Shown here piece by piece: positions 1 through 50,078 of a stretch of 50,078 nt of DNA. Source of the DNA: Prevotella sp. Its GTDB lineage: Bacteria; Bacteroidota; Bacteroidia; Bacteroidales; Bacteroidaceae. The stretch is taken from positions 1 to 50,078 of the forward strand of contig JAFTFX010000016.1 in NCBI GenBank assembly GCA_017458225.1, in the 5' to 3' direction. Positions within the stretch are counted from its first letter, which is position 1, and each line of letters opens with the position of its first letter. The notes under the pieces are model-generated. The model had not been told where the DNA came from. It ran no database searches and saw only the letters and a list, made by a program, of their open reading frames with translations. Position numbers and translations under genes: made by a program.

Positions 1-117
1 AGCCTCTCGACCTTACGGGGTAAGGGGGAACTAGTTCATGTCCCGTCGGATTACGCGCTTGTATGGCAAAAAAAACAGACAGGCATGTCTCAAATGACGG
101 CAAGACTAGACCGTTGA
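1..117 (+). CDS. 3' end of an unidentified gene (partial)
   Basis: Frame 1 is open from the first base and reads 38 codons to a TGA at 115-117. The end of the protein reads ...YALVWQKKQTGMSQMTARLDR. I do not recognise the family. The other two forward frames stop within about 35 bases, and an intrinsic terminator follows 48 bases later, which fits a gene end. Codon choice (CTA, GTT, AGA) is less GC-biased than in the neighbouring genes. With only 38 codons the frame could be open by chance. Confidence 0.35.
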   Translation, partial: SLSTLRGKGELVHVPSDYALVWQKKQTGMSQMTARLDR

Positions 118-164
118 AAAATTATCTGCGGATTTTAGGAAGCAAGAAGAATAAAAGTCTGTAA

Positions 165-199
165 AGAGAATCATTTTACGATGGTTCTCTTATTTTTTG
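165..199 (+). terminator. Intrinsic terminator upstream of dapB
   Basis: Ten-base stem (AGAGAATCAT pairing with ATGGTTCTCT, one G-U pair), six-base loop, then TATTTTTTG. It would end transcription arriving from the left-edge gene and isolates the dapB promoter. Confidence 0.75.
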
Positions 200-252
200 C
201 CAAGAAAAGCTATTTTTCATTTATTTATCATATCATCTTAATGAAATTTTCG

Positions 253-260
253 TATCTTTG
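253..260 (+). promoter_or_regulatory. Bacteroidota -7 box for dapB
   Basis: TATCTTTG matches TAnnTTTG, 25 bases before the dapB ATG. No clear TTTG lies 19-20 bases upstream, so only the -7 element is supported. Confidence 0.55.
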
Positions 261-285
261 CACCGTTTTTTAATTCGAATTAAAA

Positions 286-1002
286 ATGAAGATAGCTTTA
301 ATCGGCTACGGCAAGATGGGCAAGATGATTGAAGAGATAGCCCGCAGCCGTGGTCATGAAATTGTGAGTATTATTGATATCGACAACCAGCAGGACTTCG
401 AGAGCGAAGCCTTTGCCTCGGCCGACGTGGCCATCGAGTTCACCAACCCCACCGTGGCTTACGGCAACTACCTGAAGGCTTGGGCCAAGGGCGTGAAGGT
501 GGTCAGCGGCTCTACCGGCTGGCTGAAGGAACATGGCGACGACGTGCGCAAGGCGTGCGGCGAGGGTGGAAAGACGCTGTTCTGGGCCTCGAACTTCTCG
601 ATTGGCGTAGCCATCTTCTCGGCTGTGAACCGCTATCTGGCCAAGATTATGAACCAGTTCCCACAGTACGACGTGGAACTGGAGGAGACCCACCACGTGC
701 ACAAGCTGGACCACCCCTCGGGCACGGCCATCACGCTGGGCGAGGAGATCGTCAAAGAGCTGGACCGCAAGGAGAGCTGGGCCGAGGACACTACCGACCC
801 GAAGCTGCTACGCATAGACCATATCCGTCGCGGCGAGGTGCCTGGCATACACACCATCCGCTACGACAGCGATGCCGACATGATCACCATCACCCACGAT
901 GCCCACTCACGTCGCGGCTTTGCTCTGGGTGCTGTGCTGGCGGCTGAATACACCAAGGAGCATCAGGGACTGCTCACCATCAGTGATATGTTTAAGTTTT
1001 AG
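286..1002 (+). CDS. dapB: 4-hydroxy-tetrahydrodipicolinate reductase DapB
   Basis: Cytoplasmic enzyme of lysine and meso-diaminopimelate synthesis; it reduces 4-hydroxy-tetrahydrodipicolinate with NAD(P)H. The 238-residue protein starts with the nucleotide-binding motif GYGKMG (residues 7-12). The DapB signature lies at residues 134-148, with HH at 136-137, K140 and PSGTA, matching the catalytic His/Lys of the family. Length is slightly below the usual 250-270. The ATG follows a Bacteroidota -7 box and an A/T-rich leader. lepB starts 2 bases after the stop, so dapB probably heads a lepB/lepB-like/WbqC operon. The linkage of dapB with signal peptidase genes is familiar to me from Bacteroides and suggests grouping of cell-envelope functions. 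Confidence 0.95.
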   Translation: MKIALIGYGKMGKMIEEIARSRGHEIVSIIDIDNQQDFESEAFASADVAIEFTNPTVAYGNYLKAWAKGVKVVSGSTGWLKEHGDDVRKACGEGGKTLFWASNFSIGVAIFSAVNRYLAKIMNQFPQYDVELEETHHVHKLDHPSGTAITLGEEIVKELDRKESWAEDTTDPKLLRIDHIRRGEVPGIHTIRYDSDADMITITHDAHSRRGFALGAVLAAEYTKEHQGLLTISDMFKF

Positions 1003-1004
1003 CC

Positions 1005-2441
1005 ATGGAAAGAAAAGACAAGAAACAACTGAATATGAAGGTGCAGTGGACGAAGTTCGCCATTGTGCTGGTGCTCTACCTGCTGTTCCTCTTCTGGCTG
1101 AAGTCATGGCTGGGACTGATCGTGGTGCCCTTCATCTTTGATGTCTACATCACGAAGAAGATTAAATGGCAGTGGTGGAAAGAGGCCGAGACACCCGTCC
1201 GCGTCGTCATGTCGTGGGTCGATGCTATCGTGTTCGCCCTGGTGGCTGTCTACTTCATCAACCTGTTCTTCTTCCAGAACTACGTGATTCCATCGAGCTC
1301 GCTGGAGAAATCGCTGCTCACGGGCGACTACCTGTTTGTCTCGAAAGTGAGTTACGGACCACGCATTCCCGAAACACCGCTCACCATGCCGCTGACGCAG
1401 CACACGCTGCCGGTGTTCGACTGCAAGTCGTACATCGAGTGGCCGCACTGGGAGTATCGACGCGCCAAAGGTCTCGGACAGGTGCAGCTGAACGATATCG
1501 TGGTGTTCAACTATCCCGCCGGCGACACCATTTGCAGCAACCAGCGCTACCAAGGCTACGACTTCTACAAGATGTGCTACGGCTATGGCTACCAGCTGCA
1601 CCCCGGACAGCCCATCATCGACTCGCTCACGGCCGAGAAACGACTGGAATATTTCAACGAGGTGGCCGCACTGGGACGCAAATACATCGCGATGAATACG
1701 GCCGAATTTGGCGAGATAGACTCTCGTCCGACCGACCGCCGCGAGAACTACGTGAAGCGCTGCGTGGGCCTGCCTGGACAGACGCTTCAAATCGTCAACC
1801 GTACCATCTATCTGGACGGCAAGGAGAACAAGGAGCCCGACAATGCACAGTTCTCCTACCGCGTGAAGCTGAAGCGCCATCTGACTGACGACGAGATGCT
1901 CGACCTGCAGATTACGATGGAAGACCTGATGCAGCTGAACCAATATGGCTACATGCCGCTGACCCGTCGTGCTGCCGAGAAACTGAAAAACAGCCCCGAC
2001 ATGGCCGAGAGCGTGACGCTGAACACCGAGGCCACCGACTGGGACACCTATCCCCTGAACGGCGGCTACCACTGGACGTGCGACAACTACGGCCCCATCT
2101 GGATTCCAAAGAAGGGCGAGAGCATCGACCTGACACTCGACAACATCGCTATCTACGAGCGCCCCATCAAGGTCTACGAGAAGAACGACCTGGCCATTCG
2201 CGACGGCAAGATATTCATCAACGGCGAAGAAGCAAAGAGCTACACCTTCAAGATGGACTACTACTGGATGATGGGCGACAACCGCCACAACTCAGCCGAC
2301 TCGCGCTACTGGGGCTTCGTGCCCGAAGACCACATCGTGGGCAAGCCCATCTTCATCTGGTGGTCGAGCGACCCTGACCGCAGCGGCTTTGCCGGCATCC
2401 GCTGGAGCCGTCTGTTCCGTTTTGTCGATAACATCAAGTAA
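1005..2441 (+). CDS. lepB: Signal peptidase I
   Basis: Membrane-bound serine protease that removes signal peptides on the outer face of the inner membrane. The 478-residue protein has two hydrophobic segments near residues 18-46 and 72-92. The catalytic serine region IPSSSL follows (S99 aligns with the E. coli nucleophile), then the lysine motif NYVKR (K251, R252) followed by GLPGQ, and the C-terminal GDNR motif at 424-427 with SRYWGFVP. All catalytic elements are present. It is longer than E. coli LepB (324) because of an insert between the lysine and GDNR motifs, which is common in Bacteroidota homologues. It begins 2 bases after dapB. Confidence 0.95.
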   Translation: MERKDKKQLNMKVQWTKFAIVLVLYLLFLFWLKSWLGLIVVPFIFDVYITKKIKWQWWKEAETPVRVVMSWVDAIVFALVAVYFINLFFFQNYVIPSSSLEKSLLTGDYLFVSKVSYGPRIPETPLTMPLTQHTLPVFDCKSYIEWPHWEYRRAKGLGQVQLNDIVVFNYPAGDTICSNQRYQGYDFYKMCYGYGYQLHPGQPIIDSLTAEKRLEYFNEVAALGRKYIAMNTAEFGEIDSRPTDRRENYVKRCVGLPGQTLQIVNRTIYLDGKENKEPDNAQFSYRVKLKRHLTDDEMLDLQITMEDLMQLNQYGYMPLTRRAAEKLKNSPDMAESVTLNTEATDWDTYPLNGGYHWTCDNYGPIWIPKKGESIDLTLDNIAIYERPIKVYEKNDLAIRDGKIFINGEEAKSYTFKMDYYWMMGDNRHNSADSRYWGFVPEDHIVGKPIFIWWSSDPDRSGFAGIRWSRLFRFVDNIK

Positions 2442-2451
2442 CTGTTAAGTG

Positions 2452-2472
2452 TGTGGCGACAATGTCGCCACA
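2452..2472 (+). other. Perfect hairpin between the two lepB-type genes
   Basis: TGTGGCGACA and TGTCGCCACA form a perfect inverted repeat around one central base, 10 bases after the lepB stop. No T-run follows, so it is more likely an mRNA-processing or stability hairpin, or a protein-binding palindrome, than an intrinsic terminator. Confidence 0.5.
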
Positions 2473-2496
2473 TACCGAACTAAAGCCGAACTAAAA

Positions 2497-2569
2497 GCCG
2501 ACGCGCAACCCACAAAAGAACCCAAAGCCGATGCGCAACCCACAAAAGAACCCAAAGCCGATGCGCAAC
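2497..2569 (+). repeat. 30-bp tandem repeat spanning a start codon
   Basis: Two full 30-bp copies (2497-2526 and 2527-2556) and a 13-bp partial copy (2557-2569). Each contains GCCGAYGCGCAACC; the last two provide ATGCGCAAC. The length is a multiple of three, so each extra copy adds ten in-frame codons upstream of the next gene and supplies an alternative ATG at 2531. Confidence 0.85.
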
Positions 2570-3109
2570 CTGCTAAAATTCCTCCTTTCACTGACTGTGG
2601 CCCTGCTGCTGATGATGGCATTCCGTACACTGGTCTTCACCGTCTACTCGGTCGACGGCGACGGACTGGAACCAATCTTCACAGCAGGCGACCGAGTCAT
2701 GGTGAACCGATGGAGCTACGGTCTGCGCACGGGTGGCAACAACCAACTGTTCGGCTACGGGCGCATCTGCCATCAGCAGGCCCAACGCGGTGACATCGTG
2801 GCCTATGAAGACCCCACCGACAGCACTTTCCATCGCGTGCTCTTCGGCCGCATACGCGCCCTGCCCGGCGACACCATCCGCTACAGCAAACAGACAGAAG
2901 TGGTGCCCAGCCTGCACAACTGTGCCGACGGCGACTACTTCTGGATACAAGCCATCAACGAGCAGAACCCTCTGGACTCACGCCAGCTGGGCTTCATCAG
3001 CGAGCAGCGCATCATCGGCCGCGCCTGCATGCTGGTCTTTTCACACGAGCCTGGCCAGCCTTTCTGGAAAGGCTATCGCAAGAACCAGTGGTTTCTGCTG
3101 ATGAAATAA
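2561..3109 (+). CDS. Signal-peptidase-like protein without catalytic residues
   Basis: A 182-residue S26-family relative with one N-terminal membrane segment (about residues 5-25) and the SPase fold landmarks: GDRVMVNRWSYG after the serine position, RGDIVAYEDP, and ALPGDT. The position of the catalytic serine reads VDGDGLEP, with glycine for serine. The lysine motif reads FGRIRALPGD, with no lysine. No GDNR box is present. It therefore looks catalytically dead and may act as a partner or regulator of the adjacent LepB; that role is inference. I chose the ATG at 2561 because the upstream ATG at 2531 lies inside a 30-bp duplication of the start region and would add only the repeat peptide MRNPQKNPKP. 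Confidence 0.8.
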   Translation: MRNLLKFLLSLTVALLLMMAFRTLVFTVYSVDGDGLEPIFTAGDRVMVNRWSYGLRTGGNNQLFGYGRICHQQAQRGDIVAYEDPTDSTFHRVLFGRIRALPGDTIRYSKQTEVVPSLHNCADGDYFWIQAINEQNPLDSRQLGFISEQRIIGRACMLVFSHEPGQPFWKGYRKNQWFLLMK

Positions 3110-3125
3110 TCCCCACAACACGCTC

Positions 3126-3716
3126 ATGACAGCACTTCTCAGCTCCACCTTTTTCGGCCCCGTGCAGTGGTATCAGAAACTGAACCGCTACGACGATGTG
3201 CTGATAGAGCACTGCGACAGCTACGTGAAGCAGACCTATCGCAACCGCTGTCTGATAGCCGCCACCAACGGGGTGCAGGCGCTCACCGTTCCAACAGCCC
3301 ACAGTGAAGACATCCGCATTTCCGATCACGGCAACTGGCGGCACCAGCACTGGCAGGCCCTCACCTCAGCCTACGGCGACTCGCCGTTCTTCCAGTATTA
3401 CGAAGACGACCTGCGCCCGTTCTTCACCGAACGGTGGGAGTTTCTCTACGATTTCAACGAGGCCATCCGACAGAAAATGTGCGAACTGCTCGACATCCAT
3501 CCGACGGTAGCCTTCACCACATCCTACCAGAAAAGCGCACCCCTTGGCTGCCGCGATTTCCGCGAGGCTATCAACCCCAAGCATCCCCTGCCCGACCCCG
3601 ACTTCGAGCCGCGCCGCTATTACCAGGTCTATGAGGGCAAACACGGTTTTCTGCCCAATCTGAGCATCCTCGACCTGCTGTTCAATATGGGGCCGGAATC
3701 TGTTTTTTGGTTATAA
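3126..3716 (+). CDS. WbqC-like family protein
   Basis: A 196-residue protein with the hallmarks of the WbqC-like family: STFFGPVQWYQ near the N-terminus, YVKQTYRNRC, and GNWRHQHWQAL. The family takes its name from O-antigen loci, but its biochemical role is not established. It starts 16 bases after the inactive signal-peptidase paralogue and ends the dapB-lepB run. I recall the same order in other Bacteroidales. The C-terminus (LFNMGPESVFWL) is complete. Family assignment is fairly safe; function is unknown. Confidence 0.8.
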   Translation: MTALLSSTFFGPVQWYQKLNRYDDVLIEHCDSYVKQTYRNRCLIAATNGVQALTVPTAHSEDIRISDHGNWRHQHWQALTSAYGDSPFFQYYEDDLRPFFTERWEFLYDFNEAIRQKMCELLDIHPTVAFTTSYQKSAPLGCRDFREAINPKHPLPDPDFEPRRYYQVYEGKHGFLPNLSILDLLFNMGPESVFWL

Positions 3717-3764
3717 ATTAACTGCTTTTTGTTGAATACTATTGGCATTTTGACAGATTATTTG

Positions 3765-3772
3765 TAACTTTG
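3765..3772 (+). promoter_or_regulatory. -7 box for the DUF3332 lipoprotein gene
   Basis: TAACTTTG fits TAnnTTTG, 41 bases before the ATG at 3814, in an AT-rich intergenic stretch. Confidence 0.55.
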
Positions 3773-3813
3773 CTGGCGATTTGAACATTTTTTCACTAAA
3801 AAACAAATTGATT

Positions 3814-4365
3814 ATGAAAAAAATTAATCTCAGTGTTGCCACCCTGCTCTTGGCAGGCAGCATGATGTGCAGCTCATGCATGGTGGGCTCGTTCGGTCTG
3901 TTCAACAGCTATCGTGAGTGGCAGACCAACATGACCGGCAACAAGTTCGTGAACGCCGTTGTTGGCTTTATCATTGGCGGCATTGTCTACAATGTGTGCT
4001 TATTCGTTGACTCTCTGGTGCTGAACACCATCGAGTTCTGGAGCGGCAGCAACCCTGTTGCCAGCAACACCATGACCATCAAGGGCCAGGACGGTCGCAA
4101 CTATCTGGTGAAGACCTCTCGCCAGGGCTATGAGATCAAGGCTCCCACCGGCGAGGTGACCCTGCTGATCCACGACGAGAAGAACGACTCTTGGTCGATT
4201 TCGCAGAACGGCGTAGTGCAGGAGATGTTCCGCTACAATGCCGACGGCACCATTACCGCCATTGTGAAGGACGGCAAGCAGCTGACCGTTGGTCAGGACG
4301 AGGCTGGTCTGCAGCAGGTTCGTCAGGCTGTGATGGGCGACGAGCAGTTCTTTGCTCAGCGCTAA
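3814..4365 (+). CDS. DUF3332-family lipoprotein
   Basis: A 183-residue protein with a lipoprotein signal: MKKINLSVATLLLAGSMM, then CSSC with the lipidated cysteine near residue 22. A hydrophobic segment (AVVGFIIGGIVYNVCLFV) at about 50-70 is followed by a small beta-rich domain rich in short charged turns. This matches my recollection of DUF3332, common in Bacteroidota and of unknown function. The ATG at 3814 was preferred over an upstream ATG at 3781 because it gives a clean signal peptide. It has its own -7 box and ends at a terminator shared with the convergent GH43 gene, so it is probably monocistronic. Confidence 0.75.
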   Translation: MKKINLSVATLLLAGSMMCSSCMVGSFGLFNSYREWQTNMTGNKFVNAVVGFIIGGIVYNVCLFVDSLVLNTIEFWSGSNPVASNTMTIKGQDGRNYLVKTSRQGYEIKAPTGEVTLLIHDEKNDSWSISQNGVVQEMFRYNADGTITAIVKDGKQLTVGQDEAGLQQVRQAVMGDEQFFAQR

Positions 4366-4392
4366 ACAGCGACCATCAGCAAAAGAAAAGAA

Positions 4393-4436
4393 TTTCCCCA
4401 AATCATCCAATATCGGACGGTTTGGGGAGATTTTTT
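4393..4436 (+). terminator. Terminator between convergent genes
   Basis: TTCCCCAAA (4393 onward) pairs with TTTGGGGA (to about 4428), and ATTTTTT follows up to 4436. The loop is long (about 17 bases) and may hold an inner stem. It serves the + strand gene and overlaps the stop codon of the convergent GH43 gene. Confidence 0.7.
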
Positions 4437-5394
4437 AGTTGGTGGGCGTGACGGGCTTGATGCGGCCATCCTTTTCGAACTCCATCGGGTCGATGCACAC
4501 CTCGCGGTGAAAGCCGGGGCCGTCTTTCTTGTCAAGATAGGCAGGATTGATGCGATGATAGACGATGTACCACTTGTCCTTGCCAGGCACCTGAAGCACC
4601 GAGTTGTGGGCCGTGCCATAGATTTTCTGGTCGGGGCGCTGCTGCAAGATGACGGGCTCCTTGGCCACTTCGATAGGACCGAGGGGCGACTTGCTGGTGC
4701 CGTAAGCCACGTGGTAGTTGGGCGAGCCCGTGTCGTCGACGCTCCACAGGAAGTAGTAGATGCCCTTGCGCTTGAACACGTAGGGAGCCTCGCGGTAGGC
4801 ATAGTCCTTGAGCGAGCCGCCACGCGGAGTGAGCCGCACGATGGTGGTGGTGTCTATCGAAGTCATGTCGCTGTTCAGCTTGGCACCGGCCATATAGCCA
4901 TTGCCCCAGTAGAGATAGCTCTGGCCGTCGTCATCCGTAAAGACATCAACGTCGATCTGCTGACCGTTCTTCTGTCCTTCGGGCCGCTTGTCCACGATGG
5001 GCCGGCCGAAGTCTACAAACGGCCCCGTGGGCTTGTCGCTGACGGCCACGCCGATAGCCTTGCGCTCGCCCTGGTCGCCGCTGTAGTAGAAGTAGAACTT
5101 GCCGTTCTTCTTCTCGATGGCAGGAGCCCAAGCATTGCCACGTGCCCACTTGGTGTCCTTTTTCAGGTCGAGGATGATGCCCTCGTAGCGCCACTGCTTC
5201 AGGTTCTTCGACGAGTAGCAGGTGAAGTAGTAGCCGCCCCAGCCGGGTGCACCGTCGGTGGTGGAGTAGATGTAGTAGCGTCCGCCGTCGGCAATGATTT
5301 CTGGATCGGCATGCATCTCGGGCAGGATGGGGTTCTTCTGCGCAACCACACTGATGCTGGTCAGGGTGAGTAGTGAAATCAGTAGTTTTTTCAT
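4435..5394 (-). CDS. Secreted glycoside hydrolase family 43
   Basis: A 319-residue protein with an N-terminal signal peptide (MKKLLISLLTLTSISVVAQ) and a single five-bladed propeller-type GH43 domain. The three acidic residues of the clan are visible: D30 in HADPEI, D148 in QQIDVDVF and E202 in YREAPYVF. Other GH43 landmarks are NAWAPAIEKKNGKFYFYYS (residues 87-105) and YLYWGNGYMAGAKL. GH43 enzymes are arabinofuranosidases, xylosidases or arabinanases; the substrate cannot be told from this sequence. There is no binding module. The ATG at 5394 is used because the frame extends upstream only through a TTG. Confidence 0.88.
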   Translation of the reverse strand: MKKLLISLLTLTSISVVAQKNPILPEMHADPEIIADGGRYYIYSTTDGAPGWGGYYFTCYSSKNLKQWRYEGIILDLKKDTKWARGNAWAPAIEKKNGKFYFYYSGDQGERKAIGVAVSDKPTGPFVDFGRPIVDKRPEGQKNGQQIDVDVFTDDDGQSYLYWGNGYMAGAKLNSDMTSIDTTTIVRLTPRGGSLKDYAYREAPYVFKRKGIYYFLWSVDDTGSPNYHVAYGTSKSPLGPIEVAKEPVILQQRPDQKIYGTAHNSVLQVPGKDKWYIVYHRINPAYLDKKDGPGFHREVCIDPMEFEKDGRIKPVTPTN

Positions 5395-5423
5395 ATTTAT
5401 CAATTTAATAATTTAAGTTTCAA

Positions 5424-5457
5424 GGAGTTCAGAAGTTCAGGAGTTGCTGGAGTTCAG
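5424..5457 (-). repeat. Short GTTCAG-type tandem repeat
   Basis: Four 8-9 bp units related to GGAGTTCAG lie in the spacer between the LruC gene and the GH43 gene. A stray AGAAGTTCAG also lies just after the GH35 stop near 29520. Confidence 0.5.
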
Positions 5458-5462
5458 ACGAA

Positions 5463-6743
5463 TCAATAGACCAGGCCGGTGGAGGGATAGCGGAACCAGT
5501 CGAGACTGCTTTTGTGGTTCACCACCCACTGACCGAAGGAGTGGCCATATTCCATGTAGGCCCCCGTCAGCACGCCCTCGCGGTAATAGCCCATGCCGAT
5601 GCCCTCCTGCGGCCAGCGGAACGTGCCCGACGGAATCTTCAGTGCCCACACCATGCTGTTGCTGGTGGCCGTAGCGTTGTCGCCGTAGTCGTGCAGCACG
5701 CCGTCTTTCTTATATTCATAGAGGTGCACCTCCCACTTGCCCGAGTTGAAGTCTTCGATGATGAAGGGGTCGAGCGTTTCGAGGGTGAAATTGCTGAGCA
5801 GGCGCGGATTGCGGAGCTTGATGACGTAGGTGAGCGTCTTCGGGCGCAGCTGTGCACTGCTGGAGCCGTCGACGTTGGTCAGCGTGTTGTAGAACATGCG
5901 CAGCACACCGCCGCCGTCGCTCTTCAGGCGCGGCGACATGGCCCAGTGGGCATCCTCAAACAGGTTGAGCACGGCCTCGCCGTTCTGGCCGCGCAGCAAC
6001 AGGCTGGCATCCTTGATGAACTGTCGCTGCTGGTTGTATGCACCGTCGAAGGTGCGCCCTTCCTCGATGCCCACAGCGGCCACGTCGATCCAGTCGTAGC
6101 CCACCAGACGGATGGCGGCAGCCAACTGCTTGCTGGCTCCCACGGCCGCAATGGTCACCTTCAGTCGAACCTCGTTGTCGGCCTGTGCCGGCACTTTCTG
6201 AATGCGCAGCACCAGGTCGTTATAGTCCCAGTCGTCGCTGGGCTTGGGATATTCCTCTTCAAAACAGTAGGTATAGGTCTGATAGTCGGGCGACTTGAAA
6301 CTGCCGCTCTGCATGATGGCATCGTCGTCGATGACCACCACCTGCTCGCTGCTGTTGAACGCCTTCATCAGGTATTTCCCGTCGGTGGTCACCACGGCGG
6401 CATAGAAGTCGTTCTGACAGATGGGCGCATAGAAAAACATGATGACCTGATTGCCCAGCGTGTCGCTCTGCTCAGCCAGAATCTCCACGCCCTCCCTCTC
6501 GTTGGGGTTCCCGCTCAGAATCTGCACCTTGTCTACAGGCTGCTGCGTGTTCAGCTGCACCTGTATGGAGTAGCTTCGGGTGAGGTTCCACGTGTGGGCA
6601 GGATCAATATTGCCGATGGGGGCCGTGTAGTTAATCAGATTTTGATAGGCATTCGGGTCGAACATGTCGTGCTTGCACGACGCAAGGACGAGCGAACCCA
6701 GCAGCAACAGGCAGAATGGCAAACTGTTATATTTCATCTTCAT
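5463..6743 (-). CDS. LruC-domain (DUF4842) lipoprotein
   Basis: A 426-residue surface or periplasmic lipoprotein. The start at 6743 gives MKMKYNSLPFCLLLLGSLV followed by LASC, a good lipobox. The stretch DDWDYNDLVLRI at about 170-181 is the acidic LruC/DUF4842 signature (DxDxND), probably a calcium-type loop. The C-terminal half is beta-rich, containing ALKIPSGTFRWPQEG and ending HKSSLDWFRYPSTGLVY. Function is unknown. A larger protein with the same signature is encoded about 3 kb away on the other strand. A strong promoter (TTTG-N20-TACTTTTG) lies just upstream. GH43 follows about 70 bases downstream and may be co-transcribed. Confidence 0.8.
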   Translation of the reverse strand: MKMKYNSLPFCLLLLGSLVLASCKHDMFDPNAYQNLINYTAPIGNIDPAHTWNLTRSYSIQVQLNTQQPVDKVQILSGNPNEREGVEILAEQSDTLGNQVIMFFYAPICQNDFYAAVVTTDGKYLMKAFNSSEQVVVIDDDAIMQSGSFKSPDYQTYTYCFEEEYPKPSDDWDYNDLVLRIQKVPAQADNEVRLKVTIAAVGASKQLAAAIRLVGYDWIDVAAVGIEEGRTFDGAYNQQRQFIKDASLLLRGQNGEAVLNLFEDAHWAMSPRLKSDGGGVLRMFYNTLTNVDGSSSAQLRPKTLTYVIKLRNPRLLSNFTLETLDPFIIEDFNSGKWEVHLYEYKKDGVLHDYGDNATATSNSMVWALKIPSGTFRWPQEGIGMGYYREGVLTGAYMEYGHSFGQWVVNHKSSLDWFRYPSTGLVY

Positions 6744-6795
6744 GGCCGGAACGATGATTGACAACTTTATCAAGAAAAAACAATGAATGTGTTTG

Positions 6796-6827
6796 CAAAA
6801 GTATAAAAAAAACATCAATTCAGCAAA
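6796..6827 (-). promoter_or_regulatory. Complete Bacteroidota promoter for the LruC gene
   Basis: On the minus strand: TTTG (6827-6824), 20-base spacer, TACTTTTG (6803-6796). Both elements match the consensus. It is divergent from the SpmAB promoter. Confidence 0.75.
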
Positions 6828-6856
6828 CTGACGGGCATTTTGTTTGAAAAAATGTG

Positions 6857-6864
6857 TAACTTTG
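6857..6864 (+). promoter_or_regulatory. -7 box for the SpmAB fusion gene
   Basis: TAACTTTG, 24 bases before the ATG at 6889. Confidence 0.55.
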
Positions 6865-6888
6865 CACCCCGTCAACATACAACTCACT

Positions 6889-8121
6889 ATGGTACTGAAC
6901 TATATTTGGATAGCTTTTTTCCTTGTGGCATTCGTCATTGCCCTGGTGCGACTGGTCTTCATGGGCGACTTCGACGTGTTCCCGGCCATGATGGATTCGA
7001 CGTTTTCTTCGTCGAAGACGGCCTTCGAGATTTCGCTCGGCCTGACCGGCGTGCTGTCGCTGTGGCTGGGCATCATGAAGATTGGCGAGAAGGGCGGACT
7101 GGTCAACATGCTGGCGCGCGTGCTCAGCCCCGTCTTTGTGCGCCTGTTTCCCGACATTCCGAAGGGTCACCCCGTCACGGGCAGCATCTTTATGAACGTG
7201 GCTGCCAACATGCTGGGTCTCGACAATGCCGCCACGCCGCTGGGCCTGAAGGCCATGGAGCAGCTGCAAGAGCTGAACCCCAAGAAGGACACAGCCACCA
7301 ACCCGATGATTATGTTCCTGGTGCTGAACACCAGCGGACTGACGCTCATCCCCATCTCCATCATGGTCTATCGTGCACAGATGGGTGCCGCGCAGCCCAC
7401 CGACATCTTCATCCCCATCCTGCTGGCCACGTTCTTCTCCACCCTGGCCGGCATCATCATCACCTCGCTCTATCAACGCATCAATCTGCTGAACCGCACC
7501 CTGCTGCTGACGCTGGGCGGTGCCTGTCTGCTCATCACCACCATCATCTGGGGCTTCGGACAGTTGGACTCGCTGATGATGAACCGCGTGAGCACCACCG
7601 TAGCCAACACGCTGCTGATGGCAATAATCGTCGGTTTCATCGTGGCCGGCATGCGCAAACGGGTGAACGTCTACGATGCCTTCATCGAAGGAGCAAAAGA
7701 GGGCTTTCAGACGGCTGTACGCATCATTCCCTATCTAGTGGCCATCCTCGTTGGAATCGGTGTTTTTCGCGCCTCGGGGGCGATGGACATGCTCATCAGC
7801 GGCATCGGTTCGGTGATCGAAGCCAGTGGCTTCGATTCAGAGTGGGTGGCCGCCCTGCCCACGGCGCTCATGAAGCCCCTCTCGGGCAGCGGGGCACGCG
7901 GCATGATGGTCGACGCGATGACCACCTACGGGGCCGACTCGTTCGTGGGCCGGCTGTCGTGCATCTTCCAAGGGTCTACCGACACCACGTTCTACATTCT
8001 GGCCGTCTACTTCGGCTCCGTGGGCGTTCGCTACACGCGCCATGCCGTGGCCTGCGGTCTGCTGGCCGATCTGGCCGGCATCATCGCCGCTGTCGCCATC
8101 TGCTATCTGTTCTTCAGTTAG
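6889..8121 (+). CDS. SpmA-SpmB fusion, nucleoside-recognition (Gate) membrane protein
   Basis: A 410-residue polytopic membrane protein of the spore-maturation A/B type. The SpmA-like half holds GSIFMNVAANMLGLDNAATP (about 100-119), the family's conserved Asn/Asp-rich stretch, and NPMIMFLVLNTSGLTLIP. The SpmB-like half starts near residue 245 with DAFIEGAKEGFQTAVRIIP and has GSGARGMMVD and FQGSTDTTFYILAVYFGSVG. In Bacillus SpmA and SpmB are separate; here they are fused, as is usual in Bacteroidota, which do not sporulate, so the transported solute is unknown. The ATG at 6889 is preferred over the upstream TTG at 6844, which lies before the -7 box. Confidence 0.87.
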   Translation: MVLNYIWIAFFLVAFVIALVRLVFMGDFDVFPAMMDSTFSSSKTAFEISLGLTGVLSLWLGIMKIGEKGGLVNMLARVLSPVFVRLFPDIPKGHPVTGSIFMNVAANMLGLDNAATPLGLKAMEQLQELNPKKDTATNPMIMFLVLNTSGLTLIPISIMVYRAQMGAAQPTDIFIPILLATFFSTLAGIIITSLYQRINLLNRTLLLTLGGACLLITTIIWGFGQLDSLMMNRVSTTVANTLLMAIIVGFIVAGMRKRVNVYDAFIEGAKEGFQTAVRIIPYLVAILVGIGVFRASGAMDMLISGIGSVIEASGFDSEWVAALPTALMKPLSGSGARGMMVDAMTTYGADSFVGRLSCIFQGSTDTTFYILAVYFGSVGVRYTRHAVACGLLADLAGIIAAVAICYLFFS

Positions 8122-8156
8122 ACCCCCTGAAAAGCGGCTTTTTCCGAAGGTTTTGC

Positions 8157-8305
8157 AACAAGCGTCAAATTACGCTCTAATTAACGTCAAATCTCGCTCT
8201 GTTTAACGTCAAATCTCACTGTGGTTTGATATTAATTAGAGCGAAGTTTGACGTTAATTAGAGCGAGATCTGACGTTAACTGCAGCAAGAAATGACGCTG
8301 ATTGC
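8157..8305. repeat. Intergenic array of seven 22-nt units with dyad symmetry (copy A)
   Basis: CGTCA cores lie on the + strand at 8163, 8185 and 8207, and on the - strand (read as TGACG) at 8249, 8271 and 8293. A degenerate core TGATA sits at 8227 in the - orientation. Spacing is 22 bases between cores of like orientation. A typical unit is TTAACGTCAAATCTCGCTCT plus two bases. The two arms can pair into a long interrupted hairpin. It fills the space between the SpmAB fusion and the flippase promoter. A homologous array lies at 49576-49727. Confidence 0.9.
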
Positions 8306-8334
8306 TGGAAAGGCCGTTTTTCGCGTTCATTTTT

Positions 8335-8366
8335 TTTGGTCAAAAGGAAAGAAAAACGTACTTTTG
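8335..8366 (+). promoter_or_regulatory. Complete promoter abutting the flippase start codon
   Basis: TTTG (8335-8338), 20-base spacer, TACTTTTG (8359-8366). The ATG at 8375 is only 8 bases after the -7 box, so the transcript should have a leader of a few bases at most. Confidence 0.75.
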
Positions 8367-8374
8367 CAGGCACT

Positions 8375-9823
8375 ATGAGTAAACTGTCATCTTTGGCCAA
8401 GGACACGGCCATCTATGGTCTGTCCAGCATCATCGGCCGCTTTCTGAACTACCTGCTGGTGCCCCTCTACACCACCCAGATTCCAGCTGCCACCGGCGGC
8501 TATGGTGTCATTACCAACGTCTATGCCTACACCGCCCTGGTGATGGTGCTGCTCACCTTCGGCATGGAGACCACCTACTTCCGTTTCGCCAACAAACAGC
8601 ACGAGGACCCTCAGCGCGTCTACTCCACCACGCTCATCGCCGTGGGCTGCGTGGCACTCGTCTTTGTGGCGCTGGTGGTGCTGCTGCTCGGGCCACTGAG
8701 CCAGCAGATGGGCTATGCCGACCATCCGCAATACGTATGGGTGATGGCGCTGACGGTGGCCATCGATGCCTTCCTGTGCATACCCTTTGCCTACCTGCGC
8801 CAGCAGAAGAAGGCCCTGAAATTTGCCACGCTGAAACTGCTGAACATCCTGCTCACCATCCTGCTGAACATCATTTACTTCGCCTGGATGGGCGGCAAGG
8901 ACGTGGGCTACGCCTTCTACATCAACCTGGCGTGCACGGTCATGCTCGCACTCAGCATGGTGAAGGAGCTGACGGGCTTCCGCTATGTGCTCGACCGACC
9001 GCTGCTGCGCCGCATGCTCAGCTACTCGTGGCCCATCCTGGTGCTGGGCATTGCCGGCATTCTGAACCAGACGGCCGACAAGATGATCTTCCCCTATATC
9101 TACAAAGAGGCCGACATGCAGACCCAACTGGGCATCTATGGTGCCTGTGTGAAGATTGCCATGATCATGGCCATGATCACCCAAGCCTTCCGCTATGCCT
9201 ACGAACCCATCGTGTTCGCCGGCGTAAAAGACAAAGACCAGAAGGACATGTACGCCAAGGCCATGAAGTACTTCATCATCTTCACCCTGCTGGCCTTCCT
9301 GATGGTGATGGCCTATCTCGACCTGCTGAAGCACCTCATCGGCAACGACTACTGGGAAGGACTGCGCGTGGTGCCTATCGTCATGGCAGCCGAGATCATG
9401 ATGGGCATCTACTTCAACCTGTCGTTCTGGTATAAAGTGATCGACCGCACCATCTGGGGAGCCGTCTTCTCCGGCATTGGCTGCGCCGTGCTGCTGCTGA
9501 TCAACTTCATCTTCGTGCCGCGCTACGGCTATATGGCCTGCGCATGGGGCGGCTTTGCCGGCTACGGCGTGGCCATGATCACGTCGTATGTGGTCGGCCA
9601 GAAATACTACCCCATACGCTATCCCCTGCAGAGCATCGCCTACTACGTGCTGCTGGCAGCCGTCAGCTACATCTCCATGGACTATGTGCACGACCGCTAC
9701 AACCAGTGGATCTCGCTGGCCTTCAACACGTTAGTGGTGTTGTTCTTCCTCAGCATCATCGTGCACAACGAACTGCCGCTCAGCAAACTGCCCGTCATCG
9801 GGAAATACTTCAGAAATCATTAA
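8375..9823 (+). CDS. Wzx-like polysaccharide flippase
   Basis: A 482-residue membrane protein with 12-14 predicted transmembrane segments, of the MOP/MATE-like polysaccharide biosynthesis export type. The N-terminus (DTAIYGLSSIIGRFLNYLLV, PLYTTQI) and GYGVITNVYAY are characteristic, as is the internal YSWPILVLGIAGILNQTADK. Such proteins flip lipid-linked oligosaccharides across the inner membrane. It is not inside the polysaccharide cluster at 31-49 kb, which has no flippase of its own in this window, so it could serve that or another glycan; this is inference. The ATG at 8375 was chosen because an upstream TTG at 8336 would fall inside the promoter. Confidence 0.85.
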   Translation: MSKLSSLAKDTAIYGLSSIIGRFLNYLLVPLYTTQIPAATGGYGVITNVYAYTALVMVLLTFGMETTYFRFANKQHEDPQRVYSTTLIAVGCVALVFVALVVLLLGPLSQQMGYADHPQYVWVMALTVAIDAFLCIPFAYLRQQKKALKFATLKLLNILLTILLNIIYFAWMGGKDVGYAFYINLACTVMLALSMVKELTGFRYVLDRPLLRRMLSYSWPILVLGIAGILNQTADKMIFPYIYKEADMQTQLGIYGACVKIAMIMAMITQAFRYAYEPIVFAGVKDKDQKDMYAKAMKYFIIFTLLAFLMVMAYLDLLKHLIGNDYWEGLRVVPIVMAAEIMMGIYFNLSFWYKVIDRTIWGAVFSGIGCAVLLLINFIFVPRYGYMACAWGGFAGYGVAMITSYVVGQKYYPIRYPLQSIAYYVLLAAVSYISMDYVHDRYNQWISLAFNTLVVLFFLSIIVHNELPLSKLPVIGKYFRNH

Positions 9824-9903
9824 AAAATGATTAAGAGGTCATTAAATTGATATGTTTAAACTTTTTTAACTCTAATATAAATAAGGTGTGTTCCGATTTT
9901 CAC

Positions 9904-9911
9904 TAATTTTG
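9904..9911 (+). promoter_or_regulatory. -7 box for the large LruC lipoprotein gene
   Basis: TAATTTTG, in an AT-rich 169-base spacer, 81 bases before the ATG at 9993. The leader is long for this window. Confidence 0.5.
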
Positions 9912-9992
9912 CAGCACCATTAAAATTATTTTATTTAAACCATAGCGAATCTTACGAACTAACAATTAACTCCTGTGAAGGTAATATTAAGC

Positions 9993-12263
9993 ATGAAGAA
10001 AATGAATTTTATGAAAAGCGTGGCAGCAATGGCACTCGCCGTTGTAGCCGTAGGTTGTTCCCACGACAATGACCTCTACGACCAGAATGCGAAGGAACTG
10101 GAGTTCTCGAGCAACTTCGTAAACAATGTGCTGGGCGGCCAGCAGGTTGACGGCCGACAGACCTGGAGCACAGCAAAGAAAGCTACCGTCAAGGTGACGG
10201 TCAATCTGGACTACGGACAGGACTACAAGGTCTATGTCTTCACGTCAAACCCATTGCTGAACAAAGAGGCCACATACATCGGTATGAGCAATGTTCAGTC
10301 GGGCAATTCCGTTAGCATCACCATGGCTCGTCCGGCTGACGTGACCACCCTTTATGCCGCCTGCGTAGACAAGCGCGGAGGCTACAGCGTGCAGCAGTTC
10401 CAAATGACAGGAACCAACGCTCAGGTCAACATTGGCGAGCAGTCGGCTGCATCGCGCAACGCACGCCGCATTGCCCAAAAACTGAACGGCTTCAGCACCG
10501 AGCGCGCCGACTATCTGCGCGAGCAAAGCGAGTTTATCAGCGACCTGAAGAACTACAACAACGACTGGACTGGCTACTACGACCTGTCGACCATCGACCA
10601 GGAAGGACAGCTGAACAAAAAAGAATATACTGCAGCCAACAACTGGTCTGGCGGTCCCGCCTATGGCGACAACACCCACTTCTTGCTGCCCGAAGGCAAG
10701 ACCTTCACCGTGACTGGTCAGACATTTAACGACGGCATGGACGGCACCGTGATTGTGGTTCGTGGTACGTTCGTCATCCCCAACTGGGAGGAGTTCCGTC
10801 TCTGGGGTACGGGTGAATACTCTGGCACCACCCACGGCCAGACCATCGTCATTGCCGACGGCGGCAAGGTGGTCTGCAACGCCAAGAAATTGACGCTGGC
10901 TAACAAGTCGAACATCATCAACCTGGGCGGTACGCTCGAGCTGAACGGCACATACGTCGACTATGCCAATGGTGCCGACCTGGGCTTCTGCAACTTCGGT
11001 ACCATCACGGGCACCAACGCTGCAGGCTTCAACTTCGCTGGCGGTACTCCTTACTATAATGCAGGTAAGATCGACCTCACCGACAATGGTGTCATCAAGT
11101 TCAATGGCAACATCAGCTTCGTCAACGCCGGCAACATCCATGCCTACAACTGCGCATGGGACGGCGTGAGCAGCCTCACCGACTGGGGTATGGCCAGCGC
11201 CGGACAGAACGCCACCATCTATAACCTCTGCAACATGACGTTCGACAAGTACTTTGCCGTACACACCTACATCGGCATCGACGGTTCACTGCTCAATGCT
11301 GTTGAAGGTCTCTACACCAATCAGGGCGGCATCGTCGTACTGGGCAAGCAGTCAGAGATTGTCTGCAAGGACTGGTATGACAACGGTGTCACCTGCTACG
11401 CTTCCAGCAATGCCAACGAATATGCTGTGATGAAGGTCAGCGGTGCAGTCAACGAGGTGAACGGCGGCATCACTGGTGCCGAAGGCTACTTCTACTTCGA
11501 CATCAATGCCATTACGGGTCGCGGTCAGGCCGACGGCAGCAACGGCGAGGGACAGTGGCACATCGACAACTTCAAGGCAAACATGCTGCACTACACGGTC
11601 AGCGAGGCTACAGCTCCTGCCAACATCACGATTCCTGCTGATGCCGACGGTTGCAACAACATCGGCTACAACCCCGACGGCGAAGGCGGTGGCGGCGGCG
11701 ACTTTACCCCGAACTATGTATACTACGCTTTCGAGGATCTGGGTACTACCGACGACTTCGACTTCAACGACGTGGTGATTCGCCTGTCGGCTCCCACCAA
11801 CGGCCAGTCGGCTGTTCAGATCGTGGCTGCCGGTGGCACAATGGCTACCTACGTCACCTACGGCGTTGGCGAGAACCCCAGCCGTCTGGGTGCTGAGGTA
11901 CACGCTGCCATGGGCGAGAGCTCTGTCCAGACCATGATCAACACTTCGGGTGTTGACACTGAGAAATTCGCCACCCTCGGCACCATCAGCATCGCTGCCG
12001 ATGCCGACCTGACCATGCTGCCTTTCGGCATCCAGGTGATCGGTAACGACGGCACCACCACTCGCGTGACACGCAGCGTGCTGAACACTGGTCGTGCTCC
12101 GCTGGTCATCGTGGTGAACGGTAACGACGAGGGTAAGTGGTTCTGGCCCACCGAGCGCACCAACATCGCCGTGGCCTACGAGGACTTCGGTGCATGGGGC
12201 GCTAACGTACAGAGCAACCCCGACTGGTATAAGAACCCCACTCGTTCGGTGGTGTCTTACTAA
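9993..12263 (+). CDS. Large LruC-domain lipoprotein with beta-helix-like middle
   Basis: A 756-residue exported lipoprotein: signal MKKMNFMKSVAAMALAVVAV followed by GC (Cys22). Residues about 240-420 are a run of short Gly/Asn-rich strands (GTVIVVRGTFVIP, NIINLGGTLELNG, CNFGTITGTNAAGFNFAGG) typical of a right-handed beta-helix or passenger-like stalk. A glycine stretch at about 565-570 leads into the LruC/DUF4842 domain, whose acidic signature DDFDFNDVVIRL is at about 587-598. It is related in its C-terminal domain to the lipoprotein encoded at 5463-6743. A surface-exposed adhesive or matrix role is plausible but unproven. The gene ends 2 bases from the convergent protease gene. Confidence 0.78.
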   Translation: MKKMNFMKSVAAMALAVVAVGCSHDNDLYDQNAKELEFSSNFVNNVLGGQQVDGRQTWSTAKKATVKVTVNLDYGQDYKVYVFTSNPLLNKEATYIGMSNVQSGNSVSITMARPADVTTLYAACVDKRGGYSVQQFQMTGTNAQVNIGEQSAASRNARRIAQKLNGFSTERADYLREQSEFISDLKNYNNDWTGYYDLSTIDQEGQLNKKEYTAANNWSGGPAYGDNTHFLLPEGKTFTVTGQTFNDGMDGTVIVVRGTFVIPNWEEFRLWGTGEYSGTTHGQTIVIADGGKVVCNAKKLTLANKSNIINLGGTLELNGTYVDYANGADLGFCNFGTITGTNAAGFNFAGGTPYYNAGKIDLTDNGVIKFNGNISFVNAGNIHAYNCAWDGVSSLTDWGMASAGQNATIYNLCNMTFDKYFAVHTYIGIDGSLLNAVEGLYTNQGGIVVLGKQSEIVCKDWYDNGVTCYASSNANEYAVMKVSGAVNEVNGGITGAEGYFYFDINAITGRGQADGSNGEGQWHIDNFKANMLHYTVSEATAPANITIPADADGCNNIGYNPDGEGGGGGDFTPNYVYYAFEDLGTTDDFDFNDVVIRLSAPTNGQSAVQIVAAGGTMATYVTYGVGENPSRLGAEVHAAMGESSVQTMINTSGVDTEKFATLGTISIAADADLTMLPFGIQVIGNDGTTTRVTRSVLNTGRAPLVIVVNGNDEGKWFWPTERTNIAVAYEDFGAWGANVQSNPDWYKNPTRSVVSY

Positions 12264-12265
12264 AA

Positions 12266-13441
12266 CTACCAAGTCATCTTGACTTCTTTCTTGAAGCCTC
12301 GGCGGTCGAGAATAATAAAAGTGTAAATGCGGCCCCGAAGCGGACGGAAGGCCAGGTAATCGGCAAACGAGTCGATTGCCTGGCCTTCAACATTAAGGAT
12401 AGTGTCGCCCTGTCGCAGGCCGGCCTTGAAGGCTTCGCTGCGTTCCCACACCAAGCCGACAACGGGCTTGCCGTTGGCGTTGACAATGGCTTTCTGCAGC
12501 TGACTGTTGCCCACGTTGCAAGAGTTGGGATGGTCGTAAGGCTGGAAAATCAGGGTCTTCTGCAGCGGACAGAACACCACGGCACCGTAGTCGAGCACAC
12601 GGGCTCCCAGATGCGAGCCGCCCTGCGTGGTCAGCGTGTGCACATCGCGAAAGGAAAAACGGCCCAGACGCAGGTCGGAAAGACCGAGGAAGACCACCTC
12701 GCCCAGAGCTTCCGTTCCCTGGAACCCCATGGCATACTGGCCCACGCTGCGCCCTTCAATCTGCGATGCAAGGAAGGGGCGGCGCGTCTTTTCGGCCTCG
12801 TCGAAGCGCTGTTTGTTCATGGAGTATAGGCTTCGGCTGCCCGTGTCGAAAAGCACGCGGTCGCGAAAGCCGCTGAAAGGCATCACGTCCAGATAGGGCA
12901 CATGCAGCAGCAAGCGGTATTTCATGCGGTGACCGGCTTCCCTGTCGAAGAATTTCTTTACGTCGGTCAGAATCAGCAGCTGCCGGCGCGTGTCTATCTT
13001 CATCTGCAGGCCGCGGCATACCAGGTCGAAGCCAATGATTCCATCAATATCGGAACGCTTGACGGGCCGGTGCTGCAGCGTGGCCTGACAGCCGGTCAGC
13101 GTGAGCGTGCCCAGCGTCAGTGGCGGCAGCGTGACCAGCGGCACGCGGCTCTGTCGGCCTATGGCATCATGGGAGAGAATGGTGGCGGCAGGCAGGCATC
13201 CCTCAATGGGGCAGTCGTCGTAGACAACGGCATGGCCGGCCCCCGTGTCGAGCAGGAAGCGCCGCTGCTCGCCATTGATGGTGACGGGCACGATGACGCG
13301 CTCCTGTTCAAACGTTATTGCGATGGAATCGACGAAATTACGCTTTGAAAGGTTGAAATCAAGCCGATAGCCACCCTGTTGTGCCTGGCAGGCAGTGCAC
13401 AGCAGCGTGGCTATCGACAATATGATTCCTTTCCCTTTCAT
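12266..13441 (-). CDS. Aspartyl (retropepsin-like) protease with PDZ domain
   Basis: A 391-residue exported protein. The N-terminus MKGKGIILSIATLLCTAC fits a lipoprotein signal with Cys18. Two aspartyl-protease half-sites are visible: RRFLLDTGAGH (D65) and RVLFDTGSRS (D199), as in single-chain two-lobed enzymes. A C-terminal PDZ domain (about 310-391) contains SEAFKAGLRQGDTILNVEG. Its start codon overlaps the stop of the S46 peptidase gene by one base (TAATG), indicating translational coupling and a shared role in peptide breakdown. No substrate can be inferred. Confidence 0.85.
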   Translation of the reverse strand: MKGKGIILSIATLLCTACQAQQGGYRLDFNLSKRNFVDSIAITFEQERVIVPVTINGEQRRFLLDTGAGHAVVYDDCPIEGCLPAATILSHDAIGRQSRVPLVTLPPLTLGTLTLTGCQATLQHRPVKRSDIDGIIGFDLVCRGLQMKIDTRRQLLILTDVKKFFDREAGHRMKYRLLLHVPYLDVMPFSGFRDRVLFDTGSRSLYSMNKQRFDEAEKTRRPFLASQIEGRSVGQYAMGFQGTEALGEVVFLGLSDLRLGRFSFRDVHTLTTQGGSHLGARVLDYGAVVFCPLQKTLIFQPYDHPNSCNVGNSQLQKAIVNANGKPVVGLVWERSEAFKAGLRQGDTILNVEGQAIDSFADYLAFRPLRGRIYTFIILDRRGFKKEVKMTW

Positions 13442-15540
13442 TATCTGTTGATTTCCTGCAAGAGGCGGTCGGCATGTCCCCAGCGGTCCATCATGAACAG
13501 CACGTAGCGAATGTCGACACCGATGCAACGGGCCAGCTGCGAGTCGAAAAAGATGTCGCTGGAGAGCGAGTCCCAGTTGCCGTCGAAAGCCAGTCCGATG
13601 AGTCGGTTCTGGCCGTCGAACATCGGGCTGCCTGAGTTACCGCCAGTGATGTCATTGGTGGTCAGGAAGCACAGCTGCATCTCACGGGTCTTCGGGTCGG
13701 TGTATTGGCCGAAATCCTTGGCACCGAGCAACGTCTTCATCTCCGGCTCCACGCGGTAGTCCTCAATGCGGTCGCCAGTCAGCATCTTCTTGTACATGCT
13801 GGGGGCAGCGGTATAATAGCCTGAAGGTTGTCCGCCCAGGTTGTATTCCTTCACCTGTCCGTAGCTCAGGCGCATGGTGAAGTTGGCATCGCTGTAGTGG
13901 GGCATGTCCTGCTCCATGCGCAACTTGGCGGCGCAAAGCAGACGCTCTTGCTCGTCGATGTCGGCACCCACCTTCTTGAACTCGGCCTGCAGGTCGGTGA
14001 ACACCTTGTACAACTGCTGGCCATACTGCACGCCCAGATCTTTCTTGAACGACTTCTTCGCCTTGTAGAGGCGCTTGCCGTTCTTCATCAGGCGCGACTT
14101 GTAGAGTTGTTCAACAAACTTCGCGTAGTCGCCGCCAAACTGGGTGTCGATGGTGGTGTAGAAGGCTGGCACATACCGCTGGTCGGTCACGTGCTGGCGA
14201 TAGTTCTTCAGCATGACGACCAGAATCTCCTTGTCGGTAGCCAGGTCGAACGTCTCGTTGTTGTCCTCGAACTGCACATAGCGCTTGCCCTTTTTGTCTT
14301 TCTCTGAACTGCGCTGTGCACGGAGGGCGCGCTTCGACAGCTCTTCATTGCGTGCGAAGGCCTCGCCCCAGTTCATCTGCACCTTGCTCAGTTCCAGACG
14401 CTGCCGGTAGAGCTGCTCCATCTTCTGAAAGTCCAGCTGGCCCTTGAAGTGGCCCGTAGAGTCTATCCATGCCTGCAGCTGCTGCTCAAAGCGTTGCTTC
14501 TGGCCGATCAGTCCGATGGAGTCGATGCATTTGTTCATGCCGATAGAGTTCTTCCAGTAGTTTGACGACTGCGCATATTTCGAGTCGTACTTGATGCGCA
14601 CGGCCTCAGAGGCATCCATGTGGCGCTTCATCACTTCCTGCTTCACGCCGCGCACTTGGGCACGGATGGCATTCTGGGCATAGCGCTCCTGAATGCCATA
14701 GCTGGAGAGATAGCGGCTGGTGCTGCCGGGATAGCCCATCGTCATTGAGAACGAGCCCTCCTGATAGCCATCCATGGACACGCGGGCCCAGTGCTTGGGA
14801 TGATAGGGCACATTGTCCTTCGAGTAGGCGGCCGGACCGCCTGTCTTCGGGTCGGCATAGATGCGGAATACCGAGAAGTCGCACGTCTGGCGAGGCCACA
14901 TCCAGTTGTCGGTCTCGCCACCGAACTTACCCATCGACTTGGGAATGGCAAACACCAGGCGCAAGTCGGTAAAGTCGCGATAGGTGGTGGCAAAATAGCG
15001 ATTGCCCTCGTAGAAAGGCTTCAGCTCCAGACGCAGCGTGGAGTCCTTCGCCTTCACATCCTTCGACCAAGCGTTCTCCAACGAGTCCAGATAGTCCTCG
15101 CGGTCCAGGGTCGACATCTTCCAATAGGCATCAGTGATCACCTGGTCGGTCACGTCTTTCTGCTCCACCATGAAGCTCACGAACATGTTCTTGTTAGGCA
15201 GTTCTTCTTCGTAGCTCTTGGCACAGAAACCGTTCAGCATATAGTCGTGCTCCACGGTAGAGTGCGAGCGGATGGCCTCGAAGCCGCAGTGGTGATTGGT
15301 GAAGACCAGTCCGTCGGGACTGACCACCACGCCCGAGCAATAGCCCGAGAAGTTCACGACAGCCTTCATGATGGCATCATCGGCCTGATACAGCTTTTCG
15401 TATGGCAGCTGGTAGCCCTCTGTCTTCATCACGTCATAGACCGCCTGCGGCAGGTCGTAGAGTGTCCACATGCCTTCGTCGGCATGCATCGGAGCGATGG
15501 AAAGAAGAGGTAGGAGGAATGCAAAGATAGTTCTTCTCAT
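13441..15540 (-). CDS. S46-family dipeptidyl-peptidase (DPP7-type)
   Basis: A 699-residue periplasmic serine exopeptidase that releases dipeptides from oligopeptide N-termini. Signal peptide MRRTIFAFLLPLLSIAPMHA. The catalytic histidine is in TNHHCG (83-84), the serine in TGGNSGSP (S636). The specificity position 18 residues after the serine is glycine (G654 in AFDGNW). In Porphyromonas, glycine here marks DPP7 (hydrophobic P1) and arginine marks DPP11 (acidic P1), so this should prefer hydrophobic P1; that is a transfer by analogy. The ATG at 15540 gives a proper signal peptide. It lies second to last in an Lrp-headed peptidase operon. Confidence 0.9.
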   Translation of the reverse strand: MRRTIFAFLLPLLSIAPMHADEGMWTLYDLPQAVYDVMKTEGYQLPYEKLYQADDAIMKAVVNFSGYCSGVVVSPDGLVFTNHHCGFEAIRSHSTVEHDYMLNGFCAKSYEEELPNKNMFVSFMVEQKDVTDQVITDAYWKMSTLDREDYLDSLENAWSKDVKAKDSTLRLELKPFYEGNRYFATTYRDFTDLRLVFAIPKSMGKFGGETDNWMWPRQTCDFSVFRIYADPKTGGPAAYSKDNVPYHPKHWARVSMDGYQEGSFSMTMGYPGSTSRYLSSYGIQERYAQNAIRAQVRGVKQEVMKRHMDASEAVRIKYDSKYAQSSNYWKNSIGMNKCIDSIGLIGQKQRFEQQLQAWIDSTGHFKGQLDFQKMEQLYRQRLELSKVQMNWGEAFARNEELSKRALRAQRSSEKDKKGKRYVQFEDNNETFDLATDKEILVVMLKNYRQHVTDQRYVPAFYTTIDTQFGGDYAKFVEQLYKSRLMKNGKRLYKAKKSFKKDLGVQYGQQLYKVFTDLQAEFKKVGADIDEQERLLCAAKLRMEQDMPHYSDANFTMRLSYGQVKEYNLGGQPSGYYTAAPSMYKKMLTGDRIEDYRVEPEMKTLLGAKDFGQYTDPKTREMQLCFLTTNDITGGNSGSPMFDGQNRLIGLAFDGNWDSLSSDIFFDSQLARCIGVDIRYVLFMMDRWGHADRLLQEINR

Positions 15541-15579
15541 ATTGACAAAATAATAATTTATGATTTGACTCATTCTTAA

Positions 15580-15623
15580 TGAAGATTCTGTTTATTTCTT
15601 GTGAAGATTCTGTTTATTTCTTG
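15580..15623 (-). repeat. 22-bp tandem duplication over a stop codon
   Basis: Two exact 22-bp copies (15580-15601, 15602-15623), each TGAAGATTCTGTTTATTTCT plus TG. The right-hand copy contains the stop codon and last codons of the amidotransferase-dipeptidase gene, so its 3' end has been duplicated into the spacer. Confidence 0.85.
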
Positions 15624-17443
15624 TTTTGTTGCACCTGCTGCATGACGCGCAGGAAGTTGCCACCCCAGATTTTCTGGATGTCCTGCTCGCTGTAGCGGCG
15701 CTGCAGCAGCTGACGGGTGAAGAGGGTCAGCTCGCTGGCATCGGCCAATCCGCGCACGCCGCCGTCGCCGTCGAAGTCGGTGCCTAAGCCCACATGGTCG
15801 ATGCCCATCACCTGAATGGCATGGTCCAGATGGCGCATGGCATCGAGGATGGACGCTTCAGAAGGCCCTTGGCTGTCTTTCACCAGAAAGCCATGATAGA
15901 GCGTGATCTGGCACACACCGCCCTTTTGGGCAAGAGCGCGCATCTGGTCGTCGGTCAGGTTACGCGGATGATCGCACAGGGCACGGGCCGACGAATGGCT
16001 GCACACGATGGGCTGTCTGGATATCTGCAGCGCGTCGTAGAAACTGCTCTCGGCAGCATGGCTCAGGTCGACCATCACGCCCAGCTCGTTCATCTTTCTG
16101 ATTACCTTGGCCCCTAATGGACTCACGCCGCCGTGGGTCTGCGATCCGCGTGCCGAGTCGCACAGGTCGTTGTCGCCGTTATGGCAGAGCGTGATATAGA
16201 CCACACCCAGTTCCTGGAAGTAGCGCACGTTGCGCACATTGCCCTCCAGAGCCAGTCCATTCTCAATGCCCAGCATGATGCTCTTGCGCCCGGCCAGCTT
16301 GTTCTGCCAGAGCTCGTCGGGGGTGCGAGCCAAGGCCACATAGTCGCTGTTTTGGGCCACAATGTCTTCTATCTTGCTGAAGATAAGGTCGGCGTATGCC
16401 TTGGGGCCCGACACGTTGAAGGGTGCAATCTGCTGGAATGTTTCGCCCTCCTTGGGCTGCGGCAGATAGCACACCATGATGGTGCCGTCGAGACGACCCT
16501 CGGTCATCTTCGGCAGGTCAACGAGAATCTTTTCGTCACGGGTTCTGAAATCTACGTTCTGCGGAAAGAACATCGGGGTGTCGCAGTGGGTGTCGAGCGA
16601 CAGAATGCGGTCGTGCAACTGCTGTGCCTCGCGGTAGGAACGGGCCTCGCTGACCAGCCAGCGGAACAGCGGCTGCTGGTCGTAGCCCATGCACTCCGGA
16701 TGCCACTGCACACCGATGAACGGCTTCTCTTCGGCACTCTCGATGGCCTCAATGATGCCGTCGTTGGCGCGGGCTGCCACACGGAAGTGCGGCCCGGGCT
16801 CGCTGACCGCCTGATGGTGGAAGGAGTTGACGGGCATCACCACATTTGCCAAGGCATCGCAAGGCATGAAAAGACCATGGTCGCGCGTGTATATATTATA
16901 TAAGGTGGAGTCGGGCTCGAGGGTAACGGTGTGGGTGGGCTCTGAGCGGTCGGCATCTTGCGAGTGCTTGACGGCCTTTGCCCCCTGTTCGTTTTCATAA
17001 ACCACTGAAAGATCCTGTGCCACCCGTCCGCCCAGTGCTATGGCCATGGTCTGAATGCCACGGCAGATGCCGAGGATGGGCATCTGCCGGTTGAAGGCCA
17101 GTCGCGCAATCAGCAGTTCAGGCAGGTCGCGCTCGGCATTGATGCCGCCGAGGCGTGGCAGCGGTTCCTCGCCGCAATAAAGGGGGTTGATGTCGGCACC
17201 GCCGCTGAGCAACAGCGCATCAATACGGTTCAGTGCCGAAAGCAGAGCCTCCTTGTCGGTAGTAGGCGGCAGGATAACAGGTGTGCCGCCGGCCTTGACG
17301 ATGCTCTTATAGTAGCCCTCGCCCAGTTTGCAGGTCAGCTCGCCGTAGTTGCCGGTGATGCCGACGACGGGGCGCCGGCCTTTCCTTGGGAAGCCATCGG
17401 CATAGATGTCTGACAGATGACTGTCGAGATTGAATCGGTTCAT
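15614..17443 (-). CDS. Fusion of C26 glutamine amidotransferase-like hydrolase and M19 dipeptidase
   Basis: A 609-residue two-domain hydrolase. Residues about 20-265 are a class I amidotransferase/gamma-glutamyl hydrolase (peptidase C26): GGADINP, nucleophile C127 in GICRG, and QWHPE with H248 and E250. Residues about 278-600 are a membrane-dipeptidase (M19) domain: the metal motif DTHCD (284-288), an ENG glutamate, VDLSH, CSHSSARALCDHPRN and GLGTDFDG. There is no signal peptide, so it should be cytoplasmic. The pairing suggests cleavage of gamma-glutamyl compounds followed by dipeptide hydrolysis. It follows lrp by 28 bases and precedes the S46 gene by 73. Confidence 0.88.
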   Translation of the reverse strand: MNRFNLDSHLSDIYADGFPRKGRRPVVGITGNYGELTCKLGEGYYKSIVKAGGTPVILPPTTDKEALLSALNRIDALLLSGGADINPLYCGEEPLPRLGGINAERDLPELLIARLAFNRQMPILGICRGIQTMAIALGGRVAQDLSVVYENEQGAKAVKHSQDADRSEPTHTVTLEPDSTLYNIYTRDHGLFMPCDALANVVMPVNSFHHQAVSEPGPHFRVAARANDGIIEAIESAEEKPFIGVQWHPECMGYDQQPLFRWLVSEARSYREAQQLHDRILSLDTHCDTPMFFPQNVDFRTRDEKILVDLPKMTEGRLDGTIMVCYLPQPKEGETFQQIAPFNVSGPKAYADLIFSKIEDIVAQNSDYVALARTPDELWQNKLAGRKSIMLGIENGLALEGNVRNVRYFQELGVVYITLCHNGDNDLCDSARGSQTHGGVSPLGAKVIRKMNELGVMVDLSHAAESSFYDALQISRQPIVCSHSSARALCDHPRNLTDDQMRALAQKGGVCQITLYHGFLVKDSQGPSEASILDAMRHLDHAIQVMGIDHVGLGTDFDGDGGVRGLADASELTLFTRQLLQRRYSEQDIQKIWGGNFLRVMQQVQQNKK

Positions 17444-17471
17444 GCTTTGTATGGCTCTTCAAAGTGAATGT

Positions 17472-17948
17472 TCATGATTCTTCCAACTCTTCGAAGTGTA
17501 CAGGAATCTCGCGCTTGATGTTCTGTTCCAGCGAGATGAGCGTCTCGGTGGCCACCACACCGGGTATTTCCTGCAACTGTCCGTTCAGAAGGTGCATCAG
17601 CTGTTCGTTGTCACGGGCATAGAGCTTCACCAGCATGGTGTAGGGCCCGGTGGTGAAGTGACACTCCACCACCTCGGGAATCTTCTCCAACTGCTTCACC
17701 ACCTCTTTATACATGTTGCCACGTTCGAGTGTGATGCCCACATAGGTACAGGTGCGATAGCCCAGCGACTTCGGGTTCACGTCGAAGCCGCTGCCCGTGA
17801 TCACCTCGTTGTCGATGAGTCGCTGTACGCGCTGGTGGATAGCTGCACGCGAAACGTTGCAATCGGCAGCAACATCCTTGAAGGGTATACGCGCATTTTT
17901 CGACAGGATACTGAGTATCTTCTTGTCCAGATTGTCAATCTTTTCCAT
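17472..17948 (-). CDS. Lrp/AsnC-family transcriptional regulator
   Basis: A 158-residue regulator: N-terminal winged helix-turn-helix (about 5-55) starting LDKKILSILSKNARIPFKDV and containing CNVSRAAIHQRVQRL, then the RAM/AsnC ligand-binding domain (about 70-150) with GPYTMLVKLYARD. Length is normal for the family, which senses amino acids as octamers. A short acidic tail (EELEES) follows. It is the first gene of an apparent operon with three peptide- or amide-cleaving enzymes, so amino-acid-responsive and autogenous control is likely; this is inference from context. A -7 box lies just upstream. Confidence 0.93.
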   Translation of the reverse strand: MEKIDNLDKKILSILSKNARIPFKDVAADCNVSRAAIHQRVQRLIDNEVITGSGFDVNPKSLGYRTCTYVGITLERGNMYKEVVKQLEKIPEVVECHFTTGPYTMLVKLYARDNEQLMHLLNGQLQEIPGVVATETLISLEQNIKREIPVHFEELEES

Positions 17949-17981
17949 TACGTTTATTGAGTTATAACTTGCATTTTGTTA

Positions 17982-17989
17982 CAAAAGTA
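17982..17989 (-). promoter_or_regulatory. -7 box for the Lrp operon
   Basis: Minus strand TACTTTTG. A partial -33 (GTTG) is about 20 bases upstream. The start codon is 34 bases downstream. Confidence 0.6.
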
Positions 17990-18047
17990 TGCATTTTTAT
18001 TGAATTATGCAACATTTTGACAAGTAAAAATAAAAAAACATAGATAA

Positions 18048-18224
18048 TCAGTCGTCCCAACAGTTCCTGCGTGAATCGGCACCATCCGTTTCGCCACCCA
18101 CTTTAATCAACTCATTAAATTCTTCCAAATCCATATCAACAGATGTGACTGATGCGTCGAGCAGTGGAACATGAATCTCTATCTCGGCCTGCCAGATGGC
18201 AGGAGTAATATACACTTTTTTCAT
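18048..18224 (-). CDS. Small protein, 58 residues, unknown function
   Basis: ATG at 18224, TGA at 18048-18050. It begins MKKVYITPAIWQAEIEIH, continues LLDASVTSVDMDLEE and ends GGETDGADSRRNCWDD. I recall many short Prevotella proteins with the same plan: MKKxYxxP start, hydrophobic strand with a Leu-Leu-Ala/Ser-x-Ser turn, glycine pair, acidic Trp-Asp-Asp end. They are annotated only as hypothetical. There is no clear signal peptide or membrane helix. It sits 24 bases after the end of the decayed metallophosphoesterase gene, in the same direction. Confidence 0.6.
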   Translation of the reverse strand: MKKVYITPAIWQAEIEIHVPLLDASVTSVDMDLEEFNELIKVGGETDGADSRRNCWDD

Positions 18225-18248
18225 ACGCCGTTTCTTTCCGTATTAGCG

Positions 18249-19038
18249 TTACTTAATGACTTTCCTATCACTGCGGCCATCTGCAGAATGGAGAATATAA
18301 ACTCCTTTCTTCAGCGGACCTGCAATCTTCTGACCCTTCAGGTTGTAGAAACTTTCAGCCTTCGATGCGTTGTCTATGGGCAACAGGGTCTGAATGCCGG
18401 TAGTGCCTTCGGTCGCTATAGGCCTGCGAGGCCAGGAAGGTGATGTCGAACTGACCGTCGGTAGTAGAGAATAAGATATGTTTTCGTCGAACACGCCGGC
18501 GTTGTTCCAGTAGCTGTTGTTGGATGTGATGGCTGAGATGGTCTGCTCGTCGGCATTTGCACCGCCAGTCGAACCATAGGTCACTCCGGCATCGCCGTCA
18601 CTGCCCGTCCAATAGTCGGGGGTGAAGTCGTGGTTGCCGGCAATGAAGATGAACGGTATGCCTGCCGTCGTGGCCGCTGCCTTGATTGATGTGGCAGTCG
18701 CTGAAGAACACGGCACAGAACCACACATCTTCAGTGAAGCGGAAGCCGTAGGCCTTATTATTATATGTGAAGACTTTCAGTTCGTCGTAGTTGATTTTCG
18801 TCGTAGTGGGGTTGGGAGTGACCTGGGCGGCATCGACGGCTGCACCATCAATGGTGACTGCGGTGATCAGTCCGCTCAAGTCGGTGCCTGCAGGAACGGT
18901 GACCGTAGTGAAGCCTTTGCTGTCGCGCTCGGCCACATTACTGTATGTGATTCCATTCAGCGTGAACGCCATCTGTGCATGCAGGGCAACAGCCGACATC
19001 AGGAGCATCACAATAGCATAGATTTTCTTCATCGTCAT
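18249..19038 (-). pseudogene. Decayed secreted metallophosphoesterase
   Basis: The N-terminal part has a signal peptide (MTMKKIYAIVMLLMSAVALHA), an Ig-like stretch and the phosphoesterase start FFSDCHIN (DxH). The frame then runs into nonsense. The next frame supplies IPFIFIAGNHDFTPDYW (the GNHD motif) directly, so the GDxxD segment normally between them is missing. A third frame holds FSTTDGQFDITFLASQAYS before the frame returns to NLKGQKIAGPLKKGVYIL, a C-terminal tail like those of secreted Prevotella proteins. At least one internal deletion and two frameshifts are needed to join these pieces, so no full enzyme can be made. Confidence 0.75.
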
Positions 19039-19144
19039 AGTTAAAGTTAGTAGTAATAAAAAAAACTGGTATGGTAAAGAAAAAGGGGGAAAACCTGTCC
19101 GGGAAATGCCTTTGGTCCCGAACAGGTTTGAAAGTGTGTTGATA

Positions 19145-20044
19145 TTATTTCTCGATATCGATGAGCTCGACATCGAAAATCAGCATAGAGAAGGGCTTGA
19201 TGTTGCCCGTGTTGCGCTCGCCGTAAGCCAGCTGATAGGGAATGTAGAGCTGCCACTTCGAACCGACGGGCATCATGGTCAGGGCTTCGGTCCATCCCTT
19301 GATGACCTGGTCGGCACGGAACGACGACGGCTCGGTGCCATGCTTGGTAGAAGCATCGAACACGGTGCCGTCAACCAGTCGGCCCTCGTAGTGCACCTTC
19401 ACCTTGTCGGTGCGCTGGGGCACGGCTCCCTCACCCTGCTTCAGCACCTTGTACTGCAGTCCGCTGGGGGTGGTAATCACGCCTTCCTTCGTCTTGTTCT
19501 CTTTCAGAAAGTCCTCACCGGCCTTGCGGTTGGCACCGTAGAGTTTCTCCTCCTTGGCAGCCTTGTTGGTCTGCTGCTTGGCCTGGAAGATATTGGAGGC
19601 TTCAGGCACCCGCATCACGGTGGTGTCGTTCAAGAGGGCATCGGTGAATCCGCGGAAGAACAACTCGGCAAGAATGCTGTCGGGCGTGTCGGTGAACTCT
19701 TTCTTCATACCGGGCAACATGCGCTGCAGCACCTGTCCGGCAATGTCGATACCGGCCATGCGAGCCTTCTGACGGGCATCGTCAACAGCGCTCACAGCCT
19801 CTTTGAAACCAGCGATGAAATCGGCCATATAGGCAGTGTCGACACCTTGCTGCTGCACCAGATAGGGAATCAGACCGTTGGTCACCGACATGCCTGCGGC
19901 ATAGCTCAGCGAGTCGCTGCCATTGGTCAAGCTGACGGGAACGACGACGGGAGCCTGCTCCTTTTTCTTCTTGGCCTTGGCAGTGGCGGTGCTAAACGAA
20001 GCACTCGCCAGTAAGGCGAGTGCAATGAAAAACAGCTTTTTCAT
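19145..20044 (-). CDS. FKBP-type peptidyl-prolyl isomerase, periplasmic
   Basis: A 299-residue Mip/FkpA-type protein: cleavable signal peptide (MKKLFFIALALLASASFSTA), Lys-rich linker, helical dimerisation domain about 40-180, and FKBP domain about 195-297 with PSGLQYKVLKQGEGAVP, VHYEGRLVDGTVFDAS, WTEALTMMPVGSKWQLYIP and LAYGERNTG. It should speed proline isomerisation in periplasmic folding. It is the third of three tandem FKBP genes and starts 5 bases after the preceding one. Confidence 0.9.
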   Translation of the reverse strand: MKKLFFIALALLASASFSTATAKAKKKKEQAPVVVPVSLTNGSDSLSYAAGMSVTNGLIPYLVQQQGVDTAYMADFIAGFKEAVSAVDDARQKARMAGIDIAGQVLQRMLPGMKKEFTDTPDSILAELFFRGFTDALLNDTTVMRVPEASNIFQAKQQTNKAAKEEKLYGANRKAGEDFLKENKTKEGVITTPSGLQYKVLKQGEGAVPQRTDKVKVHYEGRLVDGTVFDASTKHGTEPSSFRADQVIKGWTEALTMMPVGSKWQLYIPYQLAYGERNTGNIKPFSMLIFDVELIDIEK

Positions 20045-20049
20045 AGAGC

Positions 20050-20919
20050 TTATTTCACTTCGAGCAGTTCAATCTTGAAGATCAGTGCCGAGAAAGGCTT
20101 TACCATGGCTCCGGCCTGACGCTCACCATAGGCCAGCTCCTGAGGAATGTAGACCTCATAGATAGAACCTGCGTTCATGTGGGTGAGAGCCTCGGTGAAG
20201 CCCTTGATGTTCTGGTTGGCACGAACGGTGTAGGGCTGGTTGCGCTTGTAAGAACTGTCGAACACAGAGTCGTTGATCAGACGGCCCTCGTAGTGCATGG
20301 TGACCATCGAGCTGTCGGCAGCCATCTTGCCAGTTCCTTCCTTGATTACCTTGTACTGCAGTCCGCTGGGCAGGGTGACAACGCCCTCTTTCTTGGCGTT
20401 CTCGGCCAGGAAGTCCTCACCAGCCTTCTTGTTCTCGCCATACACCTTCTCGGTCTCGCGAGCCTTGATCTGCTGCATCAGGCGCTGGGCGTTCATCTGA
20501 GCCTCTTCCATCGTCATCAGGCCTTTCTTGCCGGTAGTGCCGGTCACGAAACCTGCCATGAAGTTCTTCATCGAGATGGTCTGTGTAGAGTCGTCGCCGA
20601 ACAGCTGGTAGTTGATGCCCTTCACCATCTGGTTGGCAATCTGCTGGCCAATCTGGATGCCTGCATAGTAGGCAGCCTTCTTCTTGTTGTCGCCGGCATT
20701 GGCACCGTCGTTCAGACCCTTGATGAACTCACCCATGTAGGCAGTGTCTACGCCGAGCTGCATGACGAGATAATCTTTCAGACCCTGTGTCTGAGCCATA
20801 CCGATGGCATAGCTCACTGAGTCAACATCGCTCTTCAGGTTAGCCTGAGGAGTACCACCGCCGCACGACATCATCGTAGCGGCCACGGCCATTGCGGCCA
20901 GAATCATTAATTTTTTCAT
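20050..20919 (-). CDS. FKBP-type peptidyl-prolyl isomerase, lipoprotein
   Basis: A 289-residue protein with a lipobox: MKKLMILAAMAVAATMMSC followed by GGG, so it is anchored in a membrane. The dimerisation domain (about 30-175) closely resembles that of the gene that follows; the FKBP domain (about 185-288) has PSGLQYKVIKEGTGKM, MHYEGRLINDSVFDSS and ELAYGERQAG. The aromatic and acidic positions of the FKBP pocket look largely conserved. It is the middle member of a three-gene run. The ATG at 20919 excludes an upstream in-frame stretch made of 9-bp repeats. Confidence 0.9.
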   Translation of the reverse strand: MKKLMILAAMAVAATMMSCGGGTPQANLKSDVDSVSYAIGMAQTQGLKDYLVMQLGVDTAYMGEFIKGLNDGANAGDNKKKAAYYAGIQIGQQIANQMVKGINYQLFGDDSTQTISMKNFMAGFVTGTTGKKGLMTMEEAQMNAQRLMQQIKARETEKVYGENKKAGEDFLAENAKKEGVVTLPSGLQYKVIKEGTGKMAADSSMVTMHYEGRLINDSVFDSSYKRNQPYTVRANQNIKGFTEALTHMNAGSIYEVYIPQELAYGERQAGAMVKPFSALIFKIELLEVK

Positions 20920-20940
20920 TGTTTGGTTTTGTTTTTTTAT

Positions 20941-21003
20941 CTGAGTAATCTGAATATTCTGAATATTCCGAGTAATCTGAGTAATCTGAGTATTCCGAGT
21001 AAT
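20941..21003 (-). repeat. Seven 9-bp tandem repeats between FKBP genes
   Basis: Seven contiguous 9-bp units of the form CYGARTAWT, from 20941 to 21003, with a degenerate tail to about 21015. Being a multiple of three, the array stays open in the FKBP reading frame but lies upstream of the signal peptide. Confidence 0.85.
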
Positions 21004-21014
21004 CTGAAATCTGA

Positions 21015-21623
21015 TTACACTACCTCGATCAGCTCGACATCGAAGATGAGTGCTGCATAGGGCGGAATCATGCCGCCGGCACCACCCTCGCCGTAGGCCA
21101 GGCGATAGGGAATGAAGAAGCGATACTTGGCACCCTCCTGCATCAGTTGCAAGCCCTCGGTCCATCCGGCGATGACCTGCTGCAGACCAAATACGGCGGG
21201 CTCGCCGCGCTGCACGCTGCTGTCGAACACGGTGCCGTCGATGAGGAAGCCCTCGTAGTGGCACTTCACCGAGTCCTTGGCCGTGGGCTTCTTGCCGTTG
21301 CCCTCGCGCAGCACCTGATACTGCAGGCCGCTAGGCAGCGTCACCACGCCCTCTTTCTTGGCGTTCTCAGCCAGATATTTCTCGCCTTCGGCCTTGGCGG
21401 CCTTGCCTTTCTCGGCACGCTCGGCGTTCATTCTCTCTTCTTTCTTGGCAAAATAGTCTTGCACCAACTGCTGGGCCTCGCGGTGGCTCACTTTCAGCTC
21501 GCGGCCTTCCAGCACGTCTTTGATGGATTGTGCAAAATCGTCTACGTTCAAATCGCTGCCGGCACCCATCTGCGCCAGCTGCTGTCCGATGCCCAGTCCG
21601 AGGGCATAGCTCAGTTTATCCAT
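21015..21623 (-). CDS. FKBP-type peptidyl-prolyl isomerase, cytoplasmic
   Basis: A 202-residue protein without a signal peptide: MDKLSYALGLGIGQQLAQMG begins the short helical dimerisation domain (1-85), followed by the FKBP domain (about 95-201) with PSGLQYQVLREGNGKK, CHYEGFLIDGTVFDSS, WTEGLQLMQEGAKYRFFIP and LAYGEGGAGGMIPPYAALIF. It resembles FklB-type enzymes. It is the first gene of the FKBP run and has its own -7 box. With the two genes downstream it would place one isomerase in each compartment: cytoplasm, membrane surface, periplasm. Confidence 0.9.
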   Translation of the reverse strand: MDKLSYALGLGIGQQLAQMGAGSDLNVDDFAQSIKDVLEGRELKVSHREAQQLVQDYFAKKEERMNAERAEKGKAAKAEGEKYLAENAKKEGVVTLPSGLQYQVLREGNGKKPTAKDSVKCHYEGFLIDGTVFDSSVQRGEPAVFGLQQVIAGWTEGLQLMQEGAKYRFFIPYRLAYGEGGAGGMIPPYAALIFDVELIEVV

Positions 21624-21657
21624 GTCGTTTTTACCTATTTATATTAAAAAAATCGCG

Positions 21658-21665
21658 CAAAGTTA
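21658..21665 (-). promoter_or_regulatory. -7 box for the FKBP run
   Basis: Minus strand TAACTTTG, 34 bases before the ATG at 21623. Confidence 0.55.
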
Positions 21666-21709
21666 CGCATATTTTTGCATTCAGCCATTGTTCTTTCGAT
21701 AAAAATCAC

Positions 21710-21717
21710 TATTTTTG
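21710..21717 (+). promoter_or_regulatory. -7 box for the sirtuin gene
   Basis: TATTTTTG, 29 bases before the ATG at 21747, divergent from the FKBP promoter. Confidence 0.5.
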
Positions 21718-21746
21718 TAGAGTTTTAATAATTAAACACTGAAATC

Positions 21747-22445
21747 ATGAAAAAGAAAATCGTTGTCTTGACAGGAGCCGGCATGTCGGTGGAGAGCGGA
21801 CTGAAGACCTTCCGCGATGCCGACGGCCTTTGGGAGGAATATCCCGTGCAGCAGGTGGCTACCCACGAAGGATGGGAGGCCGACCCCACGCTGGTGACCA
21901 ACTTCTACAATATGCTGCGGCGCAAGTGCTGGGGTGTGAAGCCCAACGAGGGACACCGTCTGGTGGCCGCCCTGGAAGAGCAATACGACGTGACGGTGGT
22001 GACGCAGAATGTTGACAATCTGCACGAGCAGGCCGGCTCGTCGAAGGTGATCCACTTGCACGGCGAACTGATGAAAGTGTGCTCCAGCCGCGATGTCGAC
22101 GACCCGCGCTATCAGATTACGCTGACCCCCGACAACTGCGAGGTGGCCCCTGGCACCAAGGCTGGCGACGGTTCGCTGCTGCGCCCCTTCATCGTGTTCT
22201 TCGGCGAGGCGGTGCCCAATATCGTGGTGGCTGCCGAAGAGGCACAGACGGCCGACATCTTCATCGTCATCGGCACGTCGCTCAACGTCTATCCCGCCGC
22301 CGGACTGTTGCACTACGTGCGCCCGTCGGTGCCCATCTACCTCATCGACCCCAACCCCATCAACGCCGGCGACCGCGTCAAGCAGATACTGAAGGGAGCA
22401 TCGGAAGGCATGAAGGAGCTGACCGCCCTGCTCAAAAACAATTAA
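21747..22445 (+). CDS. cobB: Sir2-family NAD-dependent protein deacylase
   Basis: A 232-residue cytoplasmic sirtuin that removes acyl groups from lysines using NAD+. Motifs in order: GAGMSVESG (10-18), TFRD (21-24), TQNVDNLH (86-93), catalytic H105 in HLHGE, and GTSLNVYPAAG near 175. The four zinc-binding cysteines of the classic family are not visible (only VCSS near 111-114 and NCE follow). The position of the desuccinylase Tyr-x-x-Arg motif reads FYNMLRR, with the arginine one place later than in E. coli CobB. Acyl preference is therefore uncertain. Confidence 0.9.
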   Translation: MKKKIVVLTGAGMSVESGLKTFRDADGLWEEYPVQQVATHEGWEADPTLVTNFYNMLRRKCWGVKPNEGHRLVAALEEQYDVTVVTQNVDNLHEQAGSSKVIHLHGELMKVCSSRDVDDPRYQITLTPDNCEVAPGTKAGDGSLLRPFIVFFGEAVPNIVVAAEEAQTADIFIVIGTSLNVYPAAGLLHYVRPSVPIYLIDPNPINAGDRVKQILKGASEGMKELTALLKNN

Positions 22446-22469
22446 AAAAACTATTACTGCTTTTCGATT

Positions 22470-22498
22470 ATGGCGATAATTCACACAATTATCGCCAT
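22470..22498. other. Perfect 12-bp inverted repeat after the sirtuin gene
   Basis: ATGGCGATAATT, five-base loop CACAC, AATTATCGCCAT. No T-run on either side, so it is either a terminator aided by other signals or a dyad operator. Confidence 0.6.
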
Positions 22499-22525
22499 CA
22501 TTGAAGTTGAAAATTTGCGTTTTGT

Positions 22526-22556
22526 TTTGCAGTTCAATAGAATTGTACTAATTTTG
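22526..22556 (+). promoter_or_regulatory. Complete promoter for the GNAT-like gene
   Basis: TTTG (22526-22529), 19-base spacer, TAATTTTG (22549-22556); ATG 41 bases downstream. Confidence 0.7.
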
Positions 22557-22597
22557 CACGCTGAATTAAAACTCTTTCTATTAATAATAGTTTTTTA

Positions 22598-23734
22598 ATG
22601 GGTAACGTAGAGATACGAAAGGTCGGAAACAGAAAGGAATTGTGCCAGTTTGTACAGTTCTACTACGACCTGTATAGAAACGAAAAGAATGCGGTTCCCT
22701 ACCTTTTCTCTGAGGAGATAGACACCTTGCGACGCGACAAGAACCCGTCGTTCGAATGCTGCGAGGCCGACTATTTCATGGCTTTCCGCGACGGCAAGAT
22801 GGTAGGGCGCGTGGCCGCCATCATCAACCGGCGCGCCAACGAGCGGTGGAATGTGCAACAGGTGCGCTTCGGATGGTTCGACTTCATCGACGATCAGGAA
22901 GTGTCGGCAGCGCTGCTCGACACGGTGGCCCAGTGGGGACGCGAGCGCGGCATGACCCAGATGGCCGGTCCGCTCGGCTTCATCGACACTGACCGCGAGG
23001 GTATGCTCGTCGAAGGCTTCGACCAGTTGTCAACGATGTACGTCAACTACAACTTCCCCTACTACCCCGAGCATATCGAGCGGCTGGGCGGCTTCGAGCA
23101 CGACAACGACTATATGGAGTACTTGGTGAAAGTGCCCGACGAGGTGCCCGAGAAGTTCAGCAAGATTTCAGAGATGATACAGAAGCGCTATGGTCTGCGC
23201 GTGCACAAGTTCACTCGCCACGAGTTGCTCGACGAGGGCTGGGGACGCGAGGTATTCAACCTGCTGAACGCCACCTACGACCATCTGTATGGCTTCTCCC
23301 GACTCTCCGACCGGCAGATAGACAAGCTGGTGAACGACTACATCAAGATTGCTGACATGAACCTGCTGACAGCCGTCATGGACGGCGACCGCATGATAGG
23401 CTTCGGCATCACCTTCCCCTCGTTCAGCCGCGCCCTGCAGCATACGCGCGACGGTCGGCTGTGGCCCATGGGCTGGTGGCACCTGCTGAAGATTCTGAAG
23501 TGGCACAAGACCGACATCGTCGACCTGCTGCTCATCGGCGTACTACCCGAATACCGCTCGAAAGGGGCCAACGCCCTCATCTTCAACGACCTCATCCTGC
23601 AGTTCCAGAAGTACGGCTTCCGCTGGGCCGAGGCCATGCCACAGATGGAGCGCAACGAGGCCGTCCGCTCGCAGTGGCAGTATCTGGAGTCGCGCCAGCA
23701 CAGGCGCCACCGCTGCTACAGAAAAAACATCTGA
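22598..23734 (+). CDS. GNAT-like acyltransferase family protein
   Basis: A 378-residue cytoplasmic protein resembling the long Bacteroidota GNAT proteins. The N-terminal half (about 1-170) has AFRDGKMVGRVAAIINRRAN and GPLGFIDTDREGMLVEGF. The C-terminal half has a typical GNAT beta4/motif A region, LLLIGVLPEYRSKGANALI, at about 310-328. It may carry two GNAT folds in tandem. The acceptor is unknown. It has its own promoter; the WYL regulator begins 27 bases after its stop and may be co-transcribed. Confidence 0.7.
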   Translation: MGNVEIRKVGNRKELCQFVQFYYDLYRNEKNAVPYLFSEEIDTLRRDKNPSFECCEADYFMAFRDGKMVGRVAAIINRRANERWNVQQVRFGWFDFIDDQEVSAALLDTVAQWGRERGMTQMAGPLGFIDTDREGMLVEGFDQLSTMYVNYNFPYYPEHIERLGGFEHDNDYMEYLVKVPDEVPEKFSKISEMIQKRYGLRVHKFTRHELLDEGWGREVFNLLNATYDHLYGFSRLSDRQIDKLVNDYIKIADMNLLTAVMDGDRMIGFGITFPSFSRALQHTRDGRLWPMGWWHLLKILKWHKTDIVDLLLIGVLPEYRSKGANALIFNDLILQFQKYGFRWAEAMPQMERNEAVRSQWQYLESRQHRRHRCYRKNI

Positions 23735-23761
23735 CAAAGTGTACTGGAGTAAACAGAAGCT

Positions 23762-24667
23762 ATGCGACACGACAAACTGGAACGCGAACTGAACCTGCTG
23801 CTGATGCTGACAGAGAACCACAACTATGTGGTGGAAGACTTCTGTGAGCGTCTGCAGATATCGCGGCGCAACTTCTACTACTATCTGGAGTTCTTCCGCT
23901 TGGCAGGCTTCAAAGTGGAGCACCACAAGCCCTACTATCGCGTCCGCAAGGACTCGCCATTCTTCAGAAAGCTCGATGAAATCGTGCATTTCACAGAAGA
24001 CGAAGCCATCACCCTGCGCCGCATACTCGACAAGACTGGCGACCAGAGTATACAGGTACAGCGACTGCGGCAGAAGCTGGACCGCCTCTACGATCTGCAG
24101 ATTCTGGACAGCGTGGAACTGCAGGAGCAACTGGCCCACAACGTGACCAACCTCTACGAGGCCATCAAACTGCAGGTGTGCGTGGCGCTGAAAGGCTATA
24201 CATCGCCGCACAGCAACACCACCAGCGACCGCATTGTTGAGCCCTTCATGCTGATGAACGGCAACCGCGAGGTGCGCTGCTACGAGCTGTCGTCGGGCAT
24301 GAACAAGACGTTCAAGCTCTCGCGTATGAAAGACGTGGAACTGCTGGACGTGGTGTGGGAACATCAGAACAAGCACCGCGACATGCTGACCGATGTGTTC
24401 ATGTTCAGCGGCGAACAGCAGTGGACGGTCACCCTCCTGCTCGGCCGACTGTCGGTATCGGTGCTGCGCGAGGAGTATCCCCGTGCCGAGCGCTACATTG
24501 AACAGGCCGACGACGACCACTGGCGCGTGGAAATGCCCGTCTGCTCGTTCATCGGCATCGGGCGGTTCGTACTCGGTCTTTTCGAGGATATCGAAGTGCT
24601 GGGATGCGATGAATTCAAGGATTATTTACAAACCAAAATCAATAAACTTAACACAAAAATTTTATGA
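23762..24667 (+). CDS. WYL-domain transcriptional regulator
   Basis: A 301-residue cytoplasmic regulator. An N-terminal helix-turn-helix (about 5-60: NYVVEDFCERLQISRRNFYYY) is followed by a middle linker and a WYL-type region (about 140-225, with NREVRCYELSSGMNKTFKLSRM), then a C-terminal extension with GRFVLGLFEDIEVLG. WYL domains bind ligands such as single-stranded or cyclic nucleotides. The stop overlaps the start of the DUF4923 lipoprotein gene by 4 bases (ATGA), so the two are translationally coupled and the regulator may respond to an envelope state; that link is inference. Confidence 0.82.
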   Translation: MRHDKLERELNLLLMLTENHNYVVEDFCERLQISRRNFYYYLEFFRLAGFKVEHHKPYYRVRKDSPFFRKLDEIVHFTEDEAITLRRILDKTGDQSIQVQRLRQKLDRLYDLQILDSVELQEQLAHNVTNLYEAIKLQVCVALKGYTSPHSNTTSDRIVEPFMLMNGNREVRCYELSSGMNKTFKLSRMKDVELLDVVWEHQNKHRDMLTDVFMFSGEQQWTVTLLLGRLSVSVLREEYPRAERYIEQADDDHWRVEMPVCSFIGIGRFVLGLFEDIEVLGCDEFKDYLQTKINKLNTKIL

Positions 24668-25338
24668 AAAAGATTTCATTTGTTCTCGTAGCAGCAGCCT
24701 TCATGATGCTCACCAGCTGCGGATTGGGCACAACGGGTGCCACTTCAACAGGTTCAACCACTCAGACCACCGCTGCCAACAACGGCACGGCCGACGTGCT
24801 GGGCAGTGTGCTTTCGGCTGTGGCCGGCGGCTCTACGCTGGGCAACGTGCTGCAGAGTGTGCTAGGTCTCGACAAGATCACCAAGGCTAACCTGATCGGC
24901 ACTTGGACCTACAGCCAGCCCGGATGCGCCTTCACCAGTCAGGAACTGCTGGCTCAGGCCGGTGGCGAGGCTGTGGCAGCAGGCATCAAGTCTAAGCTGC
25001 AGCCCACTTTCCAGAAGGTTGGCATCAGCTCGAGCAACACCTCTATCACCTTCAATCAGGACGGCACCTTCGCTGCTAAGATTGCCGGCAAGTCGTGGTC
25101 GGGCAAGTACACCTTCGACGAGAACAACTACAAGATTACTCTGCAGGGCTTGATCCTCAGCATCAACTGCTATGCCAAGAAGAATAGCGACGGCATCGGT
25201 CTGCTGTTCGAGGCTTCGAAACTGCTCACCATCCTGCAGACGATGACCGCTCTGAGCGGCAACACTGCTGCCCAGACCATCGGCGACCTGTCGAAGAACT
25301 ACGACGGTCTGCGCATCGGCTTCGACTACAAGAAGTAA
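24664..25338 (+). CDS. DUF4923-family lipoprotein
   Basis: A 224-residue lipoprotein: MKKISFVLVAAAFMMLTSC followed by GLGTT, then a Thr/Ser/Gly-rich linker (about 22-65). A compact domain from about 75 follows, with NLIGTWTYSQPGCAFTSQEL, SSSNTSITFNQDGTFAAKI and SGKYTFDENNYKITLQG. This is a lipocalin-like pattern that matches my recollection of DUF4923 of Bacteroidota. Function unknown. It overlaps the WYL regulator gene by 4 bases, so both are made from one transcript. Confidence 0.78.
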   Translation: MKKISFVLVAAAFMMLTSCGLGTTGATSTGSTTQTTAANNGTADVLGSVLSAVAGGSTLGNVLQSVLGLDKITKANLIGTWTYSQPGCAFTSQELLAQAGGEAVAAGIKSKLQPTFQKVGISSSNTSITFNQDGTFAAKIAGKSWSGKYTFDENNYKITLQGLILSINCYAKKNSDGIGLLFEASKLLTILQTMTALSGNTAAQTIGDLSKNYDGLRIGFDYKK

Positions 25339-25342
25339 ACCC

Positions 25343-25398
25343 ACTGCTTGGAACACTCGTTCTAACGCACACCAAGAACTGCTTGGAACACTCGTTCT
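25343..25398 (+). repeat. Direct repeat at the start of the RluA gene
   Basis: ACTGCTTGGAACACTCGTTC plus one base occurs at 25343-25363 and again at 25378-25398, 35 bases apart. The second copy contains the TTG start codon. Confidence 0.85.
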
Positions 25399-26888
25399 TA
25401 CACCCTCTACAGTCGGGGCTGGAGAAGCCACAGCGTTTCAACAACCCCTTCGACTACGAACCTCATCCGCTATGCCAACAAGCAGCGGATGAGGTTTTGC
25501 ACTATGTGGCATCGCAGCCCGAACTGCTGGCCGATGCCCAGCGCGGAAAGATGTTCGGCGTACTCATCGTGGAGGGGGCAACTGCTGCAGCCTCCAGTAC
25601 GTCCGAAAGCTCCAGCCTTGGCTATCTTGCGGCCTACTCCGGCTTGCTGGCCGGCCGCAACGACTGGCCGTTCTTTGTGCCCCCTGTCTTCGATGCCCAG
25701 CAGCCCGACGGCCATTTCAAGCAGACCGAGCGCCTCATCTCCGCCATCAACGCCCAACTCGTCCAGTACACTGCGACACTGTCGCAGTCTACCCAACAGT
25801 CTACCCAACAGTCTGCCCAACAGTCTACCCAACAGACCACCCCCAAAAAGCACCCTTCCCCCTCTCATCTTTCTTCCCTGAAGCAGCAGCGCCGCCAGCT
25901 CTCTGAAGACCTTCAGCTCTGGCTGTTCCGACAGTATCGCATGCTGAACGCACGCGGCGATGAGAAAGACCTCGTCGACATCTGGCGCGACTACCATGCC
26001 TCGCCAAAGATTCAGCAGCGCTTTCCCCTTCCGCCTGGCGGCAGCGGCGACTGCTGTGCCCCCAAGCTGTTGCAGTATGCCTTCCGGCACCACCTGCACC
26101 CCGTGGCCATCGCCGAGTTCTGGTATGGTGCCTCGCCCCGTGGTGAGATTCGCCATCACGGACAGTTCTATCCTGCCTGTCGGGGTAAGTGCCTGCCCAT
26201 CCTCACTTTCATGCTGCAAGGCCTTGAGATAGAACCCGGACAAAGTGCGCACAAGACGGCAGCGCTGGCCAATGCCCTCACCACCCTTTATGAAGACGAG
26301 ACGCTTCTGGTCATTGAGAAGCCCTCGGGCCTGCTGTCGGTTCCCGGTCGCATTGATGCCCCGTCGGTCGAAAGTCTGCTCAGCAAGCGTTATGGCCGCG
26401 TCTTCCTGCCCCATCGTCTCGACATGGACACATCGGGCCTAATGGTTGTCGCCCGTAGCGAAGAGGCCTATAAGCACCTGCAGCACCAGTTCTACGCGCG
26501 TACTATATATAAAAGGTATGAGGCACTGCTCAATGGCCCTTGGCCTACCGACCGGCCCACCAAAGGCACCATTGCGCTACCCCTGCGTCCCGATCCCCTC
26601 GACCGTCCGCGCCAAGTGGTCGACCCTCTCCACGGCAAGCACGCCCTCACCGACTATGAGGTGGTCGGTAGGCTCGTCTCCCTCGTCCCTCACACTGGCC
26701 GCACCCACCAGCTGCGCGTGCACTGCGCCCACGCCGAAGGCCTCGGCATGCCCATCCTTGGCGATGCCCTCTACGGTCAAAAAGCCCACCGTCTCTGCCT
26801 GCATGCCGCCGAACTGGCTTTCGACCATCCCGTCAGCGGCGAGCGCCTGCACTTCCGGAGCACGCCCGATTTCGGCCATTCTTTCTAA
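25383..26888 (+). CDS. RluA-family pseudouridine synthase with long N-terminal extension
   Basis: A 501-residue RNA-modifying enzyme. The catalytic domain (about 290-500) has HRLDMDTSGLMVVAR, with the catalytic aspartate in RLD, plus GRTHQLRVHCAHA and GDALYGQ. The N-terminal 280 residues form the extension seen in Bacteroidota members, including PFDYEPHPLCQQAADEV and GKMFGVLIVE. A Gln-Ser repeat at about 135-150 is encoded by 12-bp tandem repeats. No ATG is available upstream; the conserved extension begins within a few residues of a TTG at 25383, which I take as the start. It is either 23S rRNA- or tRNA-directed. Confidence 0.82.
   Translation: MEHSFLHPLQSGLEKPQRFNNPFDYEPHPLCQQAADEVLHYVASQPELLADAQRGKMFGVLIVEGATAAASSTSESSSLGYLAAYSGLLAGRNDWPFFVPPVFDAQQPDGHFKQTERLISAINAQLVQYTATLSQSTQQSTQQSAQQSTQQTTPKKHPSPSHLSSLKQQRRQLSEDLQLWLFRQYRMLNARGDEKDLVDIWRDYHASPKIQQRFPLPPGGSGDCCAPKLLQYAFRHHLHPVAIAEFWYGASPRGEIRHHGQFYPACRGKCLPILTFMLQGLEIEPGQSAHKTAALANALTTLYEDETLLVIEKPSGLLSVPGRIDAPSVESLLSKRYGRVFLPHRLDMDTSGLMVVARSEEAYKHLQHQFYARTIYKRYEALLNGPWPTDRPTKGTIALPLRPDPLDRPRQVVDPLHGKHALTDYEVVGRLVSLVPHTGRTHQLRVHCAHAEGLGMPILGDALYGQKAHRLCLHAAELAFDHPVSGERLHFRSTPDFGHSF
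25785..25832 (+). repeat. Four 12-bp in-frame tandem repeats
   Basis: Four copies of CAGTCTACCCAA (third copy GCC for ACC) inside the RluA-type gene, encoding repeated Gln-Ser-Thr-Gln. Copy number can change without shifting frame. Confidence 0.9.
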
Positions 26889-26959
26889 GGAAAAACTACG
26901 TTTTGCCGTCGTTTTATATTAAACAATCATAAAGCGACGCTGGTTTCGCTTTTTTTTCT

Positions 26960-26967
26960 TACTTTTG
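26960..26967 (+). promoter_or_regulatory. -7 box for the GH35 gene
   Basis: TACTTTTG, 35 bases before the ATG at 27003. Confidence 0.6.
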
Positions 26968-27002
26968 CAGTCAGACTAAAAACTATTTTAAAAATCCTGA
27001 CA

Positions 27003-29519
27003 ATGAAACACATTTTCCGTAAACTCGCTCTCATGGCACTGTTGGCGACGGCCCCAACCCTGATGCAAGCTGCCACGAAGCCCGGCGACTTCACCGTGGG
27101 CGACAAGACATTCCTGCTGAACGGCCAGCCCTTCGTGGTGAAGGCAGCCGAAGTTCACTACCCCCGTATTCCCCGACCCTACTGGGAACACCGCATCCAG
27201 ATGTGCAAGGCACTGGGCATGAACGCCGTGTGTATCTACATTTTCTGGAATATCCACGAGCAGCGCGAAGGCGAATTCAACTTCACCGACAATAACGATG
27301 TGGCCGAGTTCTGCCGACTGGCACAGAAGAACGGCATGTACGTCATTGTGCGCCCCGGCCCCTACGTGTGTGCCGAGTGGGAGATGGGCGGTCTGCCCTG
27401 GTGGCTGCTGAAGAAGAAGGACATCCGTCTGCGCGAGCGCGACCCCTACTTCATGGAGCGTGTAAAGATTTTCGAGCAGAAAGTGGGCGAGCAACTCGCT
27501 CCACTGACCATCCAGAACGGCGGTCCCATCATCATGGTGCAGGTGGAGAACGAGTACGGCTCGTATGGCGAGGATAAGCCCTACGTCTCGGAGATTAGGG
27601 ATTGCCTGCGCAGAATCTATACCTCCCCCAACCCCTCCGAAGGAGGGGAGGGGCTGGCGCAGTCGGAATCCGCAAGGCCCTCCTCCCCTTCGGGGAGGTC
27701 GGGAGAGGTTTTGCTCTTCCAGTGCGACTGGTCGTCGAACTTCACGAAGAACGGTCTGGACGACCTTGTCTGGACGATGAATTTCGGCACTGGTGCCAAC
27801 ATCGACCAGCAGTTCCGCCGTCTGGGCGAACTGCGCCCCAATGCGCCAAAGATGTGCTCTGAGTTCTGGAGCGGCTGGTTCGACAAGTGGGGAGCTCGCC
27901 ACGAGACGCGCCCGGCCAAGGACATGGTGGCCGGCATGGACGAGATGCTCTCCAAGGGCATCAGCTTCTCCCTCTATATGACCCACGGCGGCACCTCGTT
28001 CGGCCACTGGGCAGGTGCCAACAGTCCCGGCTTTGCCCCCGACGTGACCAGCTATGACTACGATGCTCCCATCAACGAGTATGGTCTGGCCACCCCGAAA
28101 TACTACGAGTTGCGCACCATGATGGCCAAGTACAACGATGGCAAGAAACTGCCCGCCGTGCCCAAGCCCGTAGCACCCATCATCACCGTTCCCAAGTTCC
28201 AACTGACGGAGTACACCCCCATTATGACCGTTATCACCACCGCCAAGGAGAAACCCGAAACCGGTGCGCTGAAGACCTTCGAAGAAATGGATATGGGCTG
28301 GGGCGTGATGGCCTATACTACCGCTCTGCCCGAGCTGAGCACCCCCAGTGTGCTGACAGCCGATATCCACGACTTCGCACAGGTGTTCATCGACGGCAAA
28401 TATATCGGCAAGATCGACCGTGTGAAGAACGAGCGGTCGCTCACCCTGCCCTCGGTCAAGGAAGGCAGCAACCTGACCATCCTCGTCGAGGCCATGGGCC
28501 GCATTAACTTCGGTCGTGCCATCAAAGACTTCAAGGGCATTGTGGGCAACGTCACGCTGACCACCGAGACCGACGATGTGAACATGGTGCTGACGCTGAA
28601 GAGATGGACCAACATGACCTTCCCCGACGACTATGAAGTGGCCGTGAAAGCACTCGAGGCCGCCAAAGCCGCACACCAGCAGACCACCAACACCAGCGGT
28701 TGTCTGCCGCAGCAGAAGCCCTTGTGGGGCTATCAGGAGTCGGCTGCCGTCAGCGACTACATGAAGGCGGGCTACCATCGTGGCTACTTCAACCTGAAGA
28801 AAGTGGGCGACACGTTCCTGAACTTCGAGACCTGGGGCAAGGGCCAAGTGTGGGTGAACGGTCACGCCATGGGCCGCATCTGGTCGATTGGTCCGCAACA
28901 GACGCTCTATGTGCCTGGCTGCTGGCTGAAGAAAGGGCAGAACGAGATCATCGTCCTTGACATCGTCGGTCCTAAAGAGGCTGTGGTGTGGGGTCAGGAC
29001 AAGCCCGAACTGAACAAGCTGCAACTCGAAAAGAGCAACAAGCACAACAACATAGGCGACAAGCCCGACTTGAACAGCGCCACCCCCGTCAGCATCTCTG
29101 GTTCGGTAAACGGTGGCATCGCCACCGCAAAAAGCGGCAACGGCTGGCAGACCTTCCGCTTTGCCGCCCCGCAGAAGGGCCGCTATCTCGCCCTTGAGTG
29201 TCTCTCAACCCAGAAAGACGGCGACCGCGTGGCCATTGCCGAGCTCTATCTGCAAGGCCAAGACGGCAAGCGGCTCTCACGCGAGCCCTGGACCGTGAAG
29301 TATGCCAACAGCGAGGAGGAGAACGGCAACCACCTGGGCGACAAGGTCTTCGACCTGCAGGAGAGCACCTACTGGCAGACCGAGCGCAGCGCACAGACTC
29401 CCCATCTGCTCGTCATCGACCTCGGTTCGGTGCAGACCGTCAGCGCACTGGAGTACCTGCCGCGTGCTGAACAGGGAGCCCCCGGCTCAGTGAAGAACTT
29501 CAAAATCTATCTTTATTAG
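27003..29519 (+). CDS. Secreted GH35 beta-galactosidase with a palindromic element in frame
   Basis: An 838-residue exported glycosidase. Signal peptide MKHIFRKLALMALLATAPTL; GH35 barrel about 27-380 with the acid/base in VENEYGSYG (E184) and nucleophile in CSEFWSGWF (E287); beta-sandwich domains about 410-650 ending in QVWVNGHAMGRIWSIGPQ; and a C-terminal discoidin-like F5/8 C domain about 700-838 with VIDLGSVQTVSALEYLPRA. Residues about 207-236 (TSPNPSEGGEGLAQSESARP and onward) are encoded by an inserted repeat element; relatives go directly from the helix before it to LFQCDWSSNF. Both catalytic glutamates flank the insert, so activity is not certain. Confidence 0.88.
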   Translation: MKHIFRKLALMALLATAPTLMQAATKPGDFTVGDKTFLLNGQPFVVKAAEVHYPRIPRPYWEHRIQMCKALGMNAVCIYIFWNIHEQREGEFNFTDNNDVAEFCRLAQKNGMYVIVRPGPYVCAEWEMGGLPWWLLKKKDIRLRERDPYFMERVKIFEQKVGEQLAPLTIQNGGPIIMVQVENEYGSYGEDKPYVSEIRDCLRRIYTSPNPSEGGEGLAQSESARPSSPSGRSGEVLLFQCDWSSNFTKNGLDDLVWTMNFGTGANIDQQFRRLGELRPNAPKMCSEFWSGWFDKWGARHETRPAKDMVAGMDEMLSKGISFSLYMTHGGTSFGHWAGANSPGFAPDVTSYDYDAPINEYGLATPKYYELRTMMAKYNDGKKLPAVPKPVAPIITVPKFQLTEYTPIMTVITTAKEKPETGALKTFEEMDMGWGVMAYTTALPELSTPSVLTADIHDFAQVFIDGKYIGKIDRVKNERSLTLPSVKEGSNLTILVEAMGRINFGRAIKDFKGIVGNVTLTTETDDVNMVLTLKRWTNMTFPDDYEVAVKALEAAKAAHQQTTNTSGCLPQQKPLWGYQESAAVSDYMKAGYHRGYFNLKKVGDTFLNFETWGKGQVWVNGHAMGRIWSIGPQQTLYVPGCWLKKGQNEIIVLDIVGPKEAVVWGQDKPELNKLQLEKSNKHNNIGDKPDLNSATPVSISGSVNGGIATAKSGNGWQTFRFAAPQKGRYLALECLSTQKDGDRVAIAELYLQGQDGKRLSREPWTVKYANSEEENGNHLGDKVFDLQESTYWQTERSAQTPHLLVIDLGSVQTVSALEYLPRAEQGAPGSVKNFKIYLY
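27621..27709. mobile_element. REPIN-like palindromic element inside the GH35 gene
   Basis: About 89 bp with imperfect terminal inverted repeats of about 31 bp. The left end reads ACCTCCCCCAACCCCTCCGA; the right end, read on the minus strand, ACCTCTCCCGACCTCCCCGA. Each arm is itself palindromic (CCCTCCGAAGGAGGG; CCTCCCCTTCGGGGAGG), with a loop of about 27 bp. This is the layout of two REP sequences in opposite orientation. I recall similar CCCTCCGAAGGAGGG elements scattered between genes in Bacteroidota. It is read through in frame. Confidence 0.8.
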
Positions 29520-29537
29520 AAGTTCAGAAGTGTTGCG

Positions 29538-29647
29538 TCCTTGAGCAACCCGAGGTTTTTGCTTGTAAGTGAAACCTCATCTGCTTACAACCGAACGGCC
29601 TTTTGCTTATAAGCAGAAGGTCGTTTGCTTGTAGCCAAAAGTTACGA
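29538..29647. repeat. 22-nt-periodic array, TGCTT type
   Basis: TGCTT recurs at 29560, 29582, 29604 and 29626, exactly 22 bases apart, with a degenerate TCCTT at 29538. Dyads are superimposed: a 32-bp near-palindrome at 29594-29625 (AACGGCCTT...AAGGTCGTT) and GAGGTTT...AAACCTC across the first unit. It begins 18 bases after the GH35 stop. Confidence 0.85.
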
Positions 29648-29662
29648 AACATGGGGATTTGC

Positions 29663-29750
29663 ACCGCAATTGCATTCACTTTGTACCACAATCCATACGC
29701 TTTTGTACCGCAATCCATACGCTTTTGCACCACAATCCATACTAAACATT
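29663..29750 (+). repeat. 22-nt-periodic array, ACCRCAATCCATACGC type
   Basis: Units start at 29663, 29685, 29707 and 29729, exactly 22 bases apart; the middle two are ACCACAATCCATACGCTTTT and ACCGCAATCCATACGCTTTT plus two bases. The first and last are diverged. No dyad is seen. It adjoins, but is out of register with, the TGCTT array. Confidence 0.85.
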
Positions 29751-29760
29751 TGGCATCGTA

Positions 29761-29794
29761 CATTAGATATTAGACATTAGATTAAACATTAGAT
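29761..29794. repeat. CATTAGAT short repeats
   Basis: CATTAGAT at 29761, 29775 and 29787. With the two 22-nt arrays and the greA promoter and leader, this accounts for the 458-base gap between the GH35 gene and greA. Confidence 0.6.
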
Positions 29795-29826
29795 ATCAAG
29801 CATTTAGGCAAAAAAATCCAAAAAAA

Positions 29827-29858
29827 TTTGCCCGATTGGCAAAAACTTCGTACTTTTG
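29827..29858 (+). promoter_or_regulatory. Complete promoter upstream of greA
   Basis: TTTG (29827-29830), 20-base spacer, TACTTTTG (29851-29858). Transcription should start near 29865, over 110 bases before the greA ATG, with a terminator in between. Confidence 0.8.
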
Positions 29859-29864
29859 TCGCGG

Positions 29865-29932
29865 ATAAAGCAAGAAACACATACTAAAAACAAGGATTCC
29901 GACGTAAAAAAGTCGGGATTCTTTGTTTTTTG
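29865..29932 (+). ncRNA. Candidate greA leader RNA (GraL-like)
   Basis: The interval between the predicted start near 29865 and the T-run ending at 29932 would give an RNA of about 68 bases if transcription stops at the leader terminator. E. coli greA is known to have such a leader terminator producing GraL RNAs. The 5' end is estimated from the -7 box, so it may be off by a few bases. Confidence 0.45.
29885..29932 (+). terminator. Intrinsic terminator in the greA leader
   Basis: AAGGATTCCGAC (29892-29903) pairs with GTCGGGATTCTT (29912-29923), eight-base loop. After a one-base bulge the outer ACAA/TTGT and A/T tracts extend the stem, giving a T-run to 29931. It lies after the promoter and before greA, so it must be read through for greA expression. 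Confidence 0.8.
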
Positions 29933-29977
29933 CTAACCCAAGGAAAAACGTAAAACAATAAATAATTAAGGAAAAAC

Positions 29978-30445
29978 ATGGCATACATGTCACAAGAGGG
30001 CTATGATAAGCTCATAGCCGAACTGAAGCGCCTGGAGGGTATTGAGCGCCCCAAGGCATCGGCCGCCATCGCAGAAGCACGCGACAAGGGCGACCTGAGT
30101 GAGAACAGCGAGTATGAGGCTGCCAAGGAGGCACAGGCCCATCTGGAGTCGAAGATCAACCTGCTGAAGCAGTCGATCAGCGAGGCAAAGATTGTCGACA
30201 CCTCGCGCCTCTCGACTGACTCCGTGCAGATTCTCTCAAAGGTAGAGATGACCAACCTGGCCACCAAGGCTCGCATGACCTACACCATCGTCAGCGAGAG
30301 CGAGGCCAACCTGCGCGAGGGCAAGATTTCGATCACCACCCCCATTGCCCAGGGCCTGCTGAACCACAAGGTGGGCGACGAGGTGGAAGTGAAGATTCCG
30401 CGCGGCACCATCAAGCTGCGCATTGAGAACATCACAGTTGGATAA
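29978..30445 (+). CDS. greA: Transcription elongation factor GreA
   Basis: A 155-residue cytoplasmic factor that rescues backtracked RNA polymerase by stimulating transcript cleavage. The N-terminal coiled coil (1-75) carries the tip region ARDKGDLSENSEYEAAKE with the acidic residues needed for cleavage; the C-terminal domain (80-155) has EANLREGKISITTPIAQGLL and GDEVEVKIPRG. Length is typical. Expression appears controlled by read-through of a terminator in its own leader. The HIT gene follows after 27 bases. Confidence 0.96.
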   Translation: MAYMSQEGYDKLIAELKRLEGIERPKASAAIAEARDKGDLSENSEYEAAKEAQAHLESKINLLKQSISEAKIVDTSRLSTDSVQILSKVEMTNLATKARMTYTIVSESEANLREGKISITTPIAQGLLNHKVGDEVEVKIPRGTIKLRIENITVG

Positions 30446-30472
30446 GCCCCATTAGCCCCAAAAACAAACACT

Positions 30473-30865
30473 ATGGATATTTTTTCTAAGATCGCCGCAG
30501 GCGAAATACCCAGCTACAAGTGCGCTGAGAACGATGAGTTCTACGCCTTCCTCGACATCAACCCCGTGGCAAAAGGCCACACACTGGTCATTCCCCGTCG
30601 CGAGGTCGACTATGTCTTCGATATGGACGACGACGAGATTGGCCGCTACGAGCAGTTTGCCAAGCGCGTGGCCGTAGCCATCAAGAAAGCCTTCCCCTGC
30701 AAGAAGGTGGCCCAGGTGGTGCTCGGCTTGGAAGTGCCCCACGCCCACATCCACCTCATCCCCATGAACAGCGAGGCCGATGTCGACTTCCGCAAAGAAA
30801 AGCTGCAACTGCCCCAGGAGGAGATGCAGCAGATAGCCGCCAAGATTTTCGAAGCCTTCCAATAA
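30473..30865 (+). CDS. HIT-family nucleotide-binding hydrolase
   Basis: A 130-residue histidine-triad protein: IAAGEIPSYKCAENDEFYAF and FLDINPVAKGHTLVIPRRE in the N-terminal half and the triad VPHAHIHLIPM at about 100-110. Family members hydrolyse purine nucleoside phosphoramidates or dinucleoside polyphosphates. It starts 27 bases after greA and 12 bases precede the next gene, so it links greA with the polysaccharide genes in one possible transcript. Confidence 0.92.
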   Translation: MDIFSKIAAGEIPSYKCAENDEFYAFLDINPVAKGHTLVIPRREVDYVFDMDDDEIGRYEQFAKRVAVAIKKAFPCKKVAQVVLGLEVPHAHIHLIPMNSEADVDFRKEKLQLPQEEMQQIAAKIFEAFQ

Positions 30866-30877
30866 CCCCACTCCGGT

Positions 30878-32077
30878 ATGCCAGATATCCAGCAGGGGTC
30901 ATCTCCCATTCCGTCGAAGGCCAACCATCCTAACCTGCCACCGAAGAACAACTGCTATGGTTGCTCTTCGTGTGAACAGGCGTGTCCAAAGCAATGCATC
31001 GCTATGCAGGCTGACGACGAAGGATTCCTGTATCCGCACGTCGACGGTGATGCCTGCATCGGATGCAAGCGCTGCGAGAAAGCCTGTCCGGCCCTGTCGC
31101 CACTCGAAGACCATCGACCCCTGAAGACCTTTGCCGCCATGCACACGCAACTGGAGATTCGCCGCGAGAGCAGTTCGGGCGGTGTCTTCACGCTGCTGGC
31201 CGAACAGGTTCTGGCCAAAGGCGGCATTGTCTTTGCCGCACGTTTCGACGACCAGTGGCAAGTGGTTCACGCCAAGGCAGAAAAGAGCGAAGACCTTCAC
31301 TACTTCCGTGGCAGCAAATATGTGCAGAGCAAGATAGGCACGTGCTATGCAGAAGCCTTGGACTGTCTGAAACAAGGACGCAAGGTGATGTTTGTGGGTA
31401 CGCCCTGCCAGATTGCTGGCCTCCATCAGTTCATCGCACAGCGAAGCAATCCAAGGGCCGAGCACTTAGAAAAGCCCTACGACCTGCTGACCGTCGACTT
31501 CATCTGTCACGGTGTGCCGAGTCCGGCCGTCTGGCAGTGGTATGTAGACCGCCAGGCAGCCAGCATCGCCCGGAAGACGCTGGCCGGCCGCTTTTTCTAC
31601 TGGAGAGACAAGCGTTCGTTTGTCCGCCAGGTGGAGTTCCGCAACAAAGCCAACGGATGGAAACAGTTCGGCATGGTTTTCAAGACGAAGGGTGCCACCT
31701 ACAGTCAGATTCATCGTCAAGACGCTTACATGAAAGCATTCCTCGACAACTACTCGCTGCGCCCCTCGTGCTACCAGTGCAAGATCAAATACGGCAGAAG
31801 TCATAGCGACATCACACTGGCCGACTTCTGGAATGTGCACCGCGTGACCGACCAGTTCGATGACGACCAGGGCACCAGTCTGGTGCTTGTCAACACAGCC
31901 AAGGGACTGGAGCACTTCGAGCCATTGCCTTGCAGAAAGAAAGAAGTGGCGTTCGACGATGCCATTCAGTACAACCAGGCATGGGCTGTTCCCTACGCCA
32001 TGAACCCCAACCGCGATACATTCTTCCAACACTATCGAGACCGACTGGATGATATCGTGACCCAACCAAGACCCTAA
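30878..32077 (+). CDS. Ferredoxin / F420 hydrogenase-dehydrogenase beta-subunit-like protein
   Basis: A 399-residue protein with two 4Fe-4S motifs near the N-terminus (CYGCSSCEQACP and CIGCKRCEKACP, about 25-72). The FrhB/FdhB-type domains follow: GGVFTLLAEQVLAKGG (about 100-115), GTPCQIAGLHQF, DFICHGVPSP, and a C-terminal CYQCKIKYGRSHSDITLADFW. Such proteins are regular neighbours of polysaccharide pyruvyl transferases in surface-glycan loci; the redox reaction is unknown. The pyruvyl transferase gene starts 11 bases later. Confidence 0.85.
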   Translation: MPDIQQGSSPIPSKANHPNLPPKNNCYGCSSCEQACPKQCIAMQADDEGFLYPHVDGDACIGCKRCEKACPALSPLEDHRPLKTFAAMHTQLEIRRESSSGGVFTLLAEQVLAKGGIVFAARFDDQWQVVHAKAEKSEDLHYFRGSKYVQSKIGTCYAEALDCLKQGRKVMFVGTPCQIAGLHQFIAQRSNPRAEHLEKPYDLLTVDFICHGVPSPAVWQWYVDRQAASIARKTLAGRFFYWRDKRSFVRQVEFRNKANGWKQFGMVFKTKGATYSQIHRQDAYMKAFLDNYSLRPSCYQCKIKYGRSHSDITLADFWNVHRVTDQFDDDQGTSLVLVNTAKGLEHFEPLPCRKKEVAFDDAIQYNQAWAVPYAMNPNRDTFFQHYRDRLDDIVTQPRP

Positions 32078-32088
32078 TTAGAGCCAAG

Positions 32089-33264
32089 ATGAGAATAGCC
32101 ATTACCACCTTTTTCCAGTCACAGACCAACTACGGGCAACTGCTTCAGGCTTTTGCCTTGCAACAGGTGCTGATGAAACTGGGCCACTATCCCTATACCA
32201 TCCGCTACGGATTCCACGAGCGGCTGCAACCCCTGCAAGCCGACGAGCCTGCAGAGACAACGCTTGACAAACTGCTGGCCAACCAACAGCCACTCACAGC
32301 AGAAGCAGGCACCGAAGCCAACCGGCATTTCGATGCCTTCAGGGCAGACCACCTGAACCTGTCAGAGAGTGCCTATAACACCCTGAACGAACTGAAGGCC
32401 TTCCCACCTGCCGCCGACTGCTACCTGACGGGTAGCGACCAGGTGTGGGCACAGCTGTTGTGCAACAGGGACAATGCCACGTTCTTTCTGGATTTCGGAA
32501 AGAAAAAAGCACTCCGTCTGGCCTATGCGCCCAGCTTTTCACTGGAAGCCTATCCGGAAGAGCAGAACGTCTTACTGAAGAAGCACCTGAAACGCTTCGA
32601 TGCCATCAGCACCCGTGAGAAAACCGGTGTTGAGATTTGTCGCAAGGTGGGCTATCAGGCCCAATGGGTGGTCGACCCCACCATGCTGCTCAACGGCGAT
32701 GACTACCGCCGGTTGGCTGCCGAGTCCAAACAGCCGTTGCCGTCAGACTATGCTTTCGTCTACCACGTTAATATCGAGAAAGACGACCTGCCCTGCTGGT
32801 CTCTGTTCAACCGCTATAACAACAAGGCCGGCTTGAAGGCCGTCGCCGTTCATGCCAACGGTGAGGGGAAAGCCAAGGAGGCTGTGGAATTTCTCCATCC
32901 GGAAGCCACCTACGTGTATCCCACCATCCAAGAGTGGATACGCCTCATCGACGGCAGCCGCTACATCCTCACCACCTCGTTCCACGGCATGGTGTTTGCC
33001 ATTCTGCTACACAAACCGTTCTTTGTCAGTCTGCGTCCCAAGAGCATGTTTGCCGGCAACGACCGCGTGACCGACATTCTCTCAGCATTAGGTCTGAGCG
33101 ACCGTGTGGTGACAACGGAAACCGATGTAGAAGCCATGCTCCGGCAACCCATCGACTGGGATGCCGTCGATGCGCGGTTGGAGGCATTGCGCTCCCGTTC
33201 CATGACCTACCTCACCAACAGCCTCAACATCCGGAAAAGCTGGTGGAAGGCACTCTTCAGCTAA
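32089..33264 (+). CDS. Polysaccharide pyruvyl transferase family protein
   Basis: A 391-residue cytoplasmic enzyme of the CsaB/PssM-like family, which adds ketal pyruvate to sugars from phosphoenolpyruvate. Visible features: TFFQSQTNYGQLLQAFALQQ (8-27), YLTGSDQVWAQ, FSLEAYPEEQ, WVVDPTMLLNGDDYR and the C-terminal ILTTSFHGMVFAILLHKPFF, with the conserved SFHG motif. Its pairing with the iron-sulfur protein upstream is typical. It predicts an acidic pyruvylated sugar in the product. Confidence 0.88.
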   Translation: MRIAITTFFQSQTNYGQLLQAFALQQVLMKLGHYPYTIRYGFHERLQPLQADEPAETTLDKLLANQQPLTAEAGTEANRHFDAFRADHLNLSESAYNTLNELKAFPPAADCYLTGSDQVWAQLLCNRDNATFFLDFGKKKALRLAYAPSFSLEAYPEEQNVLLKKHLKRFDAISTREKTGVEICRKVGYQAQWVVDPTMLLNGDDYRRLAAESKQPLPSDYAFVYHVNIEKDDLPCWSLFNRYNNKAGLKAVAVHANGEGKAKEAVEFLHPEATYVYPTIQEWIRLIDGSRYILTTSFHGMVFAILLHKPFFVSLRPKSMFAGNDRVTDILSALGLSDRVVTTETDVEAMLRQPIDWDAVDARLEALRSRSMTYLTNSLNIRKSWWKALFS

Positions 33265-33310
33265 TCATTCATAAGGTCAATCTCCTGCTAATCAGTCAAA
33301 CGAACAGAAA

Positions 33311-34432
33311 ATGAAAACGCTCCTATTCATCGGCCACACCTATCACCAGAAGACCAAATCGTCGGTCTTCCTCTTAGACCTTCTGCGTCAAGACTATCTG
33401 ATCACGGAGTTCTACATGGACCCCGAGCTGTCCCTCGAATATGAGTCCTTAGGAGAACTGCAGCAGAAAGAGTTCGACGTACTTCTGATCTGGCAGGTGA
33501 TGCCTAAGACAACAGAACTGAAGAAGTATATCAGTTGGCAGCATACGGTCTTTTTCCCTATGTACGACCACTTTGTTGCCATCGGCGGCTTCAATGCCAA
33601 AATCTGGAAGGAGTATCAAGAAGCGCTCATCGTCAGCTTCTCCAAGACACTCTGCGACGACCTCCGCACCTGCGGCTTCGATGCCCGGTATATTCAGTAT
33701 TTCCCCGAACCAGGAAAGATCGGTTCCTGGGGAGCAGAAGACTCCCTGTTTTTCTGGCAGCGGCGTACGAACCTGAATATGAGTACCCTCGCACAGGCAA
33801 CAACGAACCTTGACATTAAAAAGGTGCATCTGCATGCCGCTCCTGATCCGGGACACAGCACCCAGCCCCCTTCCGCCTTTGACGAGGGTGTTGCCAGTTT
33901 CTTCGAGAATATCGCCTGTTCCGAGTCCGTATGGTTCGCTAAAAAGGAACAAATGTACGAGACGATGGAGCAGTCGGGCCTCTACATGGCCCCCCGCCAC
34001 ATGGAGGGCATCGGCATGAGCTTTCTGGAAGCGATGGCTCACGGCCGCTGTGTGATAGCCCCCGACCGTCCCACCATGAACGAATATATCACCGACGGTG
34101 TCAACGGTCTGCTGTATCCTTGGGACGACACGTCGGAAAATCATTGCGGTGCCTCGCTGAAGCGCCCGGCCAAGACCATCAGGGAAATACAGCAGAACGC
34201 CTATCAGACCATTGTGGACGGTCGGAAGAAATGGGACACCGACAAGCACCTTATTCTGGACTGGCTGCAACAAGAAGCCCGGCCTGACCGGAAGAAACTG
34301 CGCATCAACAGCATCTTCTACGACTGGAACAATCTGCCCAGAACGAAATGGTTTGCAATAACCTTCATAGCAAAGAATCTCTTCTTGTTCAGATTTAGAG
34401 ACATCAACAGTTTCCATCACAGAAAAAAATAA
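33311..34432 (+). CDS. Glycosyltransferase (GT4-like)
   Basis: A 373-residue protein. The C-terminal half has the retaining GT-B nucleotide-sugar site HMEGIGMSFLEAMAHGRCVI (about 231-250), including the E-x7-E pair, and PTMNEYITDGVNGLLYPWDD. The N-terminal half begins with TLLFIGHTYHQKTKSSVF and lacks strong motifs. Probably a cytoplasmic transferase acting on the lipid-linked repeat unit. It begins 46 bases after the pyruvyl transferase. Donor and acceptor are unknown. Confidence 0.75.
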   Translation: MKTLLFIGHTYHQKTKSSVFLLDLLRQDYLITEFYMDPELSLEYESLGELQQKEFDVLLIWQVMPKTTELKKYISWQHTVFFPMYDHFVAIGGFNAKIWKEYQEALIVSFSKTLCDDLRTCGFDARYIQYFPEPGKIGSWGAEDSLFFWQRRTNLNMSTLAQATTNLDIKKVHLHAAPDPGHSTQPPSAFDEGVASFFENIACSESVWFAKKEQMYETMEQSGLYMAPRHMEGIGMSFLEAMAHGRCVIAPDRPTMNEYITDGVNGLLYPWDDTSENHCGASLKRPAKTIREIQQNAYQTIVDGRKKWDTDKHLILDWLQQEARPDRKKLRINSIFYDWNNLPRTKWFAITFIAKNLFLFRFRDINSFHHRKK

Positions 34433-34466
34433 TTAAAGAGGTTAGCACTATAAAACAAGTAACCAC

Positions 34467-35921
34467 ATGCTGTTCAATTCCATCGAATTCATCGTATTCC
34501 TGCCCATTGTTTTCCTGCTGTACTGGTTTGTCTTCCGCGGCCGACGATGGCAGAACCTGCTTGTCGTCATGGCAAGCTATATTTTCTACGGCTGGTGGGA
34601 CTGGCGCTTTCTGTTCCTGATAGCCTTTACGTCCTTCTGCAGTTTTGCCAGCGGTCTGCTACTGGAACGCTATGAGGGCCGGAGACGATGGCAGATGGCC
34701 TTCAGTGCCGCCAACATCATTCTGAACCTCACCATCCTCGGCATCTTTAAATACTACAACTTCTTTGTTGAGAATCTGGACTTGCTGTTCAGCAGCCTTT
34801 TCCACTACCATCTTGACTGGGTGACCATGAACATCGTGCTGCCGGTGGGCATCAGCTTCTACACCTTCCAGGCGCTCAGCTACACCATCGACGTGTATCA
34901 GAAGAAGCTGCCTGCCACCCACGACGTCGTTGAGTTCTTCGCCTACATCAGCTTTTTCCCCCAGTTGGTTGCCGGTCCTATCGAAAGAGCCACCAACCTG
35001 TTGCCGCAGTTCCAGCACCAGCGCAGCTTCGACTATGCCAAGGCTGTAGACGGTTGCCGGCAGATGCTGTGGGGATTCGTCAAGAAAATTGTGATTGCCG
35101 ACAACTGTGCCTCGATTGTCAACGAGTACTGGAATAACACCGCAGACCTGTCTGGGCTCTCCCTCTTCCTGCTGGCCACCCTGTTCACGTTCCAGATCTA
35201 TTGCGACTTCTCCGGCTACAGCGACATTGCCATCGGCTGTGCCCGTCTGTTCGGCTTCAACCTGATGCGCAACTTCAACTTCCCCTATTTTTCACGGAGC
35301 ATTCCCGAGTTCTGGCGCCGCTGGCATATTTCGTTCACGACCTGGGTTCGCGACTATATCTATTTCCCGCTGGGCGGCAGTCGCTGCAGCAAGTGGAAAA
35401 TCATCCGCAATGTCTATATTGTCTGGGGAATCAGCGGCCTTTGGCATGGAGCCAGCTGGCATTTCGTTGTCTGGGGCCTGTATCATGCCACGTTGCTGGC
35501 CATCTACAACCTGTTCAGCATCAACACCAAGTATCAGCACGTCGTGGCCTATCAGCGCTATCTGCCCAACCTGAAAGAAACGGCACAGCTGCTGCTCACC
35601 TTCGTGCTCACCGTGGGCGGCTTCATCATCTTCCGTTCCGAAACGATGTCGCAGGCAGGCGACTATTTCTACAGCATGATGACCCACCCCTTCTTCGGTG
35701 ATAACAAGCTGATCAGACAATGGGTCATCTGGGGCTGTGTGCTGTTGCTCGTGGAATGGCTACAGCGCGACAAGCAGCACGCCCTGCAATTCCCCAATGC
35801 CAAACCCTTCAACTATCTCCCCGTGCGATGGTTCATCTATCTGGCACTCATTTGTATCACCTACGTGTCGTATGCGCTGAACATAGCCGACGATAGCACG
35901 TTCATATATTTCCAATTCTGA
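34467..35921 (+). CDS. MBOAT family O-acyltransferase (AlgI-like), copy 1
   Basis: A 484-residue protein with about 10 membrane segments, of the membrane-bound O-acyltransferase family. Motifs: FYGWWDWRFLFLIAF near residue 47, FYTFQALSYTIDVYQ, FFPQLVAGPIERATNLLPQF, FWRRWHISFTTWVRDYIYFP, and the catalytic histidine H327 in GLWHGASWH. MBOATs pass acetyl groups across the inner membrane to a periplasmic SGNH partner. The stop overlaps the next gene, an SGNH-type protein, by one base (TGATG). It is a paralogue of the gene at 40470 and shares its STFIYFQF-type C-terminus. Confidence 0.92.
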   Translation: MLFNSIEFIVFLPIVFLLYWFVFRGRRWQNLLVVMASYIFYGWWDWRFLFLIAFTSFCSFASGLLLERYEGRRRWQMAFSAANIILNLTILGIFKYYNFFVENLDLLFSSLFHYHLDWVTMNIVLPVGISFYTFQALSYTIDVYQKKLPATHDVVEFFAYISFFPQLVAGPIERATNLLPQFQHQRSFDYAKAVDGCRQMLWGFVKKIVIADNCASIVNEYWNNTADLSGLSLFLLATLFTFQIYCDFSGYSDIAIGCARLFGFNLMRNFNFPYFSRSIPEFWRRWHISFTTWVRDYIYFPLGGSRCSKWKIIRNVYIVWGISGLWHGASWHFVVWGLYHATLLAIYNLFSINTKYQHVVAYQRYLPNLKETAQLLLTFVLTVGGFIIFRSETMSQAGDYFYSMMTHPFFGDNKLIRQWVIWGCVLLLVEWLQRDKQHALQFPNAKPFNYLPVRWFIYLALICITYVSYALNIADDSTFIYFQF

Positions 35922-36862
35922 TGAAACGATTCCTGATAAGAATAGCCATTACAGCAGTGCTGACGGGTGTCATGGTCGTCATTGCCAGCACTGTGATGCT
36001 GCTGCGCAAGGACCAGCTGAGCTATTACTCCCACGAACGCAATGTTGCACTGGCCTACGACCGTCTGCAGGCTCTGAAGGATACCAACAAGATTGTGATT
36101 ATTGCCGGTTCCAGCGCTGGGTTCAGCATCAATTCGCGAATGATTGAACAGGCATTCCACATGCCTGTTGTCAACACCGGCACGCATGGCGGCATCGGCA
36201 CACGCATGCAGTTCGAACTGTACAGCGACCTGCTTCGCGAGGGCGATATTGTCATCTTCTGTCCCGAATATGGAACAAAGAAAAAAACGCTCTATGGCGA
36301 AGCCACCCTGTTGAGAATCTTGAGCACCCACATGCCCGAAGCCTATTCCAAGTTCTCGCTGGCCCAGTGGTTGTTCCAGTTCAAAAATATCGGCATACAT
36401 TGCCGGGAAGCACACGAACATCGCAAAGCTGAAGCATTCGACGGTCCCTATTCAGAAAAAGCCCTTAATGAATACGGCGATATTGAATGGGAGCGGCCTC
36501 ATCAAGACACCATCAGCTATTATGGCATGAGCAGTGAGATGGACGAAGACCTGCTCGCTTTCTATCAGTATATCCATTCCAACACCCAAGAGCGCGGCAT
36601 CCACCTGCTGTTCCTGCCGCCAACATTCATGAAAGGCAATTTTCAGCAAAATGCCGAACATATCAGCTGGCTGGCCAATTGTCTCAAGCAGAACGGTATT
36701 CCCTGGCAGGCCGAACCGTCAGCATACGCTTTTGACGACAGCCTGTTTTATGACACGCCCTATCACATGACCCCTGAAGGCACTGTCAAACGTACGGAAG
36801 TATTGATATCCGACCTGCAGAAATACCTTCGTTCACTAAACACAACGGATAAGCATGAATAA
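35921..36862 (+). CDS. SGNH-type acetyltransferase partner, copy 1
   Basis: A 313-residue protein with one N-terminal membrane anchor (about 8-28) and a periplasmic SGNH-like domain. The candidate serine is S64 in IIAGSSAGFSIN, the glycine block is NTGTHGGIGTRMQ, and the Asp/His pair is D278 and H282 in FYDTPYHMTPEG. It should complete O-acetylation of the glycan started by the overlapping MBOAT gene. It overlaps the next gene by 8 bases. Confidence 0.75.
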   Translation: MKRFLIRIAITAVLTGVMVVIASTVMLLRKDQLSYYSHERNVALAYDRLQALKDTNKIVIIAGSSAGFSINSRMIEQAFHMPVVNTGTHGGIGTRMQFELYSDLLREGDIVIFCPEYGTKKKTLYGEATLLRILSTHMPEAYSKFSLAQWLFQFKNIGIHCREAHEHRKAEAFDGPYSEKALNEYGDIEWERPHQDTISYYGMSSEMDEDLLAFYQYIHSNTQERGIHLLFLPPTFMKGNFQQNAEHISWLANCLKQNGIPWQAEPSAYAFDDSLFYDTPYHMTPEGTVKRTEVLISDLQKYLRSLNTTDKHE

Positions 36863-37676
36863 GATTATCGTCATACCCGTCTATAAGCAAGAGCCGACTG
36901 CCGACGAACAGCTCTCCTTGCGCCAGTGCCTGAAGATTCTTTCCGCCCACCCCGTCTGTCTAGTATGCCCCAAAAGCCTGAACATACAAGCCTACTGCGA
37001 GGCGGCCCAACGAGACATTCCCTGCGAGCGTTTCGACGACAACTTCTTCAAAGGCATCGAAGGCTACAACCGACTGATGCAAAGCAGGGACTTCTACAAG
37101 CGATTTGCCGCTTTCGAATATATGCTTATCTACCAGTTGGATGCCTGGGTGTTCCGTGACGAACTGGAAGCATGGTGCCAGAAAGGTTACGACTACATCG
37201 GAGCTCCTTGGTTTGAGAAACACTTCAGCCACGAAGAAGGCTACAAGCTGTGGTGTGCCGGCAACGGTGGTTTCTCGCTACGCCACATTCCCACCTTCAT
37301 CCGAGTGTTGAAGCCACGCCAACGCATGAAGACCATCCACGAAATTTTCCGCAACGACTACCACTCCCCCAGCGATTTGGGGCACTGCCTGATGCTTTGC
37401 ATGGGACCGCTTTTCGGCAGCAACAGCATGCATCACTATATGAAACGCGGCGATATGCAGCAAATGTGGGAAGACGAATTCTTCTGCATCGGGCTCTTTT
37501 CTACTCGCTATCGTCTTCGTATCCCCTCGCCCGAAGAGGCAGCACACTTCTCCTTCGAAATCTCACCACAATATCTGTTTGACGAAATAACGCAAGGAAA
37601 GCTACCCTTTGGATGCCATGCCTGGAGAAAATACCATTATGAGGATTTCTGGAAACGGTTTATTCCCAGTGAGTAA
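36855..37676 (+). CDS. DUF5672-family putative glycosyltransferase
   Basis: A 273-residue cytoplasmic protein matching my recollection of DUF5672: an N-terminal KIIVIPVYKQEPTADEQLSL, the central YMLIYQLDAWVFRDEL (about 95-110) with a possible DxD-like acidic site, YDYIGAPWFEK, and CAGNGGFSLRH. In these loci the family is treated as a glycosyltransferase, but no enzyme is characterised that I know of. It overlaps the upstream gene by 8 bases and ends before a new promoter. Confidence 0.75.
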   Translation: MNKIIVIPVYKQEPTADEQLSLRQCLKILSAHPVCLVCPKSLNIQAYCEAAQRDIPCERFDDNFFKGIEGYNRLMQSRDFYKRFAAFEYMLIYQLDAWVFRDELEAWCQKGYDYIGAPWFEKHFSHEEGYKLWCAGNGGFSLRHIPTFIRVLKPRQRMKTIHEIFRNDYHSPSDLGHCLMLCMGPLFGSNSMHHYMKRGDMQQMWEDEFFCIGLFSTRYRLRIPSPEEAAHFSFEISPQYLFDEITQGKLPFGCHAWRKYHYEDFWKRFIPSE

Positions 37677-37771
37677 GATTCGCGTTTCAGAAAAACACTG
37701 AAAATCACTGAAAATCAGCACGGTTACATGCATTTTCCTGCAAAATACTTGCAAAATGCAAAAAAAAAGAG

Positions 37772-37779
37772 TATCTTTG
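37772..37779 (+). promoter_or_regulatory. Internal -7 box in the polysaccharide cluster
   Basis: TATCTTTG, with CTTG about 20 bases upstream as a weak -33. The ATG of the RgpF-like gene is at 37800. The 123-base spacer is one of the few gaps in the cluster. Confidence 0.6.
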
Positions 37780-37799
37780 CGCCCAATGATAATTATACG

Positions 37800-38768
37800 A
37801 TGAAGACAGAGCATATCATATTGAGCGACAACAGTGGCAGCCAAACGGCTCCTACAGTTTCAGTGGCAGTACATCTTCATCTGTTCTATCCCGACCTGAT
37901 TCCTGTTTTCCTTACCCATCTGGCCTATATACCAGTACCCTTCAGTCTGTTTGTTTCTTTACCGGAAAACATCAATGTAAACGAAGACGAGGTCATAAAG
38001 TCATTCAGCAGTCTGCCCCGTCTGCGCGACACCAAGGTAAAGCGCACACCCAATCGGGGCCGCGACATTGCACCGATGCTGTGCAGCTTCGCTGAAGAGC
38101 TGCAAGGATTCGACGTGATGCTGCATCTGCACACGAAGAAGAGTCCGCAGGCATCCGACCAGTCTGAATGGCTGCACATGATTCTTGCCCACCTGTTGCC
38201 CGACGAGCAGCGCGTGGCGGGCATTCTGCAAGCCTTAACCCACGGCGTGGGCATGATGACACCACCCGACTTCATTCGTCATACCACACTCGGCGGATGG
38301 GGTGTCAAGGAAAATCAGTTGATTGCCCAACAACTCGTCGATCAAAACGGACTGGACATCAACCTCCAAGAAGAGTACCCGGAAATTGACTACCCCCAAG
38401 GTGGCATGTTCTGGGCACGAACGGAATACCTGAGCAAGTTCTTTTCACAACACCTCACCTACAACGACTTCCCCAAGGAGCCCATCGGCATCGACGGCAC
38501 CATTGCCCATGCCTTGGAGCGCCTTTACTTCCTGTGGGGCTGCCGTTCTGGCCTGAAGGTGTGCCGCATCTATCTGAGCGAGATGGAAGAACTGGGCGAC
38601 CGTCGCTTTGCCTTCGAGTTTAGCGGCAGTCTGCAACGCGAACGCCAATACTATCAAGAACGCCTCTATTTTGAAGAGAAAAACAAGAAACATCTCCGCC
38701 TGTGCCGCTACTTAAGTGTGGCATGCCTGGTGCTGCTGGTGCTCTTGTTGATCTCATTATTCACATAA
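37800..38768 (+). CDS. Rhamnan-synthesis F (RgpF)-like glycosyltransferase
   Basis: A 322-residue protein. The RgpF-type domain (about 20-260) contains AVHLHLFYPDLIPVFL, TPNRGRDIAPMLCSF, VMLHLHTKKSPQ, GWGVKENQ and QGGMFWARTEYL. A C-terminal membrane helix (about 300-320) follows. RgpF proteins are rhamnosyl- or related transferases in cell-wall rhamnan and O-antigen synthesis. The start at 37800 lies after a -7 box, so an earlier ATG at 37728 is excluded. Confidence 0.8.
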   Translation: MKTEHIILSDNSGSQTAPTVSVAVHLHLFYPDLIPVFLTHLAYIPVPFSLFVSLPENINVNEDEVIKSFSSLPRLRDTKVKRTPNRGRDIAPMLCSFAEELQGFDVMLHLHTKKSPQASDQSEWLHMILAHLLPDEQRVAGILQALTHGVGMMTPPDFIRHTTLGGWGVKENQLIAQQLVDQNGLDINLQEEYPEIDYPQGGMFWARTEYLSKFFSQHLTYNDFPKEPIGIDGTIAHALERLYFLWGCRSGLKVCRIYLSEMEELGDRRFAFEFSGSLQRERQYYQERLYFEEKNKKHLRLCRYLSVACLVLLVLLLISLFT

Positions 38769-38774
38769 TCCGAA

Positions 38775-39539
38775 ATGAAAAAAAAGGAAATAGCTGTCAC
38801 ACTATTGATTTCTACCTATAACTGGTTGGATGCCCTACAGAAAGTGCTGCAGGGTGTGGAGCGCCAGACCGTGATGCCCGACGAGATTGTCATTGCCGAC
38901 GATGGCTCGAAAGAAGACACCACTGCCTTCATCCAGCAATATGCCAAGCAGTCGAAGGTGCCCGTCCGCCATGTCTGGCATGAAGACAAGGGGTTCCGCC
39001 GTTCCATGATTCTGAACAAGGCCATCGCTGCTGCCAAGGGCGACTATATCATTGAGATGGACGGCGATGTCATTCCCGATCGCCACTTCATTGAAGACCA
39101 CGTGGCAACGGCCCGCAAAGGCTGTTTTGTCTGCGGCGGACGCATCATGCTGACAGAGGATGGCCGCGTGGCCTCATCCCACTATTTCAACTGTATCCGC
39201 AGCCGCATACTGCGCTCCTGGATTCTGCACAACGACACCACCTACAACGTGCGCCACATCAAGGGATGCAACCTGGCCTTCTGGCGCAGCGACTTCATTG
39301 CCGTCAACGGCTACGACGAAGACATCGAGGGCTGGGGAAGCGAAGACCATGAGTTCACCAGCCGTCTGCTCTTCTCGGGCGTTACCTACCGCCGGCTCAA
39401 GTTCGGCGGCATTGTCTATCACCTCTACCACCCGTCGGCATCGAGAGAGAATGCCGGCAGGAACGACGAGATATTCCGGAAGGTGTGGCAGGAACAGAAG
39501 AAGTGGGCGGATAATGGCGTAAACAAATACCTGAAATGA
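38775..39539 (+). CDS. Glycosyltransferase family 2, chondroitin-synthase-like
   Basis: A 254-residue GT-A enzyme: VTLLISTYNWLDALQKVLQG at the N-terminus, EIVIADDGSKEDT, the metal-binding IIEMDGDVIPDRHF (about 96-110), and the C-terminal GWGSEDHEFTSRLLFSG typical of the galactosyltransferase-type end of KfoC/GT27-like proteins. Its stop overlaps the next GT2 start (ATGA). Confidence 0.88.
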   Translation: MKKKEIAVTLLISTYNWLDALQKVLQGVERQTVMPDEIVIADDGSKEDTTAFIQQYAKQSKVPVRHVWHEDKGFRRSMILNKAIAAAKGDYIIEMDGDVIPDRHFIEDHVATARKGCFVCGGRIMLTEDGRVASSHYFNCIRSRILRSWILHNDTTYNVRHIKGCNLAFWRSDFIAVNGYDEDIEGWGSEDHEFTSRLLFSGVTYRRLKFGGIVYHLYHPSASRENAGRNDEIFRKVWQEQKKWADNGVNKYLK

Positions 39540-40453
39540 AAGTCTCTGTCATTGTTCCCAACTACAATCATGCTCCCTACCTGAAGGAACGGCTGGACAG
39601 CATCCTTGCACAGACCGAGCAAGACATCGAGGTGATTATCCTGGACGACTGCTCCACAGACAACAGCATGGAGGTGCTGCAGCCCTACGAGCAGCATCCC
39701 AAGGTGCGCCCCGTTGTTCGCAATGCCACCAATACGGGCAGCCCGTTCCGCCAATGGCTGCATGGCTTCGAACTGGCCCAGGGCGAATATATCTGGATTG
39801 CCGAGAGCGACGACGTGGCCGAGCCTACCTTCCTCGAAGAGAGTCTGAAACGGCTGGAGCAGCACCCACAGGTGCAGATGACGTTCACGTGGTCCACCTT
39901 CATCGATGCCGAGGGCAAAACCATGCGCAAGTCGCCCGACCGTCCGTCGCTCTACAAGGGAGACGGCGTGTACAACGGGCACAATTTTGCACTTCGCCGC
40001 ATGCTGTTCCGCAATGTCATCTACAATGCCTCGATGGTGGTGTTTCGCAAGAGTGCCTTGAAGAATGTGTCGCCCGACTTCCAGACGTTCCGCTCCGGCG
40101 GCGACTGGGTGTTCTGGTTCGACATTATGACCCAGGGCGACATTGCCGAGATACCACTCCGTTTGAACCATTTTCGTCAGCATGCCGGAAAGGTGACGGT
40201 GCGTGCCGACAAAGACGGACAGAACATGCTGGAGAATGCGCGGTGCCTGCGCCATATCTGCAGCGAACTGCAGCTGACGGCCCTGCAGCGAAAGAGCGTA
40301 AAGGGTCGCATGACCCTCCGCTTCAGAAAGAAGTCGTTCCCCGGCAAACAACAACTCAAAGAGCAATTCCCTGAATGCTATGGCGGTTCCTTCAGCGACA
40401 TGCTGTTCTACGAACTGGATAAACGGCTGGGCATCACAGGTTTGTTAAGATAA
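39536..40453 (+). CDS. Glycosyltransferase family 2
   Basis: A 305-residue GT-A enzyme: VSVIVPNYNHAPYLKERLDS, EVIILDDCSTDNS and the DxD-like IWIAESDDVAEP near residue 95. The C-terminal region carries GGDWVFWFDIMTQGDIAEI and a basic tail. It overlaps the preceding GT2 gene by 4 bases and precedes the second MBOAT gene by 16, so it probably acts on the same repeat unit. Donor unknown. Confidence 0.9.
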   Translation: MKVSVIVPNYNHAPYLKERLDSILAQTEQDIEVIILDDCSTDNSMEVLQPYEQHPKVRPVVRNATNTGSPFRQWLHGFELAQGEYIWIAESDDVAEPTFLEESLKRLEQHPQVQMTFTWSTFIDAEGKTMRKSPDRPSLYKGDGVYNGHNFALRRMLFRNVIYNASMVVFRKSALKNVSPDFQTFRSGGDWVFWFDIMTQGDIAEIPLRLNHFRQHAGKVTVRADKDGQNMLENARCLRHICSELQLTALQRKSVKGRMTLRFRKKSFPGKQQLKEQFPECYGGSFSDMLFYELDKRLGITGLLR

Positions 40454-40469
40454 GAAGACACTCGTTTTT

Positions 40470-41909
40470 ATGCTTTTTAATTCATTTGAATACCTCCTTT
40501 TCCTTCCAATAGTCTTTACGCTCTACTGGCTGCTGAAGAACCACTACCGCTGGCAGAACGTGCTGATTCTCATTGCCAGCTATGTGTTCTATGGCTGGTG
40601 GGACTGGAAGTTCCTGCTGCTCATCGCCTTCTCCACAGGCCTGTCGTATGGCGGTGCCTTGCTCATTGAACACGAACGGGAGAAAGGCAAGCAGCGCGCG
40701 ACCTACTGGACCTGCACAGTCAGCATCGTGCTGAATCTGGCTGTGCTGTGCGTGTTCAAGTACTACAATTTCTTCGTCGACAACCTCATTGCCCTGTTCC
40801 CCTCGCTGTTTGGGGCCCATCGGTCGTCACTGCTCATCCATGTGGTGCTGCCCGTAGGCATCTCGTTCTACACCCTGCAGTCGGTGGCCTACGTCATAGA
40901 TGTCTACAAGCACAAGATACAAGCCACGAAAGATGCCGTAGCCTTCTTCTCGTTCGTCAGCTTCTTCCCACAGCTGGTGGCCGGCCCCATTGAGCGAGCC
41001 AACAACCTGCTGCCACAGTTCCTGCGGCCGCGCACCTTCGACTACGCCGTGGCCGTTGACGGATGCCGCCGCATTCTGTGGGGCCTGTTCAAGAAGCTGG
41101 TCATTGCTGACAACTGCGCCGTCTACGTGAACGAGGTGTGGCAAGACTTCGGTTCGCAAAGCACTGGCACGCTCCTGCTGTGCGCAGTCCTCTTTACGCT
41201 GCAGATATACGGCGACTTCTCGGGCTATAGCGACATTGCCATCGGCAGCGCCCGTCTGTTGGGCGTGAAGCTCATGGACAACTTCCGCATGCCGTTTTTC
41301 TCGCGCAACATGGCCGAGTTCTGGCGGCGCTGGCACATCTCGCTCAACAGCTGGTTCTCCGACTATGTCTACATCCCCCTGGGAGGCAGCCGCGAGGGAA
41401 AAGCCAAGCACCTGCGCAACATCTTCATTGTATTCCTGCTCTCAGGTCTGTGGCACGGTGCCAACTGGACATTTATTGTGTGGGGTCTGTTCCTGGCCCT
41501 CTGCTTCGTGCCTATCATTCTCGGTGGCAAGCCCAAGACCGACTGGCGTGTGTTGGAACAGCGCCGCTCACTAAGCACCTGGATGCACACGCTGCTCACG
41601 TTCATTCTGTTCACCATCAGTCTCATCATTTTCCGTGCCCCTGACATATCTACAGCATTCGAATATTTCCTATCAATAGGCCGCTGTTCATTGGGAGAAA
41701 TAGATTACTCTCCTCACCTTCTGAACCCCACGCTCATTGCCATTCTGTTCATGCTGGTCATGGAGTGGACCATGCGATTCCGTGCCCATCCGCTGGATCT
41801 GAGCGAGAAGTGTCCCACCGTGCTGCGTCTGGCCATCTACTATCTGCTCATCACCGCACTGGTGCTGTTCTCCGGACAATCACAAACATTCATCTATTTC
41901 CAGTTCTAA
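40470..41909 (+). CDS. MBOAT family O-acyltransferase (AlgI-like), copy 2
   Basis: A 479-residue multi-pass acyltransferase closely related to the copy at 34467. It has FYGWWDWKFLLLIAF, FYTLQSVAYVIDVYK, FFPQLVAGPIERANNLLPQF, FWRRWHISLNSWFSDYVYIP and the catalytic H329 in GLWHGANWT. Both copies start MLFNS and end FIYFQF. It is followed at once by an AlgJ-like gene, so this is a second O-acetylation module, perhaps for another sugar or position. Confidence 0.92.
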   Translation: MLFNSFEYLLFLPIVFTLYWLLKNHYRWQNVLILIASYVFYGWWDWKFLLLIAFSTGLSYGGALLIEHEREKGKQRATYWTCTVSIVLNLAVLCVFKYYNFFVDNLIALFPSLFGAHRSSLLIHVVLPVGISFYTLQSVAYVIDVYKHKIQATKDAVAFFSFVSFFPQLVAGPIERANNLLPQFLRPRTFDYAVAVDGCRRILWGLFKKLVIADNCAVYVNEVWQDFGSQSTGTLLLCAVLFTLQIYGDFSGYSDIAIGSARLLGVKLMDNFRMPFFSRNMAEFWRRWHISLNSWFSDYVYIPLGGSREGKAKHLRNIFIVFLLSGLWHGANWTFIVWGLFLALCFVPIILGGKPKTDWRVLEQRRSLSTWMHTLLTFILFTISLIIFRAPDISTAFEYFLSIGRCSLGEIDYSPHLLNPTLIAILFMLVMEWTMRFRAHPLDLSEKCPTVLRLAIYYLLITALVLFSGQSQTFIYFQF

Positions 41910-41910
41910 C

Positions 41911-43038
41911 ATGAATATGAAAAAGTTTATCATCCGATTCCTCCTGATATGCAGCCCGTTCGTTGTGCTCTATGCCTACCCCATGTTGCGCTATGCCCAT
42001 GGCGAGAGTTTCGGTGACCTAAGTCAGTTGGGCAGCTATTTCTTCCATAAAGACTACATATCCATGATGGCTTACGACCCGGGATTCAAACGCCATGTAG
42101 TCTTGGCAGAAGACATCACGAAGGAAGTGAACGACTCGGATGTGGTGGTGATTGGCGATTCCTTCACGCAGTTAGGCTATAACAACTTCATGGAATATCT
42201 ACAGGACGGCTGTCCCAACCGCACTATATACGGAGTCCACACTTACCGCTATGGCATGGAGTGGCACTATGCCCACCAGTCGCTTGAGGGTTCTGACAAA
42301 GTGCTGGACTTTCCAGGGAAAGCCGATGTCGTGCTATACCTTCTTCACCACGCCAAGCGGCTGCCTTCCACAATTGTCATCGAATCATCAGAGATGTGGC
42401 TCATGGAAAGCATCATCAAAGCAAATTTTGATGTGTGCGAAGATTCCTTGAAAGAATATGAAGGAGCGCCGTTGCTCCCTTCAGCCGAAAAATACGAGAT
42501 CTATACGCAGAAACTTGTACAGCTGGATGCACTGGAATGCCTGTTAGACGGCAGGGCGTTCCGTTTTGCACAAGACTGGGTCAAGCATAAGAGCGGCGTG
42601 TCGGAATGTCTGGTAAAGACATCGGCATTGTCGCAACCTATGTTCAACTGTAAGGGAAATGAGAGCACGCTATATTATCTGCCTTACATGCTGAATTGGT
42701 CAGAAACCGATATCGAGACCATGCGCTCAAGGATGGCACAGATTGTTGAAGAAGGTGACAAGCGAGGGGTAAACATCGTATATATGATACTGCCACTGAA
42801 AGAACATTTATACAAGGAATACATGCTCACAGCAGGCCCACAGGCAACCTATCTTTCCGACCATCTGACAGACCTTGCTGACAATCCTCACTACTTGCTC
42901 TGCTATCCTATCCTGAAAGACATGCTGGAGCGAGGCGAACAGGATGTTTTTCTGTGCAGTGATACCCACTGGTCGTACAAAGGTGCCCAAGCCTGCGCCG
43001 AAGCTCTACAGTCAAAGATAAAATCTGCAGAACAATGA
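41911..43038 (+). CDS. AlgX/AlgJ-like SGNH acetyltransferase partner, copy 2
   Basis: A 375-residue membrane-anchored periplasmic protein (one helix at about 4-22). The SGNH signature is clear: VVVIGDSFTQLG with S84, and the AlgJ/AlgX-type CSDTHWSYKGA with D351 and H353. A variable lid region lies between. It should transfer acetyl groups delivered by the MBOAT encoded just upstream. Its stop overlaps the next gene (ATGA). It is more like classic AlgJ than the partner of copy 1. Confidence 0.85.
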   Translation: MNMKKFIIRFLLICSPFVVLYAYPMLRYAHGESFGDLSQLGSYFFHKDYISMMAYDPGFKRHVVLAEDITKEVNDSDVVVIGDSFTQLGYNNFMEYLQDGCPNRTIYGVHTYRYGMEWHYAHQSLEGSDKVLDFPGKADVVLYLLHHAKRLPSTIVIESSEMWLMESIIKANFDVCEDSLKEYEGAPLLPSAEKYEIYTQKLVQLDALECLLDGRAFRFAQDWVKHKSGVSECLVKTSALSQPMFNCKGNESTLYYLPYMLNWSETDIETMRSRMAQIVEEGDKRGVNIVYMILPLKEHLYKEYMLTAGPQATYLSDHLTDLADNPHYLLCYPILKDMLERGEQDVFLCSDTHWSYKGAQACAEALQSKIKSAEQ

Positions 43039-44093
43039 CCCGACATTCCTATTCATTAGATGCTTTCCGCGTACTGGCCATCTTCGGTGTGTTTTTCTGC
43101 CATCTCAATTTCTATAATGGAGGGTTAGAAGAAGGGCTGACACTCCTTGACAGTGTTTTGGCCAACATCGGCGGTTTGGCTGCCCACTTCTTCATTGTGC
43201 TGTCGGCCTTCCTGGCCGCTTATTTCTATGACCGAGGCATGTCGAAAGGCTATTGGTCATACGTCAAGAAACGTATGCGCCGCCTGCTACCTGTCAATAT
43301 TGTGACATTGCCGTTCTATGTGGTTATAACAACTTATGTTGGCTTCTATGCATTGTCTTTTGGAAAGACCATCGTTGATGTACTCCTGTCAGCTCTTCTC
43401 TTGCAGGAACTGCTCAAGTTCTCTGCCCAGCTGTTCAACACACCGGCATGGACCATCTCAACACTTTTCATTCTGTATCTCATCACACCGGCGCTGATGT
43501 GGCTTATTCGGAAGCTCAAAAATCCCTGGGTGCTGGTGGCACTGGTCGTGGTGCTGACATGGAGCGACGTTGAATACCGTGAATGGCTCACTGCCGTGAA
43601 GCCCGACAACTGGTGGCTGAACTATGCATCGCCAGTCAACCGTATTCTGTCGTTCGTGCTCGGTCTGGCGCTGGGACATGCTGCACGGGTTATTGTCTGT
43701 CCGCAACAACTGCGCCGCTACACCACCTATATTGAGCTCGCCGTCTTCGGCATATTTTTCTACGGATGCACTATGATTCAGAAAGACTATGCCGTCTGTC
43801 ACTATGTCATCACCTACTCCACGCCGCTCATCATTGCGCTCTGCTTCATGGAGGGGGGGGTAATTACTCGCCTGATTTCCGCCTGCGGCATCAGCAAGGC
43901 ATCGCCCTATGTCTATGCCTTCTACATGTGCCATTTCTTCTTCATCTTGCTGGCTTATGCCGTCTGCAACCAGATGCTGGGCATTTGGGGACACCTGACG
44001 CTGGCACAGGGCTACGCAATGGCTGTTGCAACCTTCTTGGTGGCCTGCGGTGCCAGCGTGCTGCTGCACCACTTCGTAGAGAAACGTTTCTAA
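43035..44093 (+). CDS. Acyltransferase-3 family membrane protein
   Basis: A 352-residue OafA-like protein with about 10 membrane helices. SLDAFRVLAIFGVFFCHLNF at the N-terminus contains the family histidine; HFFIVLSAFLAAYF and the cytoplasmic RMRRLLPVNI follow. Family members O-acylate sugars of surface glycans. A run of eight G within codons about 273-276 (MEGGV) is a possible slippage site. The gene is coupled to the upstream AlgJ-like gene by a 4-base overlap. Confidence 0.88.
   Translation: MTRHSYSLDAFRVLAIFGVFFCHLNFYNGGLEEGLTLLDSVLANIGGLAAHFFIVLSAFLAAYFYDRGMSKGYWSYVKKRMRRLLPVNIVTLPFYVVITTYVGFYALSFGKTIVDVLLSALLLQELLKFSAQLFNTPAWTISTLFILYLITPALMWLIRKLKNPWVLVALVVVLTWSDVEYREWLTAVKPDNWWLNYASPVNRILSFVLGLALGHAARVIVCPQQLRRYTTYIELAVFGIFFYGCTMIQKDYAVCHYVITYSTPLIIALCFMEGGVITRLISACGISKASPYVYAFYMCHFFFILLAYAVCNQMLGIWGHLTLAQGYAMAVATFLVACGASVLLHHFVEKRF
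43853..43860 (+). repeat. G8 homopolymer inside the acyltransferase gene
   Basis: GA followed by eight G, encoding Met-Glu-Gly-Gly-Val. It is the longest G-run I noticed in a coding region of this window. Loss or gain of one G would truncate the last quarter of the protein. Confidence 0.8.
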
Positions 44094-44113
44094 AGACTTA
44101 AAAAACATTCATC

Positions 44114-45202
44114 ATGATATCACTCATCATCTGCACACGCCATCCCAACGACCTGGCCGAACTGCGCCGGAATGTGGATGAAACCATCGGAACAGCCTAT
44201 CAGTGGATTGTCATCGACAACAGCGAGAACCGCTATAGCCTGTGTGCCGCCTATAACGAGGGCGTGCGACAGGCTGAGGGCGAGCTGCTGTGCTTCATGC
44301 ACGACGATATTGTGTATCACACCCGCGACTGGGGCAAAAACGTGGAACGCCATTTCCAGTTGCCCGAGGTGGGCATGATTGGTGTGGCAGGGTCGCACAT
44401 CATACCGGCGGCAGGCGACTGGCGCGTGGGGTTCATTCCCTACCACGTGCTGCATTTCGTACAGCGCAACCACTCACTCATGCAGTATGACTCCTACTTT
44501 GCCGAAGAGGCCCGGCTTTGCGTCGACGGTCTGCTGACCGAGGTCGCTGTGCTCGATGGCGTATGGTTCTGTCTGCCAAAGCGTTTGTTCGACAGCGGAA
44601 CGGTGAGATTCGACGACCGGAACTTCACGTCGTTCCACATCTACGATACCGACATCAGCATGCAGGTGGTACAGACGGGCCGGAAGCTCTATGTGGTCGA
44701 CGATGTGCTGCTGGAGCACAACTCCAAGGGCGTTTTCAACGAGTCGTTCGTTGAAGCCCTGCAGACGTTCTTCCAAAAGTGGGAAGGGCGGTTGCCCGTG
44801 GTTCGCGGCATGGAGGTCGACACCGAACAGTTGAGCCGCGATGCCAAGCGCCACAGCGACGAGCTGGCTGAGCGCATCAGCAGCGACCACGACATGGTGA
44901 CGGTGATTAACTACTGGAAACAGGTGAACGCCGGGAACACCCCTGCGGCTCCCCTGACGCAGAGCCAGCAGGAACTGTCGTCGTTCACTGAATTTCTGTT
45001 CATGAAGAATCTGGTGAAATACTATCCTGACAAGCAAGCCTCGCGTGCCTATCTCATGAAGGAGCTGCACCGGCTGTCCCTCAGCCACCGTTGCCTGCTG
45101 CTGTGGAAATACTTCCTCTACCGCGTGCTCTGCCTGCCTTTCAAGCAGAAATCAATGAACATGGTCATTGCCAACGGCAATCCCACACCAGCCAAGAGAT
45201 AA
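44114..45202 (+). CDS. Glycosyltransferase (GT2-like, StrF-type domain)
   Basis: A 362-residue protein. The N-terminal domain (1-220) has SLIICTRHPNDLAELRRNVD, WIVIDNSENRYSLCAAYNEG and the DxD-like CFMHDDIVYHTRDWG (about 60-75), matching the Glyco_tranf_2_5/StrF-like family. The C-terminal 140 residues are helical and less conserved. The last 85 bases overlap, tail to tail, the convergent acyltransferase gene. Confidence 0.85.
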   Translation: MISLIICTRHPNDLAELRRNVDETIGTAYQWIVIDNSENRYSLCAAYNEGVRQAEGELLCFMHDDIVYHTRDWGKNVERHFQLPEVGMIGVAGSHIIPAAGDWRVGFIPYHVLHFVQRNHSLMQYDSYFAEEARLCVDGLLTEVAVLDGVWFCLPKRLFDSGTVRFDDRNFTSFHIYDTDISMQVVQTGRKLYVVDDVLLEHNSKGVFNESFVEALQTFFQKWEGRLPVVRGMEVDTEQLSRDAKRHSDELAERISSDHDMVTVINYWKQVNAGNTPAAPLTQSQQELSSFTEFLFMKNLVKYYPDKQASRAYLMKELHRLSLSHRCLLLWKYFLYRVLCLPFKQKSMNMVIANGNPTPAKR

Positions 45203-46167
45203 AGCAGCCACCATCCCTGCGTGGCATATTCAGCAATCACCGGGAACTCGCCTAACTGTGCTATCGGAAGATGATAGATCAGGATGATGACGAGGCTGAC
45301 CACCTTGAACGACAGCAGATGCCACGTGAGAATGGAAAGTGTGTGCTGACCCACAAACGAGAAGAAGCGCTGCACAGCGGCCGGCATGGCATAGCGCGTG
45401 AACAGCGAATAGAATGCCCACGTGCAAAGGATGGCCGTGAGCAGGTGTGGGAACAGCTGCCACCCTTCGTATTCGGTATAGTCGATGGCCAAGGGCCAGT
45501 ACTTGATGCCTACGAAGGTGAGCGCAATGGCGGCGATGACCGCCCACAGCGGAAATACAGGCATGCGCTTCTCCTTCATGGCATAGCCTGCAATGAACAG
45601 GAATGCCGCTGCAAAGGCGCGCGTGTTGATGTTCAGGAAGACAATGTGGAAGTTGGTCAGGTGGGTCACCGTCAGCAACACCAGCGAAGCCACCAGCGCA
45701 TACTCGCTTTTCTTTGATAGCCGGAGCGTAATCCACGCAATGATGGAACCGAAGAACAGGGCATTCAGAAACCAGTAGCCGCCCAGCAGCCAGTCGTTGC
45801 CACGCATCTGGCTCACCGCCAGCCAGCAGGTCCAGAGCGTGTCCTTCCAGTCGTAGGGCGTGGCTCCTTCGCCCAGGAATCCGTAGGTGGTGTCGTAGAT
45901 GTGCGTAGCAAAAAACAGAGGGCGCAACAGCACAAAGACGATGGTCCACTTCACGAATGGCACGTAGAGCCCCTTGGCTCGCTTCTTCAGAAACGTCAGT
46001 GGGTCGGCCAGATATTTCGCGTTGAAGCAATAGCCTGAAGCTATGAAGAACAAGGGCATGTGGAACATGGACAGGAAGCCGATGGCATAGGGAATGGAAC
46101 ACATGCTGTGTCCCAGCACCATCAACATGATGCCCAGCGCTTTGAGATAGGTGATACCTGAATTCAT
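45118..46167 (-). CDS. Acyltransferase-3 family membrane protein (minus strand)
   Basis: A 349-residue membrane acyltransferase: ITYLKALGIMLMVLGHSMCS with the family histidine, FHMPLFFIASGYCF, and a basic loop RAKGLYVPFVKW, then further helices to WWLLYLLAGVGLPLAMTMF. It probably acylates the same or a related glycan. It starts 8 bases after the GT2 gene upstream on the minus strand, so the two form a pair. Its 3' end overlaps the convergent glycosyltransferase gene by 85 bases, which still encodes its last membrane helix. Confidence 0.85.
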   Translation of the reverse strand: MNSGITYLKALGIMLMVLGHSMCSIPYAIGFLSMFHMPLFFIASGYCFNAKYLADPLTFLKKRAKGLYVPFVKWTIVFVLLRPLFFATHIYDTTYGFLGEGATPYDWKDTLWTCWLAVSQMRGNDWLLGGYWFLNALFFGSIIAWITLRLSKKSEYALVASLVLLTVTHLTNFHIVFLNINTRAFAAAFLFIAGYAMKEKRMPVFPLWAVIAAIALTFVGIKYWPLAIDYTEYEGWQLFPHLLTAILCTWAFYSLFTRYAMPAAVQRFFSFVGQHTLSILTWHLLSFKVVSLVIILIYHLPIAQLGEFPVIAEYATQGWWLLYLLAGVGLPLAMTMFIDFCLKGRQSTR

Positions 46168-46175
46168 CGTGATTT

Positions 46176-46979
46176 TTATCTGTCAAGCAGATGGATGATA
46201 CGGATGGCAGTGTGAATCAGTTTCTTGTATATTTTCTTTTTCTTGATCAGGTCGTCGGCTTCGAGTGCCAGTGGATGCATCTTCGTAAAGCGATCCATGA
46301 TGTGGAGCGTCTCCATCATGGCTGGTGGAATGGCATCGGTGTCCAGACGGTTCCGCTCGGCCCACAGGCGGTCGTCCATCACGCAGCTCATGCCGCCCAC
46401 CAGAAAACGGCACACGGTGACGGGCACATACTGGAAGGTGCAGCCCTTCAGGGCCAGCTCGATCCACTTGGCCCAGTCGGCATACAGGCGGTAGCTCTCG
46501 TCGTAGGGGCTCTGCTTCATGAGTGCGTTCTTGATGAACATGGCCTGATGGCAGATGTTGTCGCGACAGATGAAATAGAGCGAGAACGTGCGGGGTGCCT
46601 GGCGCAGCTCCTCGTTGCCGTCGGGGAACTGCAGCATCCAGTCGCCGTAGAGCACGTCGGCTTCACGGGGCTGGGAGAAGACTTGTTCGAGCACCGTGGG
46701 CGCATAGAACGTGTCGCCCGAGTTCATGAAGATCATGTAGTCGCCAGTGGCATGGGCAATGCCTTTGTTCTGGGCATTATACACGCCGCGGTCTTTCTCG
46801 CTGCACCAGTAGGCCATCAGGTCTTGATGGGCTTCGATGAAGGCGCGGTCGCCCTCGGTGCTGCCACCGTCGATGACCAGCCACTCCCAGTCGCGGAACG
46901 TCTGTTGCTGAATGCTCTGGCAGGTCTGCTTGAGGCCCTCCAGGTTGTTATAGTTGATGGTGATGATGGATACTTTCAT
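46176..46979 (-). CDS. Glycosyltransferase family 2 (minus strand)
   Basis: A 267-residue GT-A enzyme: VSIITINYNNLEGLKQTCQS, WLVIDGGSTEGD, SEKDRGVYNAQNKGIAHATG (about 80-99) and the DxD-like IFMNSGDTFYAP. This type often adds a hexose in O-antigen or capsule synthesis. It lies between the LpxL-like gene (26-base gap) and the acyltransferase-3 gene (8-base gap) in a minus-strand run. Confidence 0.9.
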   Translation of the reverse strand: MKVSIITINYNNLEGLKQTCQSIQQQTFRDWEWLVIDGGSTEGDRAFIEAHQDLMAYWCSEKDRGVYNAQNKGIAHATGDYMIFMNSGDTFYAPTVLEQVFSQPREADVLYGDWMLQFPDGNEELRQAPRTFSLYFICRDNICHQAMFIKNALMKQSPYDESYRLYADWAKWIELALKGCTFQYVPVTVCRFLVGGMSCVMDDRLWAERNRLDTDAIPPAMMETLHIMDRFTKMHPLALEADDLIKKKKIYKKLIHTAIRIIHLLDR

Positions 46980-47005
46980 GAGGTGTGATAAGGCTTGCGC
47001 AATGA

Positions 47006-48016
47006 TTATTCTTTAGTGGCCGGACGGCGGTCCCAATAGCTCTTCCAGCCCATGCGGACGGCATAGTCTTCCTGGCTCATTTTCTCGTAGACCTTGCCGT
47101 CTTTCTCGTAGAAGCGGATGTCGAACTCTTCCTTGGTGCGCGACCAGCGGTCGTGGCTCCACAGCCAGAAGGCGGGGTCGCGGCGGATGGTCTTCTCCAT
47201 CTCCTGCATGTAGCGCTCGGTCAGCTGGTAGTCGGCCACCGCGTCGGGATGGCGGTCAAGCAACTTGAACTCGCACTCATAGTAGCCGCGGCGAATGCGG
47301 CGCACGTCACCATAGAAATAGGCCTGTCCGGTGCGCTTGATGATGCGCTCGCTGCCGGTGAACATGGGGGTGTAGTGGTTCAGGAAGGGCATCCACAGAT
47401 GGATGTTGTGCCAGTTGGGCTTCTGGTCGGCAATATAGCCCACCACCACGGGCCGGCCCTGCTGGCGGTATTTCACTATGTCGCGCAGTGCACGCTCCAT
47501 GGGTATGCAGTCGCTGCCGAAGCGCTGGCGCAGCTGCAGGAAGAACTGGTTGGTCTCGGGGTTCTCAATGGGGTGGTAGAGCTCGGCACACACGCCTTTG
47601 TCCGACATGGCCAGCGGCAGCGTGCTCACCCACTCCCAGTTGCAGTAGTGGCCCAGCATGACGCCACACGACTGCCCTTCGGCCCAGCACTGCTCTATCT
47701 GCTCGGTGCCTTTGAACACCATGCGGCGGCGCATCTCGCTGCGGCTGATGGTGGCCATCTTGAAGGTCTCCACGATATAGTCGCAGAACCAGTGGTAGAA
47801 GCGCTGCTCCGTCTGCTTGATCTCGGCGGCGCTCTTCTCGGGGAAGGCGCTGGCCAGATTGTCCCTGACCACCTGGCGGCGATAGCGTATCAGGTAGTAC
47901 ACAATGACATACATCATATCGGAGAACATATAGTGAATGCGCAGCGGCAGCAGCGAGAGTACCTTCAACAGAGCGAAGCCTGCCTTCATCAGAGCGCTCA
48001 ATAGCCTTTTTTTCAT
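47006..48016 (-). CDS. Lysophospholipid / lipid A acyltransferase (LpxL-like)
   Basis: A 336-residue inner-membrane protein of the HtrB/LpxL family, which adds secondary acyl chains to lipid A. An N-terminal membrane segment (about 10-40) is followed by the catalytic HX4E motif HYCNWEW (about 122-128), ADQKPNWHNIHLWMPFL and the C-terminal FWLWSHDRWSRTKEEF. Bacteroidota homologues use the same HYxNWE form. A TAAATTTG -7 box lies upstream, so this gene probably heads the minus-strand run. Confidence 0.9.
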   Translation of the reverse strand: MKKRLLSALMKAGFALLKVLSLLPLRIHYMFSDMMYVIVYYLIRYRRQVVRDNLASAFPEKSAAEIKQTEQRFYHWFCDYIVETFKMATISRSEMRRRMVFKGTEQIEQCWAEGQSCGVMLGHYCNWEWVSTLPLAMSDKGVCAELYHPIENPETNQFFLQLRQRFGSDCIPMERALRDIVKYRQQGRPVVVGYIADQKPNWHNIHLWMPFLNHYTPMFTGSERIIKRTGQAYFYGDVRRIRRGYYECEFKLLDRHPDAVADYQLTERYMQEMEKTIRRDPAFWLWSHDRWSRTKEEFDIRFYEKDGKVYEKMSQEDYAVRMGWKSYWDRRPATKE

Positions 48017-48059
48017 ATCATCCTTTGTTCAAGAAAAGCGGATTTTTCCAATTCATTTG

Positions 48060-48067
48060 CAAATTTA
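48060..48067 (-). promoter_or_regulatory. -7 box for the LpxL-like gene
   Basis: Minus strand TAAATTTG, 43 bases before the ATG at 48016. Confidence 0.5.
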
Positions 48068-48126
48068 GACAAAATTTTTGAAAAACCGCGGCTTATTGAG
48101 AGTTTTTTTGAAAAACCACCGTGTGA

Positions 48127-49224
48127 TTATATGTATTTCTCGCCGTACTTCATGCCCACCTCGTTGACATACTTGCGGATGAGGGCCGACGAGTCTTCCT
48201 TCGGACAGATGAGGAGCACGTCGCCTTGCTCGGCCACAATGTAGCCGTCGAGACCGTTAATCACGCCGATGTGGCCCTTGGGCAGACAGACTATGTTGTT
48301 GCGGCAATTGTCCATCAGCACCTCCGATTCGAGCACCACGTTCTCGTCGTCGGTCTTCTGCAGATATTCGTACAGCGAGTGCCACGTGCCGATGTCGGCC
48401 CAGCCGAAGTCGCACTGCACCACATACACATTGTCCGACAGCTCCAGCGCGGCTTGGTCCATCGACAGGTTGGGATAGGCCGGGTAGTAGTTCTGCACGT
48501 ATTCGGCCTCTTCCTCCAGCGAGTAGTGGCCCTTCAGATTGGCCAGACGGTAGGGCATGTCGGGGATCACCTTCAGATACCACTGGCGCAGATGGCGCAC
48601 GTTGGTCATGAACATGCCGGTGTTCCACATGAACTCGCCGCTCTCCATGAACACCTTGGCAAACTCGCGCTCGGGCTTCTCGGTGAACGACTGCACCTTG
48701 TTGATGCCCTTGGCCAGCGTGGGCTCGCCTATCTGGATGTAGCCATAGCCGGGCTCAGGACGGGTGGGCTTGATGCCCATGGTCAGCATGATGTCGTTAT
48801 CAGTGACGAAGTCGAGCCCCTCTTGCACGCTCTGCAGGAACGAGGCCTCGTTCATCACCAGCTGGTCGGCAGGCACCACCAGGATGCGCGCATCGTCGCT
48901 CTCGCGGTGAATGCGTCGGCCGGCCCATGCCACGGCCGGTGCGGTGTTGCGGTTCACGGGCTCCGCCAGCACATGCTCCGACGGAACCTCGGGCAACTGC
49001 TGGCGCACGCGGCCCATATACTCTTTCGAGGTAGTAATATAAATATGGTCTACGGGCACTATCTTCCTAATGCGGTCGAACGTCTGCTGCAACATCGACC
49101 GCCCGGTGCCGAAGAAGTCCATGAACTGTTTGGGGCGTTCCAGCCGGCTCGACGGCCACAGACGGCGGCCCTTGCCACCAGCCAGAATCACACAATAGTT
49201 GTCTTGATTCAATGTTTCCATCAT
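48127..49224 (-). CDS. manC: Mannose-1-phosphate guanylyltransferase
   Basis: A 365-residue cytoplasmic enzyme making GDP-mannose from mannose 1-phosphate and GTP. The nucleotidyltransferase signature GGKGRRLWP...RPKQF lies at about 16-34; VVPADQLVMNE at about 120 holds the metal-binding acidic residue, and FTEKPEREFAKVF and FGWADIGTWHSLYEY follow. The short length indicates a single-function enzyme without an isomerase domain. It supplies mannose or mannose-derived sugars such as GDP-fucose to the glycan cluster. Start at 49224 or one codon later. Confidence 0.93.
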   Translation of the reverse strand: MMETLNQDNYCVILAGGKGRRLWPSSRLERPKQFMDFFGTGRSMLQQTFDRIRKIVPVDHIYITTSKEYMGRVRQQLPEVPSEHVLAEPVNRNTAPAVAWAGRRIHRESDDARILVVPADQLVMNEASFLQSVQEGLDFVTDNDIMLTMGIKPTRPEPGYGYIQIGEPTLAKGINKVQSFTEKPEREFAKVFMESGEFMWNTGMFMTNVRHLRQWYLKVIPDMPYRLANLKGHYSLEEEAEYVQNYYPAYPNLSMDQAALELSDNVYVVQCDFGWADIGTWHSLYEYLQKTDDENVVLESEVLMDNCRNNIVCLPKGHIGVINGLDGYIVAEQGDVLLICPKEDSSALIRKYVNEVGMKYGEKYI

Positions 49225-49349
49225 GTTAGATTATAGTTGTCTTATTACTATTAGATTTTTAGTTTCACGAAATAACGATGCTAAGATACGCAAAATCTGT
49301 GAACCATCCAAGTATTTTTAAGTTTTTTAGGAGAAACTTTTGTCATTTC

Positions 49350-49380
49350 TTTGTTGTTTCAAATTTTCTTCTTACCTTTG
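49350..49380 (+). promoter_or_regulatory. Complete promoter for tRNA-Leu
   Basis: TTTG (49350-49353), 19-base spacer, TACCTTTG (49373-49380), 15 bases before the mature tRNA. Confidence 0.7.
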
Positions 49381-49395
49381 CAACCGCTTTGAGAA

Positions 49396-49477
49396 GCCCA
49401 GATGGCGGAATCGGTAGACGCGCTGGTCTCAAACACCAGTGGGGCAACCCGTGCCGGTTCGACCCCGGCTCTGGGTA
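49396..49477 (+). tRNA. tRNA-Leu (anticodon CAA)
   Basis: A class II tRNA with acceptor GCCCAGA/TCTGGGT (first pair G-U), anticodon arm CTGGT-CTCAAAC-ACCAG giving CAA, a long variable arm around TGGGGCAACCCG, and T arm GCCGGTTCGACCCCGGC. The 3' CCA is not encoded (the next bases are CAA). Confidence 0.95.
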
Positions 49478-49491
49478 CAAGGCTTGAAAGC

Positions 49492-49527
49492 AATCCCCTG
49501 TAAGTCAAGGCTTACAGGGGATTTTTC
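49492..49527 (+). terminator. Terminator of the tRNA-Leu transcript
   Basis: ATCCCCTGTAAG, six-base loop, CTTACAGGGGAT, then TTTTT: a perfect 12-bp stem with a T-run. Confidence 0.9.
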
Positions 49528-49575
49528 GTTGACAGCCGTCCCCCCCCGTTCAGCGGCCCTCCGCCAGCAGTGCCG

Positions 49576-49727
49576 CAATAAGCGTCAAATTGTGCTCTGT
49601 TTAACGTCAAACCTCGCTCTGTTTAACGTCAAATCTCGCTACAGTTAATATCAAATCAGAGCGAGAAATGACGTTAAACAGAGCGAGACTTGACGCTTAT
49701 TGCAGCAAGAACTGACGCGGATTGTCA
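49576..49727. repeat. Intergenic array of seven 22-nt units with dyad symmetry (copy B)
   Basis: CGTCA cores on the + strand at 49583, 49605 and 49627, and a degenerate TATCA at 49649; TGACG (minus orientation) at 49669, 49691 and 49713. The outer borders (CAATAAGCGTCAAATT at left, GCAGCAAGAAcTGACGC at right) match copy A at 8157-8305. With the tRNA terminator and the hairpin at 49791 it fills most of the gap between tRNA-Leu and 49938. Confidence 0.9.
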
Positions 49728-49790
49728 AGACACCGGATTTGAAATATCGGCTGAGACCGGATTTTGGCAGGAAATGAGGCTCAGTCTGAA

Positions 49791-49831
49791 CGAACGAAGG
49801 AGCCGCGAAAACGTCACGGCTCCTTCGTTCG
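49791..49831 (-). terminator. Strong hairpin just beyond the tRNA-Met remnant
   Basis: CGAACGAAGGAGCCG and CGGCTCCTTCGTTCG form a perfect 15-bp stem with an 11-base loop. On the minus strand it directly follows the tRNA 3' end, where a tRNA terminator is expected, although the following T-run is poor. Confidence 0.6.
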
Positions 49832-49877
49832 TGGACCAGCCAGGGCTTGAACCTGGGACCTCCAGATTATGAGTCTT
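49832..49877 (-). other. 3' remnant of tRNA-Met(CAT), probable attachment site
   Basis: Read on the minus strand: anticodon part AGACTCATAATCT (anticodon CAT), variable region, T arm CCAGG-TTCAAGC-CCTGG, acceptor 3' strand CTGGTCC and discriminator A. The matching 5' half (D arm and a GGACCAG acceptor strand) is absent to the right, where unrelated AT-rich sequence begins. This is the pattern left when an element integrates into the 3' part of a tRNA gene. Confidence 0.75.
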
Positions 49878-49938
49878 TTTGGCGGTAATTTCAAGAAATC
49901 ACAAATAATGCTAAATGCCGATAAATAAAGGGTTTTTC

Positions 49939-50078
49939 TATGCCAAAGAAGATTTACATGTCCACCGAATCTGCTGATTTGGCTAATTTCAGCTACAAGG
50001 GAGTCTATGTGTCGCTGACCATAGACACACGAAAATGGGTTGTTACGAAGAGGGATGCCGCTGGCCGTCCTACAGAAC
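49939..50078 (+). CDS. 5' end of an unidentified gene (partial)
   Basis: Open from the ATG at 49939 to the window edge, 46 codons: MPKKIYMSTESADLANFSYK, then GVYVSLTIDTRKWVVTKRD and AAGRPTE. I do not recognise the family. Beginning 62 bases from a tRNA remnant and reading away from it is the usual place for a site-specific integrase, but no recombinase motif falls in this N-terminal piece, so that is inference. Codon use (GCT, GTT, ACA, AGG) differs from the GC-rich neighbours. Confidence 0.45.

Follow-up and report, generated by a model that had tools for sequence, protein, structure and literature searches.

An apparently mobile family of 22-nt arrays that reverse on an 11-nt lattice in Prevotella

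Why should a short intergenic stretch of a Prevotella genome be built from 22-nt units that face one way and then, from the middle onwards, the other? We investigated this question for the array at 8157..8305 of a window of 50,078 nucleotides (the window being the whole stretch of DNA that was analysed), for which a first-pass annotation, made from the letters, had offered four readings: a terminator, an RNA-processing site, a protein-binding array or a non-autonomous mobile element. The genome analysed here, a 75%-complete MAG, is called G000 below, and G065, G016, G001, G203 and similar handles denote genomes of the genus.

Results

Two arrays of the window share one geometry

The array at 8157..8305 (array 1) and a homologous array at 49576-49727 (array 2) are both present where they had been annotated, and the strict 22-nt period and the inward arms were confirmed in each. 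Seven 22-nt units had been counted per array, where we found six full units and one 11-nt half-unit; of the three to four units read per orientation, three stands, the split being three/three in both arrays:

8159..8224, + strand: array 1 left arm, three 22-nt units (8159, 8181, 8203)
8225..8235, no strand: array 1 dyad, 11-nt half-unit
8236..8301, - strand: array 1 right arm, three reversed 22-nt units (8236, 8258, 8280)
49579..49644, + strand: array 2 left arm, three 22-nt units (49579, 49601, 49623)
49645..49655, no strand: array 2 dyad, 11-nt half-unit
49656..49721, - strand: array 2 right arm, three reversed 22-nt units (49656, 49678, 49700)

Identity at lag 22 reached 36/44 in array 1 and 35/44 in array 2, versus maxima of 25 and 26 among 1000 dinucleotide shuffles per array (best over lags 15-30). 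The repeat score of the window arrays was equalled in 0/1000 shuffles, and the arrays are thus far beyond chance. Their outer borders, annotated as the same, are so only in part: the outermost unit is often (T/C)AAGCGTCA after GCAA, but the borders differ among copies.

About 38 arrays in one genome

The annotated family exists, and G000 holds many copies rather than just two. Merging 73 pieces from a similarity search gave 37 arrays, with three matches of 15-21 bp excluded (one of these, L048, was fetched and holds no array), and one array found later brings the count to about 38. This last one, at C13:29382-29629, lies between terminal repeats and was missed by the initial similarity search. 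Two arrays, L029 and L047, are very similar to L025 and L042, and the later tests left them out. The description of the arrays as intergenic mostly holds, with 2/37 overlapping a called frame. The 22 arrays with gene calls on both sides lie between neighbours oriented ++ (8), +- (6), -- (5) and -+ (3), the other 15 of the 37 being without a gene call on at least one side.

A profile scan of the 37 loci matched the unit 218 times, including a few stray places of low score beyond the arrays. Same-orientation neighbours within arrays are 22 apart, or 44 where a unit drops below threshold, and the +/- switch is spaced 33 in 32/37 arrays and 55 (33+22) in 4/37 (L031, L033, L034, L043), with L045 having no switch. 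As 33 equals 1.5 units, these switches all sit on an 11-nt step, and the arms reverse on an 11-nt lattice in 36/37 arrays. Re-cut at the dyads, the arrays read as an 8-mer, 3 nt, the reversed 8-mer and 3 nt.

Array 1 is a lineage-specific insertion

The gene at 6844-8121 and the start of a flippase-like gene at 8375 enclose the following gap, which array 1 occupies:

8122..8374, no strand: intergenic gap holding array 1, 253 bp

The gene at 6844-8121 is present in 72/99 relatives at E<=1e-40, and the DNA of the best 29 of these was fetched for comparison of the gap. The gene pair is kept in 26/29 (in the other 3/29 the flippase gene falls outside the fetched flank), and the array is found in 0/26. 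The orthologous gaps measure 3-112 bp in 21/26, six of them being 3 bp, and 223, 479, 737, 740 and 836 bp in 5/26, with a best lag-22 score of 0.60 versus 0.87 for array 1. Array 1 is a lineage-specific insertion, and it possibly interrupts an old operon. The letters at 8359-8366, immediately ahead of the flippase gene, are TACTTTTG, which we take to resemble the Bacteroidetes -7 promoter motif.

Many arrays of G000 are accompanied by a 20-bp terminal repeat, TTTGCATACACTGCTGTCAC, with 38 matches in the genome and 0 for the reversed control. It lies within 250 bp of 21/37 arrays, where uniform placement would give 0.39, and 28/38 of its matches are near arrays. These 21 arrays comprise 13 with a one-sided repeat and the array inside, one with the array outside, two with repeats on both sides and five with a complete pair to one side. 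Close pairs enclose an array at three places, and on C13 the enclosing pair is 228 bp apart. The same 20-bp repeats also bound an element of about 88 bp without an array (L343, L344, L345). In G001, four arrays lie within a dispersed element that has 4 copies, 385-443 bp long and 88-93% identical, and two further arrays lie in a different repeat of 347 bp. Flanks are shared with another array in 15/35 cases in G000, 11/27 in G016 and 16/28 in JAGAON.

Several results count against MITE-like mobility. A search limited to the terminal-repeat pattern turned up no transposase with matching ends. Both window arrays, and 16/37 arrays in all, have no terminal repeat within 250 bp; the repeat, with one mismatch allowed, occurs in 1/299 genus genomes, namely G000; and flank sharing in G065 is 2/22. 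Target-site duplication, a criterion for MITEs, was not seen, as no offset had recurrent flanking k-mers in 35 G000 or 22 G065 arrays.

A 1.6-kb pair of terminal repeats at C3:15541-17155 (L044:1342-2956) encloses an array and a VapE-like gene (PF05272, PF12990), the one coding element seen between such repeats; the array is 38 nt upstream of the gene's ATG, and the reading frame ends within the right repeat. We considered a VapE-like protein whose upstream array would be an origin with iterons, and rejected it: relatives of the protein occur in 10/19 array-bearing genomes searched and in 15/20 array-poor ones, and are absent from G065.

Related species keep the lattice and change the letters

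The first-pass annotation had proposed a search of related genomes, and this indeed yields arrays in several species of the genus, with the 22-nt period kept. Each species combines the same lattice with its own unit. In G065 the unit is TTTAAAGCCAAATCATGCTGAG, versus TTTAACGTCAAATCTCGCTCTG in G000, and the switch has a single spacing in 22/22 arrays. G016 has a third type of unit, whose dyad at the switch is the other of the unit's two dyads; its 33 +/- switches, over 30 loci that include three second views of the same place, all have one spacing, and among its 11 short -/+ steps (<70 nt) nine share one value, one is 22 longer and one is off by a base. Two inward arms are thus typical and not universal, as several G016 arrays have more than one flip. 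From these three species, 64 dimers (of 102 listed) align without a gap, with C8, A9, C30 and A31 invariant.

A Blast search with array 1 matched only G065 among 148 relatives. A dimer sequence model at E<=0.01 matched 21/398 genus genomes, 13 of them with at least two matches; at E<=1 it matched 174/398, much of this being noise (these counts include G000, and 15 candidates were scored per genome). Among 197 other genomes across the order, with 32 candidates scored, 5/197 matched at E<=0.01, with one match each and none with two. Of the 27 loci fetched and viewed, several single matches lie in coding-looking sequence and are apparently due to chance, e.g., L147, L150, L153, L154 and L157. At least five matches at E<=1 were found in 17/398 genus genomes; arrays were seen at the loci viewed in 15 of them, the one viewed locus of G205 is without an array, and G347 was outside the viewing. 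In a lag scan (15-40) over 57 loci of 17 chosen species, lag 22 was best in 46 and not in 8, and runs of masked N made three unusable; the best lag-22 place differed from the model match in a few loci (L172, L155). Furthermore, an IUPAC pattern of four half-sites, which does not fit the G000 or G065 units, gave 75 stretches in seven assemblies, all Prevotella or Prevotellaceae MAGs, over an 84,980-species collection that possibly leaves out G000. Viral contigs scanned with two patterns gave 0 stretches.

The rigid helical phasing, and the spread of the arrays over many contigs, would suit chromosome-organisation sites, at which a partition- or condensin-like protein would act on tens of dispersed arrays. 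We regard this as highly improbable, given the patchy distribution (the 17/398 above) and array 1, the single site compared, which is not common to relatives.

The arms fold well in prediction and do not co-vary

Folded as RNA, the window arrays are predicted at -71.5 and -71.4 kcal/mol, with z -10.8 for both and 0/200 shuffles as good. This fold speaks for an RNA-level element, that is, a long transcript hairpin acting as a terminator, an RNase III site or an mRNA stabiliser. Gene context in related genomes also points this way: the 57 arrays of the pattern set with both neighbours lie in gaps that are co-directional (39), convergent (11) or divergent (7), versus 78, 17 and 30 control gaps, so that 50/57 versus 95/125 are co-directional or convergent (a further 19 arrays of the set are at edges and one is inside a called gene).

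The comparison of copies argues otherwise. The annotation had expected variation among copies to preserve the period and the pairing of the arms; with more than two copies at hand, the period is kept and the pairing is not preserved beyond the consensus. Nor do half-site pairs co-vary. Whole-arm complementarity within an array does not exceed that between arrays in G000 or G016 (p 0.39-0.86), except in one of six G000 ranges (p 0.038); in G065 this comparison is confounded because the arrays are not oriented alike, and same-array pairing came out below cross-array pairing. Adjacent 8-mers have no excess pairing save in G016 at the outer dyads (p 0.0007, 0.019, 0.020), a position that lies past the end of some arrays. 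At variable positions of 93 pattern matches, some overlapping inside one array, Watson-Crick pairs are at or below independence, the observed/expected values being 131/132.5, 100/111.1, 135/137.7 and 83/100.5 for the A-dyad and 46/53.6, 58/64.5, 42/51.4 and 60/61.3 for the B-dyad.

On the sense strand of arrays in co-directional gaps, G-U exceeds A-C in G065 (30/20, 8 arrays), as an RNA element would predict, but the ratios are 76/73 in G000 (14 arrays), 46/61 in G016 (9 arrays) and 59/126 in 48 pattern matches, and G-U is not consistently favoured over A-C across the four sets. No terminator-like site was detected within 8100-8400, and Rfam at gathering scores returned only a tRNA over the whole window. 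A strong RNA fold that does not co-vary gives no support to selection for the hairpin, and we rejected a hairpin selected in transcripts because the pairs do not co-vary and the sense strand has no consistent bias. The annotated terminator or RNA-processing site likewise found no support, the array being absent from the orthologous gap in all 26 relatives that keep the gene pair, and an RNA-level element is in our judgement very unlikely. A dyad consensus without covariation instead favours recognition as duplex DNA, and the dyads look like independent half-sites, as they would for a protein reading duplex DNA.

A wider 22-nt pattern in the genus

A third array in the window has the same period:

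29658..29742, no strand: 22-nt-period array, 3.9 copies, unrelated unit TTTGCACCACAATCCATACGCT, of the same kind by period alone

By eye, its unit is like the unit type of G427. Two-copy 22-nt tandem duplications of unrelated sequence also occur at 15580-15624 (100%, perfect) and 9803-9846 (77%). Such unrelated 22-nt repeats would be expected if the arrays were minisatellites made by a genus-wide, sequence-blind duplication process at an exact 22-nt pitch, with mobile elements as mere carriers and the dyads as secondary.

We sampled 338,509 bases from 20 genus genomes (up to 20 kb each, four contigs being shorter), disregarding the arrays. In this sample 22 was the commonest tandem period: it accounted for 11 of the 28 loci with period 10-40, spread over 7 genomes, and two more loci had a period of 44. 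A lag scan gave 11 places at 22 versus 0-4 at other lags of 16-30. A control sample of 354,653 bases, drawn from 20 genomes elsewhere in the order, gave 2 places at 22; two of its 18 tandem loci had a period of 22 and four a period of 23. Tandem repeats of 23 nt also occur at L374:8231-8298 and 9647-9736, in a different family of the order; their core (CTCACAAGCTTGTCA...) is dyad-like, and their period is reminiscent of the 23 nt of BrickBuilt (see below).

Many of these 22-nt units have no dyad, only 4/21 genus units singly reaching p<0.05, which suits a sequence-blind process. Taken as two sets (ten and eleven units), however, their dyad scores exceed shuffles (p 0.0025; 0/2000), with two units whose consensus is not 22 letters long excluded; the four units of the window are not above shuffles (p 0.85), and five units from the control genomes, 22-24 nt long, gave p 0.04. 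Perfect adjacent copies have only a weak excess at 22 (3 at 22, 2 at 21 and 4 at 14 in the genus sample), and open frames run across some of the sampled repeats, which may therefore be coding. Moreover, a duplication process leaves unexplained both why a single genome has roughly 38 copies of the same unit and why the switches are confined to the lattice. We thus consider it rather unlikely as the source of the arrays.

Comparison with described repeats

The operators of MetJ, Arc, omega and ParR and the 22-bp transposase sites of Mu and Tn7 have pitches of 8-11 or 22 bp, in tandem or inverted. The arrays are like these lattices and sites in pitch and dyads, by resemblance alone.

Porphyromonas gingivalis, which belongs to the Bacteroidales, carries BrickBuilt, the nearest described system that we met. 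According to the parts of its description used here, BrickBuilt is a MITE/minisatellite reported from P. gingivalis and P. gulae, multi-copy and intergenic, with 23-nt tandem direct repeats, predicted long stem loops, and a leader and tail with GAGACCTTTGCA-like inverted terminal repeats, some copies having one end or none (PMC4596501). The G000 arrays are likewise multi-copy, mostly intergenic and of near-equal period, the window arrays are predicted to fold into long stem loops, and some of the arrays of G000 lie in or beside elements with terminal repeats. They differ in the 22-nt period, the mixed orientation, the 11-nt dyad lattice and the occurrence in many species with a unit of their own; the parts of PMC4596501 compared describe direct repeats and no inward arms, and GAGACCTTTGCA is unlike the G000 terminal repeat, which has no match within 250 bp of the window arrays.

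Repeats of the REP/BIME/REPIN type, as described in parts of three papers (PMC6006769, PMC2817692, PMC3116915), are also intergenic, alternate in orientation and have genome-specific types, and the interspersed arrays of Prevotella could have been spread in the same way by a RAYT-like Y1 transposase and might serve the nucleoid or mRNA. The arrays depart from this type in that their dyads overlap every 11 nt and have neither covariation nor a consistent RAYT partner, and the unit consensuses of G000, G065 and G016 contain no GT[AG]G foot (GTAG/GTGG). Matches to Y1_Tnp lie within about 1 kb of arrays in 3/3 cases in G016 and 1/2 in G203 (a weak array). The G016 copies share flanks and are thus not independent, the Y1 gene on C80 of G203 is flanked by a different palindromic repeat, and the single matches in G000 (25.0 bits) and G065 (27.8 bits) fall in long frames. 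The lack of target-site duplication at G000 and G065 arrays fits Y1 enzymes, which leave none. With array-associated copies in G016 and one G203 place, and one weak match each in G000 and G065, we rejected RAYT as the general partner of the arrays, and spread by a Y1 enzyme seems quite unlikely. The Y1_Tnp genes of L093, L097 and L099 stand in an array cluster at 597-675 kb of G016, where flanks are partly duplicated, and two of them have, by eye, end hairpins of their own.

CGTC-tagged palindromic repeats, reported from five phyla including Bacteroidetes in the part of PMC3733652 compared, share CGTC with the G000 unit; they are single stem loops rather than arrays, and the homologous unit of G065 has lost CGTC or never had it. 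Parts of two further papers (PMC8040213, PMC5771137) served for comparison. No published description of this class of arrays was found in the literature searched, which mostly did not reach into subscription papers.

Discussion

The roughly 38 short dispersed arrays of G000 form an apparently mobile family. The reading that we tentatively prefer, although we give it a little less than an even chance, is that they are BrickBuilt-like, MITE-associated mobile arrays, the body of which is a helically phased lattice of putative DNA-binding half-sites. Copy number, geometry, insertion, terminal repeats, the G001 elements, the dyad consensus without covariation and taxonomic restriction were counted in its favour. 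Two of the four readings first offered, a non-autonomous mobile element and a protein-binding array, both fit.

Under the mobile-array reading, each 11-bp step would be a half-site for a putative dimeric DNA-binding protein, possibly a transposase or an accessory protein, which would bind cooperatively on one helix face. The half-sites would drift independently toward what this protein reads, and protein and unit would have co-evolved in each species, which would probably account for species-specific letters on a constant geometry.

A broader explanation appears possible but doubtful: the genus may share a dedicated process, or a fast-evolving DNA-binding or recombining protein, that writes and keeps arrays by geometry rather than sequence, at exactly 22 nt with two dyads 11 nt apart and free letters. 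The 23-nt BrickBuilt and the 23-nt repeats of another family of the order would then be a sister form.

Interspersed repeats are usually recognised by their sequence. Here, the letters turn over from species to species and pitch and symmetry do not, so that helical geometry seems to be what is constrained. Should this geometry be read by a protein, the arrays and that protein would form a new repeat-protein pair, in a genus of the gut and rumen; should it be written by a mutational process, they would reveal a hitherto undescribed source of exact 22-nt duplications.
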